64,000 nt of DNA from contig JABDPB010000117.1 of assembly GCA_013042995.1 (NCBI GenBank), positions 25,365 to 89,364 on the forward strand, written 5' to 3'. The stretch's first letter is position 1, and each line of letters begins with the position of its first letter. The notes under the pieces were generated by a model that saw nothing but the letters and a program-made list of their open reading frames with translations, searched no databases and had not been told where the DNA came from. Positions 1-64,000 of this stretch are shown one piece after another. Made by a program: the position numbers and the translations under genes. Origin of the DNA: Ignavibacteriaceae bacterium (GTDB lineage Bacteria; Bacteroidota; Ignavibacteria; Ignavibacteriales; Ignavibacteriaceae).

Positions 1-2109
1 ATTAAATACAAGTATTATAGTGAAATTCTTTCTGAGGCAATTCAATTATTCTTAGAAAAAGCTGCATCATCCGAAGCAGGATTTTTATACCGCGTTGATT
101 TACGACTAAGACCGGACGGTAAAAGTTCTGCGGTTTGCAGAAGCATCAGAGAATATCTTGATTACTACGAAACACGCGGCCGCGTTTGGGAAAGGCAAAT
201 GCTGATCAAAGTAGATTTCCTCGCCGGCAATAAAAAGATCTACGAGCAATTCATTAATTATCTCGCTTCATTTATTTATCCTGCATCTATTTTCAATTCA
301 CCAATCGAACAAATGAAGAAGTTGAAAAAGATTAGTGAAGAAGAGATTGGCAAAAGAGAAAATATAAAAATTGCTCCCGGAGGGATTCGTGATATAGAAT
401 TTATTGTGCAGGGATTGCAGTTGTTAAACGGCGGTCTAAAAGAATCATTAAAAACCGGAAACACTTTGACAGCAATTTCAAAACTGAAAGCAGCGAAGTT
501 AATATCAAAAGAAGAGTACAAACTGCTCACCTGGGCATATATTTTTTACAGGAAGATTGAGCACTATCTGCAATTGATGAACAACAAGCAAACACATATT
601 ATACCCGAAAGGGGAAAAATTATTGAAAAACTGAGCTACTATCTGAAATTTCAAAATTTAACCGAGTTCAGAAAAAAAGTGGGAGACTACCAAAAACAGG
701 TAAGAGCAATTTATAACTCCATTTTAGAAACTCCGATATCAAAAGCATCTACCAAGGCAGCCTTATCTGAAATCAAATTTAATAATCATCAAAAAGCTTT
801 AAACGATTTTCAATTTTTGAGGGAAGGAAAAGGACTAACAATCAGTCGCAAGTTTGATAAACAAACAGTTGAAGGTTTTGGAAAGATTGAAATACTATTA
901 ATTGAATATTTACGTAAATCACAAGACCCAGATTTAACACTTTCAAACTTTGTACGCATAATAAAAAATGCAGATTTTCCATCAATCTGGTTCCAGGAAT
1001 TTCAGGATAAAGAGTTCTTCAATTCGTTTTTAAAGTTGTGTGAGTATTCGCAAATAAGTATTGATCTATTTGCAGAGGATAAAGAATTAAGAGAAATATT
1101 TTTGAGCAGAGAAATATTTAAAGTGATTAATACCAGCACGATAAAAAATTACAAAATTAAAAAGGTATTGTTTCTTCTCTCTTCAAAATTAACATTAGTA
1201 TTATTAAGTACAAGTGAGGCTTCTGAATTGATTGGCAATTTTGTTCAAGAAAAGATTAAAAACATTGCAGGTGAATTTGTAAAAAATAAAAAGTGGAAAG
1301 TCGATTATTTTATTGCGGTTTTAGGCAGCACCAGCACAGGCAGTATGTCTTTTACATCCGATATTGATTTGATTTTTGCTGCACGAAATATTCAAAAACA
1401 TAAAAAGCTAGAGCAGAATTTTCAGGATTTGTTAAAACTTCTTCGTGATAGTTTATCACCCTTTTCAGTTGATTGCAGACTCAGACCGGAAGGCGACAGC
1501 AGCCAGCTTGTTTGGGAACTAACTGACTATAAGAAATATTTTCAGAATCGTGCTAGAATCTGGGAGTTGCAATCATTTATAAAAGCAAAATTTATTTGCG
1601 GTAATAAGAGATTGTATAATGGTCTTGTAAATTCATATTTGAAGCGAATTGAGAAGTTAAAGCGGGAAGAAATTTTAAAGGGAATAAATGAAATCAGAAC
1701 AAAAGCAATTTCAACCTTTCCAAAAGAAATGCAGTTAATTGATTTAAAGAAAAACTCAGGTGGACTGAATGATATTGAACATATTACACATTATTTTATT
1801 CTTTCAAATAGTGTAAAAGTTAAGAATGCTGTTGGAAAATCAACGCCAAACATTTTAATTGAATTAAGTAAAACAAAAGGAGAAAAGAAACTCTTAAAAT
1901 CACTTGCAGACAATTACATTTTCCTTAAAGAATTAGATATGTTTAATCAAATCGCTACTAACAGTAGAACGTCAAAAATTAGTGAAGAAACTGAAAGATT
2001 AGATAAATTAGCATTCCTTTTAAAAATTAAAGATGGTTTTGAGCTAAAAAAGAAATTCGGATTGGTTCTAAAGGAAAATCGGAATGCCTATAGTAAAATA
2101 TTTTCCTAA
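1..2109 (+). CDS. glnE: Glutamate-ammonia-ligase (glutamine synthetase) adenylyltransferase, 5'-truncated by window edge
   Basis: Frame 1 is open from base 1 (IKYKYYSEILSEAIQ...RVDLRLRPDGKSS...YYETRGRVWERQMLIK); GGIRDIEFIVQ and second nucleotidyltransferase motif GSTSTGSMSFTSDIDLIF, typical of GlnE repeats. Confidence 0.85.
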   Translation: MKYKYYSEILSEAIQLFLEKAASSEAGFLYRVDLRLRPDGKSSAVCRSIREYLDYYETRGRVWERQMLIKVDFLAGNKKIYEQFINYLASFIYPASIFNSPIEQMKKLKKISEEEIGKRENIKIAPGGIRDIEFIVQGLQLLNGGLKESLKTGNTLTAISKLKAAKLISKEEYKLLTWAYIFYRKIEHYLQLMNNKQTHIIPERGKIIEKLSYYLKFQNLTEFRKKVGDYQKQVRAIYNSILETPISKASTKAALSEIKFNNHQKALNDFQFLREGKGLTISRKFDKQTVEGFGKIEILLIEYLRKSQDPDLTLSNFVRIIKNADFPSIWFQEFQDKEFFNSFLKLCEYSQISIDLFAEDKELREIFLSREIFKVINTSTIKNYKIKKVLFLLSSKLTLVLLSTSEASELIGNFVQEKIKNIAGEFVKNKKWKVDYFIAVLGSTSTGSMSFTSDIDLIFAARNIQKHKKLEQNFQDLLKLLRDSLSPFSVDCRLRPEGDSSQLVWELTDYKKYFQNRARIWELQSFIKAKFICGNKRLYNGLVNSYLKRIEKLKREEILKGINEIRTKAISTFPKEMQLIDLKKNSGGLNDIEHITHYFILSNSVKVKNAVGKSTPNILIELSKTKGEKKLLKSLADNYIFLKELDMFNQIATNSRTSKISEETERLDKLAFLLKIKDGFELKKKFGLVLKENRNAYSKIFS

Positions 2110-2110
2110 T

Positions 2111-2190
2111 GTTCATACTGAGCAAGCAATTGGGTGGAGGAAGAATCTCTTAAAGAAAATTAACAGACACCTCGCTTCACTGAGTGTAAC
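2111..2190. repeat. Degenerate palindromic intergenic repeat remnant (arms resemble GTCATTCTGAGCGAAGCGAAGAATCTC)
   Basis: Left arm gttcatactgagcaagc...gaagaatctctt and right arm cacctcgcttcactgagtgtaac are imperfect inverted copies of each other. Confidence 0.4.
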
Positions 2191-2228
2191 AAACATTGAA
2201 ATTTTAAAAGTTATATTATTTACATAAA

Positions 2229-4160
2229 ATGAAATATTTTGAAAAATATTATTACTTAGTAACAACATTATTTGTGTTTATAGTTTACATGTTCACAATT
2301 GCACCTTCCGTTGTGCAAATAGATTCAGGTGAACTAGCTTCAGTGCAAGCCACACTTGGAATTGCACATCCAACGGGTTATCCACTTTTTACGATTATCG
2401 GTTATATTTTTTCCTTATTACCCCTGCCTGTTACAAAAATCTTCCAGCTTAACCTGCTTGCTTCAATTTACTGCAGTGCTACAGTTGGGATTTTTATTTA
2501 TACAATAAAACTCTGTCTTGATAATCTTTCTCTTTTTGCGGGCAAGCGAACATCAAAAACCAGAAAATCTAAATCTAAAAAGAAAAAGAAACAAATAAGT
2601 GAAAAGGAAAACCCACAAAATAAATTATCAGAAATAATTAAAATTATCTCTGCAGTTTTTGGGGGATTAGTGCTTGCATTCAGCAATACGTTTTGGTTTC
2701 AAAGTACATCCGTGGAAGTTTATTCTCTGCACCTAATATTAATTACGTTAATAATGTTAACATTAGTTAAAGCTTACGTTCTTTCATTTAAAAATGATGA
2801 AATAAACACGTGGTTGCTTTTTGCTGTAGTACTTGCACTTGGATTTACAAATCACATGACAACACTACTCATTCTACCAGGAACTGCTTACCTATATTTT
2901 TCACGCTATAAAATAAATCAAGTATCTCTTAAACGAGTTCTTGTAATGATTTTAATTTTCTTACCGATATTAATTCTTGTTTATTCTTATCTGCCAATCA
3001 GAGCATCTCAAAACCCGATAATTAATTGGGGAAACCCGATAGACATGGAAACAATTCTTCGGCACATTTCTGGAAAACAATACCAGGTATGGCTCTTTTC
3101 CTCAATGGAAGCAGCAAAAAAGCAGTTTGTATATTTCATCGAAGCCTTACCATTAGAATTCTATATATCGCTGGCTGCTTCTGTAATCGGTTTATTCTTT
3201 TCATATATCAAAGCAAAAAAACTTTTTCTTTTTTTGATTATAATTTTTCTAACAACCGTACTTTATTCAATCAACTATGATATCCACGATATTGATGCAT
3301 ACTTCCTGCTTGCATTTGTAATGATTGCATTCTTTTCAGCTTTGGGTGCCGTAAAACTCTTAACACTGAAGGGATTTTCAAACCAAGTTATTATGGTAAT
3401 TTTAGCATTCGTTTTAGCAATTCAGTTTTATTTTAATGTTGGTAAAGCAAATCAAAGCAATGTTTATACTTTTGAAGATTACACAACAGAATTAATGAGC
3501 TCTGTTTCGAATAATGCAATAATTTTCAGCTACCAGTGGGACTTTTTCATTTCTGCTTCTTACTATTACCAGTTTGTTGAAGATTACAGAACCGATGTAA
3601 AAATTGTTGATAAAGAATTACTTCGGCGTTCTTGGTACTACAATCAATTAAATAATTATGATCCTGATTTACTAAATGGGATTCAAAATGAGATTGACCA
3701 GTTTTTAGTTGCACTACAGCCTTTTGAACGCAGCGAAAATTTTGATCCAAATAAACTTGAAAATCTTTACAGAACAATTATGAGCAAGCTGATTACAACT
3801 AATATTGACAAAAGGGATTTTTACATTGCACCTGAATTAGTTGAACAGGAAATGAAAAGAGGTGAGTTCGTTCTTCCCCAGGGTTATAGTTTAGTGCCTG
3901 ATTTATTTCTATTTAAAGTTGTCAAAGGAAATGAGTACGTACCTGCTGCTAATCCTGATTTTAAAATACGTTTTCCCGAAAAACGAAATCACTACATAGA
4001 CAGCATTGAAAGATTTATCGGAACAATCCTTTCAAACCGAGCAGCTTATGAAATTAGATTTGGAAAAACTGAAAGGGCTAAATTATACGTTCAAAAAATT
4101 ATGTCCGATTTACCTGATTTCAGAATTCCCCCACAGCTTCAGCAAATCATTAAGAATTAA
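2229..4160 (+). CDS. DUF2723-like multi-pass membrane protein (protein O-mannosyltransferase-like)
   Basis: N-terminus VVQIDSGELASVQATLGIAHPTGYPLFTIIGYIFSLLP and multiple TM helices match the DUF2723 pattern. Confidence 0.75.
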   Translation: MKYFEKYYYLVTTLFVFIVYMFTIAPSVVQIDSGELASVQATLGIAHPTGYPLFTIIGYIFSLLPLPVTKIFQLNLLASIYCSATVGIFIYTIKLCLDNLSLFAGKRTSKTRKSKSKKKKKQISEKENPQNKLSEIIKIISAVFGGLVLAFSNTFWFQSTSVEVYSLHLILITLIMLTLVKAYVLSFKNDEINTWLLFAVVLALGFTNHMTTLLILPGTAYLYFSRYKINQVSLKRVLVMILIFLPILILVYSYLPIRASQNPIINWGNPIDMETILRHISGKQYQVWLFSSMEAAKKQFVYFIEALPLEFYISLAASVIGLFFSYIKAKKLFLFLIIIFLTTVLYSINYDIHDIDAYFLLAFVMIAFFSALGAVKLLTLKGFSNQVIMVILAFVLAIQFYFNVGKANQSNVYTFEDYTTELMSSVSNNAIIFSYQWDFFISASYYYQFVEDYRTDVKIVDKELLRRSWYYNQLNNYDPDLLNGIQNEIDQFLVALQPFERSENFDPNKLENLYRTIMSKLITTNIDKRDFYIAPELVEQEMKRGEFVLPQGYSLVPDLFLFKVVKGNEYVPAANPDFKIRFPEKRNHYIDSIERFIGTILSNRAAYEIRFGKTERAKLYVQKIMSDLPDFRIPPQLQQIIKN

Positions 4161-4163
4161 TGT

Positions 4164-5255
4164 CTATTCTTTAACTTCATCAAGCAAATCTTCGATTCGC
4201 TCTTCCGATAACTCAGATTTTGTTTTGAAAGATTGCAGAGTTACATCCATCTGCTGAATTAAATTCCGTTTATAATATTTTGGGGCATATACCGAACCAT
4301 CAAGCATATAAATTCTATTTGTTTCTTCATCGAAAAACATATAATTAACAAAGGGGCCGCCCATTCCTTTTATGTTAAGCTCCCACAAGCCCTGAGTAAA
4401 GAGTGTATAGCGGTTGTTAAAATTTATTTCATTTACAGTGAAGTAATCTTCCGCCACAATAACAAAGGAGGAATCATCACTGGTTCTATAAAATTCTTTA
4501 GTTACACGGTCTCTTATTACTCTAATTGAATCTTCAACTAAATAATCCGGAGAAGCGTTCTCAATCCAGTGAACAAAAATCCATCTTTCCATATCACTAC
4601 CGGGTGATCTTCTAAGCCAAACAAAATTATCTTCCTGCTCATCGAAAGCAACTTTGAAATCAGCCTGCACATAAATTGTCCATCCGTAATTTTTCAGGAA
4701 TCTACCTTCAATGTCCATTTGCTCATAGGTTGGATTATAGAGATTGTTGTAAAGCCTTTTATCTGAAATTTTTTGATACGCATAAAGCATATTATCAGCG
4801 TTCTGAAATATTTTAAATTCAAGCTCTTGCATTGTCGGAGCTGATAAAACTGAAACTAGCTGGTTCTTTGCCCAAAGATCGTATTTGTAGATTACAAAAT
4901 CGTTTTCAGTTTCCAGTTTAGCTTCAATGGAAGAGTCTACAATTGCTTTAATATAATCGGAGGTTCTGCTACCTGAATTTAGAGGTGCCGCTATAATTAA
5001 ATTCTTTTTGTTTTTATGTTTTTCAATTTTTGCAACACTGATTCTCTTTAAGTTAAAAAGTTTTTCCGGTTGAGGTGTATATATTTCTTTTTCAAACGCA
5101 CTGGTAAGGGATTCTTTTAGCTCCTCGTATTCAACAGAATCTGCAACAACAAAAATATCATCTTCAAACCCGCGAGCAGGCTTGTTCGATGGATCACAAC
5201 TCACCAAAAGAAGAGAAAAAACAACGGTAAGTTTTATTAATAAAAATTTTTTCAT
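4164..5255 (-). CDS. DUF4837-like lipoprotein
   Basis: Lipobox LLVSCD; Bacteroidota-type DUF4837 character (ADSVEYEELK...; YGWTIYVQADFKVA). Confidence 0.65.
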   Translation of the reverse strand: MKKFLLIKLTVVFSLLLVSCDPSNKPARGFEDDIFVVADSVEYEELKESLTSAFEKEIYTPQPEKLFNLKRISVAKIEKHKNKKNLIIAAPLNSGSRTSDYIKAIVDSSIEAKLETENDFVIYKYDLWAKNQLVSVLSAPTMQELEFKIFQNADNMLYAYQKISDKRLYNNLYNPTYEQMDIEGRFLKNYGWTIYVQADFKVAFDEQEDNFVWLRRSPGSDMERWIFVHWIENASPDYLVEDSIRVIRDRVTKEFYRTSDDSSFVIVAEDYFTVNEINFNNRYTLFTQGLWELNIKGMGGPFVNYMFFDEETNRIYMLDGSVYAPKYYKRNLIQQMDVTLQSFKTKSELSEERIEDLLDEVKE

Positions 5256-5257
5256 TT

Positions 5258-5926
5258 CTACCTCGGAACGTTTGGTAAGGTTAAATCAAGTTGCGGAAGA
5301 ATTGCCAAATACAATCCCCACATTGTAAAACCAACGGCAATTGGTATTGAAAGATTGTCATCAATTAGCTTAAATGAAACATTTTCAACGATTGCTCCCA
5401 CGAAAGCACCAATTACGCCAATTAAATATTCTTCCGGAAATTTTCCAATTTTAGGTGTAAATAAAATCACTATACATGCACTAATGAAAAAGGTTAAAGT
5501 TCCCTCAAAACTTTTCGAAAGGAACTTTCTTTTACCGAATTTTCTGCCAATTAAAGCAGCAAGAGAATCACTTATAATTAAAATAGAAAAAGCAGAAATA
5601 AAAATCGGTTTTGGAAATATCAGAACGCCGATCAAAGCTGAAATAAATACGTAAGTAGCTCCATTTAAATTTCTTTTTTGATGATCAACTTCGTGCTCTC
5701 TTAAAATAAATCCGAATATTTTATAAAAAATTTTTCCGACTTCCGGCGAAAGATAACGAGCCCAATCAATAATTAGCGCTAATCCAGCAAGCACAGCAAG
5801 AATAATAGCTGCTGTATTTGTGGGGATGAAATAATAAATTATTGGAATTGAAAGAGAAGCAAGATGAATTGATTTTCTTAGTAATTCATCTTTATAAAGA
5901 ATAGTACCTCGATCAATTTGAGTCAT
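5258..5926 (-). CDS. Diacylglycerol/polyprenol kinase family (SEC59/DGK1/VTE5-like) membrane protein
   Basis: [12 protein letters not shown]...; [30 protein letters not shown] motif; TM-rich; overlaps ftsH 3' end by 14 nt. Confidence 0.7.
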
Positions 5927-8000
5927 TTTTTACAGAGGGATCTTTTGCTTTACGCTTATCGATAAGTTTTTTTACGTGCTCAGGTACTTTTTCCTTTTTG
6001 TTATCTTCATCTTTGGTTTCCTCTTTGTGCAAGGGTGGAAGCTCTTCACCTTTTATTATGCTGTTAATTTCATCTGCGTCTAATATTTCACGTTCGAGCA
6101 ATTCTTGTGAGAGTTTATGTAGCAAATTAATATTATCGTTTAATATTTTCTCTGCCCGTTCCATTCCTTTGTTTACAATTGAACGAACTTCGTCGTCAAT
6201 TTCAACTGCTGTTTTTTCGCTATAATCCCTGTGCTTCTGAATTTCTCTGCCAAGGAAAATTTCTTCTTCTTTTGCACCATAACTCAAGGGGCCCATTTTC
6301 TCACTCATTCCCCACTCACAAACCATTTTACGTGCTATATCAGTAGCTTTTTCAATATCGTTACCCGCGCCAGTTGTAAAATGATTGAATACTATTTTTT
6401 CTGCAGCTCTTCCTCCTAAAGCATATGTTATCACAGCTTCCAGATATTCCTTTGAGTAAGTATGTTTTTCATCAATAGGCAAATAACTTGTAACACCAAG
6501 TGCACGACCTCTAGGAATGATTGTAACTTTGTGCACAGGATCAGCTTCAGGAATCATTCGCGCAACCAACACATGACCAATTTCATGATAAGAAGTTGTC
6601 TTTTTTTCTTCCTCGGTTATTATAAGACTCTTTCTTTCCATTCCCATCATCACTTTATCTTTTGCCTCTTCAAAATCAATCATTTCTACCGTTTTTTTAT
6701 TCTTCCTTGCAGCAAGAAGTGCAGCTTCATTAACAAGATTTGCAAGGTCCGCGCCTGATAAGCCTGGTGTTCCTTTTGCAAGTACTTCAAGATCAACTTT
6801 TTCATCAAGTGGAATGCTGCGGGTATGAACTTTTAAAATGCCTTCTCTTCCTTTAACATCAGGTCTGTCAACAACAACCTGCCTGTCGAACCTGCCTGGT
6901 CGGAGCAATGCCGGATCAAGTACATCTGGACGGTTGGTTGCTGCAATTATTATTACACCACTGTTCTGTTCAAATCCATCCATTTCAACAAGTAGTTGAT
7001 TTAAAGTCTGCTCACGTTCGTCGTGCCCACCTCCAAGTCCTGCACCACGATGCCTTCCAACGGCATCAATTTCATCAATAAATATTATACAGGGTGCATT
7101 TTTTTTTCCCTGATCAAAAAGATCTCTTACACGGCTTGCACCAACACCTACAAACATTTCAACGAAGTCAGCACCGCTTATTGAGAAAAAAGGAACACCC
7201 GCTTCACCTGCAACTGCACGTGCTAAAAGAGTTTTACCTGTTCCCGGAGGTCCTAAAAGCAATACGCCCCGTGGAATTTTTCCGCCAAGTTTTTGAAATT
7301 TGGATGGCTCTTTCAGAAATTCAATTACTTCCTGCAATTCTATTTTCGCCTCATCTGCACCTGCAACATCTCTGAAAGTAACTTTTTGACTGGATTGTGT
7401 AATTAGTTTAGCTTTGCTTTTCCCGAAAGAAAAAATTCCTCTTGAACCGCCGCCCTGGCCCTGCATTCTTCGCATAATTATAATCCAGACAGCTATAATC
7501 AAAATCCAGGGAAGAAAGCCAATAAGAATGTTTAACCACTCACTTGATTGTTTGTCGAACGAATAGCGTATTCCCCTTTCTTTCCAGATTGCTTCCTCAT
7601 CTTTTATAATTGGTTCGGGAATGTAAACTGAAATAGCGCTTACTGGAGTAGAACTTCCATCAATTGTTATGGATGTTTCCGAAGTGAGATCTGCTTTAAA
7701 GTAATAATCATTTATATCGGATTTCGTAATTGTAGCTTCGGAAATTTTATCTGTTTCGTTCAGCAGTCGTTTATATTCGGCAAATGGAATTTCAATAAAA
7801 TTTTCCTGACCAGCACGAAAGACCTGCATGACTATTACCGCTGCAACAATTACAGCACCCCATCCAAAGACCATACGCAAAATCTTAGACCAATCGAAGT
7901 TATCGTCCGGTTTGTTTGGTCCACCACCTCTCGGATTTTTAGGAGGCTGCTTTCCACCCATGTTATCTGCCATAAAAAATTTTTTAAAATCTATGTTCAT
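5913..8000 (-). CDS. ftsH: ATP-dependent zinc metalloprotease FtsH
   Basis: Walker A GPPGTGKT, Walker [20 protein letters not shown] zinc motif, two N-terminal TM segments. Confidence 0.97.
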
Positions 8001-8006
8001 TAAAAA

Positions 8007-8570
8007 TTAGTCTCCGTTTTCATTTAAAACGTAAATAGAACGCAAATTCCTGTATTTCTGTGCGTAATCTAATCCGTATCCAATAACGAATTTTGATGGA
8101 ATATTGTAACCAATATAATCAATTTTTAAATCATATTTAAGGCTATCTTGCTTAACTAGAAGCGATACAACCTTCATACTTTTAGGTTTATGCTTCTTAA
8201 ACAGCTTTTCAATATACTTAACCGACAAACCTGTATCTACGATATCTTCAACAATTATTATGTCTCTTCCGTTCACATCGCAGTTTAATTCTTTAAGCAA
8301 TTTTACTCTGCCAGAAGAGATTTTTGCATCGCCGTAACTGGATAATTTGAAAAAATCAATTTCACAATCAATACTTACGTATCTAATTAAATCGGACATA
8401 AAAAGAAATGAACCGTTAAGTACCCCTATGAAAACGGGAACAGTCCTTTTGTAATCTTCAGAGATTTGCTTTGCAAGCTCCTTTGTTCTTTTTTGAATCT
8501 GCTTTTCGCTGAAAAGAAGCTTAAATTTTTCATTGTTGATAATTACACTTTCGAAATCTTTAACACTCAT
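8007..8570 (-). CDS. hpt: Hypoxanthine phosphoribosyltransferase
   Basis: PRTase motif IIIVEDIVDTGLS; between tilS and ftsH. Confidence 0.93.
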   Translation of the reverse strand: MSVKDFESVIINNEKFKLLFSEKQIQKRTKELAKQISEDYKRTVPVFIGVLNGSFLFMSDLIRYVSIDCEIDFFKLSSYGDAKISSGRVKLLKELNCDVNGRDIIIVEDIVDTGLSVKYIEKLFKKHKPKSMKVVSLLVKQDSLKYDLKIDYIGYNIPSKFVIGYGLDYAQKYRNLRSIYVLNENGD

Positions 8571-9934
8571 TTATAACTCAGTATAAACACTTTTTTTGTT
8601 TGTGAAGTAATTTTAAACCTTTCGTCAATTCTCAGTCCGACAACCCAGACAATTTTTCCGTCATTAGTAAGCACTAATTGTTTTTTCTTTTGTGAAGATG
8701 AAACTTTTTCATCAATTAGAAAATCGGAAATTTTTTTTGAGCCTTTCATTCCAAGTGGATAAAATCTATCACCATCTTTCCAACTTCGGAGTTGAAAAAA
8801 CGATTTCGCTTTGTCTGCCGAAATATATTCAATATTTTTTTTGTGTGATGTTTTTACTGCATCAGTTTTTACTTGTTCAATTTGAAATATATATCCGTTA
8901 ACATCAACTGAATCACCTGCTTTGATTTTCTTCTGAATTATTTTTTGTTCTTGAAGATTAGAACTGCCAATAGAAATAAATTCTCTTTCCCGTGTTGCTA
9001 TAATTTTATTTGATAAATTTATTTTTTTGCTTGATTGGCTCTCAGTCAGTTTAGTCAAATCGTTTATATTTTTGGCTGACAAATCAATTTTAAATTTTCT
9101 TTCAATGGCAGACTTAAAGAATTCATTCCAAAAACTTTTTTCCAATTTGTTAAGTTTTTTTAAGCTTATTCTCAATATCACTTTCGAAGAATTAATAGAA
9201 TTCCTAATTGCAGATTCTACATGCTCTTCAATTGCTCCTCTTAGCTCTTTAATAATTTTTGATGAGCTTAATATTTTTTCTTCAACTTTTGGATTAAGTT
9301 TTTTCAGTTCCGGGATGATTTTATTCCGGATATAATTTCTTTCGTAATCAATATTTAAATTACTTGCATCCAGTCTGTAATTGATTTTCTTTTTAATTAA
9401 ATAATTCCTTATTTCATCCGAAGTTAAGCTTAACATCGGTCTGATAATTTTATCTCTTTGAACCGGAATTCCAGAAAGTCCTTTTGATCCTGCACCTTTG
9501 ATTAAATTTAACAAGACTGTTTCGGCGTTATCACTTGCATTATGCGCAGTAGCAATTTTATTGAATGATTTTTTACCTGCGATTTTATTCAATTCCTTAT
9601 ATCTTAAAATACGTCCGGCTTCTTCTACTGACAGCTTGTTTTTTTTTGCATAACCTTTAACAACTTTCACAACCGTAAAGAGTTCTACACTGTTTTCATC
9701 GCATAACTTTTTGCAGAATTTTTCATCTTTTTTTGCATCTTCGCCTCTAATTTTATGATTCAAATGAAATGCACTGAAATGCACACCAAGTCTTCGCTTA
9801 AATTTTAACAGAAAATGAAGCAGAAAAACTGAATCGCCGCCGCCGCTTAGTGCAACGAGGATTTTATCATTTTTTTCAATTAAATGATTTTCATCAATAA
9901 GCTTTAATACTTTTTGTTCAATAGTTTTATACAT
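8567..9934 (-). CDS. tilS: tRNA(Ile)-lysidine synthase
   Basis: PP-loop LVALSGGGDSVFLLHFL, HLNHKIRGEDAKKDE, TilS C-terminal domain (FFQLRSWKDGDRFYPLGMKGSKKISDFLID). Confidence 0.95.
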   Translation of the reverse strand: MYKTIEQKVLKLIDENHLIEKNDKILVALSGGGDSVFLLHFLLKFKRRLGVHFSAFHLNHKIRGEDAKKDEKFCKKLCDENSVELFTVVKVVKGYAKKNKLSVEEAGRILRYKELNKIAGKKSFNKIATAHNASDNAETVLLNLIKGAGSKGLSGIPVQRDKIIRPMLSLTSDEIRNYLIKKKINYRLDASNLNIDYERNYIRNKIIPELKKLNPKVEEKILSSSKIIKELRGAIEEHVESAIRNSINSSKVILRISLKKLNKLEKSFWNEFFKSAIERKFKIDLSAKNINDLTKLTESQSSKKINLSNKIIATREREFISIGSSNLQEQKIIQKKIKAGDSVDVNGYIFQIEQVKTDAVKTSHKKNIEYISADKAKSFFQLRSWKDGDRFYPLGMKGSKKISDFLIDEKVSSSQKKKQLVLTNDGKIVWVVGLRIDERFKITSQTKKVFILSYK

Positions 9935-10041
9935 AACGAGCGCGGTTACATACTAGAAAATAATAACTGTTAAAATAAGAATTTACTTGTGCTAATCTAT
10001 AGAATTATTTAGGCAAGATAAGAGGAAATTTATGAATGGAT

Positions 10042-10518
10042 TTAAACTAACTCAAGTATTTCTAATTCCAGCAAGCCAGCAGGAACTTTGATCTTAACTT
10101 TTTCACCCACTTTGCTACCAAGCAATCCTTTACCGACCGGAGAGGTAACTGAAATTTTCCCCTCTTGAAAATCCGCTTCTTCTGGAGAAACCATCATATA
10201 ATCAAACGTTTTCTTATTCTTTAAGTTTCTAACTTTTACTTTTGAAAGAATGTGTACTTCATCCTTACTAAACTTTGAAGCATCAATAATTTGAGCTCGC
10301 GATAAAATATCTTCAAGTTTACTAATCTTTAATTCAAATAAACCCTGCTCTTCTTTGGCAGCATCGTATTCTGCATTTTCAGAAAGGTCACCGTGTGCGC
10401 GAGCTTCCGCAATTTTTTCTGCTATTTCCTTTCTTCCATTTATTTTTAGCTCTTTTAACTCTTTTTCAATTTCAACAAGTCGTTCTCTAGTAAGATATAC
10501 AAAATTTCCTTCTGGCAT
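10042..10518 (-). CDS. greA: Transcription elongation factor GreA (start moved to MPEGNFVYLTRE)
   Basis: EIAEKIAEARAHGDLSENAEYDAAKEEQGLFE is the classic GreA core; the longer ORF start at 10551 would overlap a terminator hairpin. Confidence 0.93.
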   Translation of the reverse strand: MPEGNFVYLTRERLVEIEKELKELKINGRKEIAEKIAEARAHGDLSENAEYDAAKEEQGLFELKISKLEDILSRAQIIDASKFSKDEVHILSKVKVRNLKNKKTFDYMMVSPEEADFQEGKISVTSPVGKGLLGSKVGEKVKIKVPAGLLELEILELV

Positions 10519-10536
10519 CCCTTTTTCCTGATTAAT

Positions 10537-10569
10537 AAAAAAAATTGCCACTGCATTTCAGCAGTGGCA
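10537..10569 (-). terminator. Rho-independent terminator downstream of the M1 peptidase gene
   Basis: 9-bp perfect stem TGCCACTGC-N6-GCAGTGGCA followed on the minus strand by a T-tract (TTTTTTTT). Confidence 0.8.
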
Positions 10570-10610
10570 TCGCAAAAATAAATATTCAATCGTATGTTGT
10601 CAAGACGAAA

Positions 10611-12581
10611 TTACTTCATAAGAAGCATCTTTTTGGTTTCTGAGAAGGAACCTGCTTCTAATTTGTAAAAATATACACCGCTGTTTAATGTAGCAGCATC
10701 GAATTCAACTTCATAACTCCCAGCATCTAACTCCTTATTTACAATAGTAGTCATTTCTTTACCAAGAATGTTAAATATTTTTAATGTAACAAAGCTTTTT
10801 GTACTAATTGAATACTTAATTGTGGTACTTGGATTGAATGGATTCGGATAGTTTTGTTCTAATTTGAACTCTGACGGAGTTGATAATATTTCCGAATTTG
10901 TGACTAGTAGAAGATCATCTAGTATCCAATTTCCGTAATCAAAATTAATTGATGCTGGATCACCATTAATGTTAAACTGAAAATTTTGATTTTGTGCATT
11001 GTTAAATACTGTTACAACCGTATCACCCAACGAAGTATTAAATCTTATCCTTATAGGCATCGTAAAGTAGGAAGGATTAACATTTACATTTTGTACAATA
11101 TTTAAGTCAATTTGATAAGTATTTCCGCTAACTAAATTTTTCGACCAATTAACTGTATACTTCGGATAATTTTCACCGTAAATCCATTCCTGAAAAAAGT
11201 AATCAAGGCTTTGTCCGTAAACACTTTCTGCAATAGCTTGAAAGTCTTCAGTAACAGCCACACCGTACTTAACAGTTGGATCATCAGAATAAGCTCTTAA
11301 AATATTAAAGAAGGTAGAGTCACCAACAACTCCTCTTAGCATATGTAAAACACAAGCACCTTTTGCATAGGAACGTGCACCATTAAATATTTCCCAAACG
11401 CTGGAAATATCTTGTACCCAGATAGTACCGTTGGCAGTTTTGGCATAACCCATTTCATTAGCAATTTGTGTATTATATTCTCCTTGTCCATCTCTAGCTT
11501 CTAAATAAACAGCTTCCGAGTAAGTTGCAAAACCTTCGTTCAACCAGATGTGGTGCCAGTCCTTGCAGGTAATCATATCACCATACCATTGATGAGCAAG
11601 CTCATGAGATACTACTCCAGTCCCCCAAAAACCCATTGACGAGCAGGTTTGATGTTCCATAGCTCCGCCCCATTCCATTTCTGCATGCCCGTATTTTTCA
11701 TTTATAAAAGGATAGGGTCCGTAAAACTCGCTGAATACTTCCAGCATATCATCTGTTTCATCTAAATAAGTTTTTACAGAATTAAAAGATTCGGGATAAA
11801 CAAAATGATTTATTACCATCGAATCATTTTGTCCATAATGGAAATATGTATCATACTGCTGATAGTTGGTTATTGCAAGTGATATTAAATAGTGTGCAAT
11901 TGTGTAATGATTTTTCCAGTAGTAAGTGTGGGTGCCATTGCCATTATTTGTAATATTCTCCAGTGTTCCATTTGAGACAGGAATTAAATTATCGGCAACT
12001 GTAATCCAAACATCAGATGAATCTACTTTATCAGCCGGAGTATCTTTGCAGGGAAACCAATCCGGAGCACCGTAAGGTTCACTTAATGTCCATATGATTG
12101 GAGTACCTCCGTGATAACCAAATTCAAAGCTTCCAAATCCACTTGAGCCTGGTGTGCCCTGATAAAATACTTTTACGGAAAAAGTTTCATTCTGTGAGTA
12201 AGTTCTATCAAGATTAATATTAATTTTATTAGACGTGTGAGTGAAATTTGCTGTTGCATTTCCATTTAAATAAACAGAATCAATTGAAAGTGCATTTTGC
12301 AGATCTAAAAAACAATTATCAATTGATGTGGTATCAACTTTTATATCGATCGTAACAGCTCCAAAAATATAATTTGGATTTGCAGTTACAGTTAGTTCCA
12401 ATCCATAGTAGCTAACATCGATTTTTGTATCCCCCGGATATTGGATTTTAGAGAGCTGAATTGTTTTTTCGTGTCTTTCACGTTCAGCTTTTATCCAGGG
12501 TTTGTAGTCATCCTGTGCAAAGATGAAAGACGCAGCAAGCAATAGAACCATAGCTATTTTAAAGTGCATTTTTTCTCCCAT
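10611..12581 (-). CDS. M1-family aminopeptidase with T9SS C-terminal sorting domain
   Basis: GGAMEHQT, HELAHQWYGD...NEGFA; C-terminus NYPNPFNPSTTIKYSI...ETKKMLLMK; N-terminal signal peptide. Confidence 0.9.
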   Translation of the reverse strand: MGEKMHFKIAMVLLLAASFIFAQDDYKPWIKAERERHEKTIQLSKIQYPGDTKIDVSYYGLELTVTANPNYIFGAVTIDIKVDTTSIDNCFLDLQNALSIDSVYLNGNATANFTHTSNKININLDRTYSQNETFSVKVFYQGTPGSSGFGSFEFGYHGGTPIIWTLSEPYGAPDWFPCKDTPADKVDSSDVWITVADNLIPVSNGTLENITNNGNGTHTYYWKNHYTIAHYLISLAITNYQQYDTYFHYGQNDSMVINHFVYPESFNSVKTYLDETDDMLEVFSEFYGPYPFINEKYGHAEMEWGGAMEHQTCSSMGFWGTGVVSHELAHQWYGDMITCKDWHHIWLNEGFATYSEAVYLEARDGQGEYNTQIANEMGYAKTANGTIWVQDISSVWEIFNGARSYAKGACVLHMLRGVVGDSTFFNILRAYSDDPTVKYGVAVTEDFQAIAESVYGQSLDYFFQEWIYGENYPKYTVNWSKNLVSGNTYQIDLNIVQNVNVNPSYFTMPIRIRFNTSLGDTVVTVFNNAQNQNFQFNINGDPASINFDYGNWILDDLLLVTNSEILSTPSEFKLEQNYPNPFNPSTTIKYSISTKSFVTLKIFNILGKEMTTIVNKELDAGSYEVEFDAATLNSGVYFYKLEAGSFSETKKMLLMK

Positions 12582-12758
12582 TTTGTATAATTTTATCAGT
12601 AAAAATAGTGCTTTCTTCAGTAAAATATATGGCGAAATTCATACCATTTTTCTTATTCCCTAAAATTAAGTTAATTTGCTAATTGACAAATAAGCATATG
12701 CTGACTATTTTCCGCGAGTTTAATTAATCAATAATTAGAATAACTCATCGGAGAATCC

Positions 12759-15332
12759 ATGAAATTTAATTTTCTTTCAAAGATTACTTCTTTTCTTTTC
12801 ATAAGCATTTTTATTTTGTTCAATTCTACTTTAAATGCGCAACCGAATTTTGCTGAACTTTGGAATGATGTAGTCGAAACTAATATTACTGCAGTTGGAA
12901 CAAGGTATATCTTTCCTCAATCCTACCGTATACTTGAACTAGATTTACAGGATTTGTCTACTGCATTGAACCTGGCTCCCAAAGAAGAATTAAAGAATGT
13001 AAAACAATCAGGATTTCTGTTAAGCTTACCTCTACCCGATAATAGCTTTTCTACTTTTAAGATTGTGGAAACACCTGTTATGGCAGAGGAACTTGCATTA
13101 AAATATCCGCAGATAAAAACGTATCTCGGACAAGGAATTGATGATAGGAGCGCGAGAGTCAGATTTGATATAACACCTGCCGGTTTTCACGCAATTATTT
13201 TTTCAAGCAAAGGAACCATTTATATTGATCCATACTCCCTTGGTGAAGCAAGATATTATATTTCCTATTATAAAAAAGATTATATACCAACCGAAGAACA
13301 GCTTAGTGCTGTCTGCAACCTATTTGGTGAAGATTCTGAGTTTGGCGATCACATCAGAAATTTGGTAAATGATAATCCATATGTACTAACTGGCCCTCAA
13401 TTAAGAACTTACAGACTTGCTTGTGCTACTACGGGTGAATATACCATTTTCCACGGAGGTACAGTAGCACAGGGGCTTGCTGCAGTTGTTACAGCAATAA
13501 ACAGAGTTACGGGTGTCTATGAAAACGAAATTGCTGTTAGATTAGAATTAATTCCAAACAATGATTTAATTATTTACACCGATCCTGGCTCCGATCCCTA
13601 CACAAATAACAGTGGTGGTACTATGCTTAACCAGAATCAAGCAAACCTTGATGCAGTGATAGGAAATGCAAACTACGATATTGGACATGTTTTTAGCACT
13701 GGAGGTGGAGGAGTAGCTTTTCTCGGCGTGGTTTGCCAGCCTGGATTTAAAGCTAGAGGTGTAACTGGTTTACCGCAGCCAATCGGAGACCCATTTTATA
13801 TTGATTATGTAGCACACGAAATGGGACATCAGTTCGGAGGAAACCATACATTTAACGGCAGTGCAGGAGCCTGCAGCGGTGGTAATAGGAACGGTGCAAC
13901 CGCCTATGAACCTGGAAGTGGAAGCACCATTATGGCTTATGCGGGTATCTGCGGAAGTCAGAATTTGCAAAGCAATAGTGATGATTACTTTCATAACATA
14001 AGTTTTGTTGAAATGGTCAATTACACAAATAATGGAAATGGAAATTCGTGCCCTTTAGTAACCAATACAGGAAATAACGAACCAACAGCCACAGTTCCGG
14101 CTGGCGGATTTACAATTCCAATTAGCACACCATTTATGCTGGTTGGCTCTGGAACAGATCCTGATAATGATCCTCTAACCTATTGTTGGGAAGAATGGGA
14201 TCTTGGTCCAGCTGGGCATCCGAATAGCCCAACAGGTAATGCACCGATATTCCGAACATTCGATCCAGTTGATGTACCTTACAGATATTTTCCAAAACTC
14301 GCTAACATTTTAAATAACTCTCAGACTATTGGCGAAATATTACCAACTTATACACGCACCCTGACGTTTAGATTGACAGTTCGTGATAATCGTGCGGGAG
14401 GTGGTGGTGTGCAATACGCACAAATGCAGTCAATTAATGTTACAAATACTGCGGGACCATTTTTAGTTACTCAACCTAACACAGCCGTTACATGGCCGGG
14501 AAACACTACTCAAACTGTAACCTGGGATGTAGCTAATACAAGTATAGCACCCGTAAATGTTACCGAAGTAAATATTCTACTTTCCACAGATGGTGGATTG
14601 AACTTTACGGAAGTATTGGCCTCCAACATTCCAAACGATGGCTCAGAAGATTTGTTTCTTCCCAATCTTCCCACTACACAGGCAAGAATAAAAGTTGAAG
14701 CAGTTGGCAATGTCTTCTTCGATCTATCCAACGAAAATTTTACTATTGAAGATTTTATACCCGTTGAATTGACGGCTTTTTTTGCATTGGTAACAGAGAG
14801 AGGCGTCCTTCTCAAGTGGACGACAGCCACTGAGAAAAACAATTCCGGATTTATGATTGAAAGAAGCTCGAATAATGTAGATTTTAACGATGTTGTTTTC
14901 ATTAACGGAAAAGGAACAACAACTGAAATTACAGACTACGAATACGTTGACAATCTTACAAAACCAGGAATGTACTACTACAGACTTAAGCAGATAGATT
15001 TTGATGGATCATTCAACTATTCAAATGTTGTTGAAACCGAAATAAACGGACCGGAAGTATTTAATCTTTTGCAAAACTATCCAAATCCATTTAACCCATC
15101 GACTATAATAAAATTCTCAGTACCGATTGATTCACGCATAAGAATTGAACTGTTCAATACACTTGGAGAAAAAGTTGATGAACTTACTAACCGCAACTAT
15201 AGTATAGGAAACCATGAAATAAACTTTGATGCATCAATACTATCTAACGGAGTTTACTATTATACGATTAGTGCAAATGGAATTGATGGCAGCACTTATT
15301 ATTCAACAAAGAAAATGGTTTTGATAAAGTAA
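12759..15332 (+). CDS. Reprolysin-like zinc metalloprotease with T9SS C-terminal sorting domain
   Basis: HEMGHQFGGNH zinc motif; signal peptide; C-terminus NYPNPFNPSTIIKFSV...KKMVLIK. Confidence 0.88.
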   Translation: MKFNFLSKITSFLFISIFILFNSTLNAQPNFAELWNDVVETNITAVGTRYIFPQSYRILELDLQDLSTALNLAPKEELKNVKQSGFLLSLPLPDNSFSTFKIVETPVMAEELALKYPQIKTYLGQGIDDRSARVRFDITPAGFHAIIFSSKGTIYIDPYSLGEARYYISYYKKDYIPTEEQLSAVCNLFGEDSEFGDHIRNLVNDNPYVLTGPQLRTYRLACATTGEYTIFHGGTVAQGLAAVVTAINRVTGVYENEIAVRLELIPNNDLIIYTDPGSDPYTNNSGGTMLNQNQANLDAVIGNANYDIGHVFSTGGGGVAFLGVVCQPGFKARGVTGLPQPIGDPFYIDYVAHEMGHQFGGNHTFNGSAGACSGGNRNGATAYEPGSGSTIMAYAGICGSQNLQSNSDDYFHNISFVEMVNYTNNGNGNSCPLVTNTGNNEPTATVPAGGFTIPISTPFMLVGSGTDPDNDPLTYCWEEWDLGPAGHPNSPTGNAPIFRTFDPVDVPYRYFPKLANILNNSQTIGEILPTYTRTLTFRLTVRDNRAGGGGVQYAQMQSINVTNTAGPFLVTQPNTAVTWPGNTTQTVTWDVANTSIAPVNVTEVNILLSTDGGLNFTEVLASNIPNDGSEDLFLPNLPTTQARIKVEAVGNVFFDLSNENFTIEDFIPVELTAFFALVTERGVLLKWTTATEKNNSGFMIERSSNNVDFNDVVFINGKGTTTEITDYEYVDNLTKPGMYYYRLKQIDFDGSFNYSNVVETEINGPEVFNLLQNYPNPFNPSTIIKFSVPIDSRIRIELFNTLGEKVDELTNRNYSIGNHEINFDASILSNGVYYYTISANGIDGSTYYSTKKMVLIK

Positions 15333-15376
15333 GATTAGAGTGTGATTTAGAAAAAAATATTATTCGTTCTCTTTAT

Positions 15377-15410
15377 AAAGTCAGTCTTAATTAATGGGAC
15401 TGGCTTTCTT
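15377..15410. terminator. Hairpin terminator between convergent genes
   Basis: AAGTCAGTC-N10-GGACTGGCTT stem followed by ttctt. Confidence 0.55.
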
Positions 15411-18400
15411 AATTAATTTCCTGAATCCTACATATTTTTTTAAAATCACAATAGCGGCAAATTTTAGACTCACGGTTATCCAGCAAAGATAAATTGAATT
15501 TACCTTCTGAAATCGCTTTCACATAAGTGCTTACCATACTTTTGCAAATTTTTATCATCTCTTCAGCGTTTTCAATTTTATTTTCGAGGCTGTCATTTTT
15601 TCCCTTTTTATACAAATTAACCAACCTTATACCAAAATCTTTTTCGGAATATTTAAGAGAAAAAATTTGTGCACCCGCTGGTTTATAATCGTCTTTAAAG
15701 TAAGCAGAAATCAATTCTTTGGAAGCATACAAATAAAGCGGCAGTTGAAGTGATAAACCTGTTTTCAAATCTTCGATTGTTGGTTTTGTTCCACTAAGTT
15801 TATAATCTACTACTTTTAAAGTTTTATCGGAATCATTTACATCTACTCTATCTATTTTGCCTCTCAATTTTACATCGCTGATTTTTATCTCTTTTTTTAC
15901 GGGAATACGTTTCGCGCTTTCATTTTTTACTTTACCAAATCCTAATTCAAAAAAGGAAGGAATATACCCGTCGTCTCTATTTCTTTCCTCCAAGAGAAAT
16001 TTATAAAGAATAGAATTTTTCTTTTTATCGTTTATTCCCAATAATTTTTCACGTTCAAAAAATGCTGATTCGGAAGTAAGATTTAAATCATCAAATTTTT
16101 TATGTGCTAGATCGAACAATAATTTTTCCGCCATTTTAAAATCATTCTCGGAACAATTCTTTAATACAATTCCTGTCCGTTTAAGTGAAGAGTAGAATAT
16201 AAATAAAATTGAATGCAGCAAGCTGCCAAATTCAAAAGCCTCTAACTCTTCCAGCGGTTCTTCCACCGTTTGTATTCTTAAAATGTTTTCAAGAAAAAAT
16301 TTGTATGGACATTTGGCGTACGTTTCTAACTGTGTAGCCGAAAATTCTCTATCTGTGATCTCATTTAGTTGATCTTTTAAAATATTCGGAATGTTTTCTC
16401 CAATAAATCCAGAATATCCAAAATTTCCAAAGGGATCTTCTTTCCTTTTTTTATCAATTTCTATCGAATGGTTAATTTTTTGCAAATTGATATTTAATTC
16501 TTCAGAAATATTTATTGATTTTCTTTCTTCATATTGCAGGAACCCGATATGTTCCAACAACTCGCGTTTCGAAAATATTGTGCTAGAAAATGATTGTTCA
16601 TTTTTAGACTGAGTTGAAAAGATTTTCAAGAAATCCTGCAAAAAACTCGACTGAACCAATTCCTTTTTTTCTTCGAACAAAGGGTAAGTTAAAAACAATT
16701 CTTTTCTCCAAGAACATAAAGCCTGATAAAAAAGGTAGCGCTGCTCAATTTGATACCGTTCTTCTTCTCTAGCAAATGATCCTGAGAAAAATATTTCAGG
16801 AGAAAATCGTGTTGGGAAATCACCATCATTTAGTCCGCAGATAAAAAGATAATCAAAGTTAAGCCCTCGAATTTCGTTCAAAGTAGTAATTTGCACGCCG
16901 TATCCAGACTTTTCTGCAACATTGTAACGGCTGAATGCAGTGAGCGTTCTTATTTGATTTAAATAAAAACTCAGATCGTATTTTATTTCTTTTTCGCTTT
17001 CAAGCTCCAAAATTTCAGTGAACTCTCTTAACGAATTAATAAATGTGTTAAGCGCCTTTAAATCCTTTTCAACAACATCGTTTTGACCATTTAAGATTGT
17101 AGCCGGGAAATTCAAACCAAATATTAATGATAAAATCTCATTCAAAAATTGCTGTGGTGAAAGTTTTTTATCGAACGGCACTAGCATTGATTTTATTTTT
17201 TGAATCTCTTTTTCAGCCTGCAGACAGTTTTTAATCAGCTCTTCTCTTCTTTCATTTTCATCATACTTTGAAGATAGCTCATTAATTTTATCTGTAATTC
17301 TACTAATCCAGTTCGCGTAACCCGAGACAATTTTTAGTTCTACTGAAACTTTTAAAAGATTTGAGAGATTAACTTCCTCTATTTGAATAAAATAATTGCT
17401 GAACGCCCGTAAAATATTTTTGTAATAGAAATCATCCTCTGCAACTTCTAGTAAATGAATAATTCCCTTAATTGGTTCAGATGTACTTAGCGAAAACCTG
17501 TCGGTTAAATTGAAAGGAATACCAAAGAGTGAGAATCTGTCCCTTATTATTGGAGAATATTTTTCAATCAGGTTAAACACAACACAAATTTTGTTCGGTT
17601 CGGTATTTCGATTCTGCAATAGTAATTTTATTTGCTTCGCAACAAGTTCAATTTCTTTTTCTCTGCTTCTTGCGCTAATTACATTTAACTTATCTTTAAA
17701 ATTTCCATCTTGCTGCCCGGTTGTTATTTTGGAGAAATTTTCTCTTACGGTATTGATAAACTTTGATTTCGATGGGGTGGAAAGATCGGCAATTTCTTTA
17801 AATCCTTTTCCTATAAATCTATCGTGACAGGCATCGAGGTGCGAAAAAATTAACGGGTTGTACCTGTAGTAATCCAGCACTACAAAAAGTTCAGTATCTT
17901 TAATTTCTGAAGTTGAATTAATTATTTCAGTTTCGGGTTCAGTAAACTCATCAAAGCCATTAATCAAAATTACTTTTACATCTGGAAAGTTTTCTTTAAA
18001 TAAATTTTTAAATTCATCACCGTTCAAATTATTTATGTCTAAATAAACATCACCAATTTCGCACAAGCTAATGTTTTCGAGTTTTGCTTGAAATCTTTCA
18101 TAGATATTTGCAATATCTAATGCTTTAGTTACATCAGCACCGGTTAATCTTTTGGATTCTTCAACTAAGTGATCTGGAGAGATACCGTGCCGTTTATATT
18201 CTGAAATAACATTTTTTATTCGTTCGAGTGTTCCGAATGGTATTTCCCTTCTATACTGCGAAAAATATTTTAACTCAGTTTCTTTAAAACATTGATTTAA
18301 AATCAATACTGCAGACTCTTCAGAAATAATATTTTCATCTTCATAAAAAACAGAGTTTAATTTTTTTGCGTACGAACCTATCGTTTCAATTTTTAATCCT

Positions 18401-18567
18401 GCAGCTGAATTATTTGGAGCGATGGATATGAGCTCACGAGTAAGATATCTTAGTTTTCTTCTGGTTGGAACAATAAACAGAATTTCATTCAATTTGTTAT
18501 TGACTATTCGATTGTTGATAACCGAATCAATATCAATTTTGGCAATATTTTGTTTAGTTAAAATCAC
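15409..18567 (-). CDS. AddB-like PD-(D/E)XK nuclease / helicase-like protein with probable Fe-S cysteines
   Basis: C-terminal GKIDRVDVNDSDKTLKVVDYKLSG nuclease motif; YAKCPYKFFLENIL and CRYCDFKKICRI cysteine arrangement as in AddB. Confidence 0.8.
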   Translation of the reverse strand: MILTKQNIAKIDIDSVINNRIVNNKLNEILFIVPTRRKLRYLTRELISIAPNNSAAGLKIETIGSYAKKLNSVFYEDENIISEESAVLILNQCFKETELKYFSQYRREIPFGTLERIKNVISEYKRHGISPDHLVEESKRLTGADVTKALDIANIYERFQAKLENISLCEIGDVYLDINNLNGDEFKNLFKENFPDVKVILINGFDEFTEPETEIINSTSEIKDTELFVVLDYYRYNPLIFSHLDACHDRFIGKGFKEIADLSTPSKSKFINTVRENFSKITTGQQDGNFKDKLNVISARSREKEIELVAKQIKLLLQNRNTEPNKICVVFNLIEKYSPIIRDRFSLFGIPFNLTDRFSLSTSEPIKGIIHLLEVAEDDFYYKNILRAFSNYFIQIEEVNLSNLLKVSVELKIVSGYANWISRITDKINELSSKYDENERREELIKNCLQAEKEIQKIKSMLVPFDKKLSPQQFLNEILSLIFGLNFPATILNGQNDVVEKDLKALNTFINSLREFTEILELESEKEIKYDLSFYLNQIRTLTAFSRYNVAEKSGYGVQITTLNEIRGLNFDYLFICGLNDGDFPTRFSPEIFFSGSFAREEERYQIEQRYLFYQALCSWRKELFLTYPLFEEKKELVQSSFLQDFLKIFSTQSKNEQSFSSTIFSKRELLEHIGFLQYEERKSINISEELNINLQKINHSIEIDKKRKEDPFGNFGYSGFIGENIPNILKDQLNEITDREFSATQLETYAKCPYKFFLENILRIQTVEEPLEELEAFEFGSLLHSILFIFYSSLKRTGIVLKNCSENDFKMAEKLLFDLAHKKFDDLNLTSESAFFEREKLLGINDKKKNSILYKFLLEERNRDDGYIPSFFELGFGKVKNESAKRIPVKKEIKISDVKLRGKIDRVDVNDSDKTLKVVDYKLSGTKPTIEDLKTGLSLQLPLYLYASKELISAYFKDDYKPAGAQIFSLKYSEKDFGIRLVNLYKKGKNDSLENKIENAEEMIKICKSMVSTYVKAISEGKFNLSLLDNRESKICRYCDFKKICRIQEIN

Positions 18568-18720
18568 TTATTATTATTTATTCTTTAAGCTACTGAACAC
18601 TAGTAACAGGTAATGAATGCTGTTTTGCCTTTTATAGAATGCAAAAAATCAGCGGTAATCAATTATTAGGTTGACATTCTAAACAAGTTGATTATTTTAG
18701 AAATATAAATAGAAATCAAC

Positions 18721-19386
18721 ATGCGAACCTTAATATTTTCAATATTGCTGATAATTACAACTCTCCTGCCTGTTTGGGATTGCAATTTTGCTCACGCGCA
18801 GGGAATCGGAGAGATTGCACCAGAAAAACCACCTGAAGTGTTTCCGCCAAATGCATGGGGATTTGATTTTTTGATCGGTGAAAGCGGTTTTGGTTTTGGA
18901 GGATTTTTCCGCAAACAGCTTAATGTTAAATTTACACTTTCTGCTGATTTATCTATTTCCGAAGCTAAAGATGAAAGAGAAGTGGAATATGTTGATATTT
19001 TCGGACAGACATTTACAATTGGAAAAAAGAACCGTGTATTTCAGGTACCTCTCACATTTGGTGCTCAGTACAGGTTATTCGAAAAAGAACTGGCGGATAA
19101 TTTAAGACCGTACATAAATGCTGGTTTCGGACCTACAATGGCACTTACAACTCCTTATTCCGAAGAATTTTTTGCTGCCTTCGGAAAAGCACAAACACAT
19201 TTCGGCGTTGGCGGCTACGTTGGTTTTGGTGCAAATTTCGGACTTGATAAATCGAACCTTATTGGATTAAACATTCGTTACTACTACACTAAGTTTATTG
19301 ATGGCGGTGTGGAAATACTTGCAGGAAGATTTAAAGATGATTTACAAGGGTTCTTTATCTCCCTGAATTTTGGATTTATGTATTGA
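18721..19386 (+). CDS. Outer-membrane beta-barrel protein
   Basis: Signal peptide, alternating aromatic strands, terminal aromatic (FGFMY). Confidence 0.6.
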   Translation: MRTLIFSILLIITTLLPVWDCNFAHAQGIGEIAPEKPPEVFPPNAWGFDFLIGESGFGFGGFFRKQLNVKFTLSADLSISEAKDEREVEYVDIFGQTFTIGKKNRVFQVPLTFGAQYRLFEKELADNLRPYINAGFGPTMALTTPYSEEFFAAFGKAQTHFGVGGYVGFGANFGLDKSNLIGLNIRYYYTKFIDGGVEILAGRFKDDLQGFFISLNFGFMY

Positions 19387-19782
19387 AATACTTTCTGCTT
19401 ATAAATTACATTTCGAAAAATACCTTATTTAATTTTTAATTAGTCATCTATAATAATGCTACGTTGTATTAAACGACAAAGGACGACACTGTCACGACAA
19501 GCCTGACACAACTCACCTTTATCCACAACCAAACCATTGAAAAAATAACTTTTTAGCACCGGTACAATTCTTCCATTATATTTTTTAAGTGAGGCAAGAA
19601 GTATGGTGCTTTTAATTAAAATATTTCTTTTATTCCTGTATGCAAAGGAAAATATTTTCCCGATTTGCGGGACAAGCATACAACCTTTCAAGCACACACC
19701 CATTCATTTATGCTATCCAACCGGTTTTACATAACCTGGTAAGAACTTATCTCTTTCCCGAAAATTTTATTTAGAGGATGAT

Positions 19783-21549
19783 ATGTATTTGTGTAAATAT
19801 TATATAATAACTTTAGCTGCTATAGTAATAAACAATGTTTTGATTGCACAGCAAGTTTCGCTTGATGATTTTAGAAAAATCCCCGGTATTGAAGTAAATC
19901 TCCGGCAGGACAGCACAATTGAAGTTTTTGATAAGAGAACAAATTATCGCTATCTAAAAAATATAGCTGAATTCCCAGGAAAAGAAAACCAAACAGAGGC
20001 AGATTTAATACTAGAATTAGACACAATAAACTTTGCCTATTATGAAGAGTACTACCGAACCTGGGGAAAGATAAAAGCCTGGAATGCATACTCTGCAAAT
20101 TATATTGCGATTGATTCGGATAGAAATAAGCAATTTGAACTTTATGTTTATAGATTTGTTAATAATTTACCGGGTGGCGACTTCACCGATGCACAAATAT
20201 ATGAACAAAGTCAGGATTCAATTTTTAATCTAATCTTTGATTTCACACCTGACTCACTATCTATGTTCTTCGACGTTGGTGATATAACAGGAGATGGTTT
20301 ACTGGATATTTTTTGCCGGGATTACTATAATGCCTTGTGGTTTTATGAGCAGAATAATCCTAATAATTTAATTAATTACTTTAATTTCAAATACAATCCA
20401 TTTCCTCCGCAGTATCAGTCCAACACACCAACATTTTATGATATTGATAGTGATGATACTCTTGAAATTATTTATTTCCTTTTTGCAGGTGACGGAGACA
20501 GCGTCTGGGCTTACAGCAACCATGTGGCCAAATACAATTCCGCAATTAATAACTATGAGTTGATTTACTATCACAGACCTTTACCAGACTTTTATACATA
20601 CGGGATAAGCACAGGTGATTTTGATCAGGATGGAAAAGGGAACTTTGGAACCGGAAGCATTTACGGCAAGTTTTATATTTACGAGTACGTTCAGGGGACA
20701 CAGTATTTCGTTGAGCTTGAAGATACTTTGCAGACTTATAATGCATACCTTACAACATTCACAGATGATATGGATGGAAACGGAAAACCTGAGATATGGA
20801 TAGGCGGAGATTTCAACAGCAGCACTTACGGTGGAGTAACAAGAATATATGTATTTGAAGCAAGCGGTCCCGGAAATTATGAGCGGGTATTCCAGATTGA
20901 CATCAGGGGGCTTTTTGCCTTTACAACAGGCAAGTTGCGTAATTGTGATCTGGATTATGACGGGAAGAAAGATCTATTCCTTGCAAACGGAGATTTTGTT
21001 TTTGGAATTAAAAATAATGGAATCGGTTCGTATTATTTTGATTTCATAAAGCTGTTGCCTCTTATTGATACCACTTACTCTTCCCAGTTCATTGAAGCTA
21101 TTGATGCGGCTGATCTGGATGGTGATAATACTTTTGAAATCGTTGCAAATCACAATCTATATTTTTCTAACAATACCGGGGCATATTACTCTGTTTTTCA
21201 TAAACGCAATAAGATTTCCGGAATTGAAGACAATGACAATTCTCTACCTGATAGGTTTAATTTGTATAATAATTATCCAAATCCATTCAACCCCGAAACT
21301 AAAATAAAATTTGTTCTGCCAACGGAATCAAAGGTTTCTATCATTATTTACAATATTCTCGGGAAAGAGATTACAGACCTGATAAGTGATACCCGCAAAA
21401 GCGGAGAATATGAAATTAACTGGGATGGGACTGACAACTCAGGAAGCAGAGTTCCATCGGGTATTTATATCATTACAATGAAAGCTAATCCTGTAAATGA
21501 AATCATTGACGGTTTTCAAAAAACAATTAAAGCAATTTTATTAAAGTAA
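19783..21549 (+). CDS. Secreted FG-GAP/VCBS-like repeat protein with T9SS sorting domain
   Basis: Repeated D.DGDG/ITGDGLLDIFC-type motifs (DVGDITGDGLLDIF, TDDMDGNGKPEIWIGG, CDLDYDGKKDLFLANGD); C-term NYPNPFNPETKIKFVL. Confidence 0.8.
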   Translation: MYLCKYYIITLAAIVINNVLIAQQVSLDDFRKIPGIEVNLRQDSTIEVFDKRTNYRYLKNIAEFPGKENQTEADLILELDTINFAYYEEYYRTWGKIKAWNAYSANYIAIDSDRNKQFELYVYRFVNNLPGGDFTDAQIYEQSQDSIFNLIFDFTPDSLSMFFDVGDITGDGLLDIFCRDYYNALWFYEQNNPNNLINYFNFKYNPFPPQYQSNTPTFYDIDSDDTLEIIYFLFAGDGDSVWAYSNHVAKYNSAINNYELIYYHRPLPDFYTYGISTGDFDQDGKGNFGTGSIYGKFYIYEYVQGTQYFVELEDTLQTYNAYLTTFTDDMDGNGKPEIWIGGDFNSSTYGGVTRIYVFEASGPGNYERVFQIDIRGLFAFTTGKLRNCDLDYDGKKDLFLANGDFVFGIKNNGIGSYYFDFIKLLPLIDTTYSSQFIEAIDAADLDGDNTFEIVANHNLYFSNNTGAYYSVFHKRNKISGIEDNDNSLPDRFNLYNNYPNPFNPETKIKFVLPTESKVSIIIYNILGKEITDLISDTRKSGEYEINWDGTDNSGSRVPSGIYIITMKANPVNEIIDGFQKTIKAILLK

Positions 21550-21553
21550 ATGT

Positions 21554-21573
21554 ACTCAGCTTGAATGCTGAGT
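21554..21573. other. Intergenic hairpin (ACTCAGC-N6-GCTGAGT)
   Basis: Perfect 7-bp inverted repeat just after stop of 19783..21549, no T-tract. Confidence 0.4.
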
Positions 21574-21596
21574 AATGATTAATAGGGAGAATAAAA

Positions 21597-23315
21597 ATGA
21601 AAAAGTTAATTTTATGCGCTTTAATTTTATTTGCAGCGTTTGGTTACAGCCAAAATTACTGGACTTCAGAAGTGGATATAAATTTCTTGGTTAGCTCCAA
21701 TACAAAGGTATCATCTTTTGTGGATAATAACGGAATTCATATTGTTTACTCACGTAATGGTGGTATAAGATATGCACTTGTTAATTCAAACGGGGGAGTA
21801 ACTAAATATGATAAGGTTATTGAATCTGAAAGTTCATGAACTGATTTTGCAAATGTAGTTGCCTTTGGTAGTAATGTATACGCAGTTTACTACAAAAACA
21901 ATGATATTAAGGTTGCAAAAAGTACAAACCTTGGTAGTAACTGGAATAGCTCTTTCTCCAGCTTTGATTTAATAAACACAGGCTGCAACAAAATACTAGC
22001 ATATAAAGAAGGAACAGATATTCACATTGTATGGTCAGAAGTTAGAGAAAGCGGCTGGGGTTATGATTCACATTATATAAAATTTGTTCCATCTACGCCG
22101 GCTTGGAGTCAATATAAAAATGTAACAGATAATGAAACTTATGGCGGCGATGAGCCGGATATCACGTTTTCAAATGACAAATTACATGTTAGCTTTGTTA
22201 AATATCAATTTACGGAGCCAAAGACAAGAGACCGCTCCTCAGGAACCTGGCAAACATCACAAAGTGTTCCTTTTCATTACTTTCCATTCGCAACTTTAGT
22301 AAGAAGAGGAAAACCGATAGTTGCGAATAACTGGTTGAACGAAATTTACAGGGCTGATTATTCCTCTATCGGAACATCAGGAGATTATATTGGTCACTCA
22401 TACAGAAGTTTAAGCAATTCAACCTGGTACAGCAATCAAAATTATCTTCAGACTACGAATAATAAAATACATGTTGTAGATAATACTGCTAATGATAAGA
22501 TACACATTATCTATTATGATAATTCTTCAAGTAATTATTTACATAAAACAATTACAGGGACAACAATTTCCAGTTCAATTGCAACAATACCGCTGTATGA
22601 TCAATCAAGTTCGTTAAAAGCAAATTCAAATGATCTATATTTACTAAGGATTCAAAATCCGAGTACACCAAGTAAAATTAAATTCAGACATTATGATGAT
22701 GCGCCGCTTGCTCCAACCAATTTAACTGTATCTAAAAGTGAAGATAATCATCCATACTTATCCTGGGATGCAAATAGTGAACCGGATATGGATGAGTACC
22801 ATATTTATAAGTTTATAACAAGCTGGCAATATGTAACCTCGACAAGTAACACTTATTATGAAGATACTGATGAAGATTACTGCACTGCACCACCTCCACA
22901 GCAATGCACAAATGAACATAATATTTCATACAGAATTACAGCAGAGGATCTCGGTTCAAATGAATCCGATTACTCAAATACTGTGGTTGCACGTGTTCTG
23001 GGTGGTCCGCCAGCAAAACTTGGTGGTGGAAACTCCGGCAGCTCAGCAGTTGTTGAATACTCATTGAAACAAAACTATCCAAATCCTTTCAACCCAACCA
23101 CAACAATTGATTACTCAATTAAATCAGCAGGAATTGTAACACTTAAAGTTTACGATATGCTTGGAAAAGTGGTAGCTTCACTTGTTAACGAAAGGAAAGA
23201 ATCAGGGAATTATTCTGTAACGTTCAAGGCTACGAACTTACCAAGTGGTATTTATATTTATAAGCTAACCGCTGGAAAGTTCACAGAGACTAAAAAGCTG
23301 CTTCTCCTGCGTTAA
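21597..23315 (+). pseudogene. T9SS-sorted secreted protein interrupted by a single in-frame TGA at 21837..21839
   Basis: Both ORF fragments (21597..21839 and 22335..23315) are in the same frame, and the frame stays open between them (TDFANVVAFGSNVYAVYYKNNDIKVAKSTNLGSNWNSSF...); C-term NYPNPFNPTTTIDYSI..ETKKLLLLR. Confidence 0.8.
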
Positions 23316-23366
23316 TCCGCCGCGGTGGATCGGAGGACGGTTCTACTAAAATAGCAATTCACAATT

Positions 23367-23390
23367 GGAAGCCGGGATAATCCGGCTTCC
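23367..23390. terminator. Strong hairpin between convergent genes, possible terminator
   Basis: GGAAGCCGG-GATAAT-CCGGCTTCC, 9-bp perfect stem followed by tatgttattt. Confidence 0.55.
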
Positions 23391-23399
23391 TATGTTATT

Positions 23400-23942
23400 T
23401 CACCCCTTCCACTTAATCGTACAACCTATTGTAAAAGTCTCGGGCACAGAGATTTCTTTGCCCTCCAAAAGCTCATTTAAAGCATTACGCAAATAGTGGT
23501 TTTGCACCTTGTCCGGCTCCTGCCAGTTATCATCAATCTTTCCGTGAAAGGCTAACTTTCTATTCTCACCAAAAAGAAAAATCTCCGGCGTATGTGTTGC
23601 ATCATAGGCTCGTGCAACGCTCTGGTCTTCGTCTCTTAAGTAAAGAAAGTTAAAATTTCTCTCAGCCGCTCTCTTCTTCATATTTTCAAACGAATCATCA
23701 GGATAATTAACATCATCGTTTGAATTTATAGCAATTGCTGCCAAACCTTTATTTTTATAATCTTGTTGTATTTTTTTAATTCTATCTTCGTAAGCATGTA
23801 CATAAGGGCAATGGTTGCAGCTAAAAATTACAATTAATGCTTTTTTATCCTTGAATGACTCAAGTGAATATTTTTTATCATCAATACCAATTAAATTAAA
23901 ATCTGGTGCAGAGGAACCGATTTCTAAATTATTTGTAGCCAT
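23400..23942 (-). CDS. Thioredoxin-family / AhpC-TSA-type redoxin
   Basis: IGSSAPDFNLIGIDDKKYSLESFKDKKALIVIFSCNHCPYVHAYEDR. Confidence 0.88.
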   Translation of the reverse strand: MATNNLEIGSSAPDFNLIGIDDKKYSLESFKDKKALIVIFSCNHCPYVHAYEDRIKKIQQDYKNKGLAAIAINSNDDVNYPDDSFENMKKRAAERNFNFLYLRDEDQSVARAYDATHTPEIFLFGENRKLAFHGKIDDNWQEPDKVQNHYLRNALNELLEGKEISVPETFTIGCTIKWKG

Positions 23943-24006
23943 AATTCAAACTCCTTTTATACAATTCTTAGTAAATGAACATCTGTATAATTAAATTAAA
24001 ATACGA

Positions 24007-25473
24007 ATGAAAAAATCTCTTTTCCTTTTTACAATTATTTTATCAGGATTTATAATGGCACAGGAAAAACAACTTGCCTGGGATCTTTATTACTCATACG
24101 AAAACTTTAAAGAAAAAACCCTGACAAACAGAAGATTTAAACACTCCGATATAATTCCATTAATCGAGCAGGCAAAAAATAATAAGAATTTTAAGGTAGA
24201 TAAAGTCGGAACATCGGCGGAGGAAAGAGACATTCATTTAATTTCTGTTGGAAACGGAAATAAAAAAGTTTTTCTGTGGTCTCAAATGCATGGCGATGAA
24301 CCAACTGCTACTGCTGCCATTTTTGATATTTTAAATTTCTTTTATGCAGAAAATGAATTTGTTGAGTTTAAGAATTTTTTACTTTCAAATCTGACACTTA
24401 GTTTTTTGCCAATGCTTAATCCCGACGGTGCGGAATTATTTCAGCGAAGAAATATTTTTGAAATAGATTTAAACCGCGATGTTCAGCGGCAGCAAGCTCC
24501 CGAAGCAAAAATTTTAAAAAATGTTTTTGATACCTTAAATGCAGATTTCGGGTTTAATCTTCACGATCAGAGTAGAGAATATTCTGCAGGAAATACAATT
24601 AATCCTGCTTCAATATCGTTTTTAGCTCCGGCACCCGATTGGGAGAAAACAGTTACACCCATTAGAGAAAATGCAATGAAACTGATTGGTACAATGTTGC
24701 AAGCATTAAATGAATTTATTCCTGCTCATATAGGAAAATATTCAGATGATTACGAATCGCGTGCTTTTGGAGATAATTTTACAAAATGGGGAACTTCTGT
24801 AGTTCTATTAGAAACCGGCGGCTGGCGTAACGACAGGGAAAAACAATTTTTGAGAAAGATAAATTTTATTGCATTGCTAACTGCTTTTGCCAGCATTGCT
24901 ACTGAATCGTATAAAGAACAGACTATTGAAGCTTATGAATCACTTCCAAAGAACCGAGAACTGATGATGGATGTGATATTCAGAAATCTTAAAATAAAAA
25001 AAAATGAACACGAGTTTTTAGTTGATATCGGAATTAATTTTGAAGAAAAAAATTTAAATGATGCAAAAGATTATTATTTAAAAGCTGAAATAGAGGATAT
25101 TGGTGATCTGTCAGTCTATGCAGGATATAAAGAATTTGATTTAAATGGCTACTTTATTGAAGCCGGAAAAACTAAAACGGATGAAATAACCTCAATTGAA
25201 GAATTAAAAACTTTAAATGTTGCTGGTCTATTTAAAGCAGGTTATACAAATGTTTTGCTTATAACTGAAAAATATCAGCATGAATTTTCAGAATACAAAT
25301 TTAATATTGCTATTAAAGATGCCTCAAAAATATATCATGAAATAAAAGTTGAAGGCAATGCGAACTTTATCATTAAAAGAGAAAATGAAATTCGCTACGC
25401 AGTAGTGAACGGTTTTTTTTACGACTTACAAAATATTCAAAACACAAACGGAAGCGGAATTGTTTACAAATAA
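24007..25473 (+). CDS. M14-family zinc carboxypeptidase
   Basis: QMHGDEPTATAA (HxxE), LNPDGAELFQRRN, NLHDQS (third His), VLLETGG. Confidence 0.85.
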   Translation: MKKSLFLFTIILSGFIMAQEKQLAWDLYYSYENFKEKTLTNRRFKHSDIIPLIEQAKNNKNFKVDKVGTSAEERDIHLISVGNGNKKVFLWSQMHGDEPTATAAIFDILNFFYAENEFVEFKNFLLSNLTLSFLPMLNPDGAELFQRRNIFEIDLNRDVQRQQAPEAKILKNVFDTLNADFGFNLHDQSREYSAGNTINPASISFLAPAPDWEKTVTPIRENAMKLIGTMLQALNEFIPAHIGKYSDDYESRAFGDNFTKWGTSVVLLETGGWRNDREKQFLRKINFIALLTAFASIATESYKEQTIEAYESLPKNRELMMDVIFRNLKIKKNEHEFLVDIGINFEEKNLNDAKDYYLKAEIEDIGDLSVYAGYKEFDLNGYFIEAGKTKTDEITSIEELKTLNVAGLFKAGYTNVLLITEKYQHEFSEYKFNIAIKDASKIYHEIKVEGNANFIIKRENEIRYAVVNGFFYDLQNIQNTNGSGIVYK

Positions 25474-25493
25474 TTGTTTAAACTTTATTAATA

Positions 25494-26309
25494 ATGACAA
25501 AGCAATTCAATACAACAAAAGAAGAATTACAAAAATTAGGGCAAGAATTTAAGTTACAGGCATTTACTTTACTAGATGACTTATTCAATCTTGCTTTTTG
25601 GCTTGTGCTAAAAAAACGGGTTGCAAAAAAAGCAGTGTGGATCACTTACAAAAAAGCTATTTACTACTGTGATAAAACAAAAGCGACCGCTGATTGGAAC
25701 GCATGGATGCACAGAATATTTTTCAACAGAATTTTCGATTACTATTCTGCAAATCCAAGAGCAGAAGAATTTGGTTTCGAATTGATAGATAATTTGAAAG
25801 TAGATTCCAACTTAGTTTTGAAATTTAAAGAAATATATTCTGATCGAATAAAGGAGAAAGAACTAACCAAACTACTTAGAAACGTACCACAATTATTACT
25901 CCTTCCATTAGTACTAAAAGAAGTTGCCAATCTTTCTTACAGAACAATAGCAGAATTTATTGATGTACCCGACGGTGTGATTTCAACAAGAATTTACCGG
26001 GCAAGAAAATTAATTTTTATCAAATTGCTTATCCTAGACTTTGAAGAATCAAATTCTGTGAGTGAAAAATCAGATTTGATCTTCAAATTAAGAGTAACTG
26101 CAGAATTATTGGATAACGAACTACCGAGCAGTGAAAAAGATGCGTCAGAAGAAAAAATTAAAACAGACCCGCGACTGAAAAAAGAATACGAAGTACAGGA
26201 ACTGGTAAAAAAGGTTCTTAAAAATTCGTTTGTTACTAAAACCTCCCCTGAAAGATTAAAGCAGAAGATTAAAAAGAAGGCAGAAAGTAGCTTTTCAGTC
26301 AAAATTTAA
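25494..26309 (+). CDS. ECF-like sigma-70 factor with C-terminal anti-sigma-like extension
   Basis: Region 2-like WNAWMHRIFFNRIFDYY; region 4-like LSYRTIAEFIDVPDGVISTRIYRARKL; C-term ELLDNELPSSEKDASEEKIKTDPRLKKEYEVQELVKKVLK. Confidence 0.7.
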   Translation: MTKQFNTTKEELQKLGQEFKLQAFTLLDDLFNLAFWLVLKKRVAKKAVWITYKKAIYYCDKTKATADWNAWMHRIFFNRIFDYYSANPRAEEFGFELIDNLKVDSNLVLKFKEIYSDRIKEKELTKLLRNVPQLLLLPLVLKEVANLSYRTIAEFIDVPDGVISTRIYRARKLIFIKLLILDFEESNSVSEKSDLIFKLRVTAELLDNELPSSEKDASEEKIKTDPRLKKEYEVQELVKKVLKNSFVTKTSPERLKQKIKKKAESSFSVKI

Positions 26310-26415
26310 GTCCTTTGAATGCGAAGAAATATACAACACTATAATCAAAACTTGTATATGGAAAGCGATAACTTTAAATTGGAGTTTGCAATTTGATTAA
26401 ATCTAGCAATACATT

Positions 26416-26796
26416 ATGGCAAGATTAAAAAATATTGAGGCTTTTTGTAATTCCTGCAACTCTATCCAAAAAATGGAAATAAAGGGTGAAGTTTCGGGTG
26501 AAGATACAGAGACTAAAAAATGGGCTAAATGCAAAACCTGCAAGCATGTGATGGTAGTTGATATTACTGAACAGCTTAAAAGCGCCAATGTATCTTTAGA
26601 GGGAATTGAAAATGAAGATTGCACAGTTTATGCTCCGATTCGAACATTTAAAATTGGCGAATCTATTTATCACGAAAATTGGGATGACTTTGGAAAAGTA
26701 GTATCCAAAGAAACATTATCGAATGGACAGAGTTCAATTTCTGTTGAGTTTCAAAAGTCAGGTTTAAAAAAATTAATTGAGTCACTAAATAAGTAA
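26416..26796 (+). CDS. Small zinc-ribbon protein with C-terminal Tudor/PcrA-CTD-like domain
   Basis: CNSC...CKTC pairs; C-term FKIGESIYHENWDDFGKVVSKETLSNGQSSISVEFQKSGLKKLIESL. Confidence 0.55.
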   Translation: MARLKNIEAFCNSCNSIQKMEIKGEVSGEDTETKKWAKCKTCKHVMVVDITEQLKSANVSLEGIENEDCTVYAPIRTFKIGESIYHENWDDFGKVVSKETLSNGQSSISVEFQKSGLKKLIESLNK

Positions 26797-26812
26797 AGCG
26801 AGGTGAAAAACA

Positions 26813-27001
26813 TTGGTCGGCATATCAGTCGGTGAGAATGAATCCATTGATAAAGCTTTAAGAAGATTTAAAAAGAAATACGAGAGATCGGGAGTTCTTA
26901 AAGAATATAAGAAAAGAACCTTTTTTGTTAAGCCTTCAATAAAGAAAAGAATGGAAAAGATGAAAGCTGTCAGGCGTGCACAACGAACTGAAGAAATTTA
27001 A
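26813..27001 (+). CDS. rpsU: 30S ribosomal protein S21 (TTG start)
   Basis: VGENESIDKALRRFKKKYERSGVLKEYKKRTFFVKPSIKKR; SD-like gaggtg upstream. Confidence 0.92.
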   Translation: MVGISVGENESIDKALRRFKKKYERSGVLKEYKKRTFFVKPSIKKRMEKMKAVRRAQRTEEI

Positions 27002-27008
27002 TCCTTTT

Positions 27009-27032
27009 AACCCCTCTTGAGAGGGGTTTTTT
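27009..27032 (+). terminator. Rho-independent terminator after rpsU
   Basis: aaCCCCTC-ttga-GAGGGGtttttt. Confidence 0.85.
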
Positions 27033-27033
27033 A

Positions 27034-27894
27034 TTATTTAATGTGAAGAACCGGTTCAATTACATCCGGTTCTTTTTGTTTTGCGTAATGCCTACTCAAA
27101 TGTTTTACGATTATATCGTAAGCATCATCAATATTGCTGCACATTGAAAAAAGTTTAACATCCGATTTACTAATCATTCCCTGCTCAACAAGAGCATCAA
27201 AATTTATGATTTTATTCCAGTAATTTTTATCATAAATAACCATAGCCAACTTCTTTTTCATTTTTGCAGTTTGGATTAATGTAATTACCTCAAAAAGTTC
27301 ATCCATCGTGCCAAAACCACCAGGGAAAATAATAAAAGCTTTCGATAGGTATGCAAACCAAAACTTACGCATAAAAAAGTAATGAAATTCAAAACTTAAA
27401 TCGGGAGTAACGTATTTATTTATAAACTGCTCGTACGGTATACTGATATTTAAACCTATTGAATATCCGCCTGCCTTTTTGGCTCCTTTATTTGCCGCCT
27501 CCATTATTCCAGGTCCGCCGCCTGTGCAGATGATGAACCTGTTAGCCATTGTTTCAAGATTCATTGACCATTCGGTTAAACGGCGTGAAAGTTCAACTGC
27601 ATCTTCATAATAGCGGGACATATTTACAAGACGCTGCGCTTCCCTCAATTTCCCTGTAAAATTATCAGTGGATTTTGGATTGAGAGATTTAATCTTGTTG
27701 TACTCTTTCAGAGCCTCTCTTTTGGATACTAATCTTGCGGAACCAAAGAAAACAATCGTATCCATTATTTTATGTTTTCTGAACTTGCTTCTTGGCTGAA
27801 GGAATTCTGTTAATATTCTTACTGATCTTCCATCCGATGAATAAAGGAATTCAGAATCTTCGTAAGCTTTTGGTGATTTTTTAAATTTCGCCAT
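27034..27894 (-). CDS. LOG-family (TIGR00730-type) Rossmann-fold protein
   Basis: FIICTGGGPGIMEAANKGAKKAGGYSIGLNI and FPGGFGTMDELFEVITLIQT motifs. Confidence 0.9.
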   Translation of the reverse strand: MAKFKKSPKAYEDSEFLYSSDGRSVRILTEFLQPRSKFRKHKIMDTIVFFGSARLVSKREALKEYNKIKSLNPKSTDNFTGKLREAQRLVNMSRYYEDAVELSRRLTEWSMNLETMANRFIICTGGGPGIMEAANKGAKKAGGYSIGLNISIPYEQFINKYVTPDLSFEFHYFFMRKFWFAYLSKAFIIFPGGFGTMDELFEVITLIQTAKMKKKLAMVIYDKNYWNKIINFDALVEQGMISKSDVKLFSMCSNIDDAYDIIVKHLSRHYAKQKEPDVIEPVLHIK

Positions 27895-28056
27895 TGGTAA
27901 TTAGTGTAAATAAATTGTTATTAAAAATATATAGTATGATTCGTTTATATTTGTAGGAATGGTTTTTATGAACTTGATTTATATAATTTTGAACTTTGCA
28001 AAAATACCTGTAATCATTTTACATATCAAATAGAATAACAATCATTTTATTATACT

Positions 28057-29352
28057 TTGGTTTTTAAAAGAATAATTTTACTTGTACTTGTTTTCAATTG
28101 TGTAAATGTAGCAAGCAGTTTAGAAGAAGTTATAGAATCAATTCAGTCTATAATTAATAAACTACCTGCAGGATCACGAACAGGATTGATGGTTTATAAT
28201 CCGCTAACACAAGATACTATTTTGAATATCAATCACACTGAATCAATGATTCCTGCATCAAACACAAAACTTTTTACAACTGCTGCAGCACTTGATTTAA
28301 TGGGTGGTGATTTTCTGCTATCCACCAAATTGTTGTCAGACGACAGTGACCTGGAAGATCGTGTTATAAACGGAAACTTGTACTTAAAAGGTTTAGGCAA
28401 TTCAATATTTACTATTGAAGATATAATTGAAATGGTTGATAGTCTAATAGCAATTGGAATTACCAAAATCACAGGAAACATTGTGGGTGATGATACATAT
28501 TTTGATGATGTTTATACCAGAGATGATTGGATAAAGGATGAAAAAGCGAATGTTAAACTGCCAGCAATTTCGGCACTCGTGTTGGATAGGAACAGAACGA
28601 AATCAACTAAAAAAAGAAGAGGCAGGTACAGAACATATATAATTAATGTTGAAAATCCGCCCTTGCATGCGGCAAAAAAACTAAAAGAGATTTTGGAACA
28701 TAATAATATTGAAGTATCCGGTAACGCTGACTACGACGAAACACCTCTTACTGCAAACCTAATTACAGAATGCTCTGTCAAATTAAGAGAAGTTTTAAAA
28801 CTAATAAATAAAAGAAGCGACAACTTTTTAGCTGAATGTTTATTTAAAACTATTGGTGCAGTTGCAAGCGGAAGACAAGGCAACTCATTTTACTCAACAC
28901 AAGCTGTGCTTACATTTATCAAAGATAATGCTATTTATTCTAAAGGGACTTCTATTGTAGACGGCTCAGGTATTTCACGTTATGATCAGGTTACACCTGG
29001 TGCAATAATTGGACTTCTTGAAAAAATGTACTTCGATATAAATAATTTTGATGATTTCTATAATTCTCTTGCAATTGCAGGCGTGGACGGTACTCTAGAT
29101 GAGAGGATGAGCAGTACTTTGGCTGAAAGTAATTTTAGGGGAAAAACCGGAACACTAAACGGCGTCTCATCGATTTCAGGTTATTTAACAACAGCGGGCG
29201 GCGAAGATTTAATAATTTGTATTATTTTTGAATTTAACAACGGACGATGGAAAACCTTTAGAAACTTGCAGGATGAAATTATAGAAGCACTTGCCGAATG
29301 GAAAGAAAAAAGCCCCGATGAATTTCTTCATCAGGGCTATTTAGAAAACTAA
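28057..29352 (+). CDS. dacB: D-alanyl-D-alanine carboxypeptidase/endopeptidase, S13 (PBP4/DacB) family
   Basis: MIPASNTKLFTTAAAL (SxxK), KRSDNFLAE (SxN), FRGKTGTLNGVSSISGYL (KTG); TTG start. Confidence 0.9.
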   Translation: MVFKRIILLVLVFNCVNVASSLEEVIESIQSIINKLPAGSRTGLMVYNPLTQDTILNINHTESMIPASNTKLFTTAAALDLMGGDFLLSTKLLSDDSDLEDRVINGNLYLKGLGNSIFTIEDIIEMVDSLIAIGITKITGNIVGDDTYFDDVYTRDDWIKDEKANVKLPAISALVLDRNRTKSTKKRRGRYRTYIINVENPPLHAAKKLKEILEHNNIEVSGNADYDETPLTANLITECSVKLREVLKLINKRSDNFLAECLFKTIGAVASGRQGNSFYSTQAVLTFIKDNAIYSKGTSIVDGSGISRYDQVTPGAIIGLLEKMYFDINNFDDFYNSLAIAGVDGTLDERMSSTLAESNFRGKTGTLNGVSSISGYLTTAGGEDLIICIIFEFNNGRWKTFRNLQDEIIEALAEWKEKSPDEFLHQGYLEN

Positions 29353-29358
29353 TTTTTA

Positions 29359-29727
29359 TTACTCACCTTCTCCATCCGTTTGAGGATTTTCAGTCTGCGG
29401 TGGTAATTGATTCTGCTGCGGAAGTGTTGGTGTCTGGGGTATATTTTGTCTTCCTGATTCCTGAATAATACTTCTCTGCTCTTGAGTAACTTTTCCAGGC
29501 AAAAAGAACAAGTTCACAACAATAGCTAAAACTGCTACAATTCCACCTAACCACCATGTTGCTCTGCTCAAAAAGTCTGCTGTTCTGCGAGAACCAAACA
29601 TTGCACCCATATTACCTGCCCCGCCAAATGTTCCGGCCAAACCACCACCCTTGCTTGCTTGCATTAGAACCACAACAATCAGAAGTACTGCTGCTATTCC
29701 ACCTAAAATAACCAAAATACTATACAT
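29359..29727 (-). CDS. secG: Preprotein translocase subunit SecG
   Basis: ILVVVLMQASKGGGLAGTFGGAG-like hydrophobic motif, two TM segments. Confidence 0.88.
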   Translation of the reverse strand: MYSILVILGGIAAVLLIVVVLMQASKGGGLAGTFGGAGNMGAMFGSRRTADFLSRATWWLGGIVAVLAIVVNLFFLPGKVTQEQRSIIQESGRQNIPQTPTLPQQNQLPPQTENPQTDGEGE

Positions 29728-29786
29728 TAAAATTTTCTCCTGTACTAAAAATTCGTTTTATAAATCTTATTTAATCAAGAATTCTG

Positions 29787-29860
29787 TAGCGGGGGAGGGA
29801 TTCGAACCCCCGACACGTGGATTATGATTCCACTGCTCTAACCAACTGAGCTACCCCGCC
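29787..29860 (-). tRNA. tRNA with CAT anticodon (probably tRNA-Met; tRNA-Ile2 not excluded)
   Basis: Minus strand GGCGGGGTAGCTCAGTTGGTTAGAGCAGTGGAATCATAATCCACGTGTCGGGGGTTCGAATCCCTCCCCCGCT folds as a cloverleaf; anticodon loop ATCATAA. Confidence 0.92.
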
Positions 29861-29974
29861 ATAAGCGGAGACTCGACTAAAGTCGGAACCGCCCTGATAT
29901 TCCCGATAAATAAGGACGCAAATATAGGCACAATCGGTATTATTTTCAAAAACCACAATAAAGTCTGAAAATAA

Positions 29975-30820
29975 TCAGAGTTTATTTTTAATATAGGTAA
30001 AATAATCGTCCCTGTACATATCCGGATCGTTGCTCTGGAAATCCTTTACTCCAATACCATCCTGCAGAAGCATTTGGTTAATATTATTAATTCTTTCAAT
30101 TGGATCTGGATGAGTTGATAAAAAAGTTTCTATTTTACTGCTGCTTGAATCAATTAAACCATCAAACTGAAGTTTTTCAAAAAAGAATTTTACTCCTCCC
30201 GGATAGTATCTTGTATCTTTCAGGTATTTATACGAATTATCATCGGCTTCTTCTTCGTCATTCCTTGAATTTGCAAGAAATGCAAGACCCACAAAAAGAT
30301 TTGCAGCAATTTCAGCAATTGTAGAAGGATTTTCTCCCAACACTATACCCAGCAGAATTGATATTCCATAATATTTTGTAAGTCTTTGAGTTGAATGCCT
30401 TTCTTCTACATGTGCAATTTCATGCGCTATGACTCCTGCCAATGCTGCTTCTGAATTAAGATATAGAAGCAATCCTGTATAGAGATAAATATACCCACCA
30501 GGGATTGCAAATGCATTTAACACATCAGGTTTATCAATAATTTCAATTTGGTAATTAAATATTTCCCTGTTTTCAACTTTTGAGGATGCAAGTACATGAT
30601 TGAAAATTCTGGTGCCTATATATCTTTTTACCATAGGATCGCCATTGTAGATAGGATATTCAGAAGGATTACTTCTGATCTCTAAATCGAGCTGTCTTCC
30701 AAGCTCAACGTCATCCTGTGTAGAAAATATATTTATACTTTCTAGAGTATCACAGCTTTCTAAAAATGTTGCTGAGAAAATAAAGGTAACAATTAATATT
30801 TTTTTAAGATGATTCATCAT
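29975..30820 (-). CDS. M48-family metalloprotease lipoprotein
   Basis: HEIAHVEERHSTQ zinc motif, EEADDNSYKYL; lipobox-like LESCD. Confidence 0.88.
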   Translation of the reverse strand: MMNHLKKILIVTFIFSATFLESCDTLESINIFSTQDDVELGRQLDLEIRSNPSEYPIYNGDPMVKRYIGTRIFNHVLASSKVENREIFNYQIEIIDKPDVLNAFAIPGGYIYLYTGLLLYLNSEAALAGVIAHEIAHVEERHSTQRLTKYYGISILLGIVLGENPSTIAEIAANLFVGLAFLANSRNDEEEADDNSYKYLKDTRYYPGGVKFFFEKLQFDGLIDSSSSKIETFLSTHPDPIERINNINQMLLQDGIGVKDFQSNDPDMYRDDYFTYIKNKL

Positions 30821-31808
30821 AAATTTCTTCCAATGTTTTCCAAAAGCTATCTAATAATTCATTAATTCCAAACCCTGAAATCGAAGAAAAAATTATGGGT
30901 TTAGTTTTAACTTTTTCAAATCTGAACTTTGAGATTTTTTCTAAATCTGATTTTTGCACCAAATCTGCTTTTGAGAATGAAACAAGTATTTTCTTTTTTA
31001 CAAGCTTAGTGCTGTACTCTTTTAGTTCGTTGTAAAGAACTTCAAAATCTTTCTGATAATTTTCAGCTGTAATATCAAGCATAAATAAAATAATTCGTGT
31101 GCGTTCTATATGTCTTAAAAACTGGTGCCCCAATCCTTTACCTTTGTGAGCACCTTCAATTATACCTGGAATATCCGCAACAGTAAAACTATTAAAGTCT
31201 TTATATTTAACAATTCCAAGATTTGGCTCTAAAGTAGTAAATGGATAGTCGGCTATTTTTGGGCGTGCAGAAGAGATTATAGAAATCAAAGTTGATTTGC
31301 CGGCATTTGGAAATCCTACCAGCCCAATATCTGCAATTAATTTAAGTTCTAGGATAACTTTTTTACTTTCACTTGGCTTTCCCGGTTCTGCGTTGCGCGG
31401 TGCCTGATTTGTTGATGTAGCAAATTTACTGTTTCCCCTTCCTCCTTTACCACCTTTTGCAAGCACAAATTTTTGTGAAGACTTACTTAAATCAAACAAT
31501 GTTTCTTTTGATTCAAAATCTTTTATCACTGTTCCGACCGGAACTTTAATAATTATATCATTCCCATTCTTTCCATCTTTAAGAGATGTGCCGCCGTTAT
31601 CGCCGTTTCCTGCTTTGTATTTTCTTTTATATTTAAGATCAAGAAGTGTATTAAGATTTGTATTTGATTGGAAGATAACATTACCTCCTCTACCACCATC
31701 TCCACCAGATGGTCCGCCTTTCGGAACATATTTTTCTCTTCGAAAAGCTATGGCACCATCACCACCTTTTCCTGATTGAACTTCAATCAGTGCATAATCA
31801 ATAAACAT
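30804..31808 (-). CDS. obgE: GTPase Obg/CgtA
   Basis: Gly-rich Obg fold, GFPNAGKSTLIS, DIPGIIEGAHKGKGLGHQFLRHIERT. Confidence 0.96.
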   Translation of the reverse strand: MFIDYALIEVQSGKGGDGAIAFRREKYVPKGGPSGGDGGRGGNVIFQSNTNLNTLLDLKYKRKYKAGNGDNGGTSLKDGKNGNDIIIKVPVGTVIKDFESKETLFDLSKSSQKFVLAKGGKGGRGNSKFATSTNQAPRNAEPGKPSESKKVILELKLIADIGLVGFPNAGKSTLISIISSARPKIADYPFTTLEPNLGIVKYKDFNSFTVADIPGIIEGAHKGKGLGHQFLRHIERTRIILFMLDITAENYQKDFEVLYNELKEYSTKLVKKKILVSFSKADLVQKSDLEKISKFRFEKVKTKPIIFSSISGFGINELLDSFWKTLEEIYDESS

Positions 31809-33520
31809 CAGGCTTGACGGAAGTAATTAGATACTGCATTTGTAAAGTTTACAGCATCCTTTGCATACGGACTAACTTTATATGAATTGAAAACCGACTT
31901 TAAAATATCTGAAGCTTCTCTATATGAGCCGCACTCCATAATTTTTTCAACTGTATTTGTAAAATCTTCTTCATCTTTAAGAAATATGTGCGATAAGATT
32001 TTTTTTGTCTCTTTTCTGCTCAAATAGCTAAACAAATCCTTTTTTCGAATAACACTTTCTTCGATCTGCTCTTCAGATTCTTTTGCTTCGAATTCCCTTT
32101 CAACGGCTGAAGGATTTTCTTCTTCTGATGTTGCTGATTCTATTTCATTTATAATAGAATCCTCATCTGTTGAGCTACTTTCTTCTTCTATTTCTATCTT
32201 CTCATCTGATTCGATAGAATTCTCTTCATTTACTACCTCGGTTTCAGGAGCAAAGGTTGCTACTTTCTGTTTTTCTGTTTCATCTGAATCAAGACCTTCA
32301 AAAACTTCCAACAGTTCGTCTTCAATAGTACTTGGTTTTTTTTCAATTATAACTTCTTCATCTTTATTTGCTTGAGTTTCAACTGGTGCTTCGCCGCTTG
32401 TTTCTTCTTTATCTTCAGGAACTTCATCATCGAAATAATCTTTCATCATCTCATTTACAATTTCTTTTTCAGTTGCATCACCTATTGTTTCTTCAATGTT
32501 TTCGTTTTCAGCTTTTATATCAGTATCATCTTCAACAGGTTCAGTATCTTTTTCCTCTTTGCTGAAATCAAAATCTTCTTTTGATGGATCTTCTTTCAGA
32601 TCCTCCTCGTACAAAGCCAGGAGAGCTTCTTCCTCCTCCAAATTAATAAGTTCGTCCATACCGGCTTTTTCGAGGTTTTGGGCATGTTTCTCAGCAAGTT
32701 CTCCAAGATTATCCTTATCATTTTCAACAGAAGTTCCTTCGACTTCTTCTTTCTCTTCTTTATCAAACTCTGCATAAATAGCTTTTTTAATAGAATCTAT
32801 GGAATATTTTTTCTTTGATGGTTCTGTAATTCCTTTTCGAAGTTTCAAAAGATGATCGAATAGACTTTTCTCTTTAAGATATATTTCTACTGCAACTGGG
32901 GAGACAATGTTTCGTTCAACTCCGCCAATGTTAAAGAAATCACCAATAGAGGCTAAGGAATTTTGTATTAGCTGCTCAGAATTTGATTTTACCAGTTCCT
33001 GATCAATTTTTTTGAGTATTAATTCAAACTCTGTTTTTGAAATCTGGACAATGTTTCTTTTATTCAAATAAGCCATTAGAACTTTCTTCAGATGCTCGTA
33101 GTAATATATATAGCTGAGCATCATTTCCAGTTCATCAATACTAACCATATCCCGATCATTATAAATTAATTGTGATAGAGACCAATTAGGTCTTACAACA
33201 TAGTTAGCATTGAATGAAACAGCCTGAAGAATTAATTTTTTTGCATCGTCAAAAGCAATTCTTTTTGTTTTCTTAATTTCCTCGCCGATTTTTTTAAAGT
33301 GCTCTGATATATCTTTGCCCGAATAATCAAAATACGAATTCTCTAAAAGTTTCCGCCTGTCCGAATATATCATATATTCAAGCTCTGCGGAAATATAGCG
33401 CACAATTGCAGGGTGCAAATCGGTTGCGGTAATCTTTTGGAAGGTAAAATGAGCACCAAGATATTTTACCTGGTTGAGACAAAAGTCACCGATGAATTTT
33501 ATCTCTTTTTCAAACATCAC
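31808..33520 (-). CDS. Uncharacterised protein with long acidic low-complexity middle region
   Basis: Long ORF abutting obgE; predicted helical N- and C-terminal parts flank a Glu/Asp-rich region. Confidence 0.75.
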   Translation of the reverse strand: MMFEKEIKFIGDFCLNQVKYLGAHFTFQKITATDLHPAIVRYISAELEYMIYSDRRKLLENSYFDYSGKDISEHFKKIGEEIKKTKRIAFDDAKKLILQAVSFNANYVVRPNWSLSQLIYNDRDMVSIDELEMMLSYIYYYEHLKKVLMAYLNKRNIVQISKTEFELILKKIDQELVKSNSEQLIQNSLASIGDFFNIGGVERNIVSPVAVEIYLKEKSLFDHLLKLRKGITEPSKKKYSIDSIKKAIYAEFDKEEKEEVEGTSVENDKDNLGELAEKHAQNLEKAGMDELINLEEEEALLALYEEDLKEDPSKEDFDFSKEEKDTEPVEDDTDIKAENENIEETIGDATEKEIVNEMMKDYFDDEVPEDKEETSGEAPVETQANKDEEVIIEKKPSTIEDELLEVFEGLDSDETEKQKVATFAPETEVVNEENSIESDEKIEIEEESSSTDEDSIINEIESATSEEENPSAVEREFEAKESEEQIEESVIRKKDLFSYLSRKETKKILSHIFLKDEEDFTNTVEKIMECGSYREASDILKSVFNSYKVSPYAKDAVNFTNAVSNYFRQA

Positions 33521-33547
33521 ATTTCTCTCTTTTTTTCTAGTATAAGA

Positions 33548-33581
33548 TAAAAAAAATCCCGATTAAATATTAATCGGGATT
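33548..33581 (-). terminator. Rho-independent terminator of the sdhCAB operon
   Basis: Perfect 11-bp stem AATCCCGATTA/TAATCGGGATT followed on the minus strand by a T-tract. Confidence 0.85.
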
Positions 33582-33622
33582 AAAATATATCCTTAAATAA
33601 ATAATAAAAGGATTAATTATTT

Positions 33623-34396
33623 TTACACTTCTACTTCTTCTTTTGATTTAAACTTTGCAGATGCAAAATCACGGTTCATTCGTGCGATATTTGTAACGGA
33701 TATACCTTTCGGGCATTCAGCTTCGCAGGCGTAAGTATTTGTGCAGCTTCCAAAACCAAGTTCATCCATTACTGCAATCATCTTCTGTACTCTACGGTAC
33801 CGCTCTTGTTGGCCTTGGGGAAGTAACGCGTACTGGGAAACTTTAGCAGATGTAAACAGCATTGCAGAGGCATTTTTACATGCAGCAACGCAAGCCCCAC
33901 AGCCAATGCACGCTGCTGCATCAAATGCTTCGCTTGCAATATCTTTTGGTATAGGGATTAAATTTGCATCGGGTGCTCCGCCGGTATTAACAGAAACATA
34001 GCCACCTGCTTCTAAAATTTTATCAAAGCCTGAACGGTCAACCATTAAATCTTTGATTACAGGAAAAGCTTTTGCCCTAAACGGTTCGACCCATAGTGTT
34101 TCACCGTCTTTAAAGTTGCGCATATGAAGCTGGCAGGTAGCAATTTTTTGAAGCGGTCCATGTGGATGTCCATTTATAACAAGTCCACAAGTTCCGCAAA
34201 TGCCTTCGCGGCAATCACTTTCAAAGTGAATAGGCTCTTCACCATTTGCTTCCAAGGAATTGTTTAATTCATCGAGCATCTCTAAAAACGATGCATCGGG
34301 TGAAACCTGAACATCGTAATCAACAAAACTTCCAACTGATTTAGAATTTTTTTGCCGCCAGATTTTAAGCTTTAACTTTAAGTTCTTTTCTTCCAT
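33623..34396 (-). CDS. sdhB: Succinate dehydrogenase/fumarate reductase iron-sulfur subunit
   Basis: [49 protein letters not shown]. Confidence 0.95.
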
Positions 34397-36306
34397 TATT
34401 TGTAACTCCTTATCGCTGGTTTCACATATTCAAAATCAAGTGGCTCTTTATGCAGATTCCACTTACCGTCTCCCGCAAATTCCCACGCCGAAACAAAAGT
34501 GTAATTTTCATCATCGCGTTTAGCCTCGCCATCTTCAAATTGATATTCTTCCCTAAAGTGTCCGCCGCAGGATTCATTTCTATCGAGTGCATCTTTTGCC
34601 ATTAGTTCGCCCAATTCAAAGTAGTCAACTAATCTGCCTGCTCTTTCTAAAGTTTGATTTACATCATCTCCGCTGCCGGGGATGGTAACGTTCTTCCAGA
34701 ACTCATCTTTTAATTCTCTAATTTCTGTAATTGCTTCTCTCAATCCTTTTTCATTGCGAGCCATTCCAACTTTATTCCACATAATTCTGCCAAGCTGCTT
34801 ATGAATATCATCAACAGTTCTTTTTCCATTTATAGAAAGAAGCTTGTTTGTCAATTCTTTTACTTCGATAGCGACTTTTTCAAATTCTGGATGATCTGTT
34901 TTTTCAAAAGATGGTTTATCAGAAGCCAGATAATTTCCCATTGTGTAAGGAATAACAAAATAACCATCTGCTAAACCTTGCATAAGTGCAGAAGCACCCA
35001 AACGGTTTGCACCGTGATCTGAAAAGTTTGCTTCGCCTAAAACAAATAACCCAGGAATTGTGCTCATTAAATTGTAATCAACCCAAACACCGCCCATTGT
35101 GTAATGAGGTGCGGGATAAATCATCATCGGAACTTCATACGGATTTTCTCCTGTAATAGTTTCATAAATCTCAAACAGATTTCCGTATCGTTCTTCTATT
35201 GCTTTTTTCCCGAGCCTGTTAATTGCATCTTTGAAGTCAAGGTAAACAGCTTCTCCACCTTTTACACCTCTGCCATCATCAAATACTTCTTTTGCAGATC
35301 TTGAAGAAATATCACGAGGTGCCAGGTTTCCAAATGATGGATATTTCCTTTCGAGATAATAATCTCTTTCTTCTTCCGGGATGTCATTTGGATTACGGGT
35401 ATCCCCTTTCTTTTTTGATACCCAAACCCTTCCATCGTTACGCAGAGATTCACTCATTAGAGTTAATTTCGATTGTGATTCACCATGCAATGGCAAGCAG
35501 GTTGGATGTATCTGAGTAAAGCACGGATTTGCAAACAACGCTCCTCTTTTATGTGCACGCCAAGCTGCAGTTACATTGCAATTCATTGCGTTTGTTGATA
35601 GGAAATACACATTTGCATAACCGCCAGTTGCAAGGCAAACTGCATGTGCTGAGTATTTTTCTATTTCACCTGTTAAAAGATTCCTGCAAACAATACCTTT
35701 TGCTTTTCCATCAATTACAACAACATCTAACATTTCTCGGCGAGTAAATAATTTTACAGTTCCTTTATCAACCTGCCTGTTCAACGCACTAAAAGCGCCG
35801 AGCAAAAGCTGCTGTCCGGTTTGTCCTCTGGCATAAAACGTACGCGAAACCTGTGCACCACCAAATGAACGGTTATCTAACAAACCGCCGTACTCACGCG
35901 CAAATGGCACACCTTGAGCAACGCATTGATCAATTATATTTCCACTGACTTCTGCAAGCCGGTGAACATTTGCCTCACGTGCGCGGAAATCTCCGCCTTT
36001 TACAGTATCGTAAAACAATCTGTAAGTCGAGTCTCCGTCGTTCTGATAATTTTTGGATGCATTTATTCCGCCCTGGGCAGCAATACTATGTGCTCTTCGG
36101 GCACTGTCGTGATAGGTAAATGCCAATACATTATATCCTAACTCACCCATTGTAGCGGCAGCCGATGCACCCGCTAATCCGGTTCCCACAACTATTACTG
36201 TGTATTTTCTTTTATTAGCCGGATTAACCAGCTTCATATTAAATTTATGGTTTGTCCACTTTTCTGAAATATGTCCTTCGGGAATTTTAGATTCTAACTT
36301 TATCAT
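34396..36306 (-). CDS. sdhA: Succinate dehydrogenase/fumarate reductase flavoprotein subunit
   Basis: [60 protein letters not shown]. Confidence 0.96.
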
Positions 36307-36980
36307 TGGCTACCTCCGTAGAAAAAGAAAAAGTAGATTGGCATAGATGCAAATCCAACAGCCATAACTATCGCGTATAAAGTTCCAATTTTTTTTATAA
36401 GAGGAAAATATTTTTTATGATTCCATCCAAAGGTTTGAAATACACTCTGGAATCCGTGATGAAGATGAAATCCTAACGCAATAACAGCGACTATATATAA
36501 AGCTACATACCACCAAATCTGAAAAAAGTTTACAACAATATTAAAGTAAAGGTGATTGTTTGCTAAACCGGAAGGATCGTAAAAATTAAATCTCCAGAAG
36601 AATGTTGCAAGATGCAGTACAAGAAAAATAAATATCACCGATCCCAGCCAAAACATCCAGCGCGAAGTAAATGTACTGTTCTCGGAAGAGGCATTCACTT
36701 TGTAATTTACTGGTCTTGCTCTCCTGTTCTCAAGCCATAATACGAATCCATCATAAATGTGCAGCACAAAAGCCGCAAGCAACACTAATTCCACAACTCG
36801 AATTAGTGGCTTAACAACATCCAGCGCAGATACATAGCCGTTAAATGCATCGGGACCGAAAAACAAAGTAATGTTCCCGATCAGGTGGACAATTAAGAAA
36901 ATAATTAAGAAACTCCCTGTTACAGCCATAACAAGCTTTTTTCCAACAGAGGAGTTAGTGAACTTAAAAAACCAGCCCAT
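36303..36980 (-). CDS. sdhC: Succinate dehydrogenase/fumarate reductase cytochrome b subunit
   Basis: Five-TM cytochrome b-type subunit; overlaps sdhA by 4 nt. Confidence 0.92.
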
Positions 36981-37285
36981 TAAGTTCTCCTTTTAAATTC
37001 TGAAATATTAATGAACTTTATTAAATATAAACAGTAAAAACCATTATTTAATTCAATTTTGGTGGGTTCAATCATAGCACAATAAACATCTGAAATAGAA
37101 AAGTTAATCTTGAAAAGCAAATTATTTTGTAATAGAAACTTATCAAAACGAGTATATAAAATCAATTTAGCTACAATAATAGTTGCATGAGGTAAAAAAT
37201 TGTGTTGTATTTAATTCTTATTAAGATTAAGTTTAGATAAAAATAGTATTTATTATACTAACTTTTTATTAGATATAGCTGCAAA

Positions 37286-38512
37286 ATGTTACATATATTT
37301 TTCACTCGTCATATACTACTTTATATTTTTTGCTTGATTTCATTCAACCAAATATGCTTCACACAATACAAAGCGGAGAACAACAAAACATTTGAGTTTC
37401 AGGACAACCTTTCAAAAAGTGGAATTGAATTGGGAGTTGCATACGTGGGGGAGTATTTATCAAATCTATCCGGTGGCATAGATCGTAAAGGAACTTATTT
37501 AGATAATTTTATTTTTACCTGCGGTTTCGATATGGACAAGTTAGTAAGTATCAGTGGAATGTCTGTTTATCTTTCAGGCTTAGGTATTAACGGAGGTTTG
37601 CCACTCGAAAAAACCGGTGCTATTCAAGGGGTAAGTAACATAGCCGGAGAAAATCACTGGAAATTATATGAAGCTTGGATTGAACAGAATCTATTTAGTG
37701 AAAGGTTTTCAATTCTTTTTGGATTGTATGATTTAAATTCTGAATTTGATGTTAGGGAATCATCCGGGATATTTTTAAATCCATCATTTGGTATCGGTTA
37801 TGATTTCTCACAAAGCGGGCAAAACGGTCCTTCAATTTTTCCATATACTTCACTTGCTTTAAGATTAAAATTAAAACTATCTCAATCCTTTGATTTTATT
37901 GCAGCAGTGTTCGATGGTGTTCCCGGAAGTCTCACAAATGAAAAGGGTTTACATTTAGAGTTAAAAAAAGATGAGGGTGCATTAATATCAACTGAATTGA
38001 TTTTTTCACCAGATGAAAAGGAATTTGGTAAAGATTATTCAAAGTATTCCATCGGCGGGTGGTACTACACTGCAGATTATGAGAATACTGCTGATGGTTC
38101 AAAACAAAATGGCAACTACGGTGTTTACATAAACACCGAACAATTTATTTATTCAGAAAATTCTTCACCTGAACAAGGATTAGCTGTTTTTGGAAGATTT
38201 GGAATTGCAAATATCAATTTCAATCCATCAGATTATTCAATTTTAGGAGGAGCAAATTATACTGGATTGATTCCAAGCAGAGATGAAGATGTTCTCGGAT
38301 TAGCCTTTACTTCAATTCATCTTTCAGATGAGTTTAGACAGGCCCAGGAATTTGAAGCAAGTTTTGAGACTATTCTGGAACTAACTTACAGTTTCCAGGC
38401 ACTAAACTGGCTCAGACTTCAACCGGATTTACAATATATTTTCAATCCGGTTGCAGCATCAAATTCAGACTATGCATTTACTGCAGGAATAAGAGCGGAG
38501 GTTGCACTTTAA
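37286..38512 (+). CDS. Carbohydrate-selective porin OprB-like outer membrane protein
   Basis: GIELGVAYVGEYLSNLSGGIDRKGTYLDNFIFTCGFDMDKL; WKLYEAWIEQNLFSERFSILFGLYDLNSEFDV. Confidence 0.8.
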   Translation: MLHIFFTRHILLYIFCLISFNQICFTQYKAENNKTFEFQDNLSKSGIELGVAYVGEYLSNLSGGIDRKGTYLDNFIFTCGFDMDKLVSISGMSVYLSGLGINGGLPLEKTGAIQGVSNIAGENHWKLYEAWIEQNLFSERFSILFGLYDLNSEFDVRESSGIFLNPSFGIGYDFSQSGQNGPSIFPYTSLALRLKLKLSQSFDFIAAVFDGVPGSLTNEKGLHLELKKDEGALISTELIFSPDEKEFGKDYSKYSIGGWYYTADYENTADGSKQNGNYGVYINTEQFIYSENSSPEQGLAVFGRFGIANINFNPSDYSILGGANYTGLIPSRDEDVLGLAFTSIHLSDEFRQAQEFEASFETILELTYSFQALNWLRLQPDLQYIFNPVAASNSDYAFTAGIRAEVAL

Positions 38513-38621
38513 TTTTTTAGAAATTTCATCACTAATTGGAAACAATGAAAATCAGTCAACCACATATTCACTTTGAAATGAGAGATAATAGGGATAATTT
38601 AGCTCAGCTCTTTCAAATGTT

Positions 38622-38724
38622 TACGGTGTCTCGCATAGAACGGGAACTATAGGGAAGTCCGGTGAAATTCCGGCGCTGTCGCGCAACTGTAATCTGCATA
38701 ATGCAGTAAGCCAGGAGACCTGCC
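38622..38724 (+). ncRNA. Cobalamin (B12) riboswitch aptamer
   Basis: cggtgtctcgcatagaacgggaactatagGGAAgtCCGGTGaaattCCGGcgctgtcgCGCAACTGTaatctgcataatgcagtaAGCCAGGAGACCTGCC matches B12-box architecture; precedes btuB-like gene. Confidence 0.93.
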
Positions 38725-38744
38725 GTAAGCTAAACTTAATCGAC

Positions 38745-38847
38745 CTTCGCGGAAAGAGGTAAGGTTAACGAACTGCTTAAGCTAATCGTTTTATCAAACC
38801 ATTTTTCTCTGCGAAGTTACTTACAACTATTAAATAGGAGTAACTTC
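38745..38847 (+). promoter_or_regulatory. Riboswitch expression platform: mutually exclusive anti-sequestrator and RBS-sequestering hairpin
   Basis: CTTCGCGGA (38745-38753) pairs with TCTGCGAAG (38808-38816); the overlapping GAAGTTACT (38813-38821) pairs perfectly with AGTAACTTC (38839-38847) next to the GTG start at 38849. Confidence 0.6.
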
Positions 38848-38848
38848 T

Positions 38849-40798
38849 GTGGAAAAATTGAAATTCTTCTTTTTGTTTGCTGTTATTATCAGCACCTTGT
38901 CTTTCGCACAAGAATCCTCGGTTCAAAAGGCAGATACAACCGGTTTTTATAATCTGTCTGATGTGGTAATTTCTGCAACAAAAACCTCCACCTTAACAAC
39001 AGAGCTTGCAAATTCTATTTCAATAATTGACTCCTCTGAAATTGCAAATAAAAAGAAAGTTAGTCTATTTGATTTGTTAAAAACCGAGTATGGTTTAAGC
39101 ACACTTCAGTTTGGACCATTGGGTGGTTTGGGAACAATTTCAATAAGAGGATCAAACGCAGGACACTCTTTGGTTTTAATTGATGGAGTAGAAATGAACC
39201 TGCCAAGTGAATCGTCAAATCTTTACGATTTTGCAAATCTTCCTTCCGAAAGTATAGATAAAATTGAAATACTCCGGGGACCACAAAGCACTTTGTACGG
39301 TTCTGATGCGCTGGCTGGTGTTGTAAACATAGTAACCAAAAAAGGAATAGGCAGTCCGAAACTTTTACTCTCAGCCGAGGCCGGAACGTACGACAGCTAT
39401 AAAGGTTCTGCCGGTTTATCAGGCAATTTTGGGAATCTAAATTATCTTCTATCTTTCAGCCGGACACAATCAGATGGATTTTCTGCTGCAGGAAAGAATT
39501 ACGGAAATACAGAAAAAGACGGTTATGAAGGAAATCAGTTATTTTCCAGAATCGGCTTGGATTTTAATAAAAATTCAGGTCTAAATTTTTACGTAAGATT
39601 TACTAAAGCAAATACTGATCTCGATCAGTTTGGAGGCGAGTTTGGTGACGATCCGACATACAAATACAATTTAGAAGAGTTTACAGGAAGAGCAGAAGGT
39701 TTTTTTAAATTGCTTAATGATTTTTGGGAACAAAAAATCGGTGCCTCATTTTATAGAAATTTAAGAAATTATAATTATGATTCAACTTTGTTTAATCCTT
39801 TATCATCTAACAGTAATTACGATGGAAGAAAAATTAAAATTGACTGGCAGAACAAATTCCATTTAAGTGATGGGCACATTTTATCCTTCGGTGCAGAAAC
39901 TGAACTTGAGCAAGCCAAAATTTATTTTTACTCGCTTTCAGAGTTTGGCTCTTACGAAAGCATTCTGCCAATGAGTGAAACTTACACTTCTGGTATTTAT
40001 TTACAGGATCAATTTAATATTGAAAAAAGAATTTTCGCCACAGCTGGAATAAGATATGATCATCATACAAAATTTGGAGGTGCTTTTACATTTAGAGTTG
40101 CACCTGCATTCATTTTCTGGGAGAGTGGAACTAAAATTAAAGCAACCATCGGCTCCGGCTTTAAAGCCCCATCCATTGTTTATTTATACGATCTTTTTTT
40201 CGGAAATGAAAATTTAAATCCCGAAACAAGCATCGGCTTTGATGTAGGAGTTGAACAATTTATTTGGTCCTCTGGAATTTCTATTGGATTAAATTACTTC
40301 AACAATGATTTTACTGATTTAATTGGACTTGATGAAAATTTTAAATCAATCAACATTGATAATGCAAAAACTGAAGGGATAGAATTTTTCAGTAAAATAC
40401 ATTCGTTCGATTTTATATCAATTAAATTAAACTACACTTACACGAGTGCAGTTGATAGAAGTGTTAGCTCACTGGAGTTCGGGAGAAAACTTTTAAGAAG
40501 ACCAACTCATCGTGCTTCTTTTTTTGCTGATTATATAATTAGCGATCGAGCTAACATAAATTTTGAACTGATTTACGTGGGCGAAAAAGATGACAAAAAC
40601 TTTTCTAATTTTCCTGTAGAAAGAATAAAATTAAATGCGTATACTTTGATAAATATTGCAGGACACTATAAGCTTTTCGATTTTATTAAAATGTTTGCTC
40701 GAGTTGAAAATATTTTAGATTCTGAATATGAAGATGTTTATGGCTACGGAACACCAGGTTTATCTGCATTTGCAGGTTTGAAGTTGACAATATATTAA
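38849..40798 (+). CDS. btuB: TonB-dependent receptor, BtuB-like (vitamin B12)
   Basis: VVISATKTSTLTTELANSISIIDSSEI plug/TonB region, ILRGPQSTLYGSDALAGVVNIVTKKG; directly under B12 riboswitch. Confidence 0.87.
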   Translation: MEKLKFFFLFAVIISTLSFAQESSVQKADTTGFYNLSDVVISATKTSTLTTELANSISIIDSSEIANKKKVSLFDLLKTEYGLSTLQFGPLGGLGTISIRGSNAGHSLVLIDGVEMNLPSESSNLYDFANLPSESIDKIEILRGPQSTLYGSDALAGVVNIVTKKGIGSPKLLLSAEAGTYDSYKGSAGLSGNFGNLNYLLSFSRTQSDGFSAAGKNYGNTEKDGYEGNQLFSRIGLDFNKNSGLNFYVRFTKANTDLDQFGGEFGDDPTYKYNLEEFTGRAEGFFKLLNDFWEQKIGASFYRNLRNYNYDSTLFNPLSSNSNYDGRKIKIDWQNKFHLSDGHILSFGAETELEQAKIYFYSLSEFGSYESILPMSETYTSGIYLQDQFNIEKRIFATAGIRYDHHTKFGGAFTFRVAPAFIFWESGTKIKATIGSGFKAPSIVYLYDLFFGNENLNPETSIGFDVGVEQFIWSSGISIGLNYFNNDFTDLIGLDENFKSINIDNAKTEGIEFFSKIHSFDFISIKLNYTYTSAVDRSVSSLEFGRKLLRRPTHRASFFADYIISDRANINFELIYVGEKDDKNFSNFPVERIKLNAYTLINIAGHYKLFDFIKMFARVENILDSEYEDVYGYGTPGLSAFAGLKLTIY

Positions 40799-40807
40799 AA
40801 GAACGCC

Positions 40808-40836
40808 AAACCCAATCTTTCAATAAAATTGGGTTT
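40808..40836 (+). other. Intercistronic hairpin between btuB and the DUF6580-like gene
   Basis: AAACCCAAT-N11-ATTGGGTTT 9-bp perfect stem, weak T-tract. Confidence 0.5.
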
Positions 40837-40919
40837 GCTATTAGGTTTATTTTGAAATCTTAGAATCAATTTTATATTTTACAATTAGTTAAAAAAGAAA
40901 TAAAAAAATGAAAGGATAA

Positions 40920-41453
40920 ATGATGAGTAAAAATTCTTTATCACCCGGATTTTTAGTAATTACTTTAATGATTGTTTCCGCAGCATTTGTAAGGCTTATC
41001 CCCCATCCACCAAACTTTGCACCGATTGCAGCGATGGCATTGTTCGGTGGAGCTTATTTTAATAAGAAATGGGCAGCGTTTTTGATCCCGCTCGCAGCTA
41101 TGTTTGTTACAGATTTGTTTTTAGGATTCCATGCAACTATGTGGGCAGTTTATTTGTGCTTTGCATTAATTGTTGTATTAGGAATGATAATGATAAAACA
41201 GAAAAAGATTGGGAATATATTCTTTGCATCAGTAATTGCATCAGTATCATTTTTTGTTATTACAAACTTTGGCGTTTGGATTTCAACTCCTTTTTACGAA
41301 AAAACAAGCGCAGGACTTGCAGCCTGCTATACTGCAGCTATCCCTTTCTTTCATCAAACATTATTAAGTGATTTGTTCTTTGTTGCAATTTTGTTTGGAT
41401 TATACGAATTGGCAAAAACAAAGTTTCCGCAATTAGCAAAATCTAACATATAA
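40920..41453 (+). CDS. DUF6580-like small integral membrane protein, putative ECF-type substrate-binding/transport protein
   Basis: Five to six TM segments; FVRLIPHPPNFAPIAAMALFGGAYFNKKWAAFLIPLAAMFVTDLFLGFH. Confidence 0.7.
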   Translation: MMSKNSLSPGFLVITLMIVSAAFVRLIPHPPNFAPIAAMALFGGAYFNKKWAAFLIPLAAMFVTDLFLGFHATMWAVYLCFALIVVLGMIMIKQKKIGNIFFASVIASVSFFVITNFGVWISTPFYEKTSAGLAACYTAAIPFFHQTLLSDLFFVAILFGLYELAKTKFPQLAKSNI

Positions 41454-41459
41454 TTTTTT

Positions 41460-41483
41460 TGGCGGCTTTAGGTCGCCATTTTT
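41460..41483 (+). terminator. Rho-independent terminator after the DUF6580-like gene
   Basis: tGGCGgctttaggtCGCCa followed by tttttattt. Confidence 0.65.
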
Positions 41484-41487
41484 ATTT

Positions 41488-42249
41488 ATGAACAAGAAAC
41501 CTGTTTTAATTGATTTTGACGGCGTTGTAAAAATTGGTGATTTGCCTGCTCCCAATGCAAAAGAGTTTTTTAATTATTTAAATGAAAATAAAATTCCCGC
41601 CTGCATACTAAGCAATTCCACACTACGTACAGGTGAACTGATAAAAGATTATTTTTCTTCGCATGGAATTAATCTGCAAATTCCTGCTTTAACTGCTTTT
41701 GATGCTGCGGTTTCTTTTGTTAAAAAGAATTACAAAAAAGTAAAAGTCTATTGCAGGGATTATTTAATTCATCATTTTGATGGAATGATCGATGAAGAAG
41801 ATTCCGAGGCTGTTGTAATCGGTGATATTGAAGACAAATGGAATTACGAAATAGTGAATAACATTTTCAATAAAGTCTATAATGGGGCAGATTTAATTGC
41901 AATGCATAAAAATAAATACTGGAACCCTCATGGCGAACTATTAATTGATGCAGGGGCTTTTATCGAAGGAATTGAATACAGTACAGATAAACAAGCAATT
42001 TTGATTGGCAAACCATCAAAAGTATATTTTGAAACCGCGCTTAACAAAATCGGAAGTTCATTAAAAGATGAGTTTTTTATGATTGGGGATGATGTAGAAA
42101 ACGATGTAATTGCTGCACAGAAAATTGGCGGAACAGGTGTGCTGATTTATACTGGTAAAACAGAATATCCGTTAAAAAATAAACTCGATAAAAAACCCGA
42201 CTTTGAAATACACTCATTAGCTGAAGCAATAAAAATGCTTTCAGCCTGA
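41488..42249 (+). CDS. HAD-superfamily (NagD-like) hydrolase
   Basis: PVLIDFDGVVKIGDLPAPNAKEFFNYLNENKIPACILSNST; MIGDDVENDVIAAQKIGGTGVLIYTGK. Confidence 0.88.
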   Translation: MNKKPVLIDFDGVVKIGDLPAPNAKEFFNYLNENKIPACILSNSTLRTGELIKDYFSSHGINLQIPALTAFDAAVSFVKKNYKKVKVYCRDYLIHHFDGMIDEEDSEAVVIGDIEDKWNYEIVNNIFNKVYNGADLIAMHKNKYWNPHGELLIDAGAFIEGIEYSTDKQAILIGKPSKVYFETALNKIGSSLKDEFFMIGDDVENDVIAAQKIGGTGVLIYTGKTEYPLKNKLDKKPDFEIHSLAEAIKMLSA

Positions 42250-42257
42250 AAGTGTAA

Positions 42258-43316
42258 TTACATTCTGCCGTTTCCGCTTATTGCATATTTAACAATTCTC
42301 TTTATAGCTTGTCCGTAGCTCATTCCTGCATGTTCAGCAGATCGCATAAAGCCAGCCCCTTCAGTTAAATCGGGATTCGGATTAACTTCCAGCACATATA
42401 GGTTTTTGTTTTTAGATAGCCTCATATCAACTCTTGCATATCCTCGGCACCCCATAATTCTAAATGCTTTAATTGCCGTGTTTATTGCTCTAACTTCTAT
42501 TTTTTTTGGAAGAGGTGCAGGACATTTTGGAATTGTTTTATGATATGATTCGTGGTGAGGATCCCATTTTGCCTGATAGCTTACAATATTATGGAGATGA
42601 TCGGGCATTTTTGTAAAATCAATTTCACTTATAGGCAACACTTTCAACCTGTTTGAACCCATTACTGCAACGTTCAATTCCCTTCCTTCAATAAATTCCT
42701 CTACAAGTACTGGCTGCTCAAAATAATGAAGCACATATTCAATTCTATCTTTTAACTCCTTGCTGTTATGTACAATTGACTCATTCTCAATACCTACACT
42801 TGCATCTTCAAGCGAGGGCTTAATCAGCAACGGATAATTTAAATTATGTCTGTACTGCGTAGCTTTTTTCTTAACCATAAAAAATGATGGGACTCTAACA
42901 CCATTTGTGGTAAGCATTCGTTTTGCTAAAATTTTATTTTGGCAGTTGGCTAAAGCCAAAGCAGGTGCTCCTGTGTAAGGAATTCCTAATAATTCATAAA
43001 TCCCTACAATATTCATCTCCAGACGTGAATCTTCTTTATAAATTTCTACAAAATTAAAAATCACATCAGGTTTGTGTTCCTTAAAATTGTCCAGCATTTT
43101 CTCTAGGCTGTCATGAATATTCAATGTATAAGCATTAAATCCAAGTGCATTCAGTCGTTCGGCAACATAGTCATATTCTTCCATAGGAGTTGTTTCATCA
43201 ACCTCAAAGTAGGTCTTAAACTCAGGGTTTTCAGGGTTTGGATCATTAGACTTGCGGTACATTTCGGGCTGTGATTCGTTGTAAACTACAGCAACTTTTA
43301 TTTTTCTTTTTCCCAT
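42258..43316 (-). CDS. D-Ala-D-Ala ligase-like ATP-grasp protein
   Basis: YPLLIKPSLEDASVGIE, PVLVEEFIEGRELNVAVMG, GYARVDMRLSKNKNLYVLEVNPNPDL. Confidence 0.87.
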   Translation of the reverse strand: MGKRKIKVAVVYNESQPEMYRKSNDPNPENPEFKTYFEVDETTPMEEYDYVAERLNALGFNAYTLNIHDSLEKMLDNFKEHKPDVIFNFVEIYKEDSRLEMNIVGIYELLGIPYTGAPALALANCQNKILAKRMLTTNGVRVPSFFMVKKKATQYRHNLNYPLLIKPSLEDASVGIENESIVHNSKELKDRIEYVLHYFEQPVLVEEFIEGRELNVAVMGSNRLKVLPISEIDFTKMPDHLHNIVSYQAKWDPHHESYHKTIPKCPAPLPKKIEVRAINTAIKAFRIMGCRGYARVDMRLSKNKNLYVLEVNPNPDLTEGAGFMRSAEHAGMSYGQAIKRIVKYAISGNGRM

Positions 43317-43408
43317 ATATCAAAGTTATATATTTTTTTAATCATTTAATTAAAAATGGATGACTTATTCGTTATCATTATTTACATTTGGTTTTAATAT
43401 TTTAAATC

Positions 43409-44245
43409 ATGAGTTTCTATCCACAACCAAATAAATGGCAGTGCGGACCATTCGCGTTAAAATATGCCCTGGTTATGCTTGGACTTTTTGCAAGTGAAAA
43501 ATCTATTGCAAAAAAAGCTGGCAGTTCCTGGTGGGCTGGTACAGATGAAATAGGACTTTCGAGAGCAGCAAAAAGTTATAACTGCCGAATGAAATATTTC
43601 AGACGTGAAATAGGATCGGATGCGATAAAAGTTCTTTCACAGCATCTTAAAAAAGGATATCCGTGTATTTTAAGTGTTGATAGCTGGGAACACTGGTTAA
43701 CAATTATTAACTGGCAGCAGGGAAAATTTATATTAATCGACAGTGGAAAGGACAAAGTAATTGGTGTATATTCTGCAAGACAGATCATTAGCAGATGGAA
43801 ATATATTGATCCAGACAACGATTTTAAAAGCTTCGATGGTTATGCACTCATTCCAAACTTTAAAATAAAAGCACGTGCAAGATTTACGCTAGCTAAAGCC
43901 AGGTACGTTATGCATAAAAGGAATAGCGATCTTGCAAAAAATTGGGATACATACTTCAACGACTTGATTGCAATCTGCAAACCAAGAACGGCTACATCAA
44001 TTCATACAATATCATTTGGAGAATTTTTAAGACGATACGAAAAAATACTGGTTGAAGAGGTTGCCTACTGGCACGGTATTCCAACCTTAACTGAACTAAG
44101 GAATATTGTAGATAAAATGAAATTTATAGCTGATGTGTACAATCTTGTTATCCACATTGATGAACACAAAAAAGCTTTGGTAGATATTACAAGTCTGCTT
44201 ATGATGTATGCCTGTGGAAAATATGGAATGGAGAAAATTTATTAA
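43409..44245 (+). CDS. C39-like (papain-fold) cysteine peptidase domain protein, no signal peptide
   Basis: QPNKWQCGPFALKYAL (QxxxCG), DSWEHWLTIINWQQGKFILIDSGKDK (His..Asp). Confidence 0.75.
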   Translation: MSFYPQPNKWQCGPFALKYALVMLGLFASEKSIAKKAGSSWWAGTDEIGLSRAAKSYNCRMKYFRREIGSDAIKVLSQHLKKGYPCILSVDSWEHWLTIINWQQGKFILIDSGKDKVIGVYSARQIISRWKYIDPDNDFKSFDGYALIPNFKIKARARFTLAKARYVMHKRNSDLAKNWDTYFNDLIAICKPRTATSIHTISFGEFLRRYEKILVEEVAYWHGIPTLTELRNIVDKMKFIADVYNLVIHIDEHKKALVDITSLLMMYACGKYGMEKIY

Positions 44246-44246
44246 A

Positions 44247-44813
44247 ATGGCCTTGTTAAAAAGATTCGAAAAACTGTTATTGCCTCAAACAACTGCACTT
44301 TTAATTATTGATGTGCAGGAAAGAATTTTACCTGTGATTCGTAATCATAAAAACGTTGTTCAAAATACTTTAAAGCTGATAAAGGGCTTTAAAGTAATGA
44401 GCCTCCCTATTTTCGTTACAGAGCAATATCCAAAAGGATTGGGACGCACCACAGCGGAACTAAAAACCGAACTAAGTGATGCAGAATATTTTGAAAAGAT
44501 GAGCTTTAGCTGCTTCGGGGCAACTGAACTTTTCAATAAATTTGAAAAGAAAAACCTTACGCAAATTGTTATTACCGGAGTTGAAACTCATGTGTGTGTT
44601 CAGCAGACGGTTTTAGATTTACTGGAAAATGGTCTTCAGGTGAATGTTGCTGCTGATGCTGTTTCTTCGAGAAGAGAAACTGATTACACAGTTGCATTAA
44701 ACAGAATGCAAGACCACGGTGCAGAAATAACAACTGTCGAATCAATTCTATTTGAACTACTTAATGTATGCGGGACAGATACTTTTAAAAAGGTTTCTAA
44801 AATTGTTAAGTGA
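44247..44813 (+). CDS. Isochorismatase-family hydrolase (start moved from 44208 to internal ATG)
   Basis: TTALLIIDVQERILPVIRN, VITGVETHVCVQQTVLDLLENG. Confidence 0.87.
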   Translation: MALLKRFEKLLLPQTTALLIIDVQERILPVIRNHKNVVQNTLKLIKGFKVMSLPIFVTEQYPKGLGRTTAELKTELSDAEYFEKMSFSCFGATELFNKFEKKNLTQIVITGVETHVCVQQTVLDLLENGLQVNVAADAVSSRRETDYTVALNRMQDHGAEITTVESILFELLNVCGTDTFKKVSKIVK

Positions 44814-45074
44814 AAACAATCATTTTATACCTGCTTATTTGATTATTTTCATATCAGTTTTAGCTCACACATACTGTAATAAAATGATTTTATTCCTATT
44901 TTGAAACAGCAAAAAAACATTGCGATTCCGTACGATTTTCATCTTTTCAGACGTAAAAATTACGATTGAAGAACCAATTATGAAATTCTACTGTCTGTAA
45001 TCAAAATAACTGATAATGGCACATTGGTTGAGTAAAAGGTTAGCCGATGATACTTAGCATTGTTAAAAATCTAA

Positions 45075-46298
45075 TTGAAAAATAAACTTTCAAATACAAA
45101 CCCGATTATAGCCGAAGCTCTTAAGAATTTTTTTGATGATGCGGATATAACCGATTTTATAAAACGAAACCAACCGCTTTTTGAAGAGGTAGATTCGGGG
45201 GAAAATCTTGACGTCGAGCTTGAATTAAAGAGTTCTTCTCAAACTCGCACGCTTATAGACATTTTAATAACTTTTGCCGAAACAAAATTTACCGAAGAAA
45301 GATTTCTTGAATTTTTAATTTACCTTGGGCAGCTGATCATCACAGCTGGAGAATACACTACGGCAGTTGATATCTTCGATAAAATAGTAACTATTACTAA
45401 AAACAATCCTGAATCAAAAAACATAACCGCAAATGCTCATCTTTCAATCGGCGAAATCTACAGCCGCCAAGCTCAGTGGAATTTAAGCTTCAGCAATCTG
45501 GATAATGCAAAAAAACAGTTTGAAGCTGAAAATGATTTAAAAGGGAATGTAAACTGCGAAAATCTTCTAGGAACTATTTACGGCGATCAAGGAAATCTTG
45601 AAAAAGCAAAAGAACATTTTGAAAATGCACTAATCTCACTCGAAAATTTTGAAGACCCATTTCTGCTTGGAAAAATTGAAATTAATCTTGGGATAATTTA
45701 TACCATCCAAGGAGATTTTAATGAGGCACTATCATACTTAAAACGTGCTCTGCTGAATTTTGAAAAGATAGGAGACTTAAAAAGAATAGCGGAAATAAGG
45801 CAAAATCTTGGGATGGTTTACTTAAAGAAAAAGGAATTTTCTGCTGCTTTAAATGAATTTGATTTGAGTATTGATGCTGCATATAGAGCAAATTACCTAC
45901 AAACTTTAGGTATAGCATACATAAGTAAAGCGAATGTATTTACACTTCTTAAAGACTATAAGCTGGCAGATGCTTTTGCAGCAAAAGCAATGGAAATTGC
46001 GTATAAGATAAACGATAAACTTTCAATAGCAGAAGTGTATAAAATTACTGGTGTTGTAAAACGAAATCTTGGTGAGCTGAAAACAGCAAATGATTACCTT
46101 CTTACAAGTTTACGGCTTAACAAAGATTTAAACAATCAATTAAACATTGCCGAAACGAAAGTTGAGCTTGGACACTTAATGCAGTTGATGAACGAAGAGG
46201 ATAAAAGCAAGCAGTATTTTATTGATGCTTTAGATTATTACAGGATAATAAATTCACCAGTTGATATTAAAGAGCTGGAAGAATTAATTAAAAATTGA
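45075..46298 (+). CDS. Tetratricopeptide repeat protein (TTG start)
   Basis: Tandem TPRs (NLLGTIYGDQGNLEKAKEHFENALISLE; NLGIIYTIQGDFNEALSYLKRALLNFEKIGD; NLGMVYLKKKEFSAALNEFDLS). Confidence 0.88.
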   Translation: MKNKLSNTNPIIAEALKNFFDDADITDFIKRNQPLFEEVDSGENLDVELELKSSSQTRTLIDILITFAETKFTEERFLEFLIYLGQLIITAGEYTTAVDIFDKIVTITKNNPESKNITANAHLSIGEIYSRQAQWNLSFSNLDNAKKQFEAENDLKGNVNCENLLGTIYGDQGNLEKAKEHFENALISLENFEDPFLLGKIEINLGIIYTIQGDFNEALSYLKRALLNFEKIGDLKRIAEIRQNLGMVYLKKKEFSAALNEFDLSIDAAYRANYLQTLGIAYISKANVFTLLKDYKLADAFAAKAMEIAYKINDKLSIAEVYKITGVVKRNLGELKTANDYLLTSLRLNKDLNNQLNIAETKVELGHLMQLMNEEDKSKQYFIDALDYYRIINSPVDIKELEELIKN

Positions 46299-46306
46299 TT
46301 TCCCCT

Positions 46307-47299
46307 TTAAGAAACATCTTCCTTCTTTAAAACCCCTTCATTAATTAACTCTCTAATAATTAACTCGGTCATTTCACTTTTAAAGGCAAACTCGTGTCGT
46401 ATATCAAGCACGTAAGCTTTTAATCGCATCTTTAGAAACGATCGTCGTTCTTTTACTTCATTAAAAAATAAAACGCTGATGGGCTTATTTAAATAAACGT
46501 ATTTCGAAACCCGAGCAACCTCTAGGGCAATATCTCTTACTTTAATTGTATCTACATCAATTGGAAGAAAAACTTCTGAAACTACCTGACAGTTTGGTTC
46601 GCCGGAATTTGAATTGGATACTGATTGATTCATTATTTCTGAGTTGGGAATGCTAACTATAGAATCATCCGCAGTAACAATACGGGTTGAACGCAATCCT
46701 ATAGTTAAAACCTCCCCGTAATTTTCACCAATCTCTATCTTATCCCCCACTTGGAATGGGCGGTCGAAGAGAATCATTATCCCTCCAAATACATTTTTAA
46801 TTAAATCCTGAGCAGCTAAACCTATTGCAATTCCAAGTGATGCTGAAACAGCAATTATAGTTTCAAAAGGTGGTTTTATAATAATTGCGATCACAGTATA
46901 TGCAATAAGAGCCCATCCTAAAAGTCTGACTATTGGAATTGTTCCCTTTAAAGAAATCCTATATCGTGTGCTTCTTTCTGCAATGTATTGAAGGATTTTT
47001 GTGATGATTTTAAGCAGGTAAAAGCCAACTAAAATAATAATTAGCGAGCCAAGAATTTTTTCAAACTTAAAAAGATCTTTAAGGTTATCAATTCCAACTT
47101 TTTCGGTAATGCTTGTTTGAGTTGTATCTTTAACAGTTTCTTTTTTAGTTGAAGTATCTTTTACTGATTCAGTTTGTTCAACAACAACTTGACTACTATC
47201 CAGCTGAACGGAAAGAGTATCGGTTTGGCTTACGTTTGTTAATACCAATAAGAAAAGTATTGTAAAAAATATTTTGGTTAAACTTTGCATAAAAAACAC
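46307..47299 (-). CDS. MscS-family mechanosensitive ion channel
   Basis: SLGIAIGLAAQDLIKNVFGGIMILFDRPFQVGDKIEIGENYGEVLTIGLRSTRI. Confidence 0.92.
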   Translation of the reverse strand: MFFMQSLTKIFFTILFLLVLTNVSQTDTLSVQLDSSQVVVEQTESVKDTSTKKETVKDTTQTSITEKVGIDNLKDLFKFEKILGSLIIILVGFYLLKIITKILQYIAERSTRYRISLKGTIPIVRLLGWALIAYTVIAIIIKPPFETIIAVSASLGIAIGLAAQDLIKNVFGGIMILFDRPFQVGDKIEIGENYGEVLTIGLRSTRIVTADDSIVSIPNSEIMNQSVSNSNSGEPNCQVVSEVFLPIDVDTIKVRDIALEVARVSKYVYLNKPISVLFFNEVKERRSFLKMRLKAYVLDIRHEFAFKSEMTELIIRELINEGVLKKEDVS

Positions 47300-50200
47300 T
47301 AAAGTAAATTCTTAGATTTTAATAACGTCACACTCTGCCGGTACAGCAAAGGGTTAATAAAAAACACATCGTTAATTTTTACCAGGACACCATCATTAAA
47401 TAAAATTTGTGTTAGTTGATTTGATTCGTGTAAAGAATAATTCAAAGTTTTTGACAGATCATTCATCCGAAGCCCATCGTGCAAAACAAGTGCCTGCAAA
47501 ATAAATATTTTTTCCATCGAAAGAGATTTGAGAATTGAATCAGAAATTTCAAAATCGGCATTAATAAATACTTTCCTTTCATCAATTCTGGTTATTGATG
47601 TAATCCAGAATAAAAGCGCAAGGCTTATGTTGCTCTGTGCAAATTTATGAAGGGAATTAAAAAACTCTTTTTCCAACAAGCTTTGCTGCTGCTCATAAGA
47701 GAGTTTTTCAAAATCTTTTCTCTTTTGCTCATCGGTGCTCAGTTCATATTCCAAACTATAGCCGCTTATAGAGTTCCGTCTTTTAACAAATTCTATTATC
47801 TGGCTTCTATTTAAATCTTTTAACAATATGTGATAACCAAAAATATCATTTAACCTGAGTACCTTATTTAAAAATTCATTAGCATAAAGTGTGGAAGAAG
47901 TTAACCAAAAGATATTTCTACTTGTTTTTGATATTACTTCACCGAGAATCTTTATGCACACAAATCCTTTTACAATTCTTAAATAAAGATGCTGGAAATT
48001 TTCAACGACAATTACCTGCCTGTTTTCTTTTTTGTTAAGAAATTCTACTAACTCATCAAAATTTAAAAACATTTCTGTTTCTAAAACTTCGCTGAAAGTT
48101 TTCAACAGCAATTGCTTATCATAAATAGTCGGTTTAATGCTTAACCTGCGCACAGTGTTTTTACTTTCATTTTTTTTCTGAAAAATATTAATAAATGAAG
48201 TTATACCTCCACCCTTTTCAGCAGAAACAATCACCGAAGCATAATTGCCATCCATCCAGTTATTGTATGCCATTTCAAGTTGCGATTCTTCAATTTCGCG
48301 TGAAATATAAAGTCGGTCATTTTCAAGAGGTAAATTTTGAAAAAGTCTGCGATAAATGTACGGTAGTTTTTGAACGGAGCTGTTTACGTTTGCCAAAAAA
48401 TCAGACACTTTACTTGTTATTGTCTCTTTATTTTCAGTTAAACCGAACTGTTTTCTTTTATCACTATAAAATCTTGATCCTTTTTTATAATAAGATTTTG
48501 TTCTCTCATATAAAACCGGTACAAAAGTTTTTATTGATGTAAAGAATTTGTCCCTTGCGGTTTTTGCTTTAACACTGGCTTTGGCTTTTGCAAGTTGAAT
48601 TTTTATTTCGAGAATTTTTGAGCTCTGTGAAAAACTGTACATCTCTTCACTGTAAACCGCAATCGAGTTTCGTAGATCATTAATTACTGCTTCACAGGCT
48701 TTTTCGTAAGCATCTTTTATATTTTCTTTTCGCTCAGTACTAATTTTTATTGCATCAACTGCGATTTCCTTGATCTCTGATTCTTTTAAATTTTCAGTTA
48801 GCGCAGCTGCAATTGCAGATTCAAGTCCAAAATCTGCCATGTTTCCCAGATTAATTAGTTCAGATTGAATTCTCCGTAATTCGGATACATTTTTTTCTTT
48901 TATTTTTTCTAAAGAAGATAAAAAGTTTGGTAGCGCATAAAATGAAACAAATTCTCGTGGATCAATTTCATCTACTTCAGATGTTTTAATTCTTTCCTTG
49001 TAGCTGGTAGTTTTAACAAATGCACATACTTCTTTTATCTTATCAACTTGGCTTTTTATTTCTAACGATACGTCATCAATCAACGAAGGAAATTTTATAT
49101 CCGAAATGGAATTAATAAGGGTTGGTAAAGTGGATGAAAGAAGAATCTTTTGCAGTGTCTCTTTTGAAAAAGAGATTAAACGTTCCAAATTTTGTAAATC
49201 TGTAACACGTTCATTCAGCTTTTCTGTAATAAACTTCAGAGCACCAAAAATTTCATTAAACTGTGGGAAAATTTGAACTTTGTTTTTAACTGAAAGAGAT
49301 TTTTCAAATTTGAAGAATGTTTCGATTGCGGAATAGCGTGCTATATTCAAATCAAAATTTAGTTCCCAATCTTCGCCAAGCGCATAAAAAGTATTGTCCC
49401 ACTCGAAAAGAATTTTATTAAAATCATTTTTAATTGAAGCAAAATTATTATTGAGCTTTTTATCTTTAAATTTCGATTTACGCAATTCAATTGTGCCTAC
49501 TCGATCGCAGGCAGAATTGAAATCCTCTACACATTGGTTAATAGAAGATTCTATTTTCTCTTTTAATTCTTTTTTTAGATTCCCTAGCCTGGAAGCTATC
49601 TTTTCTGGGTTTTCAAACGATGTGTGAACTGATTCGAAAGTACCGCTTCTTATAAAATTGGAAATGAAATCCAAATCATACTGCTCATCGTAATTCCAAA
49701 AATCAATAGAATTCTTGCTGAGTTCTCTGCTTACCTCTTCATAAACAGTAACAAGATTTTTCAAGAGTTTATTACGCAGGAAATATGATCCTGTGTTCCT
49801 CAGTGGTATTTTTTGATCCCAACGCTTTAATTCGAATGGTTTAATTTTAATTTTGAACAAAATGAAGTTTAAAGCTTTAAGCGTCAGCTGATGCAAATTG
49901 AAGAAAATATTTTTTATTCTTTTTACAGTACTAACAAGTTTTTTATCATTAGCCAGAGGTTTAAATCTCTCTTCCGCCTGTTCGACTTTCAGCTCAGGTT
50001 CAAGCTGCAAAGTAATTTCATCTAATTGCTCAACTATATCCGGGAATTTATTATCGAAATTTAAATCATCATTTTTTTTATAATGTTCATCAATCAAATT
50101 ATTGATACTGCTGCAAATGCTTTTCGATTCTTCTAGATTTACGATCATAATGCTTTCATCGTAATCCGGAAAGGCCTCGCGAAGATCTGCAATTGAGTTA

Positions 50201-50304
50201 AAAAAATTCAAGTACCTGTCTACCTCTGCATATAAAAGCTCTCCGTACTTGGCGTTTACAGCAGAACGAATTTCACTAACTATATCTTCTGATAAATATT
50301 TCAT
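47299..50304 (-). CDS. Uncharacterised 1001-aa coiled-coil-rich protein with C-terminal degenerate P-loop ATPase-like and winged-helix-like domains
   Basis: VSAEKGGGITSFINIF (degenerate Walker A), RQVIVVENFQHLYLR (Walker B-like), NIFWLTSSTLY (sensor 1-like), C-term LVLHDGLRMNDLSKTLNYSLHESNQLTQILFNDGVLVKI (wHTH-like); long helical N-terminus. Confidence 0.7.
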   Translation of the reverse strand: MKYLSEDIVSEIRSAVNAKYGELLYAEVDRYLNFFNSIADLREAFPDYDESIMIVNLEESKSICSSINNLIDEHYKKNDDLNFDNKFPDIVEQLDEITLQLEPELKVEQAEERFKPLANDKKLVSTVKRIKNIFFNLHQLTLKALNFILFKIKIKPFELKRWDQKIPLRNTGSYFLRNKLLKNLVTVYEEVSRELSKNSIDFWNYDEQYDLDFISNFIRSGTFESVHTSFENPEKIASRLGNLKKELKEKIESSINQCVEDFNSACDRVGTIELRKSKFKDKKLNNNFASIKNDFNKILFEWDNTFYALGEDWELNFDLNIARYSAIETFFKFEKSLSVKNKVQIFPQFNEIFGALKFITEKLNERVTDLQNLERLISFSKETLQKILLSSTLPTLINSISDIKFPSLIDDVSLEIKSQVDKIKEVCAFVKTTSYKERIKTSEVDEIDPREFVSFYALPNFLSSLEKIKEKNVSELRRIQSELINLGNMADFGLESAIAAALTENLKESEIKEIAVDAIKISTERKENIKDAYEKACEAVINDLRNSIAVYSEEMYSFSQSSKILEIKIQLAKAKASVKAKTARDKFFTSIKTFVPVLYERTKSYYKKGSRFYSDKRKQFGLTENKETITSKVSDFLANVNSSVQKLPYIYRRLFQNLPLENDRLYISREIEESQLEMAYNNWMDGNYASVIVSAEKGGGITSFINIFQKKNESKNTVRRLSIKPTIYDKQLLLKTFSEVLETEMFLNFDELVEFLNKKENRQVIVVENFQHLYLRIVKGFVCIKILGEVISKTSRNIFWLTSSTLYANEFLNKVLRLNDIFGYHILLKDLNRSQIIEFVKRRNSISGYSLEYELSTDEQKRKDFEKLSYEQQQSLLEKEFFNSLHKFAQSNISLALLFWITSITRIDERKVFINADFEISDSILKSLSMEKIFILQALVLHDGLRMNDLSKTLNYSLHESNQLTQILFNDGVLVKINDVFFINPLLYRQSVTLLKSKNLL

Positions 50305-50340
50305 TTATGAAAAATGTCTGAGATTAATCAAATATTCAAT

Positions 50341-50372
50341 AAAAAAACCTGCCCCGAAAAAGAGCAGGCTTA
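50341..50372 (-). terminator. Rho-independent terminator after the Yip1-like gene
   Basis: Minus strand AAGCCTGCTC-ttttt-CGGGGCAGGTTTTTTT. Confidence 0.75.
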
Positions 50373-50390
50373 ACGGAAAGTAAATAATAA

Positions 50391-50984
50391 TCAATAATTA
50401 GGCATTGCAGAAAATAAACTAAGTCCAAATACTGCAAGGAATATAGCGGTAAGTATTGCAGCAATGACAAAGTAAACAACAAGTAGAATAATTATCGATA
50501 CAATAAGATATCCAACTTTTTTGTCCTCAGGAGTTTTCATCATAGGAGCAAGACCTTTGTACATTAGGAATAAACCATACAACCCTATTAATCCGCCTAA
50601 CCAACCTATTGTGGGAAAGATGTTTAAAATTCCTGCTATCCAGACAGGAGTCATAGAATAAGCAACAAGCTGAACAGCTCTTCCCATATTTTTCTGCGAG
50701 CCAAAACTACCTGCAAGAGCATCAATTACAAATGCTGCAATTAACACTGAAAGAAAAGCATTAATGAGCTGTACAAGCCCCATTGCAATTCCATAAGTAA
50801 AAGATGTAAATCCAAAAGTGCCGACTACTCCCCAGCCAATGATAATTGCAATGGCAGGAATTAAAGCAAGCGGTAAAACGTAACCGAGTAGTATTTGCTG
50901 AATGTTCGGTTCTTCGTTTGCAACTACAGCCCACTCATCATCTGGTTTAATGATAATGTTTTTCGCTCTATCAACAAGATTCAT
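50391..50984 (-). CDS. Yip1-domain membrane protein
   Basis: MNLVDRAKNIIIKPDDEWAVVANEEPNIQQILLGYVLPLALIPAIAIIIG, five TM segments. Confidence 0.8.
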   Translation of the reverse strand: MNLVDRAKNIIIKPDDEWAVVANEEPNIQQILLGYVLPLALIPAIAIIIGWGVVGTFGFTSFTYGIAMGLVQLINAFLSVLIAAFVIDALAGSFGSQKNMGRAVQLVAYSMTPVWIAGILNIFPTIGWLGGLIGLYGLFLMYKGLAPMMKTPEDKKVGYLIVSIIILLVVYFVIAAILTAIFLAVFGLSLFSAMPNY

Positions 50985-51028
50985 GAGTACTCCTCTTTAT
51001 ATTTATGATTTGGAGTTATTTAAAAAAT

Positions 51029-51709
51029 TTACTCTGCTACCAGGCCGGCATCTTTAATATCTTCAAGATCACCAACAGGAACTTCATCTAAACCTTCTTT
51101 TATCAAATCCATTGGAACGTCCCATCCTTTTACTGAAACCATATATCTTTTAGCAACAAACAATTCAATTTTACCATCCTGAGATTCATTATCGTATTCT
51201 TCAAAACCTTTATGCCCCTTATATTCCATTGTTCGTTCGTAACCAGTATCGGTCTCTTTATCCACCTCTGCCATAGTCCATCCCCATGCAGCCAATCCAG
51301 CCCAGCCCTTCATGCTGCCCATATCTTTAATTTCAATTTCAACTCTTTGCCCCGTGTCTTCTAAAGTATACTTGCCTCGCGTTTCAGAAATTGTAAAACC
51401 CATACCACTATTTTTTTCACCAGTAGCACTTGTTCTGGGTAAAGGACCAACCTGCTCGGGTAACATATCTTTGAGCAGTCTAAAATCTACAACTTCATAT
51501 TCTTTTCCTTCTTCCATTTCTTTGTTGAGGTCTTCCATTTTCTCAACAAAATCATCAATACCTTTTATGCCCGTTTTCTTAGTTTCTTTTTCTTCGGTTT
51601 TGGGTTTGTCACTTGATTCGTCTTTTGGATCATCTCCAGCGGGTTTGTCGCAGCTCCACACTAAAATTAACGCTGCAAAAAACAAGTACATAATTACTGA
51701 TTTCCTCAT
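51029..51709 (-). CDS. Putative lipoprotein of unknown function
   Basis: Lipobox LVWSCD followed by charged linker; YEVVDFRLLKDMLPEQVGPLPRTSATGEKN. Confidence 0.65.
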   Translation of the reverse strand: MRKSVIMYLFFAALILVWSCDKPAGDDPKDESSDKPKTEEKETKKTGIKGIDDFVEKMEDLNKEMEEGKEYEVVDFRLLKDMLPEQVGPLPRTSATGEKNSGMGFTISETRGKYTLEDTGQRVEIEIKDMGSMKGWAGLAAWGWTMAEVDKETDTGYERTMEYKGHKGFEEYDNESQDGKIELFVAKRYMVSVKGWDVPMDLIKEGLDEVPVGDLEDIKDAGLVAE

Positions 51710-51886
51710 AATGCCTCCTTTATAGGATCTTTAGAAAACAAGATTATAAATTAATTTGCCCTTAGCAAAAGTATTAGTGCTGCAGTAATTTAACTACACT
51801 AATCTTTCATTTTTGAATACTGCAAAACTTAATAAAAATAGAATATTCTTACAAGAATTGATTTTAATTATTTGAGTAAATCTGGC

Positions 51887-53092
51887 TCAAAAGGAGTATT
51901 TTAGCCTTAAATAAACTGATGTACCGTACTCTCCAAATTCAGTAAGTGGATCACCTTCAAAAAATAATCCAATAAAATAAAAATCCAGATTTGTTATAAT
52001 GGAGTAACTAAAGGATGGAACAATAACAAATGATTTATCGGTTGGATTAAATATGCCAAAAAGCGTACCTCTCAAAAGCGAAGTAATTTCGTAAGCAAAC
52101 TCCTGATAGACAGACCATCTCGCTGCACTGAGCAGTCCTAATTTAAGTGCATCTTCCTGAAAAAGAAATGTGTTGGAGGTTTTACCGTTGTTGTTAAATA
52201 AAATTTCAGTATGAATATAGAAAGTATTTGGGAAAGTATAATCGCCGGAAAGAGAAAATGAAAGCATCGGTTTATTCCACGATGAAAGTGATGACTCATT
52301 TATTTGCTTAAAAATTGTATTGGTGTCTGGTTTATTAGGTGCCTGGCTCACTAAAACTTCTCCTCTAAAACCGGCGTCTAAAATATCACCAACCCAGCTA
52401 AAACCGGCAAGCCATCTATTAAATCGCATTCCACCCATTAAATTAAAATCATAATTCCAATTATTAAAACTTACTAAGCCGGCAAGTATTTGATTTTTTG
52501 GATCTTTAGCAGGTTTATATGTTATATCAATTTTAGAAACTGCCCCAGTGTAATACTGAATTCTTATTGCATCTGTTGCCGGTCGTTCTTCGTAATCAAA
52601 ATCTAAAACATTTAAAGGATTAAATAGATCAGTCGGATTCCAAACCCAGGCAGTTCCCCAGGCAACCCTCTGCCTGCCCAAAGTTACCTGTAGATCATTT
52701 TTGTAATAATCAAACCACAATCTATCAACCTCAAGGTAACCAAGCGACTTTTCCGATTCCCATAAAAAAGCATCCAGTTGGACAAAATCGCGAGGTGTTT
52801 TGAGTAAATCTTTGTAGAATGGAATTTTTTCAACAGAGCTACCATAAAATGCTCTAAACCTGAACTCCAGTGCTGAGGTAATTTCATTGGTTGCATACCA
52901 TTTTGAGTTTAAACGAAAGTGAAGTAAGTGATCGTTTAATCTATCATCAATTCTTGGAATTTTACTAGAACTGAATAAATATTTTGCATATCCGTTGTAT
53001 TCAAAAGGAGAAAGCCCCTGTGACCAAATGGGACTATAAAAAATTAAAATGAAAAAAACTGCAAATTTATTTTTGTTCAGCAACCAGTTCAT
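51887..53092 (-). CDS. Putative outer-membrane beta-barrel (DUF1302-like) protein
   Basis: Signal peptide, WFDYYKNDLQVTLGRQRVAWGTAWVWNPTDLFNPLNVLDFDYEERPATDAIRIQYYTG, C-terminal SVYLRLKYSF. Confidence 0.7.
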   Translation of the reverse strand: MNWLLNKNKFAVFFILIFYSPIWSQGLSPFEYNGYAKYLFSSSKIPRIDDRLNDHLLHFRLNSKWYATNEITSALEFRFRAFYGSSVEKIPFYKDLLKTPRDFVQLDAFLWESEKSLGYLEVDRLWFDYYKNDLQVTLGRQRVAWGTAWVWNPTDLFNPLNVLDFDYEERPATDAIRIQYYTGAVSKIDITYKPAKDPKNQILAGLVSFNNWNYDFNLMGGMRFNRWLAGFSWVGDILDAGFRGEVLVSQAPNKPDTNTIFKQINESSLSSWNKPMLSFSLSGDYTFPNTFYIHTEILFNNNGKTSNTFLFQEDALKLGLLSAARWSVYQEFAYEITSLLRGTLFGIFNPTDKSFVIVPSFSYSIITNLDFYFIGLFFEGDPLTEFGEYGTSVYLRLKYSF

Positions 53093-53774
53093 TTTGCTTT
53101 ATATCGGAATCAATTCTACCATCTCTTAAAGTTACAACCCGATGTGCTCTTTCAATTACACGTGAATCGTGAGTGGAAAAAACAAAGGTCATTTTATTTT
53201 CTTCATTTAATTTTTCCATTAAATCCAAAAGATTATTTGCCGTAACTGAATCTAAATTTGCAGTTGGCTCATCAGCCAAAACAAATGATGGTTTTGAAGC
53301 AAGTGCACGTGCAACAGCAACCCGCTGCTGCTGACCACCGGAAAGTTCTGTTGGTTTTTTATGAATTTTATCTTCAAGATCAACTGCTTTTAGTAGTTCA
53401 ATTGCCCTATGCTCTCGTTCTTCTTTAGAAATTTTTTGAAGAAGCATAATGAACTCAACATTTTCTCTTGCAGTAAATACAGGAATTAAATTGTATGCTT
53501 GAAATACAAATCCAATATTCTGAAGTCGGAAGTTTATCATTTCATCTGTTCTATAGGTTGAAATATCTGTATCGTTTATAATTATTGTTCCCGTGGTAGG
53601 CTGATCCAATCCACCAATCATATTTAAAAGTGTAGTTTTGCCTGAACCTGAGGGACCAACTATTGCAGTGAATTCTTCCTTCTCAATATTCAGCGTAACT
53701 TCGTTCAAAGCCGCAACCGGAATGGAGTTATCGTTATAAATTTTTGAAACCTGTTTAACTTCTATAAGTGCCAT
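53067..53774 (-). CDS. ABC transporter ATP-binding protein (LolD/MacB-type)
   Basis: GPSGSGKTTLLNMIGGLD, LSGGQQQRVAVARAL, FVLADEPTANLD. Confidence 0.95.
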   Translation of the reverse strand: MALIEVKQVSKIYNDNSIPVAALNEVTLNIEKEEFTAIVGPSGSGKTTLLNMIGGLDQPTTGTIIINDTDISTYRTDEMINFRLQNIGFVFQAYNLIPVFTARENVEFIMLLQKISKEEREHRAIELLKAVDLEDKIHKKPTELSGGQQQRVAVARALASKPSFVLADEPTANLDSVTANNLLDLMEKLNEENKMTFVFSTHDSRVIERAHRVVTLRDGRIDSDIKQNELVAEQK

Positions 53775-53793
53775 ATTTAAAATCTCCTTTTCA

Positions 53794-55008
53794 TCAATAA
53801 GTTCTTATTGCTTCTGCAGGACGAAGCTTTATAGTTTTGATTGATGGATAAATTGCTGCAATAATTGCTGTAACAATTATCATGATAACAAGAACGAAGT
53901 AAAAATATATTGGGAGCATTGGGTACATTTGAGTCGGCATACCCCAAGCATTTAATCCTTCTGCAAAAATCGATAGGTCAATACCTTTATCAGAAAGATA
54001 CCAAACGGTTATTGCACCTAATCCCATTCCAATTATTCCTCCAAAAATGGAAAGGACAAATGTTTCAATAAGAATTAAAAAGAAAACTCTAATTCTTTTC
54101 ATCCCTACAGCCATTAAAACTCCGAATTCTCTTACGCGGTCCATTACAGACATAAGCATTGTGTTCGTAATTCCAAAAAGCAGTGCCGCCAGAATTATCC
54201 CTAAAAATATCTCGAGCTCAAGAATTAACATTTCGTAAGTAAATTCAAGCTCTGGAGCTAACTGCTTCCAAGTTTCGGCCATCAGAGATGAATGTTTCTG
54301 AGTTATTGTTGAATAAACTGAATCAAGTTCTTCAGATGAGTTGAGCCTTATAGCTATTTCACTAATAATAGGCTTGCTCTCCATAATCGGATAGAGATCA
54401 GATTTATTTACGAATAGATGCAATTGATCGAAGATTGAAGATTCGGTTTTAAAGATTCCAACAATTCTAAACGCCGCGTAAGTTAAAGTTGTATCTACAT
54501 TCTGAAAGGTCAGAACAATTTTTGAACCCAGCTTTAGTCCAAGTTTATCAGCTAACTTTTGACCAACAACTATCGGATTTCTTTTGTTAGTCTCGAAAAA
54601 GGTTCCTTCTTTGATATAATTTGAGATTGTAGTTACTATACTCTCTCTATCAGGATTAACTCCTACTATATTAACACCACCCGAAGAAGTTGGCGATGAA
54701 GCCATACCTTCAATCAAAACCCGACCCGAAACTTCTTTTATCCTTCCATCTTTTCTTATTTGATCAAGTATTGAATTTCCATCAGGAATATAATTTGAAA
54801 TTAATTTTTCTTCCTTAAATTCTTTTGTATGAATTTGTATATGGCTTAAGTTTCTATCAATTGTAGCATTGACTGTTGCCTCCCAAACTCCCATTGATAT
54901 TGCGACTGAAAACAGACCTGCCCAAAGTCCAAGAGCAATAGCTGTTAATATGATTAGACTTCTTTTTTTATTTCGCCAGATATTTTTCCATGCGAGAGCT
55001 AAAAGCAT
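53794..55008 (-). CDS. ABC transporter permease, FtsX/LolE-like
   Basis: MLLALAWKNIWRNKKRSLIILTAIALG, C-terminal FtsX TM module; YPSIKTIKLRPAEAIRTY. Confidence 0.92.
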   Translation of the reverse strand: MLLALAWKNIWRNKKRSLIILTAIALGLWAGLFSVAISMGVWEATVNATIDRNLSHIQIHTKEFKEEKLISNYIPDGNSILDQIRKDGRIKEVSGRVLIEGMASSPTSSGGVNIVGVNPDRESIVTTISNYIKEGTFFETNKRNPIVVGQKLADKLGLKLGSKIVLTFQNVDTTLTYAAFRIVGIFKTESSIFDQLHLFVNKSDLYPIMESKPIISEIAIRLNSSEELDSVYSTITQKHSSLMAETWKQLAPELEFTYEMLILELEIFLGIILAALLFGITNTMLMSVMDRVREFGVLMAVGMKRIRVFFLILIETFVLSIFGGIIGMGLGAITVWYLSDKGIDLSIFAEGLNAWGMPTQMYPMLPIYFYFVLVIMIIVTAIIAAIYPSIKTIKLRPAEAIRTY

Positions 55009-55012
55009 AATT

Positions 55013-56233
55013 TTATTTCCTCATTGCTTCTACTGGTTTAAGTCTTCTAATAAATAAGAGTGGATATGAGACCGACACAATTGCTATTACAAATACAGTC
55101 AGAAATTGATCGATAAAAATATTTGGGGCAAATCTGAACGGAAGGATTGGCTCAAGTCCATAGGATAGAATCATTTCTGCCATCTCTCCGGTAAGTTCTA
55201 TTGGATTTTGATAGAAGTAGAAGAGTAAAGGTATGCTTACAATTACACCAGCTGCAACACCTAAAAATGAAAGGAATAATGATTCAAGGAACGAGATAAA
55301 TGCAAGTCGCCCCTTTTTCATACCAATAGAAACAAGAATGCCAAACTCCTTTGTTCTTTCAGCAGTCATCATCATCACTGTTCCAAATATTCCAAATCCG
55401 ATTATAACGTATAATATTCCTAACATTATTATTCCACCAGCATTATCAATCTCTATACTCTGCACAAGTTCAGGCATCATCTCTCCCCAGCTCATCACTT
55501 CGAATCTTTCATCAAAGAGTGATGTTACTTTATCGTAAACTTCATTTTGATTATCAATCTGATTAATCATTATTGAGAGTGTTGTGATGCGATTATCTGC
55601 AGAGTAAAGCCATTGAGAATATTTTAAACTGATGTAAACCATGGATTTATTAAGCTCCGGCAGCCTGAATTCCACTATACCTTTTATTGGAACTCTATCT
55701 GCAGCAGTAACCCCGTGATAGCCCTGTCCGTATAAAACAACACTGTCGCCTACTCCTACTTTTAACAAATCAGCTAAGCCTTTGGATAGAAGCAGGCCTT
55801 CAGATTCATTTGTGAGATATTTACCATCAACAAGCTTTTCTTTAAGTTTGGTCATCCTGTTTTCTTTTTCAGGATCTATACCCACAATTGATGCAACTTT
55901 TGTAACATTTTCATAGGAGATAAGACTGAATGACTCGAGTCGTGGGGTAACAAGAGTAACATGTTCAATTTTTTCCAACTCGGAAATTTTTTCTTCGGAT
56001 AAAACCATGCTTTTATCAATTGATCTCTTATCCCAGTATTCATCTGCATGCACTTGAATGTAGCCTGTGTACATACTTACCGAAGCATCAACCATATAAT
56101 CATAAGAGCCTTCTTGCATTGAGCGCATAATAAGAGCTAGTACAACTGCAAAGAAAACAGATGCAGAAGCGATCAACGTTCTGCGCTTGTTACGCCAAAG
56201 GTTTCTCCATGCAAGCAAAAAATAGGTTTTCAT
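55013..56233 (-). CDS. ABC transporter permease, FtsX/LolC-like
   Basis: FLLAWRNLWRNKRRTLIASASVFFAVVLALIMRSMQ; SYPLLFIRRLKPVEAMRK. Confidence 0.92.
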   Translation of the reverse strand: MKTYFLLAWRNLWRNKRRTLIASASVFFAVVLALIMRSMQEGSYDYMVDASVSMYTGYIQVHADEYWDKRSIDKSMVLSEEKISELEKIEHVTLVTPRLESFSLISYENVTKVASIVGIDPEKENRMTKLKEKLVDGKYLTNESEGLLLSKGLADLLKVGVGDSVVLYGQGYHGVTAADRVPIKGIVEFRLPELNKSMVYISLKYSQWLYSADNRITTLSIMINQIDNQNEVYDKVTSLFDERFEVMSWGEMMPELVQSIEIDNAGGIIMLGILYVIIGFGIFGTVMMMTAERTKEFGILVSIGMKKGRLAFISFLESLFLSFLGVAAGVIVSIPLLFYFYQNPIELTGEMAEMILSYGLEPILPFRFAPNIFIDQFLTVFVIAIVSVSYPLLFIRRLKPVEAMRK

Positions 56234-56234
56234 T

Positions 56235-56981
56235 TCATCTTACTCTTTTCATATTTTTTTCTGCAAAGAAAGAATCTTTAACGGGATAGTTGAACTGGAT
56301 TTTTAAATAGGTGAAAGTTGTTTTTTCACCTGGTTTATCTTCAGGAATCATTTCCCAATGAGTAGGAAAAGTTCTACCATCCATCTTTTTTATTTCACTT
56401 CCAATATATTTCTTCACTAAAAATTCATCTTCGTCGTAGAACTCAGTTTTGATTGCAAAATAATATTCCTTAGAAATCCAGGTTAACAATTTACCCCATA
56501 CAACCCCGGCGTTTTCTTTAGGGATTGATTCAATTACATAACATTCATACCCATCAAACATTTCCTCTTTTAAAACTGTGTGAGTATAATCATTTACAAC
56601 AGAAGATTCTTTTACTAAATCATCGTTTGTAAAATCAGAGCCCATCCAGGATTGCAGCATCATAGACGGCGGAATCTTTATTACCTTCTGTGCGGAAGGT
56701 ATCCAGTTCCAAACCTCTTTTTTCCTTTTAAGTGTTACAGTTCCTTTATCTCTTGCAGGCTCAGTTACATAAATTATTGCATAATCAGGCTCCAGTGCCC
56801 ACGATTTCATTCCAAAAGATCTGCTCCAATCTGTTTTGATTACCTCCATTGAGAATTCGGCATAGCTACTTTTAGATTTTATCAGTTCATCCGATTTTTC
56901 AATTATTTCTTTTGCATCCTGCGCTATTAAAACAGGAGTTAGAATCAGAATTAAAATTATTAACGATCTTATTTTTTTCAT
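56235..56981 (-). CDS. LolA-like outer-membrane lipoprotein-sorting family protein (PF17131-type)
   Basis: Signal peptide; DWSRSFGMKSWALEPDYAIIYVTEPARDKGTVTLKRKKEVWNWIPSAQKVIKIPPSMMLQSWMGSDFTNDDLV. Confidence 0.88.
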   Translation of the reverse strand: MKKIRSLIILILILTPVLIAQDAKEIIEKSDELIKSKSSYAEFSMEVIKTDWSRSFGMKSWALEPDYAIIYVTEPARDKGTVTLKRKKEVWNWIPSAQKVIKIPPSMMLQSWMGSDFTNDDLVKESSVVNDYTHTVLKEEMFDGYECYVIESIPKENAGVVWGKLLTWISKEYYFAIKTEFYDEDEFLVKKYIGSEIKKMDGRTFPTHWEMIPEDKPGEKTTFTYLKIQFNYPVKDSFFAEKNMKRVR

Positions 56982-57014
56982 TTTTTCTTCCTCAAGTGAA
57001 AAATTAAATGGAAC

Positions 57015-57203
57015 TCAAAATAATTTAGCTGATCTACGGTTTTTTAAAACAAAATGTCTATTCTGTTTGTTTTCTTTTAAATGGATTGGAGTCTTTGTAG
57101 TTTTTTTTCTTACAGACTGCCTTTTACTCAGAATTTCAAGAGATAACAAGAACAGGCTTATAATTAAGAATCCAATTACTAATGAAATAGTTTGTTCACT
57201 CAT
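57015..57203 (-). CDS. Possible small single-TM protein
   Basis: 62-aa ORF with N-terminal TM helix and basic tail, SD-like aaagg upstream, co-oriented in the operon. Confidence 0.4.
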   Translation of the reverse strand: MSEQTISLVIGFLIISLFLLSLEILSKRQSVRKKTTKTPIHLKENKQNRHFVLKNRRSAKLF

Positions 57204-57261
57204 TTTTCAACCTTTCAGTTTTATTTTAAACATACAAAATCTTTTAACCTTGTCAGATCAT

Positions 57262-58116
57262 CTAGTCAATATTGATATTTTCAAAAAAGAAATCCTTTAA
57301 ATGATGTTTTCCATAAGTAGGTGCAATCATATCCATCGCAAGAACCGTCATAAAAAATTCTAAGGGTCCATAAGTTTTTACAGACGTGAAGATCCTTAAT
57401 GTTGCTAAGAACAAATTCCTTATCCAGATTGGAATCTTTATTATCTTCACCTTTTTTCCTAAAGATTCAAACGCAGTTGTTAATATCTCATTGTGCGTCA
57501 ATAAATCGACACCTCCTACCTTTATTTCGCTCTCATCATCTTTTACTGCATTAGCGCAAACTTCTGCTAAATCTTCTCCATGAATAGGATTTATTTTATT
57601 CTCGCCTGAACCAAATACATAACCTCTACCCTTTTTAGCCATTTGCAAATATTCCAACATGTCTGAGAAAAATCCGTTGGGGTAAATAATAGAAAAATTT
57701 AATCTGGATTTCTTCAATTCATCTTCAAATCTTACTTTAGCATGGATGCCCTTTAAGTGACTCATTTTTTCAGCATTGAACACCGATACATAAATAAATT
57801 TTGATATTCCTTCTTTTTTTGCTTCTTCCAATAGATTTAAGTTACCCTGATAATCAACATCCATATATGTCAACCCATCTTTTTGTTTTGTAATTCCAAT
57901 GGAGGAAAAAACAATATCTATGTCTTTGCATATACCCGTCAAAGAGTTAGGATCCGTAACTTTACCAATAAATTTCTCATCAATATATTCACTCAGACTT
58001 TCAATCATTGCAGTATTTCTTGCCAGAGCACGAGTCCAATATCCTTGCTTTTTAAATTCTTGAACAACGTATTTACCCAGATAACCTGTAGTTCCCGCGA
58101 CTAATACCTTTTTCAT
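57262..58116 (-). CDS. NAD(P)-binding SDR / NmrA-like protein
   Basis: KKVLVAGTTGYLGKYVVQEFKKQGYWTRALAR; FIYVSVFNAEKM; IYPNGFFSDM. Confidence 0.9.
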   Translation of the reverse strand: MKKVLVAGTTGYLGKYVVQEFKKQGYWTRALARNTAMIESLSEYIDEKFIGKVTDPNSLTGICKDIDIVFSSIGITKQKDGLTYMDVDYQGNLNLLEEAKKEGISKFIYVSVFNAEKMSHLKGIHAKVRFEDELKKSRLNFSIIYPNGFFSDMLEYLQMAKKGRGYVFGSGENKINPIHGEDLAEVCANAVKDDESEIKVGGVDLLTHNEILTTAFESLGKKVKIIKIPIWIRNLFLATLRIFTSVKTYGPLEFFMTVLAMDMIAPTYGKHHLKDFFFENINID

Positions 58117-58721
58117 TTCTTAGTTTTCCTTGTTTGTACTTTATTGCTTTTAATGTATTTACTTAAAATTGCATTTTTAATTTTACTAATAGGAAAAACA
58201 TCTTCAGCAGCTATAAAATTTAAAACAAGTCCGTCAAAGAAAGTCCCTAATAAAAATGCTTCCAGCTTTGGATTTTTGATTTTTAATTTCTTGAAGAGTA
58301 ATGTAAGAGTCTGAATAAATTCATCTCTGAACTGTTTCATTTTCTTTTCATACTTTTTTTGAATTTCGGGATGAACGAGCAGCGCAAGATATAGTTGCCA
58401 GTAATTGAAGTTTGAATAAAGATTATCTAAAACGGCATCAACAAAATCTTCAAGCTGGGTTTGGGGGTGGACTCCTCTTTTTGTCCTAAATTCAAGCTCT
58501 TCAAGTGAGTGAAATCCTTGCAGAATTATTTCATCAAGCAGGTCTTCTTTGCTTGCAAAATAGTTATACATCAATCCTTTTGAGATTTTGGCCTTTTGAG
58601 CGATTTGCGATATTGAGGTTGCGTGGTATCCTTTTTTTACGAAAAGCTCAAGCGCAACATTGAGAATTTTCTCCTTGCTCGATTTCCTTATTTCTTCAAA
58701 TTGTTTTTTTGTTCTTGGCAT
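58113..58721 (-). CDS. TetR/AcrR-family transcriptional regulator
   Basis: KILNVALELFVKKGYHATSISQIAQKAKISKGLMYNYFASKEDLLDEII. Confidence 0.95.
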   Translation of the reverse strand: MPRTKKQFEEIRKSSKEKILNVALELFVKKGYHATSISQIAQKAKISKGLMYNYFASKEDLLDEIILQGFHSLEELEFRTKRGVHPQTQLEDFVDAVLDNLYSNFNYWQLYLALLVHPEIQKKYEKKMKQFRDEFIQTLTLLFKKLKIKNPKLEAFLLGTFFDGLVLNFIAAEDVFPISKIKNAILSKYIKSNKVQTRKTKK

Positions 58722-58729
58722 TTTTTGAC

Positions 58730-58743
58730 TGAACGTTTGTTCA
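58730..58743. promoter_or_regulatory. Candidate TetR operator TGAAC-GTTT-GTTCA
   Basis: Perfect 5-bp inverted half-sites immediately upstream of the TetR start codon. Confidence 0.6.
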
Positions 58744-58839
58744 AAACTTAAGTCATTTTACTATACATGTCAATAGTTTTATTGGAGACGCTAATCACAT
58801 TTGATATGTATCACAATGCAGTTATTTAAAAGAGATAAT

Positions 58840-59595
58840 CTAACTTTTCACAGCTTTGAGAATGAGATCTTTCGATTGCTCTTTATTAAAAGTTGATAAG
58901 TTAAAATCAGAAAAGAACTCAATAGCACTAAAACCGGAACTTTTTAATTCTTTTCTGAAATCACTTTGATTATAAGGAAAGAGTTTAGTTGAAATGAGTT
59001 TGTGCTCGGAGGGATTTTGCTTTTTGAAACTTAAAATATTAAAAACAATTTCACTGTTAATAAAATCATAAAAGCGAATGAAATAATTGCTGCCCCCTTC
59101 CGTAAGGTTAACTATCCGCTGTTTTTCAGCAATCACCTTCTCGTAATTCAAAATGTGAATTAAAAGAATTCCACCTTTTTTAAGAATATTAAAACACTTT
59201 TTAACTGAAATGTTAAATTTTTTCTTAGGGATATTTGCAAAAGTATTTCCAAGGGAAATGGCAATATCAAATTTGTTTTTAAACTCATCCGGAATTGAAC
59301 CAATTGAATAGTTGTAAAAATCAATATTAAATCCTTCCCTGCCTGCATTTTCTTTTGCAGTTTTAATCATTTCAGATGAGGGATCAAAAGCATTAACTTT
59401 TAATCCTAGTGAAGAAAGTGCAATTGAATCAACTCCACTGCCGCAGCCGAGATCTGCCGTAAGCTTCATTTCAGCGGCAATAAATGTTACAAGCATCTTT
59501 TTTTTATTTTCAACTGCTTTTTCAAAAGAAATCATTTGGTCATATTCTGCAGCAAGCTTATTGTAGAATTCTGTATTTGAGTTACTCTGTTTCAA
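58840..59595 (-). CDS. Class I SAM-dependent methyltransferase
   Basis: LTADLGCGSGVDSIALSSLGLKVNAFDPSSEMI; FDIAISLGNTFANIP. Confidence 0.88.
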   Translation of the reverse strand: MKQSNSNTEFYNKLAAEYDQMISFEKAVENKKKMLVTFIAAEMKLTADLGCGSGVDSIALSSLGLKVNAFDPSSEMIKTAKENAGREGFNIDFYNYSIGSIPDEFKNKFDIAISLGNTFANIPKKKFNISVKKCFNILKKGGILLIHILNYEKVIAEKQRIVNLTEGGSNYFIRFYDFINSEIVFNILSFKKQNPSEHKLISTKLFPYNQSDFRKELKSSGFSAIEFFSDFNLSTFNKEQSKDLILKAVKS

Positions 59596-59691
59596 TTAAA
59601 TATTTTTTTTGATTTCATTTATTAACTTTATTTTTGTGATTACGTAAGATAATAATTCATATTATACAGAAAGAAATTTAAAGGTAATGGT

Positions 59692-60042
59692 ATGCCAAAT
59701 TCTTTAATTGCACACGTAGAAATTCCTTCCACCGATCTACGTCGCTCAAGTGATTTTTTTAAAAATATTTTCGGCTGGGATTTTAAACCATTTGGCAATG
59801 GTTATCTTCTCTACAACAATCACCAAGGTATTATGGCGGGTTTAAGAAAAGTAGATAAGATTGTGAGTGGCGATTGCACTGTTTTTCACGTGACAGTTAG
59901 TAGTGTTGACGAATCTTTGGAAAAAGCAAAAAAGAACGGTGGACACATTAAAACAGGAAAGACTACAATTCCCGCTATGGGTTGGTATGCACTAATCACT
60001 GATCCAGATGGAAATACGATTGGAGTTTATCAAAAAGACTAA
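59692..60042 (+). CDS. VOC/glyoxalase-family protein
   Basis: IAHVEIPSTDLRRSSDFFKNIFGWDFKPFG...ALITDPDGNTIGVYQ. Confidence 0.9.
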   Translation: MPNSLIAHVEIPSTDLRRSSDFFKNIFGWDFKPFGNGYLLYNNHQGIMAGLRKVDKIVSGDCTVFHVTVSSVDESLEKAKKNGGHIKTGKTTIPAMGWYALITDPDGNTIGVYQKD

Positions 60043-60055
60043 ATTTTTATAAAAG

Positions 60056-60077
60056 AAAAGCCCTATAAGGGGCTTTT
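60056..60077. terminator. Bidirectional terminator between convergent genes
   Basis: AAAAGCCC-TATAAG-GGGCTTTT symmetrical stem flanked by A/T tracts. Confidence 0.75.
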
Positions 60078-60078
60078 A

Positions 60079-60504
60079 CTATTGCTCAACTATTCTGTAA
60101 GAATGATTTATTTTCATAGCTTTACTAAGCATTGCAGAAACACCGCAGTAAGTTTCTGTTGAAAGCTCTATTGCCCTTTCGATATCTTTTGTTTTAATAT
60201 CTTTCCCATAAAAAACATACTCTAAATCCAATTCCGAAAACACCTTCGGATGATTGTCGGTTTGTTGCGCAGTTATATTTATTTCAAAATCGGTCAGATT
60301 AACTCTTTTCTTTTGAAGAATACTAACCACATCACTAGCTGTGCATCCTGCTAGTGCCATTAATATAAGCTCTTTTGGCCTTGCACCTGCATTATTTCCG
60401 CCAACGTGCTCAGGACCATCCATTGTAATCCAATGATTTGAATCGCCTTTGGCAGCAAAGGTTAATCCTTTTATCTGCTTTAAATATGATTTCTTTGTTT
60501 CCAT
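60079..60504 (-). CDS. OsmC-family protein
   Basis: GARPKELILMALAGCTASDVVSILQKKR; ELSTETYCGVSAMLSKA. Confidence 0.92.
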   Translation of the reverse strand: METKKSYLKQIKGLTFAAKGDSNHWITMDGPEHVGGNNAGARPKELILMALAGCTASDVVSILQKKRVNLTDFEINITAQQTDNHPKVFSELDLEYVFYGKDIKTKDIERAIELSTETYCGVSAMLSKAMKINHSYRIVEQ

Positions 60505-60636
60505 TTTATCCTTTTTATTTTTTTTAAATTTTACAAAAATATGATGATTGAATTTATAAATCGATTCCTGTTTATTTTTTTAGTATTTTTTATATAACTA
60601 TTGTTTAAATCATTATAAAAATTTTCGGAGGGATTT

Positions 60637-60846
60637 ATGCCTGATCATATCTATAAGCACATCGAGTTAACCGGTTCATCTAAAAACAGTATTGAAGAAG
60701 CTGTACAAAATGCGGTTACAAAAGCACAGCAGTCTGTTAGAAATATGCGCTGGTTTCAAATGACGGAATTAAGGGGACATATTGACGATGGGAATGTCTC
60801 ACACTGGCAGGTTACAATTAAGATTGGGTTTACGCTAGAAGACTAA
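60637..60846 (+). CDS. Dodecin-family protein
   Basis: [65 protein letters not shown]. Confidence 0.93.
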
Positions 60847-60950
60847 AAGCAAACACATTTTAAGTTTTTTTCACAGTGGAAAAATGATATTCTCTGATAA
60901 TTAGAATAAGTAAATTTTTAAAAATCTAATACCAAATATGGAAAAATAAT

Positions 60951-62963
60951 ATGAATTACATTTTTAAAGAAAAGAGATTCAATAATCCATTCAATTTAGC
61001 TTTCTTTCTCATAATAATTTTTCTTTTCTCACCGACTCTGATTTATTCCCAATCAAACCAACAGGAAAAAGGTGAGCAAACAAATCTTACAGGGCATCAT
61101 GAAATTAAAGATGATGACTATGTCCCAGACTTAAGAGACAGCCAGCAAAGATCACCAGCCTATAATTTTACAATGAGTAATATAACTACTGCTCAAGTAA
61201 ATGTGGATGGGAATGGACAAAACATTGTTGGAGATGCAGCAAACGAACCATCCATTGCTGTTGACCCAACTGAAAGGAATAAAGTCGTAATAGGATGGCG
61301 GCAGTTTAATACGGTGAGCAGTAATTTTCGCCAGGCTGGTTTTGGATTCTCAACAAATGGTGGCCAGACATGGACTTTCCCTGGTGTAATTCAACCAGGT
61401 ATATTCCGCTCAGATCCAGTACTGGATGCTGATAAAGATGGAAATATTTTTTATAACAGTCTGACAAATTCCCCTACATTTTTGTGCGATGTATTTAAAT
61501 CAGGTGACGGTGGTGCCTCTTGGAATGGTGGTACTTTTGCGCAGGGAGGAGATAAACAATGGATGACCATAGATAAAACGAACGGTTCCGGAACCGGACA
61601 TAATTATTCGTTCTGGACATCCAGTTTCAGTGTATGTAGTCCTGATTTTTTTACACGCTCAACTGATGGCGGATTGAGTTTTCAAGATTGTGTTTCAATA
61701 CCGAATGATCCTCAATGGGGTACTTTGACTGTTAATTCTGATGGTGATCTTTATGTTGGAGGTACCATAGGATTTGATTTTCTTGTGGCAAAATCAACTA
61801 ACGCAAAAAATCCCAGCGTTACAGTTTCCTGGAGTATGAGTACAATTGTAAATTTAGATGGTTCAACTACATTTGGCGGAGGACCTAATCCGGGAGGATT
61901 GCTAGGTCAAACCTGGATTGCAGTTGATACCTCAGGTGGTGCATATCACGATAACGTTTACTTGTTATGCACGGTTGATCGAAACTCATCTGGCGATCCT
62001 GCAGATGTGATGTTTGCTCGCAGTACAGATGAAGGTGTTACCTGGAGTTCACCGATGAAAATTAATGATGATCCCGGTACTAGTGCATATCAATGGTTTG
62101 GAACTATGTCTGTTGCACCAAATGGAAGAATAGATGTTGTATGGCTGGACACCCGTGATAATGGGCAAAGTAACATATCAGCTTTATATTATTCAAATTC
62201 TTTCGATGGGGGTATAACCTGGTCGCCAAACGAAAGGCAATCTGACTTCTTTAATTCCCATCTTGGGTGGCCAAACCAAAACAAAATGGGAGATTACTTT
62301 GATATGGTTTCCGATAGTGGCGGAGCATCGCTCGCCTGGGCTGCCACATTTAACGGTGAACAGGATGTTTACTACAGTTACATTGCTGATACAACTGTTA
62401 TCCCTGTAGAACTAGTTTCATTCTCTGCCTCTGCTGCTGCAAATGTTATTATGCTTTCCTGGTCAACGGCAACAGAGTTAAATAACCATGGTTTTGAAAT
62501 TGAGAGAAGTGCAGATAAAACGATTTGGAGAACGATTGGCTTTAAAGAAGGAAAAGGAACAACATCGGAAACGCAGCAATACTCTTATTCAGATATATTA
62601 TCTGGTATTAATTCATCCAGACTATATTACAGATTAAAGCAATTAGATTTTGATGGTAGTTTTGAATACTCAAAAATTGTGGAAGCTGTAGTCGCTCCAA
62701 TCGATTTTGCGCTTTCACAAAACTATCCAAATCCGTTTAATCCTGTTACAATTATTAACTATCAATTACCCGCAAAAATATTTGTTTCACTAAAAATTTA
62801 TGACGTTCTTGGAAACGAAATTGCAGCATTGGTAAACGAAGAAAAACCTCCAGGCAAATATGAAGTAGAGTTTGATGCAACAAATCTCACAAGCGGGACA
62901 TATTTTTATAAATTGCAGGCAGGTAATTTTGTTGAAACGAAAAAGATGATTCTCTTACGCTAA
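60951..62963 (+). CDS. Secreted sialidase/BNR-repeat-like protein with T9SS sorting domain
   Basis: Asp-box-like SxDGGxTW repeats (STNGGQTWTF, STDEGVTWSS, SFDGGITWSP); C-term NYPNPFNPVTIINYQL...ETKKMILLR. Confidence 0.87.
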   Translation: MNYIFKEKRFNNPFNLAFFLIIIFLFSPTLIYSQSNQQEKGEQTNLTGHHEIKDDDYVPDLRDSQQRSPAYNFTMSNITTAQVNVDGNGQNIVGDAANEPSIAVDPTERNKVVIGWRQFNTVSSNFRQAGFGFSTNGGQTWTFPGVIQPGIFRSDPVLDADKDGNIFYNSLTNSPTFLCDVFKSGDGGASWNGGTFAQGGDKQWMTIDKTNGSGTGHNYSFWTSSFSVCSPDFFTRSTDGGLSFQDCVSIPNDPQWGTLTVNSDGDLYVGGTIGFDFLVAKSTNAKNPSVTVSWSMSTIVNLDGSTTFGGGPNPGGLLGQTWIAVDTSGGAYHDNVYLLCTVDRNSSGDPADVMFARSTDEGVTWSSPMKINDDPGTSAYQWFGTMSVAPNGRIDVVWLDTRDNGQSNISALYYSNSFDGGITWSPNERQSDFFNSHLGWPNQNKMGDYFDMVSDSGGASLAWAATFNGEQDVYYSYIADTTVIPVELVSFSASAAANVIMLSWSTATELNNHGFEIERSADKTIWRTIGFKEGKGTTSETQQYSYSDILSGINSSRLYYRLKQLDFDGSFEYSKIVEAVVAPIDFALSQNYPNPFNPVTIINYQLPAKIFVSLKIYDVLGNEIAALVNEEKPPGKYEVEFDATNLTSGTYFYKLQAGNFVETKKMILLR

Positions 62964-62995
62964 TTATTGAAATGGTAAAAGACTATTTTTTACCC

Positions 62996-63028
62996 AAACC
63001 CCTATCAATCAAAGCCGATAGGGGTTTT
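62996..63028. terminator. Rho-independent terminator between convergent genes
   Basis: AACCCCTATC-N10-GATAGGGGTT followed by ttattttattt. Confidence 0.8.
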
Positions 63029-64000
63029 ATTTTATTTCTTTCAGAGTATTAATTATCAACTCCCACGCTTTCTTAACATGTTCTTCCTGAGTTCTCAATC
63101 CCGAAATTGAAATTCTTAAAATATATATGCCGTTAAGTTTTGTGTGAGATAAAAAGAGCTTTCCGCTTTTGTTTATTTTGCTAAGAAGATTTTCATTAAA
63201 AGTATTCAGTTCATTTTCGCTTTTATTTTTTTTTGAAATAGCTCTAAAACAGACAACACCTAAATTAGCGGGAGCCATTATTTCAAAATCATCACTTTCT
63301 TCTATCCATTTAGCAAACATTTTTGCTAAACGAATGTGTTCTCTAATTCTATTCTGTAAGCCTTCAACTCCAAAATAACGAATGATAAACCATGGTTTAA
63401 GCGAACGGAATCTTCTGCCCAACTGGATTCCGTAATCCATAAAATCTGTTACTTCATCGCCTGCACTTTGCAGGTATTCAGCACTTAAACTAAAAGCACG
63501 CTTTAGCACTTCAGGTTTCTTTGTAAAGAAAAGACTGTAATCAATCGGTGTAAACATCCATTTGTGTGGATTGATGACGATTGAATCTGCTTTTTCAATA
63601 CCCTCAAGCATCCATTGCATTTCCGGAAGCATTGCTGCAGTTCCGGCATAAGCTGCATCCACGTGCAGCCATATGTTCTCATTACCACATATAGAACCAA
63701 TCTCATTCACATTATCAACACTTGTAGTAGAAGTTGTTCCGACTGTTGCTATTACACAGCATGGAATCCATCCATTTTGTTTGTCTTCATCTATAGCTTT
63801 TTTCAACTCATCGGGAATCATTTGAAAATCTTTGTCAACAGGTATTTTTCTTATACCTTCCAAACCAAATCCAAGAGTAACAACAGATTTATCAATTGAA
63901 AAATGTGCCTGTTCAGAAGCATAAATTCTTAACCGCGGAATATCGTTTCTTCCAGCCATTCCTTTTTCTCTAATTTTTAGATGATCAAGCTGTTCGCGGG
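63027..64000 (-). CDS. PLP-dependent aromatic-L-amino-acid decarboxylase-like (group II), 5'-truncated by window edge
   Basis: YASEQAHFSIDKS, VIATVGTTSTTSVDNV, WLHVDAAYAGTA, SIVINPHKWMFTPIDYS; frame remains open to base 64000 (..REQLDHLKIREKGMAGRNDIP). Confidence 0.93.
   Translation of the reverse strand, partial: REQLDHLKIREKGMAGRNDIPRLRIYASEQAHFSIDKSVVTLGFGLEGIRKIPVDKDFQMIPDELKKAIDEDKQNGWIPCCVIATVGTTSTTSVDNVNEIGSICGNENIWLHVDAAYAGTAAMLPEMQWMLEGIEKADSIVINPHKWMFTPIDYSLFFTKKPEVLKRAFSLSAEYLQSAGDEVTDFMDYGIQLGRRFRSLKPWFIIRYFGVEGLQNRIREHIRLAKMFAKWIEESDDFEIMAPANLGVVCFRAISKKNKSENELNTFNENLLSKINKSGKLFLSHTKLNGIYILRISISGLRTQEEHVKKAWELIINTLKEIK

Follow-up and report, generated by a model that had tools for sequence, protein, structure and literature searches.

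Channels of the MscS family are textbook stand-alone safety valves, so what is a 1001-residue P-loop-like protein doing in the reading frame directly before one? The pair lies within a 64,000-nt stretch of an Ignavibacteriaceae genome (contig JABDPB010000117.1), called the window here. An earlier note, made from the letters of the sequence, read it as a translationally coupled pair of a degenerate ATPase and a channel that could serve osmotic stress or defence. We conclude that the window pair is one member of an undescribed gene pair widely conserved in bacteria. The two proteins probably form one device for ion and turgor control, in which the large protein would be the dedicated cytoplasmic regulatory subunit of an MscS channel.

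A large gene and an MscS gene in tandem

Both reading frames stand as first described, and the smaller is certainly an MscS by sequence, since it carries the PF00924 beta-domain (Table 1). Its segment ASLGIAIGLAAQD aligns with TM3 of Escherichia coli MscS and has the glycine/alanine pore motif. In family domain and pore helix the partner thus resembles E. coli MscS; the classical channel works alone, and our search of open-access papers turned up no account of a dedicated P-loop partner. The genome holds 11 MscS matches, ten besides the partner, and one TrkH. The large gene occurs in it just once, which counts against the one-device reading.

Table 1. Features of the gene pair, in window coordinates
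Feature	Position	Strand	Basis
AAA+/STAND-like partner of MscS (1001 aa), N-terminus helical and novel	47299..50304	-	ORF with ATG start; AlphaFold pLDDT 85
Helical repeat 1 (residues 1-268)	49501..50304	-	AlphaFold pLDDT 93 for 1-640; hhalign to repeat 2
Basic amphipathic insert, 'paddle' (residues 116-158, helix 122-151), repeat 1 only	49831..49959	-	Gap in repeat 1/2 alignment; charge
Helical repeat 2 (residues 276-557)	48634..49479	-	AlphaFold model and hhalign
Second conserved basic helix (residues 561-619)	48448..48624	-	Mean net charge over 87 sequences
AAA+/STAND-like P-loop domain (residues 647-850)	47755..48366	-	AlphaFold and Foldseek
Walker A SAEKGGGITS (residues 694-703), degenerate, with Ile in place of Lys	48196..48225	-	Sequence
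Walker B-like VIVVEN (residues 764-769; model strand 763-768)	47998..48015	-	Sequence and AlphaFold
Sensor-1-like IFWLTSS (residues 798-804; model strand 798-805)	47893..47913	-	Sequence and AlphaFold
C-terminal winged-helix domain (residues 923-1001; winged helix ~923-983)	47302..47538	-	Model secondary structure and ORC/Cdc6 matches
Terminator-like hairpin upstream of large gene	50345..50371	-	11-bp stem and T-run; consensus match only
MscS-family channel partner (330 aa)	46307..47299	-	PF00924 E 2.6e-21, above curated cut-off; likely start ATG 47290
MscS pore helix TM3, canonical G-x-x-x-G-x-A-x-Q-type motif	46778..46843	-	Alignment with E. coli MscS

Tight spacing of the two genes is a family trait. 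The proposed coupling rested on a GTG start overlapping the TAG stop of the large gene. Gene maps place the two genes -16 to +44 nt apart in 58 of 60 pairs with MscS 3'. The GTG itself is probably just the mechanical start of the open reading frame: a close relative (L018) begins at a Met aligned with ATG 47290, 8 nt past the stop, which makes that ATG the likely start. The terminator-like hairpin between the pair and the upstream Yip1 gene suggests that the two genes are transcribed as a unit of their own. We rejected the flanking Yip1 and 226-aa genes as parts of the system, as their counterparts occur in the same genus only and the hairpin lies in between.

The pair is conserved across two phyla

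The large gene is patchily distributed and widely spread. A search with the full protein gives relatives in 15 of 80 family genomes, so the gene is not essential. A C-terminal profile of 437 positions finds relatives in 31 of 164 genomes from the order, 36 of 391 sampled from the class and 78 of 396 sampled from the phylum. One relative is 61% identical along its whole length, and dozens more are full length.

Wherever the gene goes, MscS nearly always goes with it. Among 75 relatives with flanking DNA, 73 have a same-strand MscS adjoining them, 60 on the 3' side and 13 on the 5' side; gene maps gave 70 of these loci and a six-frame search the other three, which an ORF filter had hidden. This count is not circular, because the query was the ATPase-like domain alone. 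The two exceptions (L148 and L150) are both distant relatives; downstream of L148 lie genes for a small membrane protein and a Na_H_Exchanger. The reverse test, in which an MscS-partner profile was run against GTDB genomes, found an ATPase-like gene directly 5' in 80 of 80 loci; these are the best 80 of 249 and partly identical with the loci of the ATPase-first set. They include Aquimarina, Polaribacter, Fulvivirga, Reichenbachiella, Ancylomarina and Marinoscillum. The same profile scan recovered the pair in loci titled Ignavibacteriaceae and Ignavibacteriales; a contig scan of genomes with the window's 1001-aa protein had given no match. Peptidase M49, a recurrent downstream neighbour in flavobacteria, was judged incidental.

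The pair spans Bacteroidota and reaches Alphaproteobacteria. With the C-terminal part of the window protein as query we found Novosphingobium pentaromativorans pLA3, and from there Novosphingobium sp. PP1Y and Caulobacter sp. NIBR2454. On Novosphingobium pLA3 and Caulobacter pNIBR24541 the genes are annotated as 'AAA family ATPase' or 'ATP-binding protein', and MscS follows them directly. We found no description of an ATPase-like/MscS pair in the open-access literature, nor any interaction or phenotype reported for one. By sequence, then, the locus is conserved by more than chance, and the link to MscS that was first noticed in one genome is specific.

A putative P-loop switch on a novel helical stalk

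The large protein is invisible to family databases. No Pfam or NCBIfam family scores above its curated cut-off, a PDB sequence search returned no credible relative, and a match to CHIPS (PF11434; 14.6 bits against a cut-off of 25) was dismissed as a chance hit in a basic helix.

Structure prediction places the C-terminus among AAA+/STAND-type P-loop proteins, as the earlier note had guessed. AlphaFold and Foldseek predict an alpha/beta P-loop core followed by a winged helix, and the closest structures are ORC2 from Aeropyrum (1w5t, E 6.3e-7), PABY2304 (2qen, E 5.4e-6) and 1fnn (E 6.4e-6). The top matches comprise archaeal ORC2 and Cdc6, the STAND-related PABY2304 and NLR resistosomes. The motifs read from the sequence fall where they should. 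SAEKGGGITS, with Ile for the lysine of the Walker A consensus GxxxxGK[ST], is modelled as a genuine P-loop that runs from strand 691-695 through a loop to helix 701-712, and VIVVEN and IFWLTSS lie in the expected strands. Where the Walker B consensus has an acidic pair (hhhhDE/DD), VIVVEN has a single acidic residue and Asn at the second position, and mixtures of E, D, N and H occur across the family. Like ORC/Cdc6 and STAND/MNS NTPases (1w5t, 2qen, NLRs), the protein is predicted to have a P-loop core, lid helices and a winged helix at its C-terminus. Unlike them, the window's clade lacks the Walker A lysine, the duplicated helical N-terminus is novel, there are no known sensor repeats or effector, and an MscS partner is near-obligate. 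The earlier note had named beforehand what would tell against it, a model without a P-loop fold or a pair confined to this genome; the model does contain a P-loop fold, and the pair recurs well beyond this genome.

The N-terminal two thirds appear to form a new fold. Residues 1-640, modelled separately (pLDDT 93, pTM 0.83), are helical, as anticipated; they are not the plain coiled coil that had been envisaged but a well-defined duplicated helical fold. Profile self-alignment with hhalign reveals the tandem duplication (repeat 1 against repeat 2, E 6.7e-7, probability 92%). Foldseek found no structural match for this model in the PDB at E<=0.001, and we therefore set aside a dynamin-like/BAR or other solved helical fold.

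Two basic elements mark the stalk. The 40-residue insert of repeat 1 is strongly basic, with a mean net charge of +7.9 over 87 sequences, and the second basic helix, just before the P-loop domain, averages +4.7 (561-594) and +4.4 (595-622) over the same number. The latter lies at the N-terminus of natural 430-aa minimal forms (L122, L125, L126). Both elements are candidate membrane or channel contacts.

Relatives fused to ion transporters

Fusions tie the module to ion transport. Relatives fall into four architectures. Class A is the stand-alone protein of ~1000 aa with MscS, as in the window, along with flavobacterial minimal forms of ~430 aa. In class B, an antiporter-like gene is followed by a PF00999 antiporter-module fusion (1500 aa) and an MscS-like gene, with TrkH and TrkA at most loci. 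Class C pairs an SLC12/AA_permease-module fusion (1700 aa) with a ~243-aa MscS-like protein. Class D comprises distant relatives of 749-808 aa, accompanied by a small membrane protein and followed by a Na_H_Exchanger encoded as a separate gene. Single genomes can hold two classes: A and C in G035 and G110, A and B in G125, and B and C in G217.

Class A aside, the fused or operon-linked transporters all belong to families that move monovalent ions. The N-terminal part of the 1700-aa relatives resembles prokaryotic SLC12 and cation-chloride cotransporters, matching AA_permease/SLC12 and the K-Cl cotransporter family TIGR00930, the latter with 395 bits, below its cut-off. They differ from prokaryotic SLC12 proteins by ~950 added residues, the module, past the usual cytosolic domain, and by an MscS-like partner. 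Adjacency in both gene orders and in two phyla, together with fusion to two unrelated transporter families, argues that the genes work as one unit in the homeostasis of ions and turgor. The osmotic half of the original proposal is strengthened by the Na+/H+-exchanger-type and SLC12 fusions and by TrkH and TrkA.

The fusions also bear on a role at DNA. With a C-terminal winged helix and ORC/Cdc6 as its best structural matches, the large protein might be a DNA-binding transcription regulator of osmotic genes that sits next to MscS by happenstance. We consider this very improbable: the same module is fused to integral membrane transporters and carries membrane-type basic amphipathic helices. Winged helices of STAND proteins are, moreover, usually structural.

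The P-loop lysine and the MscS pore show opposite patterns

Loss of the Walker A lysine is a conserved trait of the window's clade. In this stand-alone clade the lysine is absent from ~74 of 81 proteins and present in ~7; Ile, Val, Ala, Thr, Leu, Ser and other residues replace it, while the neighbouring glycines and Thr/Ser are mostly kept. So consistent a loss within a largely intact motif is not a sequencing error. The lysine is present in all 13 antiporter fusions, all 10 SLC12 fusions and most flavobacterial stand-alone forms, and most of the MscS-5' clade has Arg at the position.

The MscS partners show the reverse pattern. The canonical pore motif occurs in 46 of 47 partners of stand-alone forms and in 0 of 26 transporter-linked ones; in this the MscS-like proteins of transporter loci depart from E. 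coli MscS. The swap is not strict, because stand-alone forms from flavobacteria combine the lysine with a canonical pore. A tree built from 143 domains has separate groups for SLC12 fusions, for antiporter fusions, for the MscS-5' clade and for the stand-alone clades; it requires about two changes of architecture and eight of lysine state. The correlation between P-loop and pore therefore rests on few independent events.

These patterns help to weigh whether the large protein regulates its partners or assembles them. As a chaperone or scaffold, it would assemble or localise MscS and the fused transporters instead of gating them. Such a factor might well have an elongated helical body, basic amphipathic elements and, as in the window's clade, an AAA+-like fold whose catalytic residues are not conserved, and the tight spacing and gene order would suit co-translational assembly. 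That whole antiporters and SLC12 transporters are covalently joined to the module speaks against it, and retention of the Walker A lysine in 23 of 23 fusions favours permanent, nucleotide-dependent regulation. We regard an assembly role as unlikely, and regulation remains our preferred reading.

Widespread lysine loss also weakens the case for defence, the other half of the original proposal. Some defence systems use channels as effectors, and the Foldseek resemblance to STAND and NLR proteins would fit an anti-phage or stress-suicide system in which MscS kills the cell. STAND switches need the P-loop lysine, however, and PADLOC matched neither window protein. No known defence gene was identified at loci with annotated neighbours, and a search of 50,697 phage records found nothing. 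Among 72,556 plasmids the window query gave one weak match, likewise an ATPase-MscS pair. With a single copy in its own genome and a steady partnership with ion transporters across the family, the pair is unlikely to serve defence, and a STAND-type suicide system is a far-fetched reading of it.

A model for ion and turgor control

We propose that the large protein is a regulatory subunit that would bind its channel directly and control it. The duplicated helical stalk would dock on the inner membrane, on the channel or on both through its two basic amphipathic elements, and the C-terminal AAA+/STAND-type domain with its winged helix would be the switch. In the window's clade, loss of the Walker A lysine, read from sequence, makes a switch without ATP hydrolysis most likely. 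Such a switch would act on an intact MscS pore and could be a scaffold, a sensor of nucleotide or ionic strength, or a modulator of the MscS gate. In sister lineages the module is the cytoplasmic tail of an antiporter or K-Cl-type cotransporter, with the P-loop lysine kept. Their MscS-like partner has lost the pore motif and is thus probably a tension- or membrane-sensing subunit. From its stand-alone and fused roles together, we propose that the module joins mechanosensing to K+ and ion flux for turgor control.

More tentatively, these systems may amount to a new class of ion-homeostasis machine. An AAA+/STAND module on a novel stalk would regulate MscS when alone and antiporters or K-Cl-type cotransporters when fused, with a pore-less MscS sensor in the fused form and a pseudo-ATPase switch in the stand-alone form.

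The proposed arrangement has parallels among known regulators. TrkA/KtrA (RCK) and KefF-type subunits are likewise cytoplasmic nucleotide-type regulators encoded with a transporter, and TrkA itself occurs in some of the module operons. The module differs from them in fold, AAA+/STAND instead of an RCK Rossmann, and in its partners, MscS, Na+/H+-exchanger-type antiporters and SLC12. The SUR subunit of K-ATP channels offers a works-like analogy, as a P-loop protein permanently attached to a channel as its regulatory subunit; SUR belongs to the ABC membrane proteins, and we claim no homology.

If the model is right, a phylum-wide partner of MscS that is also the tail of antiporters and SLC12 transporters would give a molecular handle on how MscS is coordinated with K+ uptake and efflux. 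It would also place STAND/AAA+ domains, familiar mainly through their parts in immunity and replication, in the service of ion homeostasis. Culturable hosts, among them Aquimarina, Polaribacter, Fulvivirga, Novosphingobium and Caulobacter, make the system testable. The gene pair and its fusions suggest that ions and turgor are controlled here by a regulator of a new kind.

Within the tree of 143 ATPase-like domains, one subclade (loci L156, L161, L165, L185, L195 and L204) has the first of the inner P-loop glycines replaced by tryptophan, giving GEKWSG or GEKWGG, an additional unusual deviation in this motif. A second copy of the domain in genome G173 is interrupted by several stop codons and is apparently a decaying pseudogene.

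The ATPase-like gene of L157, titled 'Rickettsiales bacterium isolate NP5', clusters tightly with Marinoscillum on the tree, and the record is probably a misnamed or misbinned MAG. The relative on Novosphingobium sp. PP1Y plasmid Mpl (L244) is 1110 aa long and 80% identical to the relative on the Novosphingobium pentaromativorans plasmid pLA3; it has no gene entry in the plasmid table, and its record holds one feature in total.

The two upstream neighbours in the window are retained only in the close relatives L018 and, judged by size, L023, and in locus L091 a stand-alone pair is followed by a single run of further transport genes.

Coordinates of neighbouring genes and of the interrupted domain copy
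Locus	Position	Feature
Window	50391-51709	Yip1-domain membrane protein and 226-aa lipoprotein-like gene, 5' of the pair
L091	3779-6869	Stand-alone pair with a CorA-type Mg2+ transporter gene and two more MscS genes after it
L026	1333-2970	GAF-SpoIIE (PP2C-type) phosphatase gene
G173	C2:85715-86919	Second ATPase-like domain copy

In L026, a phosphatase gene lies immediately 5' of the antiporter-module-MscS-TrkH-TrkA operon. L027 shares this gene order, with a similar-sized ORF at the phosphatase position, and L028 has a 557-aa gene there, again of comparable size. The L026 phosphatase may provide signal input into the operon.
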